A DNA stretch of 44,535 nucleotides from Chloroflexota bacterium. Its GTDB lineage: Bacteria; Chloroflexota; UBA11872; VXOZ01. Shown piece by piece: positions 1 to 44,535 of this stretch. Below the pieces are notes generated by a model. The model was not told the DNA's origin and searched no databases. It was given only the letters and a program-made list of their open reading frames with translations. A program made the translations under genes and the position numbers. The first letter of the stretch is position 1. Each line of letters opens with the position of its first letter. The stretch lies in contig JAPOQA010000064.1 in NCBI GenBank assembly GCA_026710945.1, forward strand, positions 1 through 44,535, read 5' to 3'.

Positions 1-172
1 TCCCTCTCCTAGAGGAGATGAGCAGTTCCCTCTCCTAGAGGAGATGAGCAGTTCCCTCTCCTAGAGGAGATGAGCAGTTCCCTCTCCTAGAGGAGATGAG
101 CAGTTCCCTCTCCTAGAGGAGGTGAGCAGTTCCCTCTCCTGGGGGAGAGGGTAAGGGTGAGGGCGAGGGTTG
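1..172. repeat. 26-bp tandem repeat array with a terminal hairpin variant
   Basis: Five head-to-tail 26-bp units (starts at 1, 27, 53, 79 and 105; unit begins TCCCTCTCCTAGAGGAGA) are followed by a diverged sixth unit at 131 that runs into a G-rich tail. Each unit contains the inverted repeat CTCCT/AGGAG, so each can form a small hairpin. The tail (131-172) is the reverse-complement form of the CCCTCTCCC...GGAGAGGG element seen at 30370-30490. There are no unique spacers, so this is not a CRISPR. The array is cut by the window edge and its true copy number is unknown. Confidence 0.85.
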
Positions 173-313
173 GTGAATAGCGTCCCGAAGGCGTCCCACT
201 AGACACCTTCGCGAAACGCACCGCGCCTCGTGTCCCCGGTAGCGCAGGCCCCGTGACAGACTCTGTGCTGAGCACTTCGACAGGCTCAGCACTTGGCTGC
301 CGGAGTCCTCAGG

Positions 314-337
314 GCTAGTTTGAAACCTGCGCCACTT
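314..337 (-). repeat. Diverged GTAGCGC-head hairpin element
   Basis: Read on the minus strand this is a decayed member of the GTAGCGC-head hairpin family (GTGGCGCAGGTTTCAAAC then a degraded right arm). It lies just beyond the 3' end of the HPr-kinase-like gene. It is recognised only by comparison with the better copies at 10431, 10651 and 32202. Confidence 0.45.
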
Positions 338-365
338 GCGAATCCTGCTAGCCTCTTCTCCTTAC

Positions 366-1415
366 CTACAGTCCTTCCATACAGTTATGCGTGCCTGCCA
401 GGGTGTCCTTGGCACGAATGATCAAAGCGGTGTGGTCGTGGACCAGGCGGTTCATGCCGTCGAGACGTTTAGCCGCAATGTCCGGCGCGTCAGTGCTGGC
501 AATTGGAATGCGGTCATACAGCAAGCCCGTACCGCCGATCTTCTCGGAAGCGTTATCGAACAGGAGCTTGACCATCTTGGGGCCGGGGGCCACGTCTGAG
601 ACGACCGCGGTCTCTCGCCCGGATTCGATCTTGGGGAAAAGCAGTGAGAGTCGCGGATTCACAATTTCGTCGAATTCCGGCGCAACCGGCGCCAGGTCCA
701 CCGCCAGCTTGTGCGCCCACACGTTCTTGACATCAGGCAAGTCCAGATCAAGCCGCTCTACCGCTTCCGGAAAATCATGGACAAAGTTGCCTTGGCGAAT
801 GTTGTCCACCAGCGAACCCTTATGGAAGACCACGTTGCTGCCGCGGAATTCCAAGTGTGTCATCTCCGTACTGAATACCTGATAACCGCGCCGCAGCCCT
901 TCCAACAGAAAGACCGTTTTGCCTGCACCGGCCCCGCCGACCACGAGCATCAGCTCGTTTTGCTCAGGCAGGTACAGGGCGGAAGCATGGAAGCTAAAGA
1001 TGTTGAACCGTCGTTCCAGCACCACCAGCGCAAAGCGAAAGAACAGTCCCAGGTTGCCGAAGAGCGAGCAGCGCCGGTCTGAGCACGCGGCCTCCAGTGC
1101 GCTGAAGTCCGCTACGGCGATGATCTCGTCCGTACCAACATGCACATACGGTGACGCCTGGGGCACGTCCAGGATGAACATGCGGGCATCCAGCGGCTCG
1201 GCGTAGGGAATCTCCGGCACCTCGTGCACGTTCGTCACGAGCGACTGGATCACCGTGCGGCTCTCAAAGAACTCTGGGTTGCTGATAAGCTGCCGGTTGT
1301 TGGAGACCAACCCAAACCGCGCCTGCAGGACCCGCACCGCACGCCGGGCCAAGCCAGCATGCTCCGGCTCTTTTGCCAAGGATGAACTGAAAGAGTTAGC
1401 TTGCTCGACGTTCAT
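366..1415 (-). CDS. HPr-kinase-like P-loop protein
   Basis: A protein of about 349 residues resembling the C-terminal catalytic domain of HPr kinase/phosphorylase. Seen: an FHASAL segment (about residues 142-147), which matches the HPrK strand preceding the P-loop, and a Walker A motif GGAGAGKT (160-167). The first 120 residues match no domain I recognise. No ptsH or other PTS gene lies nearby, so regulation of sugar transport cannot be inferred. Orphan HprK-like domains also occur with peptide-modifying systems, but no precursor or PqqD-like gene is visible before the window edge. The frame stays open to a GTG at 1439; I chose the ATG at 1415, which has AGGGGA about 11 bases upstream. The fold call is good; the function is unknown. 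Confidence 0.72.
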   Translation of the reverse strand: MNVEQANSFSSSLAKEPEHAGLARRAVRVLQARFGLVSNNRQLISNPEFFESRTVIQSLVTNVHEVPEIPYAEPLDARMFILDVPQASPYVHVGTDEIIAVADFSALEAACSDRRCSLFGNLGLFFRFALVVLERRFNIFSFHASALYLPEQNELMLVVGGAGAGKTVFLLEGLRRGYQVFSTEMTHLEFRGSNVVFHKGSLVDNIRQGNFVHDFPEAVERLDLDLPDVKNVWAHKLAVDLAPVAPEFDEIVNPRLSLLFPKIESGRETAVVSDVAPGPKMVKLLFDNASEKIGGTGLLYDRIPIASTDAPDIAAKRLDGMNRLVHDHTALIIRAKDTLAGTHNCMEGL

Positions 1416-1799
1416 TGAGGTGGAATCCCCTATCCACACGCGGCCGGCCTCAGTGGTCAGCCGAGCACAGGCAACCGCGCCGCCTCCCGGGTAGCGTAGG
1501 TTTGTAACCTGAGCTTAGCCGTCGCGGCAGCCGCCCACAGTGCTGCCACTCTAGCACGGCAATGGGACTCGTACAAGGTTAACGAAAGCTGCCACCGTCC
1601 CAAGAAATGGTCCCAGGCTCGCGCTAGTAAATGAGAATTCACGTCGAGGCAGACTAATGGATGCCCCTTGGCAGTACGTAGACACGCATCACCAAATCTA
1701 CTTCGTGACCATTCGCAACTTTAGAAACTCGTGCGGTACACTGGAAAGGCAATCTATGCACGGTCTATTCACTGTCATCAACCCTCCCGGACGGTATCC
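1416..1799. other. Intergenic gap between divergent genes, one hairpin repeat
   Basis: This gap separates two divergently transcribed genes and should hold both promoters, but I see no convincing -35/-10 pair. Its one recognisable element is a copy of the GTAGCGC-head hairpin at about 1491-1514 (stem AGGTT/AACCT with a TGT loop). A short minus-strand frame at 1457-1642 has no ribosome site or recognisable motif and is not called. Confidence 0.5.
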
Positions 1800-2579
1800 A
1801 TGCGTCTTGCTGTTCTCGCCGACATTCACGGCAACATTCACGCCCTTGAAGCAGTGCTCGCGGACCTGCGGGGGCAGCGGCCCGACACTATCGCGGTGTT
1901 GGGCGATAGCGTGGTGAAATTTGCGCACAACCGTGCTGTGTTGGAGGCGTTGGACGCTCTTCCCCACGTGGGCATTGCCGGAAACATGGAGCGGGGCTTG
2001 CAGATGCTGCTTGGCGACGAGTGCGCCGAATTGACGCAGTATGACATCGGCAAAGGGGTGCAGTATCTCAAACGGCAGGCGCTCGCAGAGCTCGGGGTGG
2101 AGCGCGTGGCGCAGTTTCGCGACCTTCCGACCGAACGATCTCTGACTCTGCTGGAGAACCAGGATACATTGCTTTGTCACGGCTCGCCGGGCCACCTCAC
2201 TAAGTCTATCTATCCCGCGCCAGATGCCGCGCCGCCGGGTCCGGATCAGCCAACCACGACGGATGGTGAACTTCACGACAAACTACAGGATGTCACCGCT
2301 CGCCTCGTGCTCTGTGCCCATAGCCACCGGCGCGTGGAACGCCGCTATAATGGAATACTGGTGGTCAATCCCGGCGGGGTCGCCCATACGTACGAACGGA
2401 AGCATGATGCGCGCGCCTGCTACGCGGTATTGACGCATGCCGGCGGCGACTGGGACGTGGAATTCCGCCTGGTGCCCTACGACGGCGATCGCGCGGTGCG
2501 GGAGATGCTGGCAGCCGTGCCGCCGGCTGCCGACAGCGCCCGCCGCTATTTGGAACGCATTGCGGAGTACGTCGTCTGA
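1800..2579 (+). CDS. Calcineurin-like metallophosphoesterase
   Basis: A 259-residue soluble phosphoesterase of the YfcE/MJ0936-like class, expected to hydrolyse phosphodiesters or phosphomonoesters with two metal ions. Seen in order: the N-terminal DIHGN metal motif (D8, H10), a GDS motif, GNME where the family usually has GNHD or GNCD, LCHGSPGH, and a C-terminal CAHSHRR followed by VNPGGV, which corresponds to the family GH(T/S)H and NPGS segments. The frame is open upstream to 1731. ATG 1800 is preferred because the conserved first strand (MRLAVLADIHGN) begins there, although its ribosome site is weak. It stands alone, divergent from the HPr-kinase-like gene. The substrate cannot be predicted. 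Confidence 0.85.
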   Translation: MRLAVLADIHGNIHALEAVLADLRGQRPDTIAVLGDSVVKFAHNRAVLEALDALPHVGIAGNMERGLQMLLGDECAELTQYDIGKGVQYLKRQALAELGVERVAQFRDLPTERSLTLLENQDTLLCHGSPGHLTKSIYPAPDAAPPGPDQPTTTDGELHDKLQDVTARLVLCAHSHRRVERRYNGILVVNPGGVAHTYERKHDARACYAVLTHAGGDWDVEFRLVPYDGDRAVREMLAAVPPAADSARRYLERIAEYVV

Positions 2580-2640
2580 GTGCCTAAGAGATATGAGAAC
2601 TCATTTGCCAGTTGCGCGGCTAGTTCCTGCAGAATCCTCG

Positions 2641-2981
2641 TAGCGCGGGGGCTTGTCCCCCGCTCTTGCATGGGAACATCGCGGCACTGGTCCAGGCACC
2701 CGTCGTCGTCAAGAATGCGCAGGGCACAGAAGATGGATTCCGTGCCCCCGCACGGGGGCGAGCCTGCGCGGGCATGACGGATCGCGGCTGTCCATGATGC
2801 GTTCGGAGTGCTGCTAGACCCATGGGGTCAAGTGCGGTACGTAGCGCGGGGGCTTGTCCCCCGCTCCTGGATGGGAACATTGTCGCGCTGGTCCAGATTC
2901 CCGTGGTCGTTAGAAACACACAGAGCACAGAAGATGGATTCCGTGCCCCCGCACGGGGGCGAGCCTGCGCGGGAATGGCGG
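2641..2981. repeat. Tandem duplication of a composite palindromic element
   Basis: About 140 bp starting at 2641 is repeated, diverged, starting at 2842 (period 201 bp). Each copy opens with a hairpin TAGCGCGGGGGCTTGT + CCCCCGC. It continues through about 70 bp of related sequence and ends with a second palindrome (2736-2778 and 2937-2979) of the form GGATTCC...GGGAATGAC in the first copy's orientation. The same two-hairpin composite recurs at 32005-32122. The rest of the 2580-3048 gap holds no gene. A minus-strand frame that crosses both copies encodes the repeat itself and is not called. Confidence 0.85.
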
Positions 2982-3048
2982 ATTACGAGGGGGCTTATCC
3001 CCTTCCTGAAGGTACAATCTAGTCGCCAATTCAACCAAGGTATCGAAC

Positions 3049-4380
3049 ATGCCGGTCACTCGCATCGTCACCGATCTTGTAGAAGCACAAGAGACCGTGC
3101 TCAAGCGCACGCCGCTGGGCAGCGAAGAGATGCCCGCGCCGGTGGCGGCGCGCATTCGCGAGGTCTTCGGCGCCGACCTTACACCCGGAGAAGTGGTCGA
3201 CCGCATTCTGGCGGACGTCCAGGCCGAAGGCGACACTGCCCTGGCACGTTACCTGCAGCACTTCGATGGCGTCGTGCCGGAGCCGTTGGAAGTTACGCCG
3301 GAGGAGATTGCCGCGGCGCGTGAGCACGTGGACGACGCGCTCTGGGAAGTGCTGGAACTCGCTGCAGCTCGGATCGCTGCGTACCATGAACGCCAGCGGC
3401 GCAATTCCTGGATGGACTTTGCTACGGGCCTCGGCGAGATGATACGTCCTCTGCAACGGGTAGGCCTCTATTCGCCGGGCACGGAACGCGTCTATCCGTC
3501 GTCGGTGCTGATGTCGGCGGTACCGGCGCGTGTGGCAGGCGTGGAGGAGATAATCCTCGCCACCCCGTGCCGTCCCGACGGCAGCGTGCATCCGCTCAAG
3601 GTCGCCGCCGCCGCGGTGGCAGGCGTACACAGAATCTTCAAGATAAGCGGCGCGCAGGCCGTTGCGGCCCTGGCGTTCGGCACCGCACAGGTGCCCAGGG
3701 TGGACAAAATCCTCGGCCCCGGCAATATCTTTGTAATTCTGGCGAAGCAAAGAGTGTACGGCCAAGTAGGCATCGACCAACTCCCCGGGCCGACCGAAAC
3801 AGTCATCGTGGCCGATGCCGCGGCTGATCCGGCAGAGGCGGCGGCTGATCTGCTCGCTCAAGCGGAGCATGATTTTCTGGCAACACCGCTGCTCATCACG
3901 GATTCCGCCGCTCTCGCCGCGCGCGTTGAACAAGAACTGGCTGCGCAACTGGCTAACCTGCCGCGCCAGGCAGAAGCCGCCTATTCGCTGCTGCACAACG
4001 GCGGCATCGTGGTAGTGGACGATCTGGAGACGGCCGTTGACGCCGCCAGCGCCTTCGCGCCCGAGCATCTGTGCCTGCTCACTCAGGAGCCGTGGCAATG
4101 GGTCGGGAAGATCCGCAATGCCGGCGGCATCTTCGTCGGCAGCGCCTCGCCGGAGGTGTTGGGCGATTACATCGCCGGTCCGAGCCACATCATGCCGGTA
4201 GGCGGCACGGCCCGCTTCTCTTCCCCGCTCACCGTCCAGGAATTCTATAAGAGCACCAGCATCGTCGCGCTCGACTCCGAGACCGCCGCCGCCATCGCCG
4301 AGCCCGCCGCCGCGTTGGCCGAGGCGGAAGGCTTCTTCGCACATGCCCGGGCCGCGCGCAGACGGGCGCAACAAACTTAA
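3049..4380 (+). CDS. hisD: Histidinol dehydrogenase
   Basis: HisD performs the last two steps of histidine synthesis, oxidising L-histidinol to L-histidine with two NAD+ in the cytosol as a zinc homodimer. At 443 residues it has normal family length. Seen: the LPGPTET segment, LAQAEHD, the FAPEHL motif carrying the catalytic Glu-His pair, and the C-terminal GPSHIMP...GGTARFSSPL block with its zinc-binding region. ATG 3049 is the natural N-terminus. It is not followed by other his genes; hisB lies about 1.1 kb downstream with an unrelated gene between, so the pathway is dispersed here. A frame of similar length on the opposite strand is a shadow of this gene. Confidence 0.97.
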   Translation: MPVTRIVTDLVEAQETVLKRTPLGSEEMPAPVAARIREVFGADLTPGEVVDRILADVQAEGDTALARYLQHFDGVVPEPLEVTPEEIAAAREHVDDALWEVLELAAARIAAYHERQRRNSWMDFATGLGEMIRPLQRVGLYSPGTERVYPSSVLMSAVPARVAGVEEIILATPCRPDGSVHPLKVAAAAVAGVHRIFKISGAQAVAALAFGTAQVPRVDKILGPGNIFVILAKQRVYGQVGIDQLPGPTETVIVADAAADPAEAAADLLAQAEHDFLATPLLITDSAALAARVEQELAAQLANLPRQAEAAYSLLHNGGIVVVDDLETAVDAASAFAPEHLCLLTQEPWQWVGKIRNAGGIFVGSASPEVLGDYIAGPSHIMPVGGTARFSSPLTVQEFYKSTSIVALDSETAAAIAEPAAALAEAEGFFAHARAARRRAQQT

Positions 4381-4595
4381 GCGCAGTTTGCGTTTTCCCG
4401 TCTCGTTCTTGCGTGGATTCCAAGTCTTCCACACTGGCAGGGGGAAGTCGTTGTATTAGACTCTCGTTCCCGTGCCCTGGGCTTGGTAATCAGGGCCAAT
4501 GCAAGGAACGTGCAGCAACTTGTGACTACACCTATGAAGTACGTATCATAGGAACAAGCGAAAAAACCCGCCAGGCAAGAGAAACGAGGCATACC

Positions 4596-5063
4596 ATGCG
4601 CGTGATAACCCTCAAGCCGCAGCCACTCACCCCGGAAGGCTTTGCGCCCTTCGGAAATATTCTCACTCTGGATCGCTCCGAGATTGTTTGCACAGATGGT
4701 GTGCTTACGGCGCGCATCACCCATGCGCCATTGCGCGACCTCAGTGCAGAGCAACCGCATTTCCTGAACCGCCACATGGAAGAGACTCAGGTCTTTGTGC
4801 CATTGGGCGGTAAGGACGGCCTCTTCTTCGTAGGGCCTCCCAGCGAGACGCCGGAATCCTTCGATCCAGATAGGGTAGCGCTCTTTCACTTTCCCGGTAG
4901 CTGCGCGATCCGCATGCACGTGGGCACGTGGCACGTGGCCCCCTTTGCGGTGTCCGATCCGATCGACTACATCAATATCCAAGGCGACAAGGTACGTCAC
5001 TACACGGACGGGTACGACTTCAAGGAGCGCGACAACCTGGTATTTCAGTTCGACTTGAGTTAA
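4596..5063 (+). CDS. Ureidoglycolate lyase-like protein
   Basis: A 155-residue cupin-fold protein resembling ureidoglycolate lyase (AllA family), which splits ureidoglycolate to glyoxylate and urea in purine/allantoin breakdown. Seen: the N-terminal LTPEGFAPFGNIL segment typical of the family, a central ETQVFVPLGG strand, and HVGTWHVAPF, which matches the family W-H-(H/V)-(P/A) block. ATG 4596 has GAGG six bases upstream; the frame is open further upstream but nothing conserved lies there. No allantoinase or other ureide genes are nearby, so it could act on a related acid instead. The family call is good; the exact substrate is inferred. Confidence 0.78.
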   Translation: MRVITLKPQPLTPEGFAPFGNILTLDRSEIVCTDGVLTARITHAPLRDLSAEQPHFLNRHMEETQVFVPLGGKDGLFFVGPPSETPESFDPDRVALFHFPGSCAIRMHVGTWHVAPFAVSDPIDYINIQGDKVRHYTDGYDFKERDNLVFQFDLS

Positions 5064-5466
5064 GGGGGCGCAGGCGGACGCCAGCGGGAACAGTTGACCG
5101 TCATTCCCGCTTGCGCGGGAATCCATCTTTGCAGTGTGCTGGGCCGGAGCAATCCTGAGATGCGAGCCTCGGTTTAGGTACTTAGGGATTGTGATGCCGG
5201 TTTCGGCAATCCCGCGCCATCGCAAGGACACTGTCGTCAGTTGGAAGTTCGCAGAGCCATGCAATTGTCACCCCGAACAGAGTGCGGAGTCTAAGACGCC
5301 GCCGGTAGGGCAGCGGTGGCAGTAAGGGAGAACTCTGGATTCCTCGCTCCGCTCGGAATGACACGTGAAATGTGTCGCAGGGTTCGACATGCTGCCGCAA
5401 CGCTCCCACACCTAGGTGGCTGCTGGGTACTCACACAGAATATATATCGCCGTAGAAAGTGCCCCA
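5064..5466. other. Intergenic gap with three GTCATTCC-type palindromes
   Basis: No gene is visible. The gap holds three members of the GTCATTCC...GGAATC superfamily. One at 5100-5124 has a CCCGCTTGCGCGGG core. A diverged one lies at about 5267-5292. One in the opposite orientation lies at 5337-5362, with a CCTCGCTCCGCTCGG core. Promoter elements for hisB were not resolved. Confidence 0.75.
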
Positions 5467-6060
5467 ATGACACGCACGGGACAGCACACACGACAGACGC
5501 AAGAGACCAACGTGGCCGTTTCGATTACGTTGGACGGCGCCGGCGCTGCGAGTATCGCTACCGGGATCGGTATGCTCGACCACATGCTCACCCAGCTTAG
5601 CACCCACGGACTCTTCGATTTGGAGGTGCACGCCAGCGGGGACTTGGAGGTAGATTCGCACCATACCGTCGAAGATGTCGCGATCTGTCTCGGTCGAGCG
5701 CTCGACGCGGCCTTGGGCGACAAAACCGGCATCACCCGCATGGGCTGGGCCTGCGTCCCCATGGACGAGGCTTTGGCCCTGGTGTCCGTGGACCTGAGCG
5801 GGCGCGGAGCGGCGTCCGTGGATGTGCCTTTCACCGGCTATAAGCTCGGCACTTTGCAGAGCGAGATGATCGGCCACTTTCTCGATACCTTCGCGGTGCA
5901 GGGTCAATTCACGCTGCACGCGCGCCTGCTGGCCGGCGCAAACGATCATCACAAGGCCGAGGCGGTCTTCAAAGCCCTCGCCCGCGCGCTGTCGCAGGCC
6001 GTCCAACCAGACCCCCGCCGCCAACACTCCGTGCCCAGCAGCAAGGGATCATTGGAGTAG
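5467..6060 (+). CDS. hisB: Imidazoleglycerol-phosphate dehydratase
   Basis: HisB dehydrates imidazole glycerol phosphate to imidazole acetol phosphate using manganese. At 197 residues this is the monofunctional form without the phosphatase domain. Seen: GMLDHMLTQLSTHG, the first metal motif HHTVEDVAI and the second, DHHKAEA, which comes from the internal duplication of the fold. ATG 5467 begins at the conserved N-terminus; an upstream GTG-type extension to 5416 adds nothing recognisable. The next gene (AAA ATPase) starts 34 bases after the stop, so hisB may head a five-gene transcription unit whose other members are unrelated to histidine. Confidence 0.96.
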   Translation: MTRTGQHTRQTQETNVAVSITLDGAGAASIATGIGMLDHMLTQLSTHGLFDLEVHASGDLEVDSHHTVEDVAICLGRALDAALGDKTGITRMGWACVPMDEALALVSVDLSGRGAASVDVPFTGYKLGTLQSEMIGHFLDTFAVQGQFTLHARLLAGANDHHKAEAVFKALARALSQAVQPDPRRQHSVPSSKGSLE

Positions 6061-6094
6061 AGAAGCTACCCGTGCCTGCATTGGAGAAAGTCTA

Positions 6095-7198
6095 ATGTTA
6101 CGCAAGTTTTCGGTGCGGAACTTCCGCTGCTTGCAAAACCTCGATATCGAGCCGTTGGCGCGAGTCAATCTCATCGTGGGTGAGAACAACGTCGGCAAGA
6201 CGGCCTTGCTAGAGGCGCTCAATATTCACTGTGCTCCTAACTCCCCGGAGAGGGTTTTCGGCGTGAACTTCTTCCGTGGTGCAGGGGGTAACAATGCAGA
6301 GCATTGGAATGAGTTGAGTTGGCTGTTCCACGCTAGGCAAACGTCCACTGACATTACGTTGCAGAGCGACCACGGCGGGTCGGGCGAGGGCGCATTGCGG
6401 ATAAGATTCGTCCAACCTGAAGAGCGCTCGCTGCTGCCTGCTGATGCGAATGGTGCTCTCAAGACTGAGTTGCACTTGGGCGCGGCCAACGCGTCCTCAA
6501 ACGAGCTAATTCTCGAATACATGGATAGCGAGGGGAAAGAATACACCTCTCATGCGCGCCTAACGCCGCAGGAGACATTGTCTTCTTCTGCGAATGTGGA
6601 TCCTTTCGAGATCAAGTTCTCCTCATCAAGTATTGACCCATACGGACCTGCCATTCTTGTGCCTAAGTATCCGCGCTTCCCAGAGGTTTATGCGGAACAA
6701 TATAGCGCTCTAGTTGAGGCTGGACGAGAAGCTGAAGTTTTGCCACCCTTGCAAGCGCTAGATCCTCGCATCCAGCGTCTCGAATTGCTCTATCGTTTAA
6801 ACAGGCCTGTATTCTACGCTGATACCGGTAACGTACCGCTCATGCCGCTTCTGCACATGGGGGAGGGAATCGCCCACGTACTCTCTTGGCTGCTGGCGAT
6901 CAAGACCATAAAGAACGGCACTATACTGATTGATGAGTTCGAGAATGGACTATACTATACGGCACTTGTGGATGTTTGGAAGGCAATTAGTGCCGCTGCA
7001 CGAGAATCGAACTTGCAGGTCTTCGCGACGACCCATAGCTGGGAGTGTGTCCTAGCGGCCCACCGCGCTTTTGTGGAAAGCAATGAGTACGACTTTCGCC
7101 TGCACCGCCTGGAGCGCAGGGATGGCAAGGTGATTGCGCTGACGTATGACGAAGAGCAATTGGCGACCTCGATTCACGCCAATCTAGAGGTGCGCTAA
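6095..7198 (+). CDS. AAA/ABC-class ATPase, OLD-like
   Basis: A 367-residue ATPase of the AAA_15/AAA_21 (OLD/RecF-like) type. Seen: Walker A GENNVGKT (29-36) directly after an SMC/RecF-like N-terminal strand pair, a degenerate signature LHMGEGIAHVL, Walker B ILIDEFENGL, and a switch histidine in ATTHSWE. There is no nuclease domain in the same chain; the partner gene that begins in its stop codon (TAATG) supplies a DUF3226 domain. GGAGA precedes the ATG. Coupled OLD-like ATPases and TOPRIM-like partners form anti-phage systems such as PARIS and AbiL. This pairing resembles them in architecture, but a defence role is inference. Confidence 0.85.
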   Translation: MLRKFSVRNFRCLQNLDIEPLARVNLIVGENNVGKTALLEALNIHCAPNSPERVFGVNFFRGAGGNNAEHWNELSWLFHARQTSTDITLQSDHGGSGEGALRIRFVQPEERSLLPADANGALKTELHLGAANASSNELILEYMDSEGKEYTSHARLTPQETLSSSANVDPFEIKFSSSSIDPYGPAILVPKYPRFPEVYAEQYSALVEAGREAEVLPPLQALDPRIQRLELLYRLNRPVFYADTGNVPLMPLLHMGEGIAHVLSWLLAIKTIKNGTILIDEFENGLYYTALVDVWKAISAAARESNLQVFATTHSWECVLAAHRAFVESNEYDFRLHRLERRDGKVIALTYDEEQLATSIHANLEVR

Positions 7199-7830
7199 TG
7201 GCCGAAGTGGCAAATGCTGGTGCGGATCGGCAGGAAATCTCGCGGAGCAAGCTGCTCTTGGTAGAAGGAGAGAATGAGCGCCGGTTCTTTGTGGCTCTTC
7301 TTCGCCGCTTAGAGCTTTCAGATGCAGTACAGGTCTTGAACTATGGAGGAAAAACCCAGTTACGGCCTTTGCTCTCTACGTTACACCTTGCTCCAGGATA
7401 TTCAGACTTGACCGCGCTCGGCGTCACACGCGATGCAGATGAGTCCTTTGCCTCCGCATTTCAATCAATCTGTAATTCGCTCGGCAACGCCGGACTGGGC
7501 GTTCCAGATCAAACCCGCGCGCCTACGTCAGCCACGCCCAGCGTTTCGGTGTTCGTTCTCCCCGATTGTTCCAGTCCCGGAATGCTCGAGACACTATGTC
7601 TTTCTGCGATGCAAGATGACCCGGCGATGCCGTGCGTGGAACAATATTTTCAATGCCTTGAGGAGAGTGCGAGTATACCTTCTAAGAATCCCGACAAGGC
7701 ACGCGCCCATGCCTTCTTGGCCTCACGTTCCAAGCCAGAGCTACGTGTCGGCGAAGCGGCAGAAGCCGGGTATTGGCAATTGGACTCGCCGGTCTATTAT
7801 CCGCTGAAGAGCTTTCTGCTAGCGCTGTGA
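7198..7830 (+). CDS. DUF3226 (TOPRIM-like) protein partnered with the ATPase
   Basis: A 210-residue protein with the layout of DUF3226 proteins, thought to be TOPRIM-related. Seen: an N-terminal LLVEGENERRFF carrying the conserved Glu, a middle LGVTRDADES with an acidic Asp pair, VFVLPDCSSPGMLETL, and the C-terminal family hallmark GEAAEAGYWQLDSP. In TOPRIM nucleases the Glu and the two Asp coordinate metal; here that is inferred from position only. The start codon overlaps the ATPase stop, implying translational coupling and a shared complex. Family assignment is from motif memory and no nuclease activity is shown. Confidence 0.78.
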   Translation: MAEVANAGADRQEISRSKLLLVEGENERRFFVALLRRLELSDAVQVLNYGGKTQLRPLLSTLHLAPGYSDLTALGVTRDADESFASAFQSICNSLGNAGLGVPDQTRAPTSATPSVSVFVLPDCSSPGMLETLCLSAMQDDPAMPCVEQYFQCLEESASIPSKNPDKARAHAFLASRSKPELRVGEAAEAGYWQLDSPVYYPLKSFLLAL

Positions 7831-7843
7831 CAGAGGCGTAGGC

Positions 7844-9088
7844 ATGGGCAGAGAGGTATCTTCAACAATAACACCTAATGTTCCTCACCCTTTGCCCAGC
7901 ACGCTCTTGCCGCGGGAGTCGACGGCGAAGCGCTGGGCGCGGCGCGGGCTGCTGCGAACGCTGGCATTCTTTCGCCCGTATCGCTTTCCTGCTGCTTACG
8001 CCGACCGCATCCTGGTAATTCGTCCCGACCATATTGGTGACGTGCTGCTGATCACGCCCGCGTTGCGGCTGCTGCGCCGGGCGTTTCCTGAGACTGAGAT
8101 TACGGCGCTGGTGGGTCCGTGGTCGGAAGCGGTGCTGGCACGAAACCCGCAGATCGACCGGCTTGAGGTCTGCCGTTTTCCCGGCTTTGAGCGCAGCCAA
8201 CCGCAGCAGGGCCTGCGCGCCTACACGCAACTCCGGCGTGAAGCCGCGCGCCTGCGTGGAGAGGATTACCAGCTAGCCCTTAACCTCCGAGCGGACTTCT
8301 GGTGGGGCGCGGCGCTGGCCGCGTTTGCCGGTATTCCCTACGTGTGGGGATTCAGCGAGCCGGAGTGCGCGCCGTTCCTCACCCATGCGTTGCCGGTACA
8401 GCGTGACGAGCACCAAGCGGCCGGCAACCTACGCTTGACCCGCGCCGCCGCGACCGTTGGCGTCCCGGTAGAAGATGTCGGCACACACCTAGAGTTCGAC
8501 TGCACGCACGACGACGCACAGGCGGCTGAAGAGCTTCTGCGCGCAGCTAACGTGAATTCAGACGCCACACTTATCGCCATTCACCCGGGTTCCGGCGCGC
8601 CAATCAAGCATTGGTCCGCCACCGGCTGGCACGCTGTAGGCAACGAATTAGCGCAAGACGACCGCGTACACTTTCTCGTATCTTCCGGTCCCGCTGAGCA
8701 AGACCTTGCCCGGGAAGTCGCCGCCGGTCTGCCGCCAGGTCGCACCGTGTTGGTCCAAGAGACCTCACTCGGCGTATTGGCAGCACTCTACGCCCGCTGC
8801 TCATTGGTGATGGGGCCCGATTCCGGCCCCTTGCACCTCGCGGTTGCGGTGGGCGCGCCCAGTGTGACCCTCTACGGTGCGAGCGATCCCGTGCGGTTCG
8901 GTCCGTGGGGGCCTGCCGAACGGCACCGCACGGTAGCTTCCACCATCCCTTGTCGACACTGCGGATACCTAGCGTTGCCCGCTGCGGCCCTATCGCAGCA
9001 CCCGTGCATGCAATTCATAGATCCGGCAGCGGTAACGGCAGTGGCGCGAGAGCTGCTGGAACAAACCGTAACGAGCACTCACCCATGA
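7844..9088 (+). CDS. Glycosyltransferase family 9 (heptosyltransferase-like), first copy
   Basis: A 414-residue GT-B enzyme of family GT9, to which the ADP-heptose:LPS heptosyltransferases RfaC/RfaF belong. Seen: the N-terminal RPDHIGDVLLITPALRLLRR acceptor-domain motif, AIHPGSGAPIKHW at the start of the nucleotide-binding half, and GPDSGPLHLAVAVGAPSVTL, the family's donor-binding loop. It begins 13 bases after the DUF3226 gene, and its stop overlaps the start of a second GT9 gene. If the host is a Chloroflexota, which generally lack classical LPS, the donor and acceptor are probably another cell-surface glycan. Specificity cannot be read from the sequence. Confidence 0.9.
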   Translation: MGREVSSTITPNVPHPLPSTLLPRESTAKRWARRGLLRTLAFFRPYRFPAAYADRILVIRPDHIGDVLLITPALRLLRRAFPETEITALVGPWSEAVLARNPQIDRLEVCRFPGFERSQPQQGLRAYTQLRREAARLRGEDYQLALNLRADFWWGAALAAFAGIPYVWGFSEPECAPFLTHALPVQRDEHQAAGNLRLTRAAATVGVPVEDVGTHLEFDCTHDDAQAAEELLRAANVNSDATLIAIHPGSGAPIKHWSATGWHAVGNELAQDDRVHFLVSSGPAEQDLAREVAAGLPPGRTVLVQETSLGVLAALYARCSLVMGPDSGPLHLAVAVGAPSVTLYGASDPVRFGPWGPAERHRTVASTIPCRHCGYLALPAAALSQHPCMQFIDPAAVTAVARELLEQTVTSTHP

Positions 9089-10266
9089 GTTCTTCACTCA
9101 AACACCTTGCACGCCGCGCCGCTGGGGTAGTGCTTTGGATCGTTTGCGCCGCTCTGGCTCTGATCGCCCGGCTCCGTCACGGGCAGGATTCCTATCGACC
9201 GGATAGCGTTGAGCGCATTCTCATCATCCGGCTTGATCTCATCGGCGACCTCCTATTCTCGGTACCTGCTATTCGCAACACTCGTCAGCGGTTTCCGCAC
9301 GCGAGACTTGACGTGCTCGTGGCCCCCAACACCGCGCCACTCCTCGCCGAGTGCCCCTACATCAACCATGTCTACACTCTGGACACCCACACGCTAACCC
9401 ACCTTCCCGGCTTTCTCTCTCTCAGCCGGTGGCGGCAGGCATGGCGGCTCATCCGCACCTTGCGCGCTCAGCGGTATGAACTCTGCTTGAGCCTCTACGG
9501 TGTGCCTGCGGCGACCGTTAGCCTCTTGACCGGCGCGCCACAGCGGGCGGGTTTCGCCGACGAAGCGCCGCCGGGCAGCTTTACCCTTCGTGCAACGGGT
9601 AGTCGCCTGCCGCAGGACCGTCACGAGGTGCATTGTTCCCTGGCGGTGGCGCAAGCGGCCGGCGCCGCAACCACACCCGACCGCATGGAAGCCTGGGTGA
9701 GCGCGGCCGACCGCGCCTGGGCTGAAGGGACCTTAGCTACGGATGGTAACGCGCTCTGGGTTGCCTGTGGACACGGCGCGCGGAACGGCTATGCTAAGAT
9801 CTGGCCGCGGCGCCACTGGGTCGGCCTCATAGATCAACTGCAGAAAACGGGGTATCGTGCCGTACTCGTGGGAGGGCCTGAGGAAGTAGAGGAGGCGGCG
9901 GCAATTGCGCATGCCTGTGAAAGCGCGCCCCTGGTGCTGACCGGCAAGACGACGCTGGGGCAACTGGCAGCGGTGCTTGCGCAGGTCACACTCATGGTAG
10001 GCAGCGACAGCGGACCCCTGCACCTCGCTGTGGCGCTGGGCACAAGCGTCGTCGGCCTGTACGGTGCCACGAGTCCGGTGCGCTATGGACCCTTCGGACA
10101 GCCCGACGCCGTGCGGCGACACCCGATATTTTGCAGTCCCTGCTACCGGCCGGAGACCGGACAACCTGCTACCTGCCGCTACGGCACGGTGGAGTGCATG
10201 GAAGAACTGGAACCGGAGCAGGTGCTGGCGGGGGAGCACGCTGCAATTGGCGATGCGGAACAGTAG
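9085..10266 (+). CDS. Glycosyltransferase family 9, second copy
   Basis: A 393-residue paralogue of the preceding enzyme. Seen: a hydrophobic N-terminal stretch (about residues 11-27) that may tether it to the membrane, the RLDLIGDLLFSVPAIRNTR motif, and GSDSGPLHLAVALGTSVVGL followed by YGATSPVRYGPFG. The ATG overlaps the upstream stop by four bases (ATGA), so the two are almost certainly co-translated. Two unlike GT9 enzymes in tandem usually add successive sugars to one glycan. The frame is open 180 bases upstream inside the first gene, but that extension is out-of-frame sequence of the neighbour. Confidence 0.9.
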   Translation: MSSSLKHLARRAAGVVLWIVCAALALIARLRHGQDSYRPDSVERILIIRLDLIGDLLFSVPAIRNTRQRFPHARLDVLVAPNTAPLLAECPYINHVYTLDTHTLTHLPGFLSLSRWRQAWRLIRTLRAQRYELCLSLYGVPAATVSLLTGAPQRAGFADEAPPGSFTLRATGSRLPQDRHEVHCSLAVAQAAGAATTPDRMEAWVSAADRAWAEGTLATDGNALWVACGHGARNGYAKIWPRRHWVGLIDQLQKTGYRAVLVGGPEEVEEAAAIAHACESAPLVLTGKTTLGQLAAVLAQVTLMVGSDSGPLHLAVALGTSVVGLYGATSPVRYGPFGQPDAVRRHPIFCSPCYRPETGQPATCRYGTVECMEELEPEQVLAGEHAAIGDAEQ

Positions 10267-10843
10267 AATAGGTGCAAGGTGCACCAGCGAGGAAGCGCCA
10301 TCTGGAGCGGGCGTCCGGCGTGCTTGGGATGGCAGAGGTTGTTGATCCTATTTCTAACTATCAGGGTATGCTCTTGCGAGCAATGCAGCCGGAGTGAGGG
10401 AGCTTGTGACGGTTTCCGGTCAGCGCAGAACACAGGTTTCAAACCTGTGCTACCGGAGAAGACTGGGATGTACCACGTCAATCGAGGCAGGGAGTTGGGA
10501 CGTATCCGTGTAGCGCGGGGGCTTGTCCCCCGCCTCCTAAGGCGACTGACGGGCGGATTCATGCCCACTCTACAAACAGGACTGTGCAACGCAAAGACAT
10601 ACAGGAGAAACATCGGCGGTATACGTAGCCACGCTCTGCCATCGCAAATGCACAGGTTGCAAACCTGTGCTACCGGAGAAGACGGGCATGTGCCGCGTTT
10701 CTCGCGGCAGGAAGATGGGACGAATCTGTGTAGCGCGGGGGCTTGTCCCCCGCCTCTTCGGGCAGGAAGCAGGCGGGAATGCGGTAACTACAGACGAAAA
10801 ACTGGGCAAAGGAAAGACTTGAACCAAAGGAGAGAAGAAAACT
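10267..10843. repeat. Intergenic region with a duplicated hairpin pair
   Basis: No gene is visible. Two copies of one composite lie 220 bp apart (10431-10545 and 10651-10765). Each begins with an inverted copy of the GTAGCGC-head hairpin (CACAGGTT...AACCTGTGCTACC). Exactly 80 bp after its start comes a direct copy with a longer G/C stem (TAGCGCGGGGGCTTGT + CCCCCGC, starts 10511 and 10731). The two hairpins of each composite therefore face one another, like the paired REPs of a BIME. The ribosome site of the next gene (AAAGGAGAG) sits at the right edge. Confidence 0.85.
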
Positions 10844-11869
10844 ATGCGCGCAGCAGTCATGGGCATGCGGCACGGACACATCAGCGAGTTTGTACGGGCC
10901 GTAGAGGAAAATGAGGCGGTAAGCCTAGTCGGTATCGCGGAAGACGAGCCGACGGTTCGTGCCAGAATAGAGTCCGAGCACAGCGTGCCGGTATATGCGG
11001 ACTTTGAAGAATTGCTCGACAAAGAGCAGCCGCAAGTTGTCGGTGTCGCCAGGACGAACGCCACGAAATTCCTGGCGCTCACCGCCTGCCTGGAACGCGG
11101 CATCAACGTGATTGCCGATAAGCCGCTGCTCACGGAGATGGGACAACTTGAGCAGGTGCGGGCTGCTAATGTTCTCGGCAAGGCGCGCCTTGGCATGATG
11201 CTAAGCCAGCGCTTCTCCGCGCCCCACCGGGCCCTAAAGGCGCAGGTGGAAGCCGGAGACTTTGGCGAGATTGTGCACATGTACGGCTTCGGTCCCCACA
11301 AGCTACGTCCCCATACGCGCAATCCGTGGGAACTTGACGCGGCGCAGAACGGCGGGGTGTTGGTTGATCTTGGCGTGCACTACTTCGATTCGCTGCGGTG
11401 GTTCTCCGGCCAGGAGCCGGTGCGCGTGGCTGCGGCGCAAGGCAATACGCGCTTTCCGGAGCTGCCCCAACTCTACGACCACGCCCACGCGCTCATGGAA
11501 TTCGACGGCGGCATGAAAGGCCTCGTGGTCGCCGACTGGCTCACGCCCGACGCTGCGCCCTATCACGGCGACTACCGTCTCTACGTCACCGGCACGCGCG
11601 GCACGGCGGAGATCGCGACCGCCGGCACACTGGAGCCCTCCGGCCCCAACAAACAGGGCGGCGTGCGTGTGGTGCTGAATGATAAGGAACCCTTCGACCT
11701 GGACGTCCCGCCACTGCAACACACGCCTACCAGCGACTTTCTGGAGGCGCTTGTCAACGACCGCGAACCCTACGGCAGCGCGGAAGAGGTGCTCCGCACG
11801 ATGGAGGTGACGCTGCACGCCAAGGCCGCGGCAGAGAGCGGCGATTGGGTGAGCATTCCGGCGAAGTGA
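10844..11869 (+). CDS. Gfo/Idh/MocA family oxidoreductase
   Basis: A 341-residue NAD(P)-dependent oxidoreductase acting on sugars or cyclitols. Seen: the N-terminal Rossmann strand (MRAAVMGMRHGHI), in which the usual GxGxxG is replaced by GMRHGH. This form occurs in some family members but weakens the dinucleotide-binding prediction. Further on are the family EKP-like IADKPLLTE segment and GGVLVDLGVHYFDSLRW, carrying the conserved D-x-x-x-H of the substrate domain. AAAGGAGAG lies about ten bases before the ATG. It is followed after 380 bp by an enolase-superfamily dehydratase in the same direction, so both may act in sugar-acid catabolism. The substrate is unknown. Confidence 0.87.
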   Translation: MRAAVMGMRHGHISEFVRAVEENEAVSLVGIAEDEPTVRARIESEHSVPVYADFEELLDKEQPQVVGVARTNATKFLALTACLERGINVIADKPLLTEMGQLEQVRAANVLGKARLGMMLSQRFSAPHRALKAQVEAGDFGEIVHMYGFGPHKLRPHTRNPWELDAAQNGGVLVDLGVHYFDSLRWFSGQEPVRVAAAQGNTRFPELPQLYDHAHALMEFDGGMKGLVVADWLTPDAAPYHGDYRLYVTGTRGTAEIATAGTLEPSGPNKQGGVRVVLNDKEPFDLDVPPLQHTPTSDFLEALVNDREPYGSAEEVLRTMEVTLHAKAAAESGDWVSIPAK

Positions 11870-12251
11870 ACAAGGAATTTGGCCACGATACATCTCTCGC
11901 GGTGATGTGCTACACCGTTAGGACTTGCTGACAGCCACTGTCATTCCTGAAAGTGTTGCGTAATTCAGTGACAAGTCCTCTCCCTAATTGGCAGTGTTAG
12001 CAGGTCATGTCATTCCGAGCGCAGCGAGGAATCTAGAGTGTGTGCAGTTCATTCTCCACCATGCGAGAAGAAGATCCGGTGAGGGTGAGCGTGCAGGTTT
12101 TCGTGGCTGCGTGCTACTTTGCGTGGCACCGAACAATGGCAACGGATGAAGATTAATTCCCGTTTTCACGGGATTGACGGACTATTCGCTGTTACACTCA
12201 GGAGTCAGTGGCAAGCCAACACATCCTTTACCTGACAATAGGAGAGTTGCC
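11870..12251. repeat. Intergenic gap with a composite repeat also found at 44383
   Basis: No gene is visible. At 11940-11971 is GTCATTCCTGAAAGTGTTG followed by CGTAATTC. Sixty-nine bases after its start, at 12009-12034, lies a GTCATTCCGAGCGCAGCGAG-type palindrome. The same two elements in the same order recur at 44383 and 44453. A third palindrome of the same superfamily, CCCGTTTTCACGGG, lies at about 12157-12178. AGGAGAG at about 12240 is the ribosome site of the next gene. Confidence 0.75.
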
Positions 12252-13397
12252 ATGCGTATAACCGCAGTAGACACCTTCATCATGTGGGGGAACCCGCGCA
12301 ATTGGGTCTTTGTGAAGATCTCCACCGACGAGCCGGAGCTCTACGGCTGGGGCGAGGCGACGTTGGAAGGCAAAGACGCCACGGTGCAGACCGCCATCGG
12401 ACAGCTCGGCGAGACTCTCATCGGCAAGGACCCGCTGGAGACCGAACGCCTCTGGCAGTCGCTTTACAAGGACGGCTTCTGGAAAGGCGGTGTGGTAATC
12501 AACACCGCCATTTCGGGTATAGACCAAGCCCTATGGGATATCAAGGGCAAGCACTACGGCGCGCCGGTCTATCAGTTGCTCGGCGGGCCCGCCCGCGACC
12601 GCATTCGCCTCTACACCCACGTCGGCATTTACGAGGCCCACCGCATAGCGACGGAGGCGCAGCAGCACGTGGCGGCCGGCTTTACCGCTCTGAAGACCGG
12701 CGCGTGGGCCACGGATGAGCACATGGGCGACTTTCAGCACGCGGCGCTATTGGGCGAACGCATTGCCATCCTGCGTCAAGCTGTCGGTCAAGACGTAGAC
12801 CTCATGATCGACAACCACGGCAAGAGCCGACCGGCGCAAGCCATTCGCCAACTGCACGCCGTCAAGGACAGCCGCATCACCTTCTTCGAGGAGCCGGTGC
12901 CGCCCGACAACATCGAAGCCTTTCGGCCCGTGCGCGAGACGGCCCGCGAGCTGGGCATCGACCTGGCCACCGGCGAACGCTACTTCACCAAATGGCAGTT
13001 CGCGCCCCTGCTGGCGGGCCAATACGTGGACGTGATCCAGCCTGACCTGTGCCATGCAGGCGGCATCACCGAGGTGAAGAAGATTGCCGCGCTGGCCGAG
13101 GTGCACCACGTGCTCGTGGCGCCGCACAATCCCCAGGGGCCGCTCTCCACCGCCGCCGCGGCCCACATCGGCATGAGCGTGCCCAACTACCTCATGCTGG
13201 AATACGTCCCCAGCCAACCCTACCGCGATAAGGTGGTCAAGGAACCGTGGCAGATTCAAGACGGCTACCTGCACGTGCCGGAACGCCCGGGCCTAGGTGT
13301 CGACCTCGACGAAGACGTCATCGCCGCCAACCCGCCCCGCAGCTTCGCGTATTTCAAAAACCTCCGCGACGACACCGGCGCGGTGATGGATGTCTAG
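12252..13397 (+). CDS. Enolase-superfamily dehydratase, D-galactonate dehydratase-like
   Basis: A 381-residue member of the mandelate racemase/muconate lactonizing family, closest to D-galactonate dehydratase (DgoD), which removes water from D-galactonate to give 2-keto-3-deoxygalactonate. Seen: DNHGK, giving the first metal Asp plus a His two residues later as in DgoD; EEP for the second metal ligand; GER for the third; and HNPQGPLSTAA, giving the late catalytic His. These are the DgoD metal and acid/base positions in order. ATG 12252 follows AGGAGAG. No 2-keto-3-deoxy-galactonate kinase or aldolase is in the window, so related acids remain possible substrates. Confidence 0.88.
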   Translation: MRITAVDTFIMWGNPRNWVFVKISTDEPELYGWGEATLEGKDATVQTAIGQLGETLIGKDPLETERLWQSLYKDGFWKGGVVINTAISGIDQALWDIKGKHYGAPVYQLLGGPARDRIRLYTHVGIYEAHRIATEAQQHVAAGFTALKTGAWATDEHMGDFQHAALLGERIAILRQAVGQDVDLMIDNHGKSRPAQAIRQLHAVKDSRITFFEEPVPPDNIEAFRPVRETARELGIDLATGERYFTKWQFAPLLAGQYVDVIQPDLCHAGGITEVKKIAALAEVHHVLVAPHNPQGPLSTAAAAHIGMSVPNYLMLEYVPSQPYRDKVVKEPWQIQDGYLHVPERPGLGVDLDEDVIAANPPRSFAYFKNLRDDTGAVMDV

Positions 13398-13770
13398 AGT
13401 GAAGACAGGTTGCACACATCGTCTGGCAAAGTTGATTTGGGCTTCAAAGTATCGTGCGTAAGGATTCGTGACACCTTCTTGATCCTCCTCCAAATGGAGC
13501 GCCTAACAGATCGCGAACACACCATCGCTTACGGATGCGATGAATGTGACCGCGAGCTCAATCCCACTGTCATAGCGAACAAGCCACTACCGCTAAAGAT
13601 TCAAGGCAAGTCTCGGCGCGTGGGCACTTGCGTCTTGCAGCGACAATATGTGCACCGAGTATTCCTAACTCCCTGTTTCATTGCCGAAATCGCGGAAAGT
13701 CCATGACTCGTTACAGGTGGAGTATACTACTGGTCAAGTGCAGGTTACCAATTTGAGGAGAGCGGTTCAG
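13398..13770. other. Intergenic gap, nothing recognised
   Basis: A 98-codon frame at 13410-13706 has no ribosome site, recognisable motif or membrane segment, and I do not call it. No palindrome of the families seen elsewhere is evident. TGAGGAG at about 13754-13760 is the ribosome site for the propeller lipoprotein. Confidence 0.5.
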
Positions 13771-16700
13771 ATGTATGGGCCCGCCCGCTTTGCCATACTC
13801 CTTTTGGTAGTCGCCGTCGTGGCGTCGATGTTGACTGCTTGCGGCCCTCCGCCCCGGCCTGATCCACTGCCACCTTATCCTTCTAAACCTTTGCCGCCCC
13901 CGCGAGTTGAGCAACCTGCTCCTCTGCTATGGGCTTACCAGCAGACTAGCGGCGGGAGAGAGTGGTTGTGGTCCAAACCAGCAGTGGCAAATGGCGTGAT
14001 CTACATTGGCTCTGCTGACCGCCACGTGTATGCCCTGAACGCTAATACTGGCAACCTTCGGTGGCGATATGCTGCAGAAGCTGAGGTATGGACATCTCCA
14101 GAGGTGGAGGATGGCGTGGTTTACGTCGGCTCCGAGGATGACTACATTTATGCCATCGATGCTGACACTGGCGCACTCCACTGGCGCTATCTGACTGGTG
14201 ACGATGTGTACTCATCTCCGCAAGTTGCAGACGGCGTTCTTTATGCCGGTTCCTTGGATAGCTACGTGTATGCGCTTGATGCCGCTAGCGGTGAACTCCG
14301 CTGGCGCTATCTGACCGGTGGCGGAGTTGCTTCCTCTCCAACTGTAGAAGAAGGTGTCGTCTACATCGGCTCTTGGGATGGATACTTATATGCGCTTGAT
14401 GCCGTCAGGGGTGAACGATTCTGGCGCTTCTTGACAGACAGTTATGTGTCTGCACCCCCGATGGTGGTGGACGGCGCGGTCTACGTTAGTACCTGGGATG
14501 GCCATCTGTATGCATTGGAAGCTACCACTGGAGAACTGATTTGGCGCGTACATCTAGCTGGTGGTTTAGCTGCTGCCCCAGCAGCGGCTGGGGGCGAGCT
14601 CTATGTCGGGTCTCGCGATGGTTATGTTTATGCGCTCGACGCTCAAGACGGTGCGCTCCTCTGGCGCTTCCAGACGGGTGGTGAAGTGCGTACAACTCCT
14701 GTGGTGGTTGACGGAGTCATTCACTTCGGCTCACACGACAACATAGTCTATGCATTGGATGCAGCCACCGGCAAAGTGCGCTGGAGCTTCCAGACGGGGG
14801 ATGAGGTGTGGTCTTCGCCCGCAATGGTTGACGGTGTAGTTTATGTAGGGTCAAACGATGGGTACGTCTACGCTCTGAATGCTGCTACCGGCGAAAGACA
14901 ATGGCGTTACCTGACAGGAAAGGCAGACTACAATCCGCCAGCGGTGGGTGACGGCGTCATTTACCTCAGCTCAGGCGCCGACCACGTATATGCACTAAAT
15001 GTTGCTACCAGAGGAGTGGTGTGGACGTTCCAAACCGGAGGCGTGGTGCGGTCTCCCACAAAAGCAGACAATGGCTCGGTCTACGCCCTCTCTCAAGATG
15101 GCCATATCTATGCGCTTGCAGATAAGACCGGAAAACTCCTCTGGCGCTATCAAACTGAAAGCAACGTAGATTCCTCTCCGGCAGCGAGCGACAGTGCCGT
15201 CTATGTTGGCTCACTCGACGGGCACGTATACGCTCTGGAGGCCTCGACGGGAGAACTACGCTGGCGATTCCTGACAGGCGACGGTGTATGGTCTACGCCG
15301 GCGGTGGCTGATGACTCAGTTTACGCCGTCTCCCAGGACGGATTCATGTATGCGCTTGATTCCGCGAGCGGCGAACCTCTTTGGCGTTTCCAAGCCGGCT
15401 ACTTCTTGCAGTCTTCACCTGCCGTGGCTGGAGGTATGGTGTACGTGGGCTCTGATGATGGCTACGTCTACGGGATTGATGCCGCTTCCGGCGAACTTAA
15501 CTGGCGTTTCGAGACGGACGGAGAAGTAAGCAGTTCCCCAACTGTGGAGGATGGCGCGGTCTATGTCGGTTCGGATGCTGGCTACATGTATGCCCTAGAC
15601 GCAGCCACCGGAGAATTGATCTGGAGCACTGAGACCGGTGAATTCGTCCTTCATCCCCCGGTGGTGGAAGGAGGGGTAGTTCACGTTGGTGCGAACGCCC
15701 CCCTTTTGTATGCGCTCAATGCTGAGACCGGAAAACTGCAATGGCGCCTTGAAATGAGTGGTTCGATGCAAGCGACGCCGGTGGTCATTGCAGGCAGAAT
15801 GTACGTGAGTACCGAGAATGGTCTTGTGTACGCCCTGCAAACGTCAGATTACAGACCTCCGCCTCAGCCGACTGGCGAACTGCTATGGCGCTTTGAGACG
15901 GACAGCAATGTTCTTGGTTCTGCGGAAGTGGCCGACGGTGTGGTCTACGTCGGCTCCTATGACGACCACCTTTACGCACTGGATGCTGCTAGTGGCGCAC
16001 TGATTTGGCGCTTTCAGACCGGCGCAATTGTACTCTCTTCCCCAGTGGTGGCTGAGGGATCGATCTTCTTCGGCTCATATGACTCCTATGTATACGCGCT
16101 AGACGCTGAGACTGGAGAAATCCGATGGCGATTTCTGACGCGCGCGGGAATCTGGTCCTCTCCCGCGGTAAGTGATGGTGTGGTCTTTGTTGGCTCGGAG
16201 GACACCTACATTTATGCATTGGATGCCATTTCCGGCAAACGCCTTTGGCGCTTCAAAACTGAAGACCGAGTTTGGTCATCTCCAACTGTGGCTGACGGTG
16301 TGGTTTACGTGGGCTCAAATGACGGTCATCTCTACGCGCTCAATGCGGTTGACGGAGAATTGCGCTGGCGCCTTCAAGCGAACTCCCAAGTGTCTTCTTC
16401 CCCAGTGGTTTTCGAGGGAACGGTCTACGTGGGGTCAGGCGATGGCTACGTCTATGCGCTGGATGCAGTGACTGGAGATGTACGGTGGCGGTTCTTCGTA
16501 GGCGGATACATTTCATCAACCCCGGCGGTGGCTGATGGCATGGTATTTATTGGCTCAGAACGCAGCCCCGTGTATGCACTGGACGCCGCCACCGGCGAAT
16601 TGCGGTGGTACTTTCGGACCAGGAGAAGGGTGCGCTCCTCTCCTGCAGTGGCGGAAGGTGTGCTATACATCGGCTCAGATGATGGGGGCATCTACGCTTT

Positions 16701-16842
16701 GGAATCAGCTACCGGCGAACTCTTGTGGCGCTACTCGACCACTTGGGAAGTGGTTTCCTCCCCGACAGTCGCTGATGGCGTCGTATACGTCGGCTCAAAT
16801 GATGGCTACGTGTATGCGCTGAAGGCACGGCTTGGGGATTGA
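13771..16842 (+). CDS. Giant PQQ-type beta-propeller lipoprotein (24 repeats)
   Basis: A 1,023-residue exported lipoprotein. Residues 1-25 are a lipoprotein signal with lipobox LTAC, then a proline-rich linker. About 24 repeats of 40 residues follow, each of the form DGVVYVGS.DGYVYALDA.TGELRWRF with a SSP turn. This is the PQQ-like blade also found in BamB and alcohol dehydrogenases, here without an attached enzyme. A second proline-rich linker (PPPQPTGELLW) interrupts repeat 16, so the protein reads as a 16-blade array followed by an 8-blade array. Regular 8-blade propellers would give three rings. It ends abruptly inside blade 24 (ALKARLGD), and two more blades continue out of frame. Such proteins usually act as surface scaffolds; the ligand is unknown. 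Confidence 0.9.
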   Translation: MYGPARFAILLLVVAVVASMLTACGPPPRPDPLPPYPSKPLPPPRVEQPAPLLWAYQQTSGGREWLWSKPAVANGVIYIGSADRHVYALNANTGNLRWRYAAEAEVWTSPEVEDGVVYVGSEDDYIYAIDADTGALHWRYLTGDDVYSSPQVADGVLYAGSLDSYVYALDAASGELRWRYLTGGGVASSPTVEEGVVYIGSWDGYLYALDAVRGERFWRFLTDSYVSAPPMVVDGAVYVSTWDGHLYALEATTGELIWRVHLAGGLAAAPAAAGGELYVGSRDGYVYALDAQDGALLWRFQTGGEVRTTPVVVDGVIHFGSHDNIVYALDAATGKVRWSFQTGDEVWSSPAMVDGVVYVGSNDGYVYALNAATGERQWRYLTGKADYNPPAVGDGVIYLSSGADHVYALNVATRGVVWTFQTGGVVRSPTKADNGSVYALSQDGHIYALADKTGKLLWRYQTESNVDSSPAASDSAVYVGSLDGHVYALEASTGELRWRFLTGDGVWSTPAVADDSVYAVSQDGFMYALDSASGEPLWRFQAGYFLQSSPAVAGGMVYVGSDDGYVYGIDAASGELNWRFETDGEVSSSPTVEDGAVYVGSDAGYMYALDAATGELIWSTETGEFVLHPPVVEGGVVHVGANAPLLYALNAETGKLQWRLEMSGSMQATPVVIAGRMYVSTENGLVYALQTSDYRPPPQPTGELLWRFETDSNVLGSAEVADGVVYVGSYDDHLYALDAASGALIWRFQTGAIVLSSPVVAEGSIFFGSYDSYVYALDAETGEIRWRFLTRAGIWSSPAVSDGVVFVGSEDTYIYALDAISGKRLWRFKTEDRVWSSPTVADGVVYVGSNDGHLYALNAVDGELRWRLQANSQVSSSPVVFEGTVYVGSGDGYVYALDAVTGDVRWRFFVGGYISSTPAVADGMVFIGSERSPVYALDAATGELRWYFRTRRRVRSSPAVAEGVLYIGSDDGGIYALESATGELLWRYSTTWEVVSSPTVADGVVYVGSNDGYVYALKARLGD

Positions 16843-16859
16843 CGGGCATGCCGTGGTAA

Positions 16860-17093
16860 AGTCGATGCTCGGAGTCAGGCGACATTGTATTCCATGCGCC
16901 GACCATGGTACGTGGCGTGGTCTACGCTGGGTCGGACACTGGCTTCGTGCACGCGCTGGATGCCGAGAACGGGGAGTTACTCTGGAGTTCGACAGTCCAA
17001 AGTGCCGTGCAGTCCTCACCCGTAGTGATTGACGGAAAGGTCTACGTTAGCACAGAATATGGATTCGTCTACGTGCTGCTTGCCTCTGGATAA
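16860..17093 (+). pseudogene. Out-of-frame C-terminal blades of the propeller lipoprotein
   Basis: In a different frame from the gene just upstream, the sequence encodes a little under two further blades (VRGVVYAGSDTGFVHALDA, then GKVYVSTEYGFVYVLLASG and a stop). It matches repeats 15-16 of the same protein (GGVVHVGANAPLLYALNA, then GRMYVSTENGLVYAL), the end of the first array. It therefore looks like the original C-terminus of the second array, cut off by one or more indels at about 16825-16860. An ATG at 16905 could in theory start a 62-residue fragment, but there is no ribosome site. A sequencing error is the alternative explanation. Confidence 0.8.
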
Positions 17094-17188
17094 AGAGACT
17101 CGCCGGACTTATAGGGCATTGCCAGAACCTGCGGGCAGCGAATCACTCGATGTGCATTTGTAGAGCGCTACTGGACAGGAGTCGAACT

Positions 17189-18211
17189 CTATGCCTTGTA
17201 GCAAGCTACTTCTTGCACTTGGCCTTTGCGTTCCAGGGGTGGGTGGTCGTGGGTTTCGCAGAAGTCGTCGGCTATGGGGCAGCGTGGGTAAAAGCGGCAT
17301 TGAGCCGGGGGGTTTACCAACGTGGCGATGCCGCCCTTGATCTTGACCGGAGCACGCGCGACCGTCGGATCGGGCACCGGCACCGCTGAGAGGAGCGCCT
17401 GGGTATAGGGGTGCTGCGGGTGCTTCAGGATCTCCTCCGTGTCGCCGATTTCGACGATCTTCCCCAGATACATCACCGCGATACGGCTGCACATGTAGCG
17501 GGCCACCGCCAGATCGTGGGTGATGTAGAGGTAGCCGATCCCCAATCCGGCTGCCAAGTCTGCCATGAGACGCATCACGCCGGTCCGCACGGAGACATCC
17601 AGCATCGAGGTCGGCTCGTCGGCCACGACGAATGACGGTTCGACAATCAGCGCCCTGGCGATGGCGACGCGTTGGCGCTGCCCGCCGGAGAGTTCGTGTG
17701 GGAAGCGAAAAAGAAACGCGCGCGGCGGTGTGAGACCGACGAGCGCGAGCATCTCCGTAACGCGGTCGATGCGGTCCACCAGCGTGCCGATGTCTTGCAC
17801 CTGCAAGGGCTCGGCGATGGTATCGAAGATCGTGCGCCGGGGGTTCATAGACTCGTAGGGGTCCTGAAAGATCATCTGCGCGTGTTTTCTGAAATCCTTC
17901 AGCGGCTTGCCGCGCAACGTCGCGATGTCCGTCGGTTCCCCTGTACCGTCGTCGAAGATCACGTGTCCGTCGGTGGGGTCGATCAGGCGCACCAGCATCT
18001 TGCCGGTGGTCGTCTTACCGCATCCGGACTCACCGACCAGCCCCAGGCTTTCACCTCTCCCAAGCGTAAAGTTGACGTCGTCTACCGCGTGAATGAAGCG
18101 CTCGTTGCGCCGGAAGCGTGAGGTAGCGGCCGGGAAATGCTTGCGCAGGCCTTCGACCTGAAGCAAGGGGCGATCGTCATTGGAGGAAGTCGGTTGTGCG
18201 GCCTCAGCCAT
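17189..18211 (-). CDS. Peptide ABC transporter ATP-binding protein (OppF/DppF type)
   Basis: The second ATPase of a peptide-class importer, 340 residues. Seen: Walker [14 protein letters not shown]-loop [11 protein letters not shown], signature LSGGQRQR, Walker [12 protein letters not shown], switch ITHDLA, and a C-terminal oligopeptide-transporter extension ([12 protein letters not shown], then CRFYPRCP). ATG 18211 lies five bases after the preceding stop; a longer frame upstream lies inside the neighbouring gene. It is the last gene of the five-gene minus-strand importer cluster. The nearby lipoprotein gene is convergent, and I see no clear terminator between them. Confidence 0.94.
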
Positions 18212-18215
18212 CGCC

Positions 18216-19181
18216 CTAGTCCTCCGGTGGATTCCAGCAGTCGGCCCATTGGTCGCCGCGACGAACTCTGGGCGGCTCCTGCTCGGCGCACACGTCAGTC
18301 GCGAACGGGCAGCGGGGATGGAAGTGGCAGCCGGTTGGCAAGTCCAGAGGATTCGGCGGCTCGCCGCCCAGCGTGGCGAGATCGTGTTTCTCACCGGTCA
18401 CGCTTGGGAACGCCGACATCAACGCCCGCGTGTAGGGATGTATGGGTCTGGTAAAGACCTCCTCCGCCGTGCCGTACTCGACAATCTTGCCCGCATACAT
18501 CACGGCAACGACGTCGCTCACCTCGGCAATGACGGCCATATCGTGGGAAATGTAAAGCATGCTCATGTTGAGCTCTTTGCGGATATTGCCAAACTCGCGC
18601 AGAATGTGGTCCTGCACGATGACGTCCAGCGCGGTAGTTGGCTCGTCGGCAATGATGAGGTCCGGTTCACACGCCAGCGCCATGGCGATGATGGCGCGCT
18701 GTTTCATGCCGCCGCTGTACTCGTGCGGATAGCGCTGAATGAAACTGTGATTGAGGTTCACGAGATCGTATAATTCGCCCACGCGCTCGACCATCTCCTG
18801 CCGAGCGGATGAGGTGTGCTGCTCAAGCGCCTCGATGATCTGGTCGCCGACCCGGTACACCGGGTCCAGGGCGTTCATAGCGGACTGAAAAACCATGGCA
18901 ATACGGTTCCACCGATACTTCCGCATCTCTTCATCGGAGAGCGACACCAGGTCCACGCCGTCCAGCAGGACCTTGCCGCGCAATATCTGGGCATTGTCCG
19001 GCTGGAGTCTTAAGAGTGCCAGGGCGAGAGACGACTTGCCGCAGCCGGATTCACCCACCAGTCCCAGCGACTGCCCTCTCTCCAACGAGAGCGAAACACC
19101 GTCAACCGCGCACACCTCGCCCGCACGCGTTTGGTAGTGCATCGTGAGGTCTTCAACGGCCAGCAGAGGGGAACCGCTCAT
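18216..19181 (-). CDS. Peptide ABC transporter ATP-binding protein (OppD/DppD type)
   Basis: The first ATPase of the importer, 321 residues. Seen: Walker A GESGCGKSSLAL, FQSAMNALDPV at the Q-loop, signature YSGGMKQR, Walker B IIADEPTTALD, ISHDMAVI, and the C-terminal HPYTRALMSAFP with CHFHPRCPFATDVC, a cysteine-rich tail common in this family. Its ATG overlaps the stop of the permease gene by four bases, so expression is coupled. It should form a heterodimer with the ATPase encoded next to it. OppD/DppD and OppF/DppF are told apart mainly by order and sequence style, so the label is approximate. Confidence 0.94.
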   Translation of the reverse strand: MSGSPLLAVEDLTMHYQTRAGEVCAVDGVSLSLERGQSLGLVGESGCGKSSLALALLRLQPDNAQILRGKVLLDGVDLVSLSDEEMRKYRWNRIAMVFQSAMNALDPVYRVGDQIIEALEQHTSSARQEMVERVGELYDLVNLNHSFIQRYPHEYSGGMKQRAIIAMALACEPDLIIADEPTTALDVIVQDHILREFGNIRKELNMSMLYISHDMAVIAEVSDVVAVMYAGKIVEYGTAEEVFTRPIHPYTRALMSAFPSVTGEKHDLATLGGEPPNPLDLPTGCHFHPRCPFATDVCAEQEPPRVRRGDQWADCWNPPED

Positions 19182-20128
19182 AGGCGCCGCAACCTCGGGT
19201 TGACGATTTCATCCATCGCCCGTCCTACCAAGTAGAAGGACGTGCAAAGCAGCGTGATGGAGAGACTGGCCGGGAATATGAGCCACCAGTATTGGCCGAC
19301 TTGCAACAGATAGCCCGCCGCTTCGGTGGTGTGAATCATGAGGCCCCAACTCATGCGTACGTCCAAGAGGCCCAAGAAGCTCAAGATCGCTTCCGAAAAG
19401 ATCGCGCCGGTGACCGTGAACATCATGTAGAGGAACGACAACGGCAGGAGGTTGGGGACAATGTGAATGAAGATAATATGCAACGGGCCGCCGCCGGCGG
19501 CGCGAGCGGCTTCGATATACGGCTTTACAACCACGGAAAGCGCCTGGGACTTCAGCAGAATGCTGGCGCCGCCGAATCCGGAGAGGATGCCGATGATGAG
19601 CGCCAATTCGAAGTGCTCTACGCCAATCAATGCGCTCAGGACGATGAGGATACTGATTCCCGGCATCATGACCATGAGGTCGGCGAATCGCATCAATATC
19701 GTGTCAATGATGCCGCCGTAGTAGGCGGCAATCGCCCCGACAGTCGTGCCGATGGTGACCGTGACGACAGCGGCAAGCAGACCAAGCAGGAATTCGGTCC
19801 GCGCGCTGTGCATGAGTTGGCTGAGGACATCCCGCCCCAGGGGATCAGTGCCAAGCAGATGGCTGCGGCTGGGCGGCGCGGGTTGGCGGGTCTCGTCAAA
19901 TGCATATCCGACTACGGGATCGTAGACGCGCTCCTCCCAGACGGTGTTCATGAGAATCGGATGGGTCAGGGCGAGACCGAGATAGAAGACGATGATCACG
20001 AGGCCGATTACGCCAATGCGCGTGCCGAGAAAGAGCGACCAGTTCTCGCGCAGGCTCCGCATGGCCAGGGTGAGCCGCACCTTCCGGAGCGAAGGCGCTG
20101 CGCTTTGGGGAGCAACGTCTACAGCCAC
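19178..20128 (-). CDS. Peptide ABC transporter permease (DppC type)
   Basis: An inner-membrane permease of 316 residues. Seen: an N-terminal amphipathic region, a first membrane helix (IGVIGLVIIVFYLGLAL), an extended periplasmic loop ending in LLGTDPLGRDVLSQL, which is diagnostic of DppC/OppC, several further helices, and the EAA-type coupling loop EAARAAGGGPLHIIFIHIVP. I place the start at a GTG that shares one base with the preceding permease stop (TAGTG at 20128). The longer frame to 20284 would overlap the neighbour heavily and lacks a hydrophobic or conserved segment. It pairs with the upstream permease to form the channel. Confidence 0.9.
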   Translation of the reverse strand: MAVDVAPQSAAPSLRKVRLTLAMRSLRENWSLFLGTRIGVIGLVIIVFYLGLALTHPILMNTVWEERVYDPVVGYAFDETRQPAPPSRSHLLGTDPLGRDVLSQLMHSARTEFLLGLLAAVVTVTIGTTVGAIAAYYGGIIDTILMRFADLMVMMPGISILIVLSALIGVEHFELALIIGILSGFGGASILLKSQALSVVVKPYIEAARAAGGGPLHIIFIHIVPNLLPLSFLYMMFTVTGAIFSEAILSFLGLLDVRMSWGLMIHTTEAAGYLLQVGQYWWLIFPASLSITLLCTSFYLVGRAMDEIVNPRLRRL

Positions 20129-21276
20129 TAGTACCTGATCCTTGGGTCCAAGAAGACGTAAATCACGTCCACCGCCAGGTGGGCGAGCAGGACAAATATG
20201 CCTACGAAGACGAACGCGCCCACCGCCAGGGGCAGGTCTTCCGCTACGGCCGCCGACACCAGCGTCTGTCCCATGCCGGGCCACGAGAAGACCGACTCGA
20301 TGATGACGCCGCCGTCCACGGCAAACGCCAAGCTAAATACGAGGCTGGTCACCACCGGCAGCAAAGCGTTGCGCGCCACGTGCTTATCGCGCACAGCTTT
20401 TTCCGGCAGGCCCTTGGCGCGGGCCGCCAGCACAAAGTCCTCGCGCATCGTCTCCAGCATGCTGTTGCGCGTGAGCAGCATGGTGCCGGCAAAGCTGATT
20501 AGGGTCAGGGTAAGCACCGGCAAGACCATGTGATTGACGATGTCCCAGGCGAGATAGCCGTGCCCAGTCAGCCGCCAGACTCCGACCATCGCACCCACAC
20601 TCACGATAATGCTGCCAAGTTGGATGAGCCGCGCCCCCGCAATACGGAGCCGCGTCGTGATGACGAAGACGACGAATACGACGATGGAAAGCGCCAGCGC
20701 CGTGAGCATCATGCGGCCGAACAGCGTATTCGCCTCGATCGGCGCGTCCCGCCACAGCACGGGGTCGAGGAACTTGCCGATGGGGAACCACCCCGCCTTG
20801 AAGGCAAAGAGCCAGATCATCATAAGCGCGAACCAGGGCGTGAAGACCGTATAAAGCGTCACGCCGCCAATGGTGGTGGCGTACTCGGTCCAGCCGCCCC
20901 GCTTCCAAGCAATGATCTTTCCCAGCAAGAACCCCAGATAGAAGGAAAAGACCGTGGCCGTAAAGAAGAGCGCCACCGTGCGCGGCAGGCGTTCCATGAT
21001 GACATCGGCGACGCTACGGGGGTAGTGGGTGAAGGAAACGCCGAAGCTGCCGGTAAAGACATTCCTGACATAGACGAGGAACTGCTTCCAAAGGGGCTGA
21101 TTCAGCCCAAATTGGTTCTGCAGCCGCTCCCGAGCATCCGGCGGCAGCTCCGGATTCATCGCGTAGACGTTGCTGATATCGCCCGGCTGCGCGTTAACGA
21201 TGAAGAAGACAATGCAAATAAAGGCGAATAGCGTCAGCAGTATCTGAATAGTCCTGCTGAGCAGATAGGAAGCCAT
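20128..21276 (-). CDS. Peptide ABC transporter permease (DppB type)
   Basis: An inner-membrane permease of 382 residues, longer than the roughly 310-340 of typical DppB because of an extra central membrane-rich insertion (about residues 195-235). Seen: an N-terminal helix (TIQILLTLFAFICIVFFIV), the family QFGLNQPLWKQF segment, helix pairs, the coupling loop DFVLAARAKGLPEKAVRDKH, and the C-terminal DVIYVFLDPRIRY hallmark. It starts 377 bases after the binding-protein stop, across a hairpin terminator. The following permease starts on its stop codon. Confidence 0.93.
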   Translation of the reverse strand: MASYLLSRTIQILLTLFAFICIVFFIVNAQPGDISNVYAMNPELPPDARERLQNQFGLNQPLWKQFLVYVRNVFTGSFGVSFTHYPRSVADVIMERLPRTVALFFTATVFSFYLGFLLGKIIAWKRGGWTEYATTIGGVTLYTVFTPWFALMMIWLFAFKAGWFPIGKFLDPVLWRDAPIEANTLFGRMMLTALALSIVVFVVFVITTRLRIAGARLIQLGSIIVSVGAMVGVWRLTGHGYLAWDIVNHMVLPVLTLTLISFAGTMLLTRNSMLETMREDFVLAARAKGLPEKAVRDKHVARNALLPVVTSLVFSLAFAVDGGVIIESVFSWPGMGQTLVSAAVAEDLPLAVGAFVFVGIFVLLAHLAVDVIYVFLDPRIRY

Positions 21277-21653
21277 CCGCAGGCACCACCCCTTTGTGAT
21301 TGACTATTGCGCCTTATTATTCACGCTCACGGGGTTGGCGTCAAACTTTACAGCGAAAGGGAATGAATCGGGCAACCAAGTCAATTTCGACTACCTATGA
21401 GATAGGGATATTCTTTGAATTGGGCTATTTGCAAGCATCCTCGCGGAGCCTCATTCCACCTCTCGCTCACGGCAAACGGCATACTACTGCCGGCGCCGCT
21501 TCAGGACACTTGGCGATAGGAGACCAGTCTCAATGACCCCGGACAAGACGCAGTATAGTTCCGGTCCCGGCGAAGGAGGTCGAGAAAGAGGGCGGCGACG
21601 GACGTGTACAACGTCCGTCGCCGCCCTGATTGTGCTCGCGGGATTGCGCGCCG
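21277..21653. other. Gap between binding-protein and permease genes
   Basis: This non-coding stretch holds the perfect hairpin listed separately at 21590-21626. The remaining 300 bases show no further palindrome, gene or recognised repeat. A promoter for the permease/ATPase genes may lie here but no clear hexamers were found. Confidence 0.5.
21590..21626 (-). terminator. Hairpin terminator/attenuator after the binding-protein gene
   Basis: Two perfect 16-base arms (21590-21605 and 21611-21626, GGGCGGCGACGGACGT and its complement) enclose a five-base loop. Read in the minus direction the hairpin begins 27 bases after the binding-protein stop and is followed by TCTTTCTC. This U-rich but imperfect tract suggests partial termination, which would let the binding protein be made in excess over the membrane components. 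Confidence 0.8.
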
Positions 21654-23636
21654 CTACTTGATGACTACTGATTGCTGCATGCCGTTCACACCCTCAATGC
21701 CACCCAGCACCTCCGTGTAGGGGAACTGGATACTGGCAGGCCGATACGAGTCCAGCTTGGGAATGGTGAACAGCGTCACGTAGGGCAGGTCTTCGGCAAG
21801 GAATTCTTGCAACTGGAAGACCTTATCACGCGCGCCCTCGATGGTAGTCTCAGAGAGCAGGCTAAACGAGATTGAGTCGTAATCCTCGTTGGCGTAACCG
21901 CCCCAGTTGTAACCACCCTCGTTCTCCGGCGCGTGGCGGCCGTTGAAGAAGGTTTCCAGGTAGTCTGGGAAGAGGCTCAAGCTCCAGCCCAGAATCCACA
22001 TGTCCAGATCATCGCCCACGGTCTCGCTGAAGAGCACGCCCACGATGACGTTGAAACCGGTCAGGTTGGCGCGCACCGGAATGCCGATGTCGGTCAACCA
22101 ACGCTCGATCCAGATGGCGAACGTGGCCCGCAGCGGGTCATATCCGGCGCTCGGAGCGATGATTGTCAAAGCCGGTACGTCGGAACCGTCGGGCATTTTC
22201 AGGCCTTTGCCCGCCTTGGCGACGAAGTTGCCGTCTTCGCTCATCTCCGGCTCTTCCTCATAGGTAAAGCCGGCGCTCTTGAGCAGTTCCACGGCCTGCT
22301 GCAGCCGCTCGCTTCTGTCCAGGCCTTGGCCGAGGCTGGGCGTATCGGCGTTGAACCACGCCGCGTTGCCGGACGGCACCATGGAGTACGCAGGTATGGC
22401 CGCGCCCTGCAGCACGGTCTGGGTGACGAACTCCTTATCGATCATGATCGCCACCGCTTGCCGGAATTCGCGGATGCTCATAGGCTCCTTGCGCACGTTG
22501 AACCCCAGGTAGAACATGCCGTTATCCAGGTTGCTGACGATTTCCAGGTCGCCCGCCGCTTGGATGCGCTCGCGGAAACCCTTCTCCAGCCCCAGGGGGT
22601 TGAAGACATAATCGATGTCGCCCTTGGTCAGGGCCAAAATGGCGGCATCCTGGTTGCCATAGATGCTGAAAAGCGTGGATTCCACGTGCGGACCGACCGT
22701 ATACTCCAGCTCCTTGTCACCGCCGGCCTCACCGAAGTACGTGGCGGTGTAGCCCAGCCGCTCGTTGACCTCCTGCAAGACGCCGCTGGCGTACCGTGTG
22801 ATAACGGAGCCGGTGGCGTAGTAATTGTCGGCCCGGGAATTCTCGAAGAATGCGCCCGGTTCCCACTTGCCGAACGTGAAGCCGCCCAGGGTGGGATCGT
22901 TCTCGGGCACGTGCGCCATGAGCGCCTCGATCTGCGCTTCCGGCTCGCCGGCCTTCTTGGCCTCTTCAACCACGGGAGCCCAGTAGTGCTCCGGCATAAT
23001 CGGCATGAAAGCGAGGCCGAATTGCCACACGCTCAGGCCGGGTGTCTGCGGATTGCCCTCGGCATCGGTTGCTTTGAAGAAGACCTTGATCCGATGGCTG
23101 TCGATGGCTTCGATGCGATCGAGGAAGGCCGGGTCCACCACTGCGCCAAAGTTGCCGCTAATGCCCAAATCGAGCACGGTGTGCGCGGTGAAGATGATGT
23201 CGTCTGCCGTGAGTTCCTCGCCGTCGCTCCACATGATGCCCGGTCGTATGGGCACCTCGGTGGTCCAGAATTCTGTGCCGTCGACGGTCTCTTTCGCCAA
23301 GTCCGTCGGGAAGTCAGCCGCCAAGCCGGGGACCCACTCGAAAGTCTGGTCCGAATAGCCATACAGCGTACTGGTCCAGCCGCCCAGGACGTACTGCGTC
23401 CAGACTGAGCCGCCGGGGCCGCCGTAGTAGTTCCAGTAATTGCGCGAAATGGGCTCCTCGAAGATGCCCATGCGGTAGACCTGCGGTGCCATCTCCTCAG
23501 GCGCTTCCACGGCCTCCTCAGCCACCGCCGCTTCCGGCTCGGCAGCAGGAGGCTCCTGCGCGCACGACGCCAGCGCCACCGCCGCGAGAATAGCGACCAA
23601 GAAAACGGCCGCCCTGATCCACATTGATCTAAACAC
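21654..23636 (-). CDS. Peptide/solute ABC transporter substrate-binding lipoprotein (family 5)
   Basis: A 660-residue family 5 extracellular solute-binding protein that captures peptides or similar solutes for the importer encoded downstream. Seen: a lipoprotein signal ending in lipobox LASC, then an acidic Ala/Glu/Pro-rich linker, then the SBP_bac_5 domain with IRPGIMWSDGEELTADDI near the N-terminus, ADFPTDL before it, and repeated FSxxAPxxxGGYNWGGYANEDYD-type C-terminal features typical of this family. I chose the GTG at 23636 because GGAGGAG lies five bases before it; an in-frame ATG at 23624 is farther from that site. It is first in the cluster. The ligand class beyond 'peptide-like' is not predictable. 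Confidence 0.93.
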   Translation of the reverse strand: MFRSMWIRAAVFLVAILAAVALASCAQEPPAAEPEAAVAEEAVEAPEEMAPQVYRMGIFEEPISRNYWNYYGGPGGSVWTQYVLGGWTSTLYGYSDQTFEWVPGLAADFPTDLAKETVDGTEFWTTEVPIRPGIMWSDGEELTADDIIFTAHTVLDLGISGNFGAVVDPAFLDRIEAIDSHRIKVFFKATDAEGNPQTPGLSVWQFGLAFMPIMPEHYWAPVVEEAKKAGEPEAQIEALMAHVPENDPTLGGFTFGKWEPGAFFENSRADNYYATGSVITRYASGVLQEVNERLGYTATYFGEAGGDKELEYTVGPHVESTLFSIYGNQDAAILALTKGDIDYVFNPLGLEKGFRERIQAAGDLEIVSNLDNGMFYLGFNVRKEPMSIREFRQAVAIMIDKEFVTQTVLQGAAIPAYSMVPSGNAAWFNADTPSLGQGLDRSERLQQAVELLKSAGFTYEEEPEMSEDGNFVAKAGKGLKMPDGSDVPALTIIAPSAGYDPLRATFAIWIERWLTDIGIPVRANLTGFNVIVGVLFSETVGDDLDMWILGWSLSLFPDYLETFFNGRHAPENEGGYNWGGYANEDYDSISFSLLSETTIEGARDKVFQLQEFLAEDLPYVTLFTIPKLDSYRPASIQFPYTEVLGGIEGVNGMQQSVVIK

Positions 23637-23937
23637 CGTAACTCCTCCCTTACATAACTATCCCTCTTGCAGCGTCTCTCGCCAGCAATTCGTGCACCGT
23701 AATCCCCCTCCACGAGAGATCGCTACAGCTATGACTGTTAAGACCTTAGTGTACACGCTCCCACACGCTCGTCAAGTATGCTGATAGACCCGCCTCTAGC
23801 AAGAACCGCATCATGCAAAGTGACGGTTGGTTTCTCACAGACTGCTCGTACGGGCAGCACAATTGGACTTCGCTGTACAATGTCTCTGAGCGTCGATTCC
23901 AAACTAAATGGGCCTATTGAACATCCGATCAAAGAAC
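23637..23937. other. Divergent promoter region, importer versus restriction gene
   Basis: This gap separates two divergent genes and should hold promoters for both. The only clear signal is the GGAGGAG ribosome site for the binding protein near 23641-23647 on the minus strand. No repeat element or confident -35/-10 pair was resolved. Confidence 0.45.
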
Positions 23938-26900
23938 ATGACCGCAAGCAAACTCACCACGGCAGTTGAATCCTACCTTGCAGACTTGCGACGGATTCGT
24001 GACTCCGGCGGCGCGACTGACGAGCGCTCGCTTTACCCGCCGCTGTCTACCCTATTGAATGCCATTGGTGACACCCTTAAGCCCAAGGTATTCTGCGTGA
24101 GCGATATGGCTGAGCAGGGCGCAGGGCATCCTGACTTCGGCATCTATGTTAAGCGTCGCTCATCCGGCTCGCGCTCGAAAGCGGGCTTGAAAGCAAGCAA
24201 GAGCGATGTGCCCGAACGCGGCGTGGTCGAGGTCAAGCCCCTGAGCGACGACGCCTGGCTCACCGCCGAGAGCGCCCAGGTAAGCCGTTATTGGGAGCGC
24301 TACCGGCTCGTGTTGGTGACCAATTGCCGCGATTTCGTGCTGCTGGGGGAAGATGCGCAGGGCCGTCCCGCCAAGTTGGAGACCTTTCGTCTCGCGGCTA
24401 GCGCCGAGGAGTTTGCAGAGAGGCTGCAGACGCCACACTCCTTTGCCCGTGAGGTTGGCGCGGGATTGGGCGAGTACCTCTGCCGGGCGCTTTCACACCG
24501 GGCGGTGCTGGCCGAGCCGCGGGACCTGGCCTGGCTGCTCGCTTCTTACGCCCGCGACGGACTGGCACGGGTTGAAGCGTCGGGTGATGCGCCGTCGCTG
24601 ACGGCAGTACGCAATGCACTGGAAGAAGCGCTTGGCGTCCGTTTCGAGGGCGCAAAGGGCGCCGCGTTCTTCCGGTCAACCCTCGTGCAGACCCTCTTCT
24701 ACGGCGTCTTTTCCGCTTGGGTGCTGTGGTCGCGTCAGTTGCCGCCGCCTGCCGGCGCATTTGAATGGCGTACCGCTGTCTGGCACTTGCGCGCGCCGGT
24801 ATTGCGGGCGCTCTTTCAGCAGCTCTCCGATCCTGCCCGTCTGCAAACGCTGGGATTGGTCGAAGTGCTCAACTGGACCGCCGCCGCACTTGACCGGGTG
24901 GACAAGGAAGCCTTCTTCGCCAGTTTCAGCGAAGGCGAGGCGGTTCCCTACTTCTACGAGCCGTTCCTGGAGGCTTTCGATCCCGTGCTGCGTAAGCAAC
25001 TGGGCGTCTGGTATACACCCGTAGAGGTGGTGCGCTACATGGTGGCGCGGGTGGATAAGGCGCTGAAGGACGATCTCGGCATCGAGGACGGATTGGCGGA
25101 CGAAAGAGTCTACGTGCTCGATCCCTGCTGCGGTACCGGCGCGTATCTGGCGGAGACGCTGCGTCGCATCGCGGAGAATCTCCAAAGCCGGGGTACGGGC
25201 GTGCTCACCGGTGCGCAGGTGAAGCGGGCGGCCATGGAGCGGGTCTTCGGCTTCGAGATCATGCCCGCGCCGTTCGTGGTGGCCCACCTCCAGGTCGGGC
25301 TTACTTTGCAGTCCCTCGATGCGCCGTTAGCAGAAGACGCGCCGTCTGCGGACGGCGAGGCCGAACGCGCCGGTATGTTCCTCACCAATGCTCTCACTGG
25401 CTGGGAGCCGAAGACGCAGAAGCCGCTGCCCTTTCCCGAATTGGAGCAAGAGCGCGAGCGCGCCGACCGGGTGAAGCAGGACGCGCCTATTCTGGTGGTG
25501 CTCGGCAATCCGCCCTACAACGGCTATGCGGGCATGGCGGTGGACGAGGAACGCGAACTCTCGGAGGCCTATCGCACCACGAAGCGCGTGCGCCGTCCCG
25601 AAGGCCAGGGGCTGAACGACCTCTACGTCCGTTTCTTCCGCATGGCCGAACGCCGCATCGCCGAGAAGACCGGCCAAGGCATCGTCTGCTTCATCTCCAA
25701 TTACTCTTGGCTCGAAGGCCTCTCCTTCACCGGCATGAGAGAACGCTACCTGGAGGCGTTCGACACCATTCGCATCGACTGCCTGAACGGCGATAAGTAC
25801 AAGACCGGCAAGACGACGCCGGATGGCGCGCCCGATCCCAGCATCTTCTCCACGCCGGAGGACCCGGTCGGCATCCAGGTCGGCACCGCCATCACGACTC
25901 TGGTGCGCAAGGCCGACCACACTCCGACCGAGCACGTAGCCTTCCGCCACCTCTGGGGCCAGGCCAAGCGCACGGCACTATTAGAAACAGCGGAAACGGA
26001 ACCGGAGGCGCTATATGAATCCGCCTCGCCGCTCCTGCCGCTGGGCCTGCCTTTCGCGCCTACGGCGGTAAGCCAAGACTGGTTCGACTGGCCCGCGCTG
26101 CCCGATCTCTTCCCGGCCTCGTTTCCGGGAGTGCAGACTGGCCATGATCCGTTTCTGGTTGAGGTTGATCTTGGTCGGCTGAAAGCGCGTATCGCAGATT
26201 ACTTCAATGCGAAACTCGGCCATGAGGAGATCGCAGGGCGTTTTCCTTCTATCATGCAAACTGTGCAACACTTTGATGGCAGGTCAAAGCGTGACATACT
26301 GCTCAATCGTGGTGGCCCCAGCGAGGCAGGCTTCGTGAAATTTGCCTATCGTCCGTTTGATGTTCGCTGGCTCTACTGGGAATCGGACAGTGGTCTGCTC
26401 AATCGTCCTCGTGCTGAATATATGCCGCATGTGTTCGAGGGGAATGTGTGGCTCTCATCGGCACAGCATCTACGAAAAGGCGAGACGCAGCCCCAAGCTT
26501 GGTTTACTCGGCCCATTTGCTCCATGCACATGATCGAGCGGGGCACCAGCATGTTTCCCGCTTGGCTCCGCGACACCGGCTTGGGTGCTGATGAAACCGG
26601 CGTACAGCGTATTCCCAATCTCTCGCCCGCCGCGCAACGCTACCTCGACCGTCTCGGCCTGGGCGTGGAAGACCTCTTCTACCACACGCTCGCCGTGCTC
26701 CACGATCCCAGTTACCGAGAAGCCAACGCCGGCGCTCTGCGCATGGAGTGGCCGCGTATCCCGTTGCCCGGCTGGCCTGAGTTATCCGCCTCGTCCCCCG
26801 CTGGTAGGGGCGGTTCGCGAACCGCCCCTACGGTCGCGCTACATACGGATGCGCCTGCCGCGGACCACTCCGTCGTTCCCGTGAAAACTCGCCCCGTGCC

Positions 26901-27600
26901 GGGGCGCGGAATCCATCCGGCCTCCGATGCGGCGGACATCTTGGCCGCCTCCGCCGCCCGGGGCCGGCAACTGGCCCACCTCCTCGACTCCGACACCCCC
27001 GTGCCCGGCGTCACCACAAGCGACCTGCGGCCTGAGATAGTCGCCATCGCCCAGCCCGCCACCACCGACGACCGCAACATGACCGGCGACGACTTCGGCC
27101 TCACCGCCGGCTGGGGGCACTATGGCAGCGGCGAAGCCGTCATGCCCGGCCAGGGCAAAGCAATCGAGCGCGCCTACACCCCTGCCGAATGCGACGCCCT
27201 GCCTTCCCGTCATTCCGGCGCAAGCCGGAATCCAGAGCTCCCCAGCCAGCCCAAACCACTGCGACAGGGAGAGACCACTAACCGCGCCCCGGAATCCGTC
27301 TCAGCCGCGTCCGTCCTCGGCGAGACCACCTACGACATCTACCTCAACGACCGCGCCTACTGGCGCAACGTCCCCGCCAACGTCTGGCACTACAAACTCG
27401 GCGGCTACCAAGTCCTCAAGAAATGGCTCTCCTACCGCGAACAAACGGTCCTAGGCCGCCCCCTCAAGCCGGAAGAGGTGCAACACTTCACCGACACCGC
27501 CAGACGCATCGGGGCTATACTGCTGCTTACAAAGAGAATCATACCTATAGTCAAGGATAGGGAGGCTGACACGCATGGGTATGGCACGAAGTCTAGCTGA
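23938..27600 (+). CDS. Single-chain restriction-modification enzyme (type IIG/ISP-like)
   Basis: A 1,220-residue protein that should cut and adenine-methylate DNA. Seen: a PD-(D/E)xK nuclease signature near the N-terminus (HPDFGIY, D66; then GVVEVKP, E98 and K100), a helical linker, the LGVWYTPVEVVRYM segment found ahead of the methylase in such enzymes, motif I DPCCGTGAYL (from 395), motif IV NPPY (524), and a C-terminal domain ending YQVLKKWLSYRE, as in type ISP specificity domains. No helicase motifs are present, so it is not a full type ISP enzyme. Residues about 956-1099 are an odd Pro/Ala-rich stretch carrying three genomic palindromes in frame. An ATG at 23908 is an alternative start; neither start has a strong ribosome site. 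Confidence 0.85.
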   Translation: MTASKLTTAVESYLADLRRIRDSGGATDERSLYPPLSTLLNAIGDTLKPKVFCVSDMAEQGAGHPDFGIYVKRRSSGSRSKAGLKASKSDVPERGVVEVKPLSDDAWLTAESAQVSRYWERYRLVLVTNCRDFVLLGEDAQGRPAKLETFRLAASAEEFAERLQTPHSFAREVGAGLGEYLCRALSHRAVLAEPRDLAWLLASYARDGLARVEASGDAPSLTAVRNALEEALGVRFEGAKGAAFFRSTLVQTLFYGVFSAWVLWSRQLPPPAGAFEWRTAVWHLRAPVLRALFQQLSDPARLQTLGLVEVLNWTAAALDRVDKEAFFASFSEGEAVPYFYEPFLEAFDPVLRKQLGVWYTPVEVVRYMVARVDKALKDDLGIEDGLADERVYVLDPCCGTGAYLAETLRRIAENLQSRGTGVLTGAQVKRAAMERVFGFEIMPAPFVVAHLQVGLTLQSLDAPLAEDAPSADGEAERAGMFLTNALTGWEPKTQKPLPFPELEQERERADRVKQDAPILVVLGNPPYNGYAGMAVDEERELSEAYRTTKRVRRPEGQGLNDLYVRFFRMAERRIAEKTGQGIVCFISNYSWLEGLSFTGMRERYLEAFDTIRIDCLNGDKYKTGKTTPDGAPDPSIFSTPEDPVGIQVGTAITTLVRKADHTPTEHVAFRHLWGQAKRTALLETAETEPEALYESASPLLPLGLPFAPTAVSQDWFDWPALPDLFPASFPGVQTGHDPFLVEVDLGRLKARIADYFNAKLGHEEIAGRFPSIMQTVQHFDGRSKRDILLNRGGPSEAGFVKFAYRPFDVRWLYWESDSGLLNRPRAEYMPHVFEGNVWLSSAQHLRKGETQPQAWFTRPICSMHMIERGTSMFPAWLRDTGLGADETGVQRIPNLSPAAQRYLDRLGLGVEDLFYHTLAVLHDPSYREANAGALRMEWPRIPLPGWPELSASSPAGRGGSRTAPTVALHTDAPAADHSVVPVKTRPVPGRGIHPASDAADILAASAARGRQLAHLLDSDTPVPGVTTSDLRPEIVAIAQPATTDDRNMTGDDFGLTAGWGHYGSGEAVMPGQGKAIERAYTPAECDALPSRHSGASRNPELPSQPKPLRQGETTNRAPESVSAASVLGETTYDIYLNDRAYWRNVPANVWHYKLGGYQVLKKWLSYREQTVLGRPLKPEEVQHFTDTARRIGAILLLTKRIIPIVKDREADTHGYGTKSS
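26804..26831. repeat. Perfect 28-bp palindrome inside the restriction gene
   Basis: Two 14-base arms (GTAGGGGCGGTTCG and its complement) meet with no loop. Sequences of this form are familiar as dispersed intergenic repeats in several bacterial groups. Here it is translated in frame as part of the linker of the restriction-modification protein. Confidence 0.85.
26872..26914. repeat. GTCATTCC-superfamily palindrome inside the restriction gene
   Basis: This copy has the constant ends of the family (GTCGTTCC at the left, GGAATCC at the right) and an inner hairpin GCCCCG/CGGGGC. It is the opposite-orientation relative of the intergenic copies at 2736, 2937 and 32079. It is translated in frame. 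Confidence 0.8.
27209..27233. repeat. GTCATTCC...GGAATCC palindrome inside the restriction gene
   Basis: Eight-base arms ATTCCGGC/GCCGGAAT with a four-base loop lie between the constant ends. In this frame the repeat encodes SRHSGASRNPE, the peptide produced when this intergenic repeat is translated. The nearest relative here is at 36659-36682, in reverse orientation. Confidence 0.85.
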
Positions 27601-27826
27601 TTTGAGGGCGCTATCCGAAGACGAACTCATTGCTCAGCACGATGAGCAAGCGAGGAATACGGTCGTTGGGATTCAGTACTACCTAGATGAATTGCGATAT
27701 AGAGAACAGTCACGCATCGCTGCAAATATAGAGCAGTTCACACGATATATCCTCTGGCTGACAATCGTTGTGGTAGTAGCCACTGTAGTCAATGTAGGTT
27801 TCGTGGCATACACTGTCCTCAAGTAA
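27575..27826 (+). CDS. Small single-helix membrane protein
   Basis: An 83-residue protein with a charged N-terminal half (SLADLRALSEDELIAQHDEQ) likely to be helical, and one membrane helix near residues 57-80 (YILWLTIVVVVATVVNVGFV). It overlaps the last 26 bases of the restriction gene in another frame and is followed 25 bases later by the pentapeptide protein. It is therefore positioned for coupled expression with both. ATG 27575 or 27581 could be the start; GGGAGG lies upstream of both. I recognise the general type (a small membrane protein with a helical cytosolic head) but no characterised family. Confidence 0.75.
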   Translation: MGMARSLADLRALSEDELIAQHDEQARNTVVGIQYYLDELRYREQSRIAANIEQFTRYILWLTIVVVVATVVNVGFVAYTVLK

Positions 27827-27851
27827 ATGTTCATAGCCACTGAAAGCCCCG

Positions 27852-29024
27852 ATGAACCCCTTTGACTGGTTACTTCATCCTCGCCAGACCACGGCTAATT
27901 TGCGTCGACGACTCCGCCGTGACCGCATACACATCAAGGTTTGGCTTGGCTGGGTTATTCTGCTTGTCTTGGTAGCCGTTGCCGTAGTCGCTACCGTTGT
28001 GTTCTGGGGCTGGATTAGCAACGATCTCTGGACTTGGCTGGGCACCACACTAGGCGGGCAGGAAAGACTAGAATCCAACTCTACAACTCTCCGCAATGTC
28101 GGGTTGTTGATTGCGGGGGCAATCGCGGTTCCACTTGCCGTGTGGCGCAGCATCGTGGCCCAGCGACAGGCCAAAACGGCGCAACAAGACCTGTTGAATG
28201 ACCGCTATCAGAAAGGCGCGGAGATGCTCGGCAACGAGGTCCTCTCGGTACGCTTGGGCGGTATCTACGCGCTGCAACGCCTGGCGGAGGAACATCCGGA
28301 GCAATACCACATCCAGATCATGCGGCTATTCTGCGCTTTCGTGCGTAGTCCCACTATGTATAATGGCTCCGAAACCAAAGAGGAACTGATGAGGACCAAG
28401 TCAGACACTGAGGAAACTCGGGGAGACAAAAGACCACAGTTGCCAGAAGACGTCAAAGCGATCATGGAGGCGATCCGTGTGCGCAGTAAGAAGAACATTG
28501 CACTTGAACAGAAATCGGAGTTTAAACTGACCTCATACCGTGGTCCCCTCCTAGAAATGGATACTCCCGAGGAGAGCTTTCAAGATCTCCAACTCCGATT
28601 TGCAAGTCTTTCTGGCGCAGACCTTCGCGGCGTAGATCTATACGGCACGGACCTACGAGGCATAGACCTGCGTGACTCAAAGCTCCAAGGCGCAACCTTA
28701 GTCGGTGCTAACCTAAGTGGTGTGAAATTGTCCAAGGCGAAACTGTCGAGGGCGAAGCTTGTGGTGGCAAAACTGTCTTTTGCCGATCTGTCTGGTGCCA
28801 AGCTTCGGGGTGCAAACTTATTTGGCGCAGGCTTCTTAGTTACTAACCTTCAAGAGGCGGACCTGTCTGGCGCGAACATCCAGAATGCTGAGATGCTGAC
28901 ACAGAAGCAATTGGATGAAGCGTGTGCAGATCCCGGCAACCCACCACAACTGATAGACGCCGTTGACTACATTTCTGGCAAGCTGCTAGTGTGGCGTGGC
29001 AAGCCGCTCGACGACGAGGCATAG
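27852..29024 (+). CDS. Membrane-anchored pentapeptide-repeat protein
   Basis: A 390-residue protein. Residues about 33-55 (WVILLVLVAVAVVATVVFWGWI) and 80-98 (VGLLIAGAIAVPLAVW) form two membrane helices. A cytosolic segment (RYQKGAEMLGNEVLSVRLGGIYALQRLA) common in such membrane pentapeptide proteins follows, then a charged linker. Roughly 20 A(D/N/K)LxG pentapeptides fill about residues 250-350 and should form a quadrilateral beta-helix. This fold can mimic DNA or act as a protein-binding platform. No enzymatic motif is visible. It appears to be the last gene of the operon with the restriction enzyme and the small membrane protein, so a linked role is possible but not shown. Confidence 0.87.
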   Translation: MNPFDWLLHPRQTTANLRRRLRRDRIHIKVWLGWVILLVLVAVAVVATVVFWGWISNDLWTWLGTTLGGQERLESNSTTLRNVGLLIAGAIAVPLAVWRSIVAQRQAKTAQQDLLNDRYQKGAEMLGNEVLSVRLGGIYALQRLAEEHPEQYHIQIMRLFCAFVRSPTMYNGSETKEELMRTKSDTEETRGDKRPQLPEDVKAIMEAIRVRSKKNIALEQKSEFKLTSYRGPLLEMDTPEESFQDLQLRFASLSGADLRGVDLYGTDLRGIDLRDSKLQGATLVGANLSGVKLSKAKLSRAKLVVAKLSFADLSGAKLRGANLFGAGFLVTNLQEADLSGANIQNAEMLTQKQLDEACADPGNPPQLIDAVDYISGKLLVWRGKPLDDEA

Positions 29025-29093
29025 GCGCTTATGCCATATTTGACACCGCGTCTCGGCGAAATGGCGGGAGAGCGCAAAGGCCGTTTATTTTCA

Positions 29094-29555
29094 TCAGAAT
29101 TCCCGTAGATAGTTGAAATTGATCGCCGAATTCGGTTCTTTCCTTGCCGCTTCCATGTACAAGTCTAGGTCCACGGTAAGAAGTGGAGTCTTTTCCGAAA
29201 TGACTTCCAGTAGTGCGGCATCGGTGATGCCGAGTTGCCTGAACGCACGATTATTGGAAGCATCGGTGCCGGCAACGACCACTTCCTTGCTATCACGGAT
29301 CAGGCGCCTAAGTTGAAGGAATAAACGGGATCTTTCAGGTTTCCCATGTTGCGCGAGAAGGTTAGAGGTCTCGGTGAGCGTATGCGGCGTTACGAAAACT
29401 TGCTCCACTCGGTCAAGTAGGTCCAGCAGGATTTCGTAGTCATCTACTGTGTACGCTTGCAACCGCCTATGCTTGGCGATAATGTTTCTACTAGCTCTGC
29501 CCGCGACAAAAAGCAAGAGTAGGTTTGAATCGATGAAATATCCCTCTATGGCCAT
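29094..29555 (-). CDS. PIN-domain protein (VapC-like toxin candidate)
   Basis: A 153-residue protein with the acidic positions of a PIN ribonuclease: FIDSNLLLLF near the N-terminus (first Asp), TLTETSNL (conserved Glu), GITDAALLE (Asp) and TVDLDLY (last Asp). It is somewhat longer than typical VapC (about 130). I start it at ATG 29555, giving the usual short lead before the first Asp. A GTG at 29582 would overlap the upstream gene by eight bases and is also possible. The gene upstream is small and may be its partner, but it does not look like a classic VapB. RNase activity is inferred from the family. Confidence 0.8.
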   Translation of the reverse strand: MAIEGYFIDSNLLLLFVAGRASRNIIAKHRRLQAYTVDDYEILLDLLDRVEQVFVTPHTLTETSNLLAQHGKPERSRLFLQLRRLIRDSKEVVVAGTDASNNRAFRQLGITDAALLEVISEKTPLLTVDLDLYMEAARKEPNSAINFNYLREF

Positions 29556-29574
29556 TCGGTCACTCAGTAACTCT

Positions 29575-29841
29575 CTAATCACGATCCATGACTGACTTTA
29601 CGCGCCCATAATTATCGTCAATCCGAAATACCTTGTAATGTCGATCTTTTGGAAGCTTCCCACTGTCTCCTGTCGGTAGGGGAGTTGTTTCCCAGATTCG
29701 CGCGAAGCTGAGGGTGATCACCCACTCCTGATCCTCATCAAGAAAATCGGCCTCCTCAAGACCGACGTAGCTGATTGGCTCACCATTGAAGAGTTCCAAG
29801 AGGTGTTGCTTCGCTGTCTTTACCGCTTCTCTAACATCCAT
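29575..29841 (-). CDS. Small acidic partner of the PIN protein
   Basis: An 88-residue protein with no recognised DNA-binding motif. It begins with a helix (DVREAVKTAKQHLLELF), followed by a strand-rich half (SYVGLEEADFLDEDQEWVITLSF, then HYKVFRIDDNYGRVKSVMD) resembling PepSY-like or immunity-type folds. GGAGGCC lies six bases before ATG 29841; ATGs farther upstream lack such a site. It directly precedes the PIN gene, in the place of an antitoxin. A regulator-free antitoxin that masks the nuclease is one reading; function is otherwise unknown. Confidence 0.68.
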   Translation of the reverse strand: MDVREAVKTAKQHLLELFNGEPISYVGLEEADFLDEDQEWVITLSFARIWETTPLPTGDSGKLPKDRHYKVFRIDDNYGRVKSVMDRD

Positions 29842-29964
29842 TTTGGCCTCCATCATATTCTTCACATGAAGCCATTATAGCGTCATACGCCTTGTGGGAC
29901 GAACAGCGCCGGCGTTATGACCGGACTCCTGCTCATGCGCCCCCCTGTCTGCGCCCAGGTGGGG

Positions 29965-30132
29965 TTACTTTTTCTTCGGCGGCGGGGGTGGAGGCGGGGG
30001 CGGCTTGACCGCATTCAGGAGCTTGAACGAGTCTGCCGGGTCCTGGGAGCGGCCAAATGCGGCGCGCTTGCGCGCGGACTGAGCTTGCAACGCTCTGCGC
30101 CTCTTTGGCGAAGGGTTCGGTTCTTTGACCAT
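29965..30132 (-). CDS. Small basic protein with a polyproline-lysine tail
   Basis: A 55-residue peptide rich in Lys and Arg in its first half (PSPKRRRALQAQSARKRAA), ending in nine prolines and three lysines. GGAGG lies about seven bases before ATG 30132, which argues for real translation. I know no family for it. The opposite strand carries a long open frame through the same codons, and the proline run is simply a GC-rich repeat. The coding call therefore rests mainly on the ribosome site and on the tidy stop after the lysines. Confidence 0.45.
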   Translation of the reverse strand: MVKEPNPSPKRRRALQAQSARKRAAFGRSQDPADSFKLLNAVKPPPPPPPPPKKK

Positions 30133-30183
30133 AGGTTTACCTCCGGACACATTAACACGTTCTCTTTGCTGCACCTTTCACTC

Positions 30184-30215
30184 AAAACGCAAAAGCACGC
30201 TGGAGTGCAGCGTGC
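30184..30215 (-). terminator. Rho-independent terminator after the first CAU tRNA
   Basis: In the minus direction a hairpin with eight-base arms GCACGCTG/CAGCGTGC and a five-base loop is followed by TTTTGCGTTTT. It lies about 24 bases beyond the encoded CCA of the tRNA at 30242, the expected place for its transcription to end. Confidence 0.85.
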
Positions 30216-30241
30216 TGACCAGATGCTTTTGCGTTGTGTGG

Positions 30242-30313
30242 TGGCGGGGGTGAGACTCGAACTCACAACCTAGGGCTTATGAGTCCCCCGCTCTGCCTTT
30301 GAGCTACCCCGCC
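30242..30313 (-). tRNA. tRNA-Met (CAU), elongator-like
   Basis: The cloverleaf folds as acceptor GGCGGGG/CCCCGCC, D-arm GCTC/GAGC, anticodon loop CTCATAA (CAU) and T-arm GTGAG/CTCAC with loop TTCGAGT. Discriminator A is followed by an encoded CCA at 30239-30241. The anticodon stem closes with an A31-G39 mismatch, and the loop lacks the three G-C pairs adjacent to it that mark initiator tRNA. Elongator Met is preferred; tRNA-Ile2 with a lysidine-modified CAU cannot be excluded from sequence alone. Confidence 0.9.
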
Positions 30314-30633
30314 AAATCGTGCCTGCGCCTGCTTTGTACCTCTGCATCATAATGACGTCCTGTCGATTCACCCTCACCCCGGCCCTCTCCCTCAAGGAGA
30401 GGGGGTAATCCCTGGCCTTAGCCCTCTCCCTCAAGGAGAAGGGTTTTCCCTGAACATAGCTCTCTCCCTCAGAGAGAGTTGCCCTGGACACAGCCCTCAT
30501 CCTAATGAAGAGGGCGCAAACCCGGAGCTTGGACTTGCGAGTGGACTACGTTAGAAAGGTGCCAAATCACCGCTGCGAATACCGGCAAAGACGGATGCCA
30601 TCTAGCGGTACCACGGCGGCAGACGCAAACAAG
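30314..30633. repeat. Inter-tRNA gap with CCCTCTCCC hairpin repeats
   Basis: About 30370-30490 holds three diverged tandem units, each starting CCCTCTCCCTCA(A/G) and followed by its inverted partner GGAGAGGG or a decayed version. This is the same element, in opposite orientation, that ends the tandem array at the window start. No gene is visible in the rest of the gap. Confidence 0.75.
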
Positions 30634-30706
30634 TGGGCCCACCTGGATTCGAACCAGGGACCTTCTCCTTATGAGGGAGCAGCTCTAACCACTGAGCTAT
30701 GGGCCC
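30634..30706 (-). tRNA. tRNA with CAU anticodon (tRNA-Ile2 or Met)
   Basis: The cloverleaf folds as acceptor GGGCCCA/TGGGCCC, D-arm GCTC/GAGC with loop AGTGGTTA, anticodon loop CTCATAA (CAU), T-arm CCTGG/CCAGG with loop TTCGAAT, and discriminator A. The anticodon stem is GCTCC/GGAGA with one G-A mismatch at its base. CCA is not encoded, unlike in the neighbouring CAU tRNA. The GGGCCC acceptor and D-loop are in the style of tRNA-Ile2, whose C34 is changed to lysidine by TilS, but elongator Met is possible. Confidence 0.88.
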
Positions 30707-30959
30707 CAGCCACGCTGCTTTGCGGCACGCGTGACTCCCTTGCATTATACGAAGCCGCTCACAGCAGCGTCAATTGAGGCGCGCCCTACACAGACGTTGC
30801 GCAGAATTGAAATGTGGGGTCGGCTTAGCCGGAACGCCTATCGGATTTCAAGCGTGGTACCATGCTGGCAATGCGTCGGTACCGGCGCCGGCACGGTATG
30901 TGCGTGACTCTCGCCAATACAGGCGCATCAAATGTCAGAGAACAAGGGGAGACCTATCG

Positions 30960-31913
30960 ATGGCTCGGTTTCTTACGGAAGAAGACGTGCGGCAACTCCT
31001 GCCAATGGATGAAGCGCTGGAACAGGTGGAGGCCTGTTTTCACGCGCTCGGCACAGGGCAAGCGCGCAACCAGCCGCGCCGCCGCATCCGCATGCCCGGC
31101 GGCATGATGCACGTGATGTCCGCCGGCGACAGGGGGCTCGGCGTCTTTGGGCACAAGGTCTATACCACCACGCGGCAGGGCGCAAAATTCCTGGTCACGC
31201 TCTACAGCACGGAAGACGGCCGGACGCTTGCCGTGCTGGAAGCCGGACTGCTGGGCGCGATCCGCACGGGGGCTGCCAGCGGCATTGCGACCAAGTACCT
31301 GGCAAATCCCAATGCGACGGTGCTGGGCGTGCTCGGCACGGGCAAGCAATCGCCAACACAAATCCAGGCGATCTGCGCGGTGCGGCCAATCACGCAAGTG
31401 CGCGTGTACAGCCGGAAAGCGGAGCGGCGTGAGGCCTTTGCGGCGGAAATGGCGGACACACTGGGCATTCCGGTGACGGCGGCGAGCAGCGCACAAGAGG
31501 CCGTCGAGCCCGCCGACGTGGTGGCGGCCATTACCGCCAGCAAACAACCGGTGCTGGCAGGCGCGTGGCTCAAACCCGGCGTCCACGTGAACGCTGCCGG
31601 CAACAATATGCTCACGGAGCAGGAAGTGGATGCTGATGTCTTCCGGCGCGCATGGCTCGTCACCACCGATTCGCTCGAGGGCGCCAAGATCGAGTGCGGC
31701 GACCTGCTGGCGGCAGTAGACCCGGGCATCGTGCAGTGGGAGGACGTGATCGAGATCGGCCAGGTGGTGGCGGGACGGCACCCGGTTGATCGCCCTGCCG
31801 ACGCGATTACGGTCTACGAGTCCCAGGGCATCGCCGCGGAAGATCTCTATGCCGCCGTACATGTGCTGCGCAAAGCGGAGGCACAGGGGATCGGGACAGA
31901 ACTGCCGTTCTAG
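30960..31913 (+). CDS. Ornithine cyclodeaminase / mu-crystallin family dehydrogenase
   Basis: A 317-residue NAD(P)-dependent enzyme of the family containing ornithine cyclodeaminase, alanine dehydrogenase (archaeal type) and ketimine reductases. Seen: the N-terminal helix (FLTEEDVRQLLPMDEALEQVE), IRTGAASGIATKYLA, which carries the conserved Arg-Thr-Gly, the Rossmann GVLGTGKQSPTQIQ, and NAAGNNML in place of the family NAxG segment. ATG 30960 follows AAGGGGAG. Alanine dehydrogenase-like and cyclodeaminase-like members are not separable by eye. It is a single gene with repeat-filled gaps on both sides. Confidence 0.88.
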   Translation: MARFLTEEDVRQLLPMDEALEQVEACFHALGTGQARNQPRRRIRMPGGMMHVMSAGDRGLGVFGHKVYTTTRQGAKFLVTLYSTEDGRTLAVLEAGLLGAIRTGAASGIATKYLANPNATVLGVLGTGKQSPTQIQAICAVRPITQVRVYSRKAERREAFAAEMADTLGIPVTAASSAQEAVEPADVVAAITASKQPVLAGAWLKPGVHVNAAGNNMLTEQEVDADVFRRAWLVTTDSLEGAKIECGDLLAAVDPGIVQWEDVIEIGQVVAGRHPVDRPADAITVYESQGIAAEDLYAAVHVLRKAEAQGIGTELPF

Positions 31914-32395
31914 CCGCCGGGCACACGCGGCCTCGTGTGGTCTTCATGCTAAGCGCGTGGGCCTGGGTGATGCAGTCTCGGCCGTGAACCTTACTGTCAG
32001 GCTGTAGCGCGGGGGCTTGTCCCCCGCTCATTGGCGTTTGCCAAGAGGCGCGGGTTACAGGGGATATACGGAGCAGTTGGAATCCGCGCCCCCGCACGGG
32101 GGCGAGCGTGCGCGGGAATGACGGACGATGCGCCTCTTGCGCTGGCCTCTCACCCTTGCTCATCTGTGGGCCTTCTTCACCATACAATTCATGGCCTGGG
32201 GACGCAGGTTACAAACCTGCGCTACCAGGGCAGTTCGTCGCACATCTTGGCGACAAGTTGAAGCCGGCTCTTTGTAGCGCGGGGGCTTGTCCCCCGCTCT
32301 TCACTGCGCCTGCTGCAGATCATCTTGGGAGAGGTGCTGGCCACACCGTTGCCATTCAACGGAGGCAATGTTCGCCGCCTCCGCCACAGACGCTT
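31914..32395. repeat. Gap carrying four palindromic elements in composite order
   Basis: No gene is visible. In order it holds a GTAGCGC-head hairpin with a G/C stem (32005-32028) and a GTCATTCC-superfamily copy in reverse orientation (32079-32122). These are followed by an inverted GTAGCGC-head hairpin with an AGGTT stem (32202-32226) and a second G/C-stem hairpin (32275-32298). The first pair repeats the composite at 2641; the second pair repeats the facing pair at 10431, with 72 rather than 80 bases between starts. Confidence 0.85.
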
Positions 32396-32947
32396 TCAAA
32401 GCCCCAATTCGTCGGAAATTCCCTGCAGTGCCGTCAGGTTGATGGCAGCAAAGTCCGGCAGCGTAAAGCCGATGCCGCTGCAGGTCTCGATCTCCTCGCG
32501 CTTGGCGGAGGCGGCGAACGCCTTCTCCTTGTACTTGCGCATCACGAATTTGGGCGTGACCGAGGCGAGTTTCTTGTCGGGACGCACCAGCGCGCAGGCG
32601 ATGATGAGGCCGGAGAGGTTGTCGCAGGCGTAGAGGGCCTTATCCATCAGGCTTTCGCGGGGCACGCCGTGTTCGTCGCTGTGAGCTTGAACGGCATGGA
32701 TCACGCGGGGATCGCAGTTGCGCTCCTCCAGCAATTTTGCCATCAGCAGCGTATGCTGGGCCGGGTCCTTTTCCGTAGCTTCGTAGTCGGCGTCGTGCAT
32801 CAAGCCCGCCAGACCCCACAGGTCTTCGTCTTCGCCGAAGTGCCGCGCCAACTCGCGCATGCAGGCCTCCACCGCCAAGCAGTGCTTCACGAGATTCCTG
32901 TTCTTGAGTAATTCGTGGACGAGTTCCATGCCTTCTTCACGAGTCAT
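32396..32947 (-). CDS. HD-domain phosphohydrolase
   Basis: A 183-residue metal-dependent hydrolase of the HD superfamily (HDIG type). Seen: the first His in NLVKHCLAVEA, the HD pair in GLMHDADYE, a later His in QHTLLMAKLL, and the closing Asp in LYACDNLSGL. These cover the family metal ligands in order. Such small HD proteins hydrolyse nucleotides or phosphate esters; the substrate is not predictable. ATG 32947 starts the conserved domain, and no partner gene is adjacent. Confidence 0.88.
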   Translation of the reverse strand: MTREEGMELVHELLKNRNLVKHCLAVEACMRELARHFGEDEDLWGLAGLMHDADYEATEKDPAQHTLLMAKLLEERNCDPRVIHAVQAHSDEHGVPRESLMDKALYACDNLSGLIIACALVRPDKKLASVTPKFVMRKYKEKAFAASAKREEIETCSGIGFTLPDFAAINLTALQGISDELGL

Positions 32948-33271
32948 AGTCTGCGTGCTCCCGTAAGTGTTATCGCGCTACTCGCCTCTCCCGAAGCCCT
33001 ATTGGCCTTCGGGAATGCGGGCAAGCTATCGAGCCAGATAATGCAGGTCAAGCGCCGAGTGCAGTATAGCAAGAGATCCGCGCAAGCGCAGCCAACCATG
33101 CAGATGCAGACGCTTCATGCGGGCCGGTTGGTGAGTGCGTACCCGTCGAAGCATCGACGTAGACAATAGGTAACAAAATAGAGTGGACACTCACACAAAT
33201 TCACAATCTGGCAACAATCCCAAGATAGTTTTAGAGTGAACACATAGATACTCTACAATCGTAGTGGAGGA
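32948..33271. other. Intergenic gap, one small hairpin
   Basis: The gap separates divergent genes. A hairpin with eight-base arms TCCCGAAG/CTTCGGGA lies at 32989-33014, without a T-tract. No member of the common repeat families was seen. TACAAT at about 33251 could be a -10 for the dioxygenase-like gene, but no good -35 accompanies it. Confidence 0.4.
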
Positions 33272-34009
33272 ATGCGCTTGGATTCACAAACGATGATGAA
33301 ATTATCTCGCCACTTTCTCCGACGGAGAGCGCTCCTCATACCGTTGGCGGCGGTGCTGGCAGCATGTAGCGGCCAGGGACGGAATAATACGGAAGAGCGA
33401 CCGACCCTATCGCAAGGGGCCGATGACGCCCCGACGCCTGCCGCACCGGCACAAGCGCGGCCGCCTGCTGAGCAGTCGACGGCTGTCACACAGTCCGCCG
33501 CTGCAACAGAATTGCCTGCCACACCGGCATGTGAAGATGACGACGATCCCACGCCACCCCAGACTGCAGGCCCGTTCTACACACCCAACACGCCCCTACG
33601 GACCTCGCTGTTGGAATCCGGCTTTGCCGGTACCCGGCTGCTGCTCTCAGGCCAGGTGCTCTCCACGCAGTGCACGCCGCTTGCGGGCGCGCTGCTCGAC
33701 TTCTGGCACACCAACGACGCAGGTGAATACGATAACGAGGGCTATACCTTTCGCGGCCACCAATTTGCCGATGACGCGGGACGCTTTACGCTGGAAACCA
33801 TCGTCCCCGGCGTCTATCCCGGTCGCACGCGCCACATTCACGTGCGCGTGCAAGCCCCGAACCAGCCTATCCTTACCACCCAGATCTACTTTCCGGGGGA
33901 ATCCGGCAACCAGGGCGACGGCATCTTCGATCCCGCCCTGCTCGTGAAGCTGGCGGATGCGGCGAACGGCAAAGAGGCCCAGTTCACCTTCGTGCTGGAC
34001 GCGCCGTAA
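33272..34009 (+). CDS. Exported intradiol ring-cleavage dioxygenase-like lipoprotein
   Basis: A 245-residue protein with a lipoprotein signal (lipobox LAAC), a Thr/Ala/Pro linker and a protocatechuate/catechol dioxygenase-like domain. Seen: the TAGPFYTP start of the catalytic fold, GALLDFWHTNDAGEYD with the first Tyr ligand, and GVYPGRTRHIHVRV, which supplies the second Tyr and the two His ligands of non-haem iron. Typical enzymes are cytosolic, so a surface lipoprotein is unusual, although exported intradiol-like proteins are known. GGAGGA sits only one base from ATG 33272; ATG 33293 is the alternative. The aromatic substrate is unknown. Confidence 0.85.
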   Translation: MRLDSQTMMKLSRHFLRRRALLIPLAAVLAACSGQGRNNTEERPTLSQGADDAPTPAAPAQARPPAEQSTAVTQSAAATELPATPACEDDDDPTPPQTAGPFYTPNTPLRTSLLESGFAGTRLLLSGQVLSTQCTPLAGALLDFWHTNDAGEYDNEGYTFRGHQFADDAGRFTLETIVPGVYPGRTRHIHVRVQAPNQPILTTQIYFPGESGNQGDGIFDPALLVKLADAANGKEAQFTFVLDAP

Positions 34010-34292
34010 ACGCGCGAGCGCACTGACTATTGTGTGGTCGATCCGCAAGCGAGCTGGCGTGTCCCCCACCGCGGCCCTACGTCGGTGGTCCGGCTGCCGA
34101 CACCGCATTGCCCACGTAGACGCTCCCCTTTGAGCAACCTAGCGGGCGCGCAAAAGCACAATGCCTGCGTCTGCGTACGGGCTTGGGCTCGGCTCCCACG
34201 GCGGCAAGGGTCACCCGGTATGCGGTGCTATACTGTAATGAAGTGAGCCAGCAGCAAGTGTTTCAGTCAACGGGGGACAAAGGAGTCGCCGG

Positions 34293-34895
34293 ATGGTCGG
34301 ACGAATAGTCACGGGTATCGTAGTCATCTTGGCGGCGATAGCGCTGGTCGCGTGCGATACGGCATCGACGGCTACGCAACCGGCAGCATCGCAGTCGCCG
34401 CTCGCCTCTCTGCCAAGCTTGGATGAGATCTCCCGGGAGGCAGAGCCCGGCCTTTACACCCAGGCTTTCGTGGCGGAGGCGATACGGCGCTACGACGCCG
34501 ACGGGCGCGAAGCCACGCTCGCGCACTTCAACAATCCGGAAAGCGTGGACGGCGAGTGGTACATGTTCATCATCGGGGAAGACGGTGAAGTGCTGGCGCA
34601 TTCCGCTATTCCGGATAACGTCGGCTTGTTTGTCAAGAAACCCTTAGGCGTCGACGCCAATGGCTACGACTTCGGCACAGACATGCTCGCCGCCACCGAA
34701 CAGGGAAGCTGGGTGAGCTATGTCTATGAAAATCCGGCCAGAGACAACCTGCTCGAGACGAAGCACGCGTGGGTAGTCAAACATGACGGCTTGATCTTCG
34801 CCTCCGGCTGGTATCAAGTCGACCGCTACGACGCCCCGCCGCAGCAGCGACCGCCGACCGATCCGAATAAGGTGATTGCACAGCTTGCGCATTGA
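34293..34895 (+). CDS. Cache-domain lipoprotein
   Basis: A 200-residue surface lipoprotein. The signal ends in lipobox LVAC, followed by a Ser/Ala/Thr/Gln linker. The body resembles a single Cache ligand-binding domain: FVAEAIRRYDADGREATLAHFN, then WYMFIIGEDGEVLAHSAIPD, LGVDANGYDFG, GSWVSYVYENP and KHAWVVKHDGLIFASGWY. These are the alternating segments found in the extracellular sensors of chemoreceptors and kinases. There is no attached signalling domain, so it may be a stand-alone binding protein. AAAGGAG lies nine bases before ATG 34293. The ligand is unknown. Confidence 0.83.
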   Translation: MVGRIVTGIVVILAAIALVACDTASTATQPAASQSPLASLPSLDEISREAEPGLYTQAFVAEAIRRYDADGREATLAHFNNPESVDGEWYMFIIGEDGEVLAHSAIPDNVGLFVKKPLGVDANGYDFGTDMLAATEQGSWVSYVYENPARDNLLETKHAWVVKHDGLIFASGWYQVDRYDAPPQQRPPTDPNKVIAQLAH

Positions 34896-35170
34896 AGTGG
34901 ACGAACGTCCGATTGCGAATACAGCTCTCTTTGACACATCCTTCGCTATCGCATTCGAGCAGTCGGCATAGGCTGTCACGGCGGGGGTTGAATCCCCGCT
35001 CCGGGCAAAGGATTATGGAGAGCGGAGAGTGAGCAGCCGCTCAAGGCCAGGGTTGCTAATGAATGCGTAGCTACCTAGGCGAGTCCACACCCAGGCGAAA
35101 TGCAAGTGACAGAATTGGGGTTCCCTCCCACCTAAAACGAACTGGCCAAGCGCGAATTGGAGTTAATGCA

Positions 35171-35641
35171 ATGGCCGGCAAGTCGTCCAGTGAGCCCAAG
35201 AAAGCCGCCAAGAAGTCGTTACCCAGGTCCGCTGACGGCAAGGTAGTCCTGCTTTCCGGCGGCAATCCGCAAATCGCCAAGGCCGACGGTGACGCCCCCG
35301 TGCAGAAGTACATTGCGTATATGCCGGGCTGGAAGAGCGACCTGGGTCGTCGCCTCGACTCGGTCATCGAACGCGAGGTGCCGAACGTGCAAAAGTGCGT
35401 GCGCTGGAACTCGCCCTTCTATGGCGTGGAGGGCATGGGCTGGTTTCTGAATGTCCACGTCTTTACCCGCTACGTAAAGGTGACCTTCTTTCAAGGCGCG
35501 GCGTTGCGGCCCCTGCCGCCGGGCTCGGGCAAAGACCCGGACGCGCGCTGGATCGACATCTACGAGGATGCTTTCGACGAGGAACAGTTTGCGGAGTGGG
35601 TGCGACAGGCGGCAGTGATTCCCGGCTGGGACCTGCGGTGA
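35171..35641 (+). CDS. DUF1801 domain protein
   Basis: A 156-residue protein. After a Lys/Ser/Ala-rich lead, residues about 40-150 match the DUF1801 (YdhG-like) fold: VQKYIAYMPGWKSDLGRRLD, then VRWNSPFYGVEGMGWFLNVH, VKVTFFQGAALRPLPPGSGK and a final helix. The fold is related to frataxin-like/CyaY proteins and to proteins implicated in metal or stress handling, but no function is established. I start at ATG 35171, with TGGAG about nine bases upstream. A frame open to 35063 adds 36 residues with no recognisable pattern. Confidence 0.8.
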   Translation: MAGKSSSEPKKAAKKSLPRSADGKVVLLSGGNPQIAKADGDAPVQKYIAYMPGWKSDLGRRLDSVIEREVPNVQKCVRWNSPFYGVEGMGWFLNVHVFTRYVKVTFFQGAALRPLPPGSGKDPDARWIDIYEDAFDEEQFAEWVRQAAVIPGWDLR

Positions 35642-35810
35642 AGTTCATAGGACTTCTCGGGGTATTTGATAGCGGAGTTGCGCCAGCGAATAGGTGATTG
35701 CGTAGCTTGAGAAGCAATGAGGATGGCAACTCCGCTCGCTCGCCGACGACAAGACGAGCAAGTTGCGTGGCCGAAGTTCCGCTGACTGCAGGATACGGGT
35801 GAGGAGTCCT

Positions 35811-36521
35811 ATGGAAGACGCCATTGTCAAAGCGCTCAAAGAGCACCGTAGCGCTCACCGCAAGCCTGATACCGAAGAGTTGCCGCAAGATGTGGCCGAC
35901 CTAATCGACTCTGACCCTTTCGCTTTCCTCGTTGGGTGCGTATTCCAACGCGGAATACCTTGGCGTAGAGCGTGGGAAATCCCATACCACATCAATCAAC
36001 AGGGTATGCTTGAATCAGCTAGACTTTCCTCGGCCACAAACGGTGAAATAGAGTCCCTCTTCAAAAGCCTCCCCGTGGGGCCCAGATATCCCAACAAAAG
36101 CGTGCGCACGTTGAGAGAGACCGCCGCCCTGGTTGAGGAGTTTGGCGGGATTGCCTCCGCCATCTGGACGGACACTACTCCGTGCGTTGTCCGACAACGA
36201 CTCCAAGGAATCTATGGTGTGGGACCAGGCCTTGCCGCTATGGTAGTGCTACTGCTCCGCGACCAGTATGGTTTCTTTCGAGGGCAGGAACACGAGATTG
36301 ACATCAAACCCGATGTTCACGTCCTGCGCGTGTTGAATCGCAGCGGACTGATCGAGAGCGAAGATGAGGGCCTCGCGATATGCGCCACGCGGCGCCTCGC
36401 CCCGCATTACCCAGCGGAGCTTGATTGGCCGTCTTGGGATATTGGCCAGCGGTGGTGCCATAGGACGAATCCCGACTGCGTCAATTGTCCGCTCACCGGC
36501 GTCTGTCCCCGGCTTATCTGA
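35811..36521 (+). CDS. HhH-GPD DNA glycosylase-like protein with Fe-S cluster
   Basis: A 236-residue protein of the endonuclease III/MutY class, acting in base-excision repair. Seen: a helix-hairpin-helix (LQGIYGVGPGLAAMVVLLL), the catalytic Asp segment KPDVHVLRVLNR, and a C-terminal cluster motif C-x6-C-x2-C-x5-C (CHRTNPDCVNCPLTGVC, from about residue 215) that matches the [4Fe-4S] signature exactly. The HhH has GVGPGLA where Nth has GVGRKTA, so the lyase lysine is absent. It is probably a monofunctional glycosylase or a repurposed relative. GAGGAG lies five bases before ATG 35811. The restriction and repair genes downstream may be coincidental neighbours. Confidence 0.85.
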   Translation: MEDAIVKALKEHRSAHRKPDTEELPQDVADLIDSDPFAFLVGCVFQRGIPWRRAWEIPYHINQQGMLESARLSSATNGEIESLFKSLPVGPRYPNKSVRTLRETAALVEEFGGIASAIWTDTTPCVVRQRLQGIYGVGPGLAAMVVLLLRDQYGFFRGQEHEIDIKPDVHVLRVLNRSGLIESEDEGLAICATRRLAPHYPAELDWPSWDIGQRWCHRTNPDCVNCPLTGVCPRLI

Positions 36522-36658
36522 AGTAAGGACCGAAAAGCCGCATTTAATGCTTCGAGGTTCCTTTACGCAACCTCTTCCACTCTGTATGGGAAAATCGAAA
36601 TGAGGAGTGGAAGACATTTAGAGGGTCAGAAATAGATCAATTGAGCCCGGCCACTCTG

Positions 36659-36682
36659 AAATCCGGCTTGCGCCGGAATGAC
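36659..36682 (-). repeat. GTCATTCC-superfamily palindrome upstream of the acyl-CoA synthetase
   Basis: A reverse-orientation copy (arms ATCCGGC/GCCGGAAT around a TTGC loop) of the element at 27209. It lies 96 bases before the chosen start of the synthetase. The reading frame is open through it, which is one reason I place the synthetase start downstream. Confidence 0.8.
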
Positions 36683-36754
36683 GGATTGTGCGAAAGTCTC
36701 CGCAGGGACTACGAATCTCAATGCTACTCCCGCTGGAGAAGTGCACTCTTGGCA

Positions 36755-38293
36755 GTGAAGTCAGAAACAACCACGACCTTTCAACCGTTTCGCGACCAGC
36801 TTGAAACGGCGTTCGATCAGTTTGCGCAGCGGCCGGCGCTGACGTATCAGGACGCGACGTGGACGTATGCCGAGCTGGACGCGCGCACCCGCGCGGCGGC
36901 GCTGTACCTGCAAAAGCAGGGCCTGCGGTCGGGCCAGCGGGTGATCCTCTACACGGCGGACAAGCGCGCGCTGCTGCTGGCGCACCTGGGCGCGATCCGG
37001 GCGGGCGGTGTCTCGCTGCCGCTGAATTCAAAGTTTACGCCGCGCGAAATGGCGTACTACGCCCGGGATAGCGGTGCGGTGCTCGCGGTGGGCGGTGACG
37101 CCGAATTGCCGGTGCTGCAGGCGCTGGTGGACGATGCGGAGACCGCGCTCAAAGGCGTGCTGCATGCCGATGAATTCCTGGCGTTAGAGCCGCAAGCCAC
37201 GGTCTCTTTGCCGGATTCCACCGCAGCGGACTGGGCGCTGCTGCTCTACTCGTCTGGCACCACCGGCCAGCCCAAGGGCGTGGTGCACACCCACGCCAAT
37301 CTTGGCGCGGCGGTGCGTTCGCTGGCTGACTGCTGGGCGTTTACGCCGGACGACGTGCTCGTGAATGTGCTGCCGTTCTTTCATATCCATGGCCTCTCGT
37401 TCGCCAGCCACGTGAACTTCCTCACCGGCGCCCACATGCTGATGGCCGACCAGTTTCACCCGGTGCGCACGTTGGACTTCATCGACCGCGCCACGGTCTT
37501 CATGGCCATTCCGCCCATGTATTACCAGTTCTTGAACCGGCCGGAGTTTCGCACTCACGCGGAAAACTGGTCGCACGTGCGGCTGTTTACGTGCGGTTCC
37601 GCGCCAATTCGTCCCGAAGTGCTACCGGAACTGGAAGATATTCTAAAGAGTCCACTCATCAACCGGTATGGGATGACCGAGAGCCACGTGATCGCCAGCC
37701 TGCCCATCGACAAGCCCAGCGTGCAGGGCTCGGTGGGACTGCCGCTGGACGGCATCGAGATGACCATGGTCGAGGACGGCTCCACCACCAAGGACGGCCA
37801 CGCCGTAGGCGAGGTGCACGTGAAAGGCCCGGTGATCTTCGACCACTATCTCAACCGGCCGGAAGCCACCACTGAGGCCTTTGCCCACGAGGGCTTCTTT
37901 GCCACCGGCGACCTAGGTTTTTTGAATCACCAAGGGTACTTGACGCTCATCGGGAGAAAGGTCGACCTCATCATCACCAAGGGCTTCAATGTATACCCGC
38001 CCATGGTCGAGCGCGTGCTCAACGATTGCCCCGGCGTGAAGGAATCCGCCGTGTTCGGCCTGCCCGACGACCTGCGCGGGGAAAAAGTGGTGGCCGTGGT
38101 GGTGAAAGACCCGGCCGCCGACACGGAGGCCACGCCTCGCAACATCCGAGATTTCTGCCGCGAACGCAGCGTGGACTACCAGGTGCCGTCCGACGTCCAC
38201 TTCGCGGAAGAACTCCCCCGCAACACCATGGGCAAGGTGCTGAAACGCGAATTGCGCGACGGCTTGCTGAGGAATTCGGAGGAAGAGTGGTAG
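36755..38293 (+). CDS. Acyl-CoA synthetase (AMP-forming), malonyl-CoA synthetase-like
   Basis: A 512-residue ANL-family ligase that activates a carboxylic acid with ATP and attaches CoA. Seen: the P-loop YSSGTTGQPKGVVHTH, RYGMTES (A5), GYLTLIGRKVDLIITKG with the hinge (A7-A8), and NTMGKVLKREL with the C-terminal catalytic Lys. YGMTE and the overall length resemble MatB-type malonyl/methylmalonyl synthetases, but medium-chain acids are possible. The start is uncertain. GTG 36755 begins the conserved sequence; TTG 36749 has a better-placed GGAGA; the open frame reaches ATG 36641 through a repeat element and is unlikely. Confidence 0.87.
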   Translation: MKSETTTTFQPFRDQLETAFDQFAQRPALTYQDATWTYAELDARTRAAALYLQKQGLRSGQRVILYTADKRALLLAHLGAIRAGGVSLPLNSKFTPREMAYYARDSGAVLAVGGDAELPVLQALVDDAETALKGVLHADEFLALEPQATVSLPDSTAADWALLLYSSGTTGQPKGVVHTHANLGAAVRSLADCWAFTPDDVLVNVLPFFHIHGLSFASHVNFLTGAHMLMADQFHPVRTLDFIDRATVFMAIPPMYYQFLNRPEFRTHAENWSHVRLFTCGSAPIRPEVLPELEDILKSPLINRYGMTESHVIASLPIDKPSVQGSVGLPLDGIEMTMVEDGSTTKDGHAVGEVHVKGPVIFDHYLNRPEATTEAFAHEGFFATGDLGFLNHQGYLTLIGRKVDLIITKGFNVYPPMVERVLNDCPGVKESAVFGLPDDLRGEKVVAVVVKDPAADTEATPRNIRDFCRERSVDYQVPSDVHFAEELPRNTMGKVLKRELRDGLLRNSEEEW

Positions 38294-38374
38294 CGAGCTG
38301 ATACCTCGCTCTTTAGCGCCTATGTGGCAAACTTGCCGAGATGATAGTGTGAACATACGGGCATTGACCTTCTC

Positions 38375-38403
38375 TTGACCAAATCGCAAGAATACGCTAA
38401 CAT
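38375..38403 (+). promoter_or_regulatory. Promoter for the C5 methylase operon
   Basis: TTGACC (38375-38380) and TAACAT (38398-38403) are separated by 17 bases, the consensus spacing for a housekeeping sigma factor. The expected start site near 38410 would leave a leader of about 37 bases before the methylase ATG at 38447. Confidence 0.6.
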
Positions 38404-38446
38404 TCGGCGAATAGTGGGGGCAGTTGCATTCACTTTGGAGTTGCAA

Positions 38447-39457
38447 ATGGAATACACGGTTAGACATATGCCGGGTCTTCTTGACCAAGTGAACGCAAGT
38501 ATAGACCACACTCCATCGTTGCACACGCAGAGTGTTGTGAGTCTCTTCTCTGGATGTGGCGGAATGGATCTCGGATTCCTTGGTGGATTTCGTTTTGCTG
38601 GTCACTACTACGAGGAGCTACCCTTCAGAATTGATTGGGCGAACGACATAAGTACGGCGGCCTGCGAAACCTACTCTCTTAACTTTAACCATGACATCAA
38701 TTGTGGAGATGTTATGGAAGTGCTCGACAGTTTGCCAGAAACCGCTGATATTGTGATCGGCGGTTTTCCATGCCAGGACGTTTCCATTAACGGTTCGAGG
38801 CTCGCAGGAAGTGGCAAGCGGACAATTCTCTACAAAGCGATGTTGGAAGTGATTCGTCGGACACGTCCAAAAGTTTTCGTGGCTGAAAACGTCAAGGGTT
38901 TGCTCATGTCTCATGGGCGAGACTTTTATCGCGAGATGATGGCTGACTTCTCTGCCCTTGAAGGATATCAAGTGTCAGATCGTCTCTATCTTGCTGCGGA
39001 TTACGGTGTGCCCCAAATGCGAGAACGTATATTTATCATAGGTGTGAGGGGCGAGAAATCATTCATGCATCCCGTCCGGGTATTTGATGAAACACAGCGA
39101 CTCACAGCTGGGGATGTGCTACGAGACCTAGAGGACTTGCCCAAAGACACAGACTTTAGTCATGTATGGAGTCTAGCGAACGCTAGTCCTGATCAAGGTA
39201 GTAGGAAACTAACTGAACACAAGCCATCCTCGACGATCAGGGCAGAGTGTCATGGAAACATCCAATTCCATTACAAACTTGATCGGCGAATCTCGATGAG
39301 AGAAGCAGCCCGTCTACAGTCTTTCCCCGATGAGTTTGTTTTTCCTTTTGGCTTGCGCGAGACCGAGCGCCAGATCGGAAACGCGGTTCCGCCAGTTCTC
39401 GCTTGGCATCTGGCTTGTGCTGTGCGGAATTATCTTAATGACGCCCGAATGCTTTGA
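38447..39457 (+). CDS. DNA cytosine-C5 methyltransferase
   Basis: A 336-residue C5 methylase. Seen in order: motif I SLFSGCGGMDLGF (about 32-44), motif IV GGFPCQD with the catalytic Cys, motif VI VAENVKG, motif VIII QMRERIFIIG, then a fairly short target-recognition region, motif IX around MREAARLQSFPD, and motif X RQIGNAVPP. ATG 38447 has GGAG seven bases upstream; an upstream TTG at 38375 is part of the promoter. It overlaps the endonuclease gene by 20 bases. Base composition and codon use look more AT-rich than the flanking acyl-CoA synthetase and mutS2, a sign of transfer. The recognition site cannot be read from the sequence. Confidence 0.95.
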   Translation: MEYTVRHMPGLLDQVNASIDHTPSLHTQSVVSLFSGCGGMDLGFLGGFRFAGHYYEELPFRIDWANDISTAACETYSLNFNHDINCGDVMEVLDSLPETADIVIGGFPCQDVSINGSRLAGSGKRTILYKAMLEVIRRTRPKVFVAENVKGLLMSHGRDFYREMMADFSALEGYQVSDRLYLAADYGVPQMRERIFIIGVRGEKSFMHPVRVFDETQRLTAGDVLRDLEDLPKDTDFSHVWSLANASPDQGSRKLTEHKPSSTIRAECHGNIQFHYKLDRRISMREAARLQSFPDEFVFPFGLRETERQIGNAVPPVLAWHLACAVRNYLNDARML

Positions 39458-40445
39458 AGGCGTTCTGACCGAAGCCGTATCTGCTTTGAATGAGGCAGTC
39501 CAACGCGGCACCGAAGATTACCGAGATTCCAAACGCTTTGAGAAGCAAGTCCTCGCGGCTCTAGAGAATGCTGTTGAAAACACTAGGGCGAAAGCAAAGG
39601 AATCCTTTCACCCACACGCTTTCCCTGACATTTCAGTAAACGGGTTCGGCGTTGAGGTTAAACACACCAACAAAGATTCCTGGCTCGCAGTTGGAAATAG
39701 CATATTTGAAGGTATGCGGGATGAATCCGTAGAGAAGGTGTATGTGGTCTTCGGCAAGATGGGTGGATGGCCGGCGGTCAAGTGGGCTAGATATGAGGAT
39801 TGTGTCACGCATGTCCGTATCTCTCATGCACCGCGATTTGTTGTTGACATGACCCATGAGGGCCAGCCTCTATTCGAAGTAATGAGGTTATCCTACGAGG
39901 AGTTTAGCGGCTTGTCTCCAGAAGATAAAATGGGTCATGTGCGGGCTTATTCCAGAGGACGACTCAAGCCGGGAGAACGTCTCTGGTGGCTGGAGAACCG
40001 CGAGGAACAGGAGCATGCATTACCTATTGAAGTGAGGCTCTATAGACACTTGTCCCAAGACGAGAAAAGAGAGTTGCGGGCTGAGGCTGCTATTCTATGT
40101 CCACAAATATGCGGGCCATCTAGGCCGGGAGGCAAATATGATGGCGCGGCCCTTTACTTGCTGACACGACATGGTGTGTTTTGTCCACAAGCTCGCGATC
40201 TATTTTCGGCAGGGAGCGTGGCACTGCGAAAGGACGATCAAAGAGGCGGGAATTATGTGCTACGGGCATTGCAAGACATAGAAGATCTTATGAAGGACAC
40301 CATTCAGCGTCTCGAAGAAGAACTCTTTGTCGAATACTGGGGCAAGTCCTATCCGCCGAGTGAACGGATCCGTGAATGGCTCAAAAGGGCGGACAGCTAT
40401 GCTCGCGATTGGACGCCATCTCAACACCTGTTTACCGATTTCTGA
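39438..40445 (+). CDS. Type II restriction endonuclease (PD-ExK)
   Basis: A 335-residue protein partnered with the C5 methylase. Seen: FPDISVNGFGVEVKHT (about 61-76), a compact PD...ExK active site. No other domain is recognised; the rest should carry target recognition and dimerisation. Type II endonucleases are too diverse to assign a site by eye. The call relies on the active site plus its place between a methylase (20-base overlap) and a vsr gene (stop/start TGATG). The ATG at 39438 is inside the methylase gene, and no earlier start is credible. Confidence 0.85.
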   Translation: MTPECFEGVLTEAVSALNEAVQRGTEDYRDSKRFEKQVLAALENAVENTRAKAKESFHPHAFPDISVNGFGVEVKHTNKDSWLAVGNSIFEGMRDESVEKVYVVFGKMGGWPAVKWARYEDCVTHVRISHAPRFVVDMTHEGQPLFEVMRLSYEEFSGLSPEDKMGHVRAYSRGRLKPGERLWWLENREEQEHALPIEVRLYRHLSQDEKRELRAEAAILCPQICGPSRPGGKYDGAALYLLTRHGVFCPQARDLFSAGSVALRKDDQRGGNYVLRALQDIEDLMKDTIQRLEEELFVEYWGKSYPPSERIREWLKRADSYARDWTPSQHLFTDF

Positions 40446-40885
40446 TGGGTGACATCCTGTCGCCAGAACAGCGTAGCGAGCGGATGTCCCTCATTCGCAG
40501 TAGGGACATGAAGCCCGAACTGGTGATTCGTAGACTGACGCACGCTATGGGGTATCGCTATCGGCTTCACCGCCGGGATCTGCCTGGCCGCCCGGACATG
40601 GCGTTCATATCCCGGCGTAAGGCTATCTTTGTTCACGGATGCTTTTGGCACCGACACGCAAGGTGTCGTCTTGCCCGGTTACCCAAGTCGCGGCAAGATT
40701 ATTGGCTGCCAAAACTCGAAGGGAATCGAGTGCGAGATTTACACAGTCAGACTGAGCTTCAACGGATGGGCTGGGGCGTGTTGGTGATATGGGAGTGCGA
40801 AGTCAAGTGGGTCAGGGATCAGAGCGAGCTAAAAGGGAAAATCAGGCAGTTCCTTGACAGCAGTTTGGTAGCCAACCCTCACTGA
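40445..40885 (+). CDS. vsr: Very short patch repair endonuclease
   Basis: A 146-residue Vsr-type nuclease that nicks beside T-G mismatches created when a 5-methylcytosine deaminates, protecting methylated sites. Seen: ERMSLIRSRDMKPELVIR at the N-terminus, PGRPDMAF with the catalytic Asp at residue 51, and FVHGCFWHRHARC with His 64 and His 69. These are the same residue numbers as the E. coli Vsr active site. The ATG shares one base with the endonuclease stop (TGATG), so the three genes form one coupled operon. Its presence fits a C5, rather than an adenine, methylase. Confidence 0.96.
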   Translation: MGDILSPEQRSERMSLIRSRDMKPELVIRRLTHAMGYRYRLHRRDLPGRPDMAFISRRKAIFVHGCFWHRHARCRLARLPKSRQDYWLPKLEGNRVRDLHSQTELQRMGWGVLVIWECEVKWVRDQSELKGKIRQFLDSSLVANPH

Positions 40886-40964
40886 AGCGAGCCTCGTCTA
40901 GATGGACTCCGAGTAAAGCAAGCTGTCGGTCACATATTCGTTGGGGTGTAACCCTAGCTACACT

Positions 40965-43340
40965 ATGAACCTCAAAACCCTTGAACTCCTAGAATTTCCC
41001 AAAATCCGCGCTTTGCTTGAAGAGCAGGCGCACTTTTCCGCCAGCAAGGCGTTGGCGGAGGAGCTCACACCGGCCACGGAGCCGGAGGCCGTGGAGCGCC
41101 TGCTGACGGAGACCGCCGAAGCGCGGGAACTCCTGCGTTTGCATCCGAATTTCACCATCGGGCCGGCCCATGACGTGCGCAGCCTGGTGGACTACGCAGC
41201 CCGCGGCGGCGTGCTGGACGCGTCCGCGTTGCTGGCGGTATCGGACACCGTGCGCAGCGGGCGCATGACGCGCGAGATGCTCGTGCGGCGCACCGAGGCC
41301 TTTCCGCTGCTCAGCCAACTGGCGCGGGAGATCATGAAGTGCGACCCCTTGCAGGGCGCCATCGAGCAGGCGATTGGGCCGGACGCCGACGTGCTGGATA
41401 GCGCCAGCCCGCTGCTGCGCTCGCTGCGCCTGGACGTGCGCGCGATCCACAACCAACTGCTCGACCGCATGCAGGCGCTCGTGCGGACGCCGGAATATCT
41501 CGTACATTTGCAGGACCCCATCGTCACGCTGCGGTCGGACCGCTACGTCCTGCCGGTAAAAGCCGAGTTTCGCGGGCGTGTGAAAGGCATCGTCCACGAC
41601 GAGTCCGCCAGCGGCGCGACGGTCTTCGTAGAACCGCTGGACGTGGTGGAGATCAACAACCGCTGGCGCAGCGCCCAGCGCGAGGAACAGCGGGAAGTTG
41701 ACCGCATTCTGCGCTCGCTCTCGACTGAGGTCGGCGTCTATCAGCAGGAAATCACCGACAACGTGGGGACTTTGGCCGCCATAGATATCATTCTGGCGAA
41801 AGCGCGCTACGCCGAGACGATCAAGGCCGAGCAGCCGACCGTCGTATCCGGCTACCGTTTCTCCTTTCGTCAGGCCAAGCACCCGCTGCTCACGGGCGAG
41901 GTGGTGCCCATAGATGTCTACTTGGGACAAGACCCCCACCGGGCGCGTGCCCAGCCATTCTATGTGCTCGTCATTACCGGCCCGAACACCGGCGGCAAGA
42001 CCGTAGCGCTCAAGACTGTCGGGTTGCTGACGCTCATGGGGCAGTGCGGTCTGCACTTGCCCGTGGCGCTTGGCTCACGCCTGGCGGTGTTTCGACAGGT
42101 GCACGCCGACATTGGCGACGAGCAGAGCATCGAGCAGAGCCTCTCCACCTTTTCGTCACATCTCTCTAAGATCATCCCCATACTCGACGAGGCCGACGAG
42201 CGTTCGCTCGTGCTCTTCGACGAGCTTGGCGCAGGCACCGATCCCCAGGAAGGGTCGGCATTGGCGCAAGCAATCCTCCTCTTTCTGCGCAATAAGCGCG
42301 TGCCGACGGTGGCTACCAGCCACTACTCGGCGGTAAAAGCGCTGGCGCACGTGGAGGAGTTTATGCAGAACGCCAGCGTGGAGTTCGACGTGGAACGGCT
42401 CGCGCCCACGTACGTGCTGTCCATCGGCATGCCCGGCACGAGCCATGCGCTGCAGATTGCCGGACGTCTCGGCCTGAATCCGGCGATCGCTGCGGAAGCA
42501 CAAGTGCGGTTTAGTCCGACGGAGCAGGCGGTAGATGCGTTGTTGGTCTCCCTGCGCGACGAGACGGAGCAACTCAAGGCCGAGCGCGAGCACCTCGCGC
42601 AAGACCGTACCGCGCTGGAAACACAGCGTGATGCGTTGGCGGCACGCGTGCGGGAGATGGAGGAGACAGTAACGGAGCAAAAGACAGCGGCATGGGACGA
42701 GGCAACACAGGAAGCCGGGGAACTATTGGAGCAGATTCAGGCGCTGGCGCGCCAGGCGAAAGTCTTCGCCACGCCGCTGGATACCAACCGCAAGCTCCTG
42801 GAGCACTCCGCCAGGCAAGCCCGCGAACGGCAGCGGGAAATGCGGTCTCGGGCGCGGGCAATGCGTGAAGCGCCCACGCCGCAGTCCCTGGCCGTGGGCG
42901 ACACGGTGCGCGTGCGCGGGTGGGAGATGCCGGGGCAGGTGCTCGCTTCCCCGGACACGCGCGACCTGGTGGCGGTGCAGGTCGGCCAGATCAAGACCCG
43001 CGTGCCCCTGGAAGAGATTACCCAGGTAGAAGCTCAACAGCCCGCGCCTGAAAAGGAAGCGAGACAGCGTGATATCGCGCCGGCCGCGCCGCTGGTGCCG
43101 ATCGAAATAGACATCCGGGGCAATCGGGCCGAGGAGAGCATCGGGACGGTTGACCGTTATCTCGATCAGGCGCTCCACAGCGGCCTGAAGAGCGTGCGCA
43201 TCATCCACGGCAAGGGCACCGGCGCGCTCCGCGCCGCCATTCACGACATGCTGCGCGGCCATCCGCTCGTGCACCGCTTCCGCACCGCCCCGGCGCGGGA
43301 AGGCGGGGACGGGGCGACGGTAGTGGAGTTAGCGCAGTAG
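40965..43340 (+). CDS. mutS2: MutS2 family ATPase/endonuclease
   Basis: MutS2 binds branched DNA or collided ribosomes and limits recombination or rescues translation, depending on the species. At 791 residues it is full length. Seen: the N-terminal MutS-like core (KTLELLEFPKIRALLEEQA), the Walker A ITGPNTGGKTVALKT (about 337-351), Walker B LVLFDELGAGTDP, an adjacent TSHYSAVKAL, a long coiled coil with charged repeats (about 525-610), and a C-terminal Smr domain with DIRGNRAEES and IIHGKGTGALR. ATG 40965 is better than an in-frame TTG at 40941. It follows vsr in the same direction; its GC-rich composition suggests it is native rather than part of the restriction insert. Confidence 0.97.
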   Translation: MNLKTLELLEFPKIRALLEEQAHFSASKALAEELTPATEPEAVERLLTETAEARELLRLHPNFTIGPAHDVRSLVDYAARGGVLDASALLAVSDTVRSGRMTREMLVRRTEAFPLLSQLAREIMKCDPLQGAIEQAIGPDADVLDSASPLLRSLRLDVRAIHNQLLDRMQALVRTPEYLVHLQDPIVTLRSDRYVLPVKAEFRGRVKGIVHDESASGATVFVEPLDVVEINNRWRSAQREEQREVDRILRSLSTEVGVYQQEITDNVGTLAAIDIILAKARYAETIKAEQPTVVSGYRFSFRQAKHPLLTGEVVPIDVYLGQDPHRARAQPFYVLVITGPNTGGKTVALKTVGLLTLMGQCGLHLPVALGSRLAVFRQVHADIGDEQSIEQSLSTFSSHLSKIIPILDEADERSLVLFDELGAGTDPQEGSALAQAILLFLRNKRVPTVATSHYSAVKALAHVEEFMQNASVEFDVERLAPTYVLSIGMPGTSHALQIAGRLGLNPAIAAEAQVRFSPTEQAVDALLVSLRDETEQLKAEREHLAQDRTALETQRDALAARVREMEETVTEQKTAAWDEATQEAGELLEQIQALARQAKVFATPLDTNRKLLEHSARQARERQREMRSRARAMREAPTPQSLAVGDTVRVRGWEMPGQVLASPDTRDLVAVQVGQIKTRVPLEEITQVEAQQPAPEKEARQRDIAPAAPLVPIEIDIRGNRAEESIGTVDRYLDQALHSGLKSVRIIHGKGTGALRAAIHDMLRGHPLVHRFRTAPAREGGDGATVVELAQ

Positions 43341-43596
43341 AGGTTGCCTTGGTGAGAACGACGTTCGCTGTGTTCTGCCAATGTGCGTGAATGCGACAGA
43401 CCGTTCATCCTTCGACAAGCTCAGGACGAACGGTCTTTAGTATTCTACACGAATGGTCTTTGGAGTTCTCAACGAACAGTCTTTAGTTTTCTCAAGAGAA
43501 ATTTGTGGCAGTATCGGGCCGTGGCGATGCCGCCGCGCCAAACTGTCGTGGAGCAGGCGGCGAATGTGGGATAAGAAGCCAGGTTTCCGTGGTGGA
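43341..43596. repeat. Intergenic gap with 23-bp tandem repeat
   Basis: After a TTCGACAAGCTCAGGACGAA element that is widespread in bacterial genomes come three 23-bp units (43426-43448, 43449-43471 and 43472-43494), each ACGAA(C/T)(G/A)GTCTTT followed by a diverged half. A decayed relative of the first element lies near 266-290 (CTTCGACAGGCTCAGCAC). No gene is visible. Confidence 0.75.
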
Positions 43597-43779
43597 TTAC
43601 TGCACGAAGATCTCGAAATTTACGTCCTCATCACGGTTTAGCACGCGCTGTGTCATGCGGCGCAGATAGGTGACGCTATCGTGACCGAGCAACGTACCGA
43701 TGACGGAACCGAGCAGCAAGCCGCAAAACGCTCCGAGCGCTACACCCCAAACGAATTGGCCTTCTTCCGCAAGTTTCAT
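43597..43779 (-). CDS. Small glycine-zipper membrane protein
   Basis: A 60-residue protein with one membrane helix (about residues 9-31: VWGVALGAFCGLLLGSVIGTLL) in which small residues recur every four positions, a glycine-zipper pattern suited to helix packing. A basic segment and an acidic tail follow. The start is uncertain: ATG 43779 gives a clean N-terminus, while an upstream ATG at 43833 would add 18 residues. It lies downstream of rsfS on the same strand and could be co-transcribed. No family function is known to me. Confidence 0.6.
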   Translation of the reverse strand: MKLAEEGQFVWGVALGAFCGLLLGSVIGTLLGHDSVTYLRRMTQRVLNRDEDVNFEIFVQ

Positions 43780-43865
43780 ACGTATCACAGTTCCAACCCC
43801 CTTCGTTCCGGTGAGGGCAGGCATCGCGCGCATGCGGCTTACCTAATTCGCTGCCGCACCCAGGG

Positions 43866-44216
43866 TCACTGCACACGCAGTATCGTCGTGGCCTGCGACC
43901 ACAGCCGCTCGAGATGGTAGTACTCGCGCATATCGCTTGAGAAGACGTGTACCATCACGTCGCCGTAGTCCAGTACCACCCAGCCACCTTCACCTTTGCC
44001 TTCGCTGCGCAGCGGGGATTCGCCCCGCGCGTCCAAGTCTTGTTCAATATGCTCCACAATTGCCCGCAATTGCGGTGTGGAATCCGCCGAACACAGTACA
44101 AAGAAATCGGCCACAACAGTCTGACGCCGAATGTCGAGCAGAGCCATGTCGGCACCGCCGTGTTCGGCCATTATATCGACTGCGAGCTTTGCTTTCTCTA
44201 AGCCATCCATCGCCAT
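43866..44216 (-). CDS. rsfS: Ribosome silencing factor RsfS
   Basis: RsfS (Iojap/DUF143) binds uL14 on the large ribosomal subunit and blocks subunit joining when nutrients are scarce. At 116 residues it has the usual length. Seen: an N-terminal helix, the family strand DMALLDIRRQTVVADFFVLCSADS, and GWVVLDYGDVMVHVFSSDMREYYHLERLW, its C-terminal hallmark. The minus strand shows TGCTATAAT, an extended -10 motif, ending two bases before the ATG at 44216. Transcription would then start inside or right at the coding start, and M3 (44210) might be the first codon used. The usual rsfS neighbours (nadD, obg) are not in the window. Confidence 0.95.
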   Translation of the reverse strand: MAMDGLEKAKLAVDIMAEHGGADMALLDIRRQTVVADFFVLCSADSTPQLRAIVEHIEQDLDARGESPLRSEGKGEGGWVVLDYGDVMVHVFSSDMREYYHLERLWSQATTILRVQ

Positions 44217-44535
44217 AATTATAGCACAGACTCCTCGTGACGGCTCCTATCAATTCATGCTTTCCATGGGAAATGAGTTGCCGCCAAACGTATGAAACAG
44301 CAAGTCTCGCGCGAGAAATACCGCCCGTCCCCGCACACATCAACAGGCTCGCATGCGCCCTTTCGACTGTGAAAAGTCCCTTGTCATTCCTATAAGTGTT
44401 GAGTAATTCGTTGACAGAATTCGCTTTCCCGTAGAAAGCGCTACAAGGCCTTGTCATTCCGAGCGTAGCGTCGAACACTGTTCGCGGAATCTAGGGTCCC
44501 TGCTCAACACACTTTCACTGCCTCAGCACTCTAGA
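44217..44535. repeat. Gap upstream of rsfS with the composite also found at 11940
   Basis: No gene is visible up to the window edge. GTCATTCCTATAAGTGTTG plus AGTAATTC lies at 44383-44416. Seventy bases after its start, at 44453-44492, lies a GTCATTCCGAGCGTAGCG element with a longer inner arm ending GGAATCT. Both elements occur in the same order at 11940 and 12009. Confidence 0.75.
44219..44228 (-). promoter_or_regulatory. Extended -10 promoter at the rsfS start
   Basis: Read on the minus strand the sequence is TGTGCTATAATTATG, where TGCTATAAT matches an extended -10 and ATG is the annotated start. No -35 at 16-18 bases is obvious. The position suggests a leaderless transcript or use of the second in-frame ATG; a chance TATAAT cannot be excluded. 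Confidence 0.45.

Follow-up and report, generated by a model that had tools for sequence, protein, structure and literature searches.

In the 44,535-nucleotide stretch of DNA analyzed here (the window), a type IIG restriction-modification gene that appears to be intact has very probably taken up REPs of three families, in frame, in two length-tolerant loops. Direct observation covers the repeats with their copies elsewhere in the genome, the conservation of the flanks, homologues in which the sites are empty, and the different repeat families at the same loops in other genera. With regards to the mechanism, the C-terminal region would comprise two length-tolerant loops on either side of a conserved block, and short dispersed REPs of the three families would have been inserted into both of them. 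Insertions that preserved the frame would then have persisted owing to the tolerance of the loops for additional residues. The features are summarized in Table 1.

Table 1. Features of the restriction-modification gene and its repeats in the window
Feature	Window position	Strand	Residues	Basis or content
Type IIG-like restriction-modification enzyme	23908..27600	+	1230 aa	Motifs, Pfam, PADLOC
Enzyme motifs			73-78; 106-111; 405-411; 534-538	GHPDFG; VVEVKP; DPCCGTG; NPPYN
Hypervariable specificity (TRD) region	26005..26607	+	~700-900	Nucleotide identity drop between relatives
Permissive loop 1	26779..26928	+	~958-1007	50 residues here, 6 in L040/L042
Element 1, perfect 28-bp "double-foot" GTAG REP	26804..26831	+	966-975	Reads GRGGSRTAPT
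Element 2, composite CGTC-headed ~48-bp repeat with nested hairpin	about 26870..26915	+	988-1004	Within SVVPVKTRPVPGRGIHP
Conserved block between the loops, ancestral	26929..27201	+	1008-1098	Homologue alignment
Permissive loop 2	27202..27312	+	~1099-1135	Empty in L008, L023, L009, L011 and most of g5
Element 3, CGTC-1 REP	27208..27234	+	within SRHSGASRNPE (1100-1110)	CGTC, ATTCCGGC, GCAA, GCCGGAAT, CCA
Conserved C-terminal block	27313..27537	+	~1136-1210	Homologue alignment

The host gene and its genome

The window is contig C64 of a 3.52-Mb genome (G000, 98.4% complete), and the nearest named relatives of this genome are Chloroflexota metagenome-assembled genomes. Two of them are labelled RHO3 and COS2 and, going by these labels alone, may be associated with sponges. 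As all named relatives are metagenome assemblies, an assembly or binning artefact has to be considered. However, the GTAG and composite elements of loop 1 recur in the separate genomes G000, G001 and G003, whose other sequence has diverged, and an artefact is therefore highly improbable.

The frame is open over all 1230 codons, and its product combines an N-terminal PD-(D/E)XK-like motif, an N6-adenine methyltransferase and a Type_ISP_C specificity domain. Pfam matches were obtained for N6_Mtase, Eco57I and Type_ISP_C, and the PADLOC match was REase_MTase_IIG (E 7e-85). Nuclease, methyltransferase and specificity domain are thus united in a single chain, as in type IIG enzymes, with the nuclease assigned from its motif only. 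Profile searches returned no helicase family match, only Type_ISP_C and the methyltransferase. The helicase-like ATPase that separates nuclease and methyltransferase in type ISP enzymes such as LlaBIII was not found, so the enzyme is called type IIG-like and not type ISP. No relative was found among viral contigs. The reading frame extends about 20 residues beyond the conserved C-terminus, and a pentapeptide-repeat protein (PF00805) is encoded downstream at 27852-29024.

Two loops and the repeats they carry

The alignment covered orthologues at the level of genus, class and phylum, down to 41-48% identity. Relative to the shortest homologues (L040 and L042), about 44 residues are added in loop 1, which is bounded by PGWP and the AA..LAAS helix. 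Loop 2, bounded by AL and LGETTY, exceeds its shortest counterparts by about 31. The total addition is approximately 75 residues at two sites; about 36 of them are encoded by repeats, and large parts of both inserts are spacer that shows no identity to a repeat. Empty or minimal loops were found in L040, L042, L024-L026 and genus g5. L040 and L042 are close orthologues from metagenome-assembled genomes labelled Rhodobacteraceae and Gemmatimonadetes, which points to either horizontal transfer or misbinning. A low-confidence AlphaFold model of the C-terminal region (overall pLDDT 54) gave values of 30-42 for loop 1, about 40-43 for loop 2 and 67-75 for parts of the flanks, while the full-length model reached a pLDDT of 34. 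Both loops may be surface-exposed and disordered, for which these models give weak support.

The first-pass annotation had proposed a single linker that had gained 100-150 residues. Instead, two loops (+44 and +31) flank residues 1008-1098, which are kept in all aligned homologues including the relatives at 41-48% identity. Over this block, distant homologues do have the same residues without palindromes, and the part of the originally marked segment (residues 956-1099) that it covers is truly ancestral; for the two loops they do not. It would be conceivable to extend this finding to the entire segment, with the palindromes arising from chance or codon bias in ancestral protein sequence. However, homologues lack the two loops or have them in minimal form, exact copies of the elements occur throughout the genome, and a 14-bp palindrome arm was reached in 0 of 1000 synonymous shuffles. 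The empty-site homologues together with the dispersed copies already refute an ancestral origin for both loops, and as an account of the segment it is hardly credible. Palindromic repeats that are missing from homologues while the frame is kept, as found here, are what characterizes Rickettsia-type in-frame insertion, and the C-terminus still aligns with homologues past the repeats, in line with the earlier statement that this domain continues normally.

Element 1 reads GTAGGGGCGGTTCGCGAACCGCCCCTAC, starting with GTAG and ending with CTAC, and this combination on a long hairpin identifies it as a double-foot GTAG REP. No other perfect palindrome in the window has arms of at least 9 bp, and when the synonymous codons of the gene were shuffled 1000 times, the longest arm was 11 bp, compared with 14 bp in the element. 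The genome holds 7 exact copies and 14 in total at up to 3 mismatches (reversed control: 0), and as single-stranded DNA the element folds better than shuffled sequences (z -5.25). The perfect 28-bp palindrome noticed at first reading was therefore borne out, with copies elsewhere in the genome and no equal in any shuffle.

A candidate for the mobilization of this element is encoded in the same genome. The open reading frame L083:955-1524 resembles a REP-associated tyrosine transposase (NF047646, E 7e-18, 64.9 bits, below the cutoff of 80) and holds the identical palindrome in the identical reading frame just after the HUH motif, in the order PNHLHG, GRGGSRTAPT and WQ..YIHDNP. A truncated tandem copy behind it bears the same palindrome (the two together span L083:955-1806), and transposases of other Chloroflexota have other GTAG-headed palindromes at the same post-HUH place. 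The GTAG element was thus probably spread by a TnpA_REP/RAYT transposase of a subclass-2.4-like type. In the REP-type transposases L114, L115 and L117, the post-HUH loop carries repeated palindromes that encode VGAPLVGA. Movement of the whole loop-1 insert as one mobile unit found no support in genome G000, where further copies exist of the individual elements only.

Element 2 (26868-26917 in the family alignment) belongs to a separate dispersed family with eight other aligned genome copies at 82-96% identity. It contains a nested GC-rich hairpin in place of the 8-bp stem and 4-nt loop of CGTC-1 repeats, and its single strand folds better than shuffles (z -2.42). Element 3 has the complete CGTC-1 architecture, namely a CGTC head, an 8-bp stem starting from AT, a 4-nt loop and a CCA tail. 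It matches the repeat pattern with 0 mismatches (0.00 expected in shuffles), belongs to a family of 164 genome copies (control: 0) and also folds better than shuffles as a single strand (z -4.51). The family is high-copy, dispersed and mainly extragenic, as 1 of 30 sampled exact copies was clearly intragenic; the other copies of this pattern in the window, at 5100 and 36658, both lie beyond the restriction gene. Of the two GTCATTCC...GGAATCC copies originally assigned to the gene, only the last one holds, whereas the middle element represents the separate ~48-bp family. The open frame and the reading of the last copy as SRHSGASRNPE were confirmed.

The genome contains a second case of in-frame REPs, in a gene for a 3-hydroxyacyl-CoA dehydrogenase/enoyl-CoA hydratase of fatty-acid oxidation (L054:2-2131), where CGTC repeats, apparently paired, lie near residues 499-550; this gene accounts for the one clearly intragenic copy among the 30 sampled. 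Hairpins of the type CCCTCTCCC...GGGAGAGGG form a further dispersed repeat family with 102 copies across genome G000.

Recurrence, specificity and selection

Within the genus, elements 1 and 2 are common to the window gene, L007 and L023, the last with one additional CGTC repeat, and the sole repeat of L008 is a plain CGTC one. In genus g3, loop 1 holds an inverted CGTC pair (L009/L011) or GTAG palindromes (L044/L017), and loop 2 holds CCCTCTCCC...GGGAGAGGG hairpins (L012 and L017). L010 of genus g9 combines a CGTC repeat and a CCCTCTCCC hairpin in loop 1 with two CGTC repeats in loop 2. Across 27 scanned relatives, the in-gene copies were confined to loops 1 and 2 with one exception in L021; this count leaves out matches upstream of the start (L009/L011) and a weak match at the 5' end of L024. 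The exception is a third loop at codons ~215-230 with an in-frame CCCTCTCCC-type repeat (DPSPQPSPPGEG). On a core-gene tree built without the loops and without the TRD, at least 4 presence changes were required at each loop, and 6 at loop 1 if repeat types are distinguished.

Inserts were present in 10 of 11 genes from repeat-rich genera compared to none of 12 from the repeat-poor genus g5, where one gene is truncated by a contig end. CGTC copies numbered 31-264 per genome in the insert-bearing genera and 0-10, mostly 0, in g5. The g5 orthologues have no repeats in their loops, and CCCTCTCCC hairpins do occur in g5 genomes. Although the association (10/11 versus 0/12) looks strong in the Fisher test, the tree yields one phylogenetically independent contrast, and the association is therefore descriptive.

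Between L006 and L007, loop 1 (window 26788-26919) shows 0 synonymous changes in approximately 40 sites, compared to 0.41 gene-wide. This would not be predicted if a neutral insert had simply been inherited vertically, and it suggests either recent exchange or a constraint at the DNA level. An adaptive role of the insertions, in which longer linkers beside the specificity domain tune recognition or the DNA/RNA hairpins are regulatory, could draw on this near-invariance between two species as well as on the repeated hits at the same loops across genera. However, the repeats belong to different families, vary in length and encode different peptides, tolerance alone would predict recurrence, and g5 orthologues without loop repeats show the same variation in specificity, so that we regard an adaptive role as very improbable. 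Equally improbable is that the loops go beyond tolerating insertions and are preferred landing pads, with insertion promoted, for instance, by exposure as a single strand or by selection on linker length. If this were true, mobile repeats would repeatedly reshape a defence enzyme, and the near-invariance of the loop-1 DNA would result from a recent transfer of the segment with the repeats or from its concerted evolution.

The suggestion that the repeats may alter specificity found no support, as the TRD lies outside both loops and swaps equally in a genus without loop repeats. Between relatives whose nucleotide identity is otherwise 0.8-1.0, the value drops to 0.41-0.71 in the TRD. L018 and L043 both lack loop repeats; they share 94-100% identity up to residue 675 and 51-64% at 751-900, a clean specificity-domain swap at residues ~700-900. 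Since the TRD lies elsewhere and this swap occurred without repeats, the loop repeats are neither required for nor located at the specificity changes, and they were ruled out as drivers of specificity-domain swapping.

The nuclease and methyltransferase motifs of the window gene are intact and invariant in the alignment, and the L006-L007 comparison gave a dN/dS of 0.21 for the whole gene and 0.12 for the catalytic (nuclease/methyltransferase) half. On this sequence evidence, the gene is under purifying selection and has therefore been kept, and the enzyme is probably still active. Some relatives, by comparison, are broken. L010 has an in-frame TGA within its loop-1 repeat (L010:4441-4443), L015 has a frameshift adjoining loop 1 near 4554 (reverse strand), both in assemblies where sequencing error is possible, and in G002 only a fused N/C-terminal remnant (listed as L032) is left. 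These cases are what a reading of the window gene as inactivated by its insertions and decaying would build on; against it stand the full-length frame, the invariant active-site motifs and the dN/dS values, which make decay of this gene very unlikely. The initial notion that the repeats may inactivate the enzyme finds no support in the window gene, but L010 and L015 are both broken at or near loop 1, so inactivation is a real hazard of that site.

Comparison with known systems

Among solved structures, 7lo5, LlaBIII (4xqk) and LlaGI (5ffj) come closest to the window enzyme and can be aligned with it over the methyltransferase and the C-terminal specificity region. The main alignment stops at or just past loop 1. 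Unlike the window enzyme, which has no helicase match, LlaBIII-type ISP enzymes have a helicase-like ATPase.

Quentin 2018 (PMC6006769) described double-foot REPs that are inserted in their own transposase gene for subclass 2.4 TnpA_REP. Our candidate transposase shares with this subclass the GTAG...CTAC ends, the in-frame palindrome between the HuH and Y motifs and signatures of the NHxH / WQ / YIxxNP type. In contrast to the subclass described, the palindrome is here additionally found within an unrelated host gene.

In-frame intragenic GTAG and CGTC REPs, including Rickettsia RPE-4 and RPE-6, are described in the main text of Di Nocera 2013 (PMC3733652), and the window gene presents the same repeat superfamilies and the same in-frame genic insertion; REPs in frame are known from many genes. 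According to that text, the targets are often DNA repair or replication genes, two Xanthomonas species have differing REPs at about one position of recB, no transposase is known for CGTC elements, and the CGTC-1 family is equated with Neisseria dRS3 and Rickettsia RPE-6. As element 3 fits CGTC-1, the first-pass comparison with tolerated Rickettsia palindromic elements was well chosen. It also shares its architecture with dRS3, but dRS3 is described there as mostly clustered, whereas the Chloroflexota CGTC copies are spread across many contigs. The passages of PMC3733652 considered here name no restriction-modification target for in-frame REPs ("restriction" has 0 matches in the main text), nor do they give a case of two loops that hold four types of repeat in several genera of Chloroflexota.

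CGTC-1 and double-foot GTAG repeats have now been seen in this Chloroflexota class, and those extra residues of the enzyme that are mobile DNA are marked and should not be taken for functional domains. Among its relatives, the two loops of this one enzyme range from empty to single, double and mixed repeat inserts, broken members included, a natural series by which the tolerance of proteins to mobile repeats becomes measurable. Compared with the systems above, the restriction enzyme is not a new enzyme but a rich and clear new example of a known phenomenon, the in-frame insertion of REPs.
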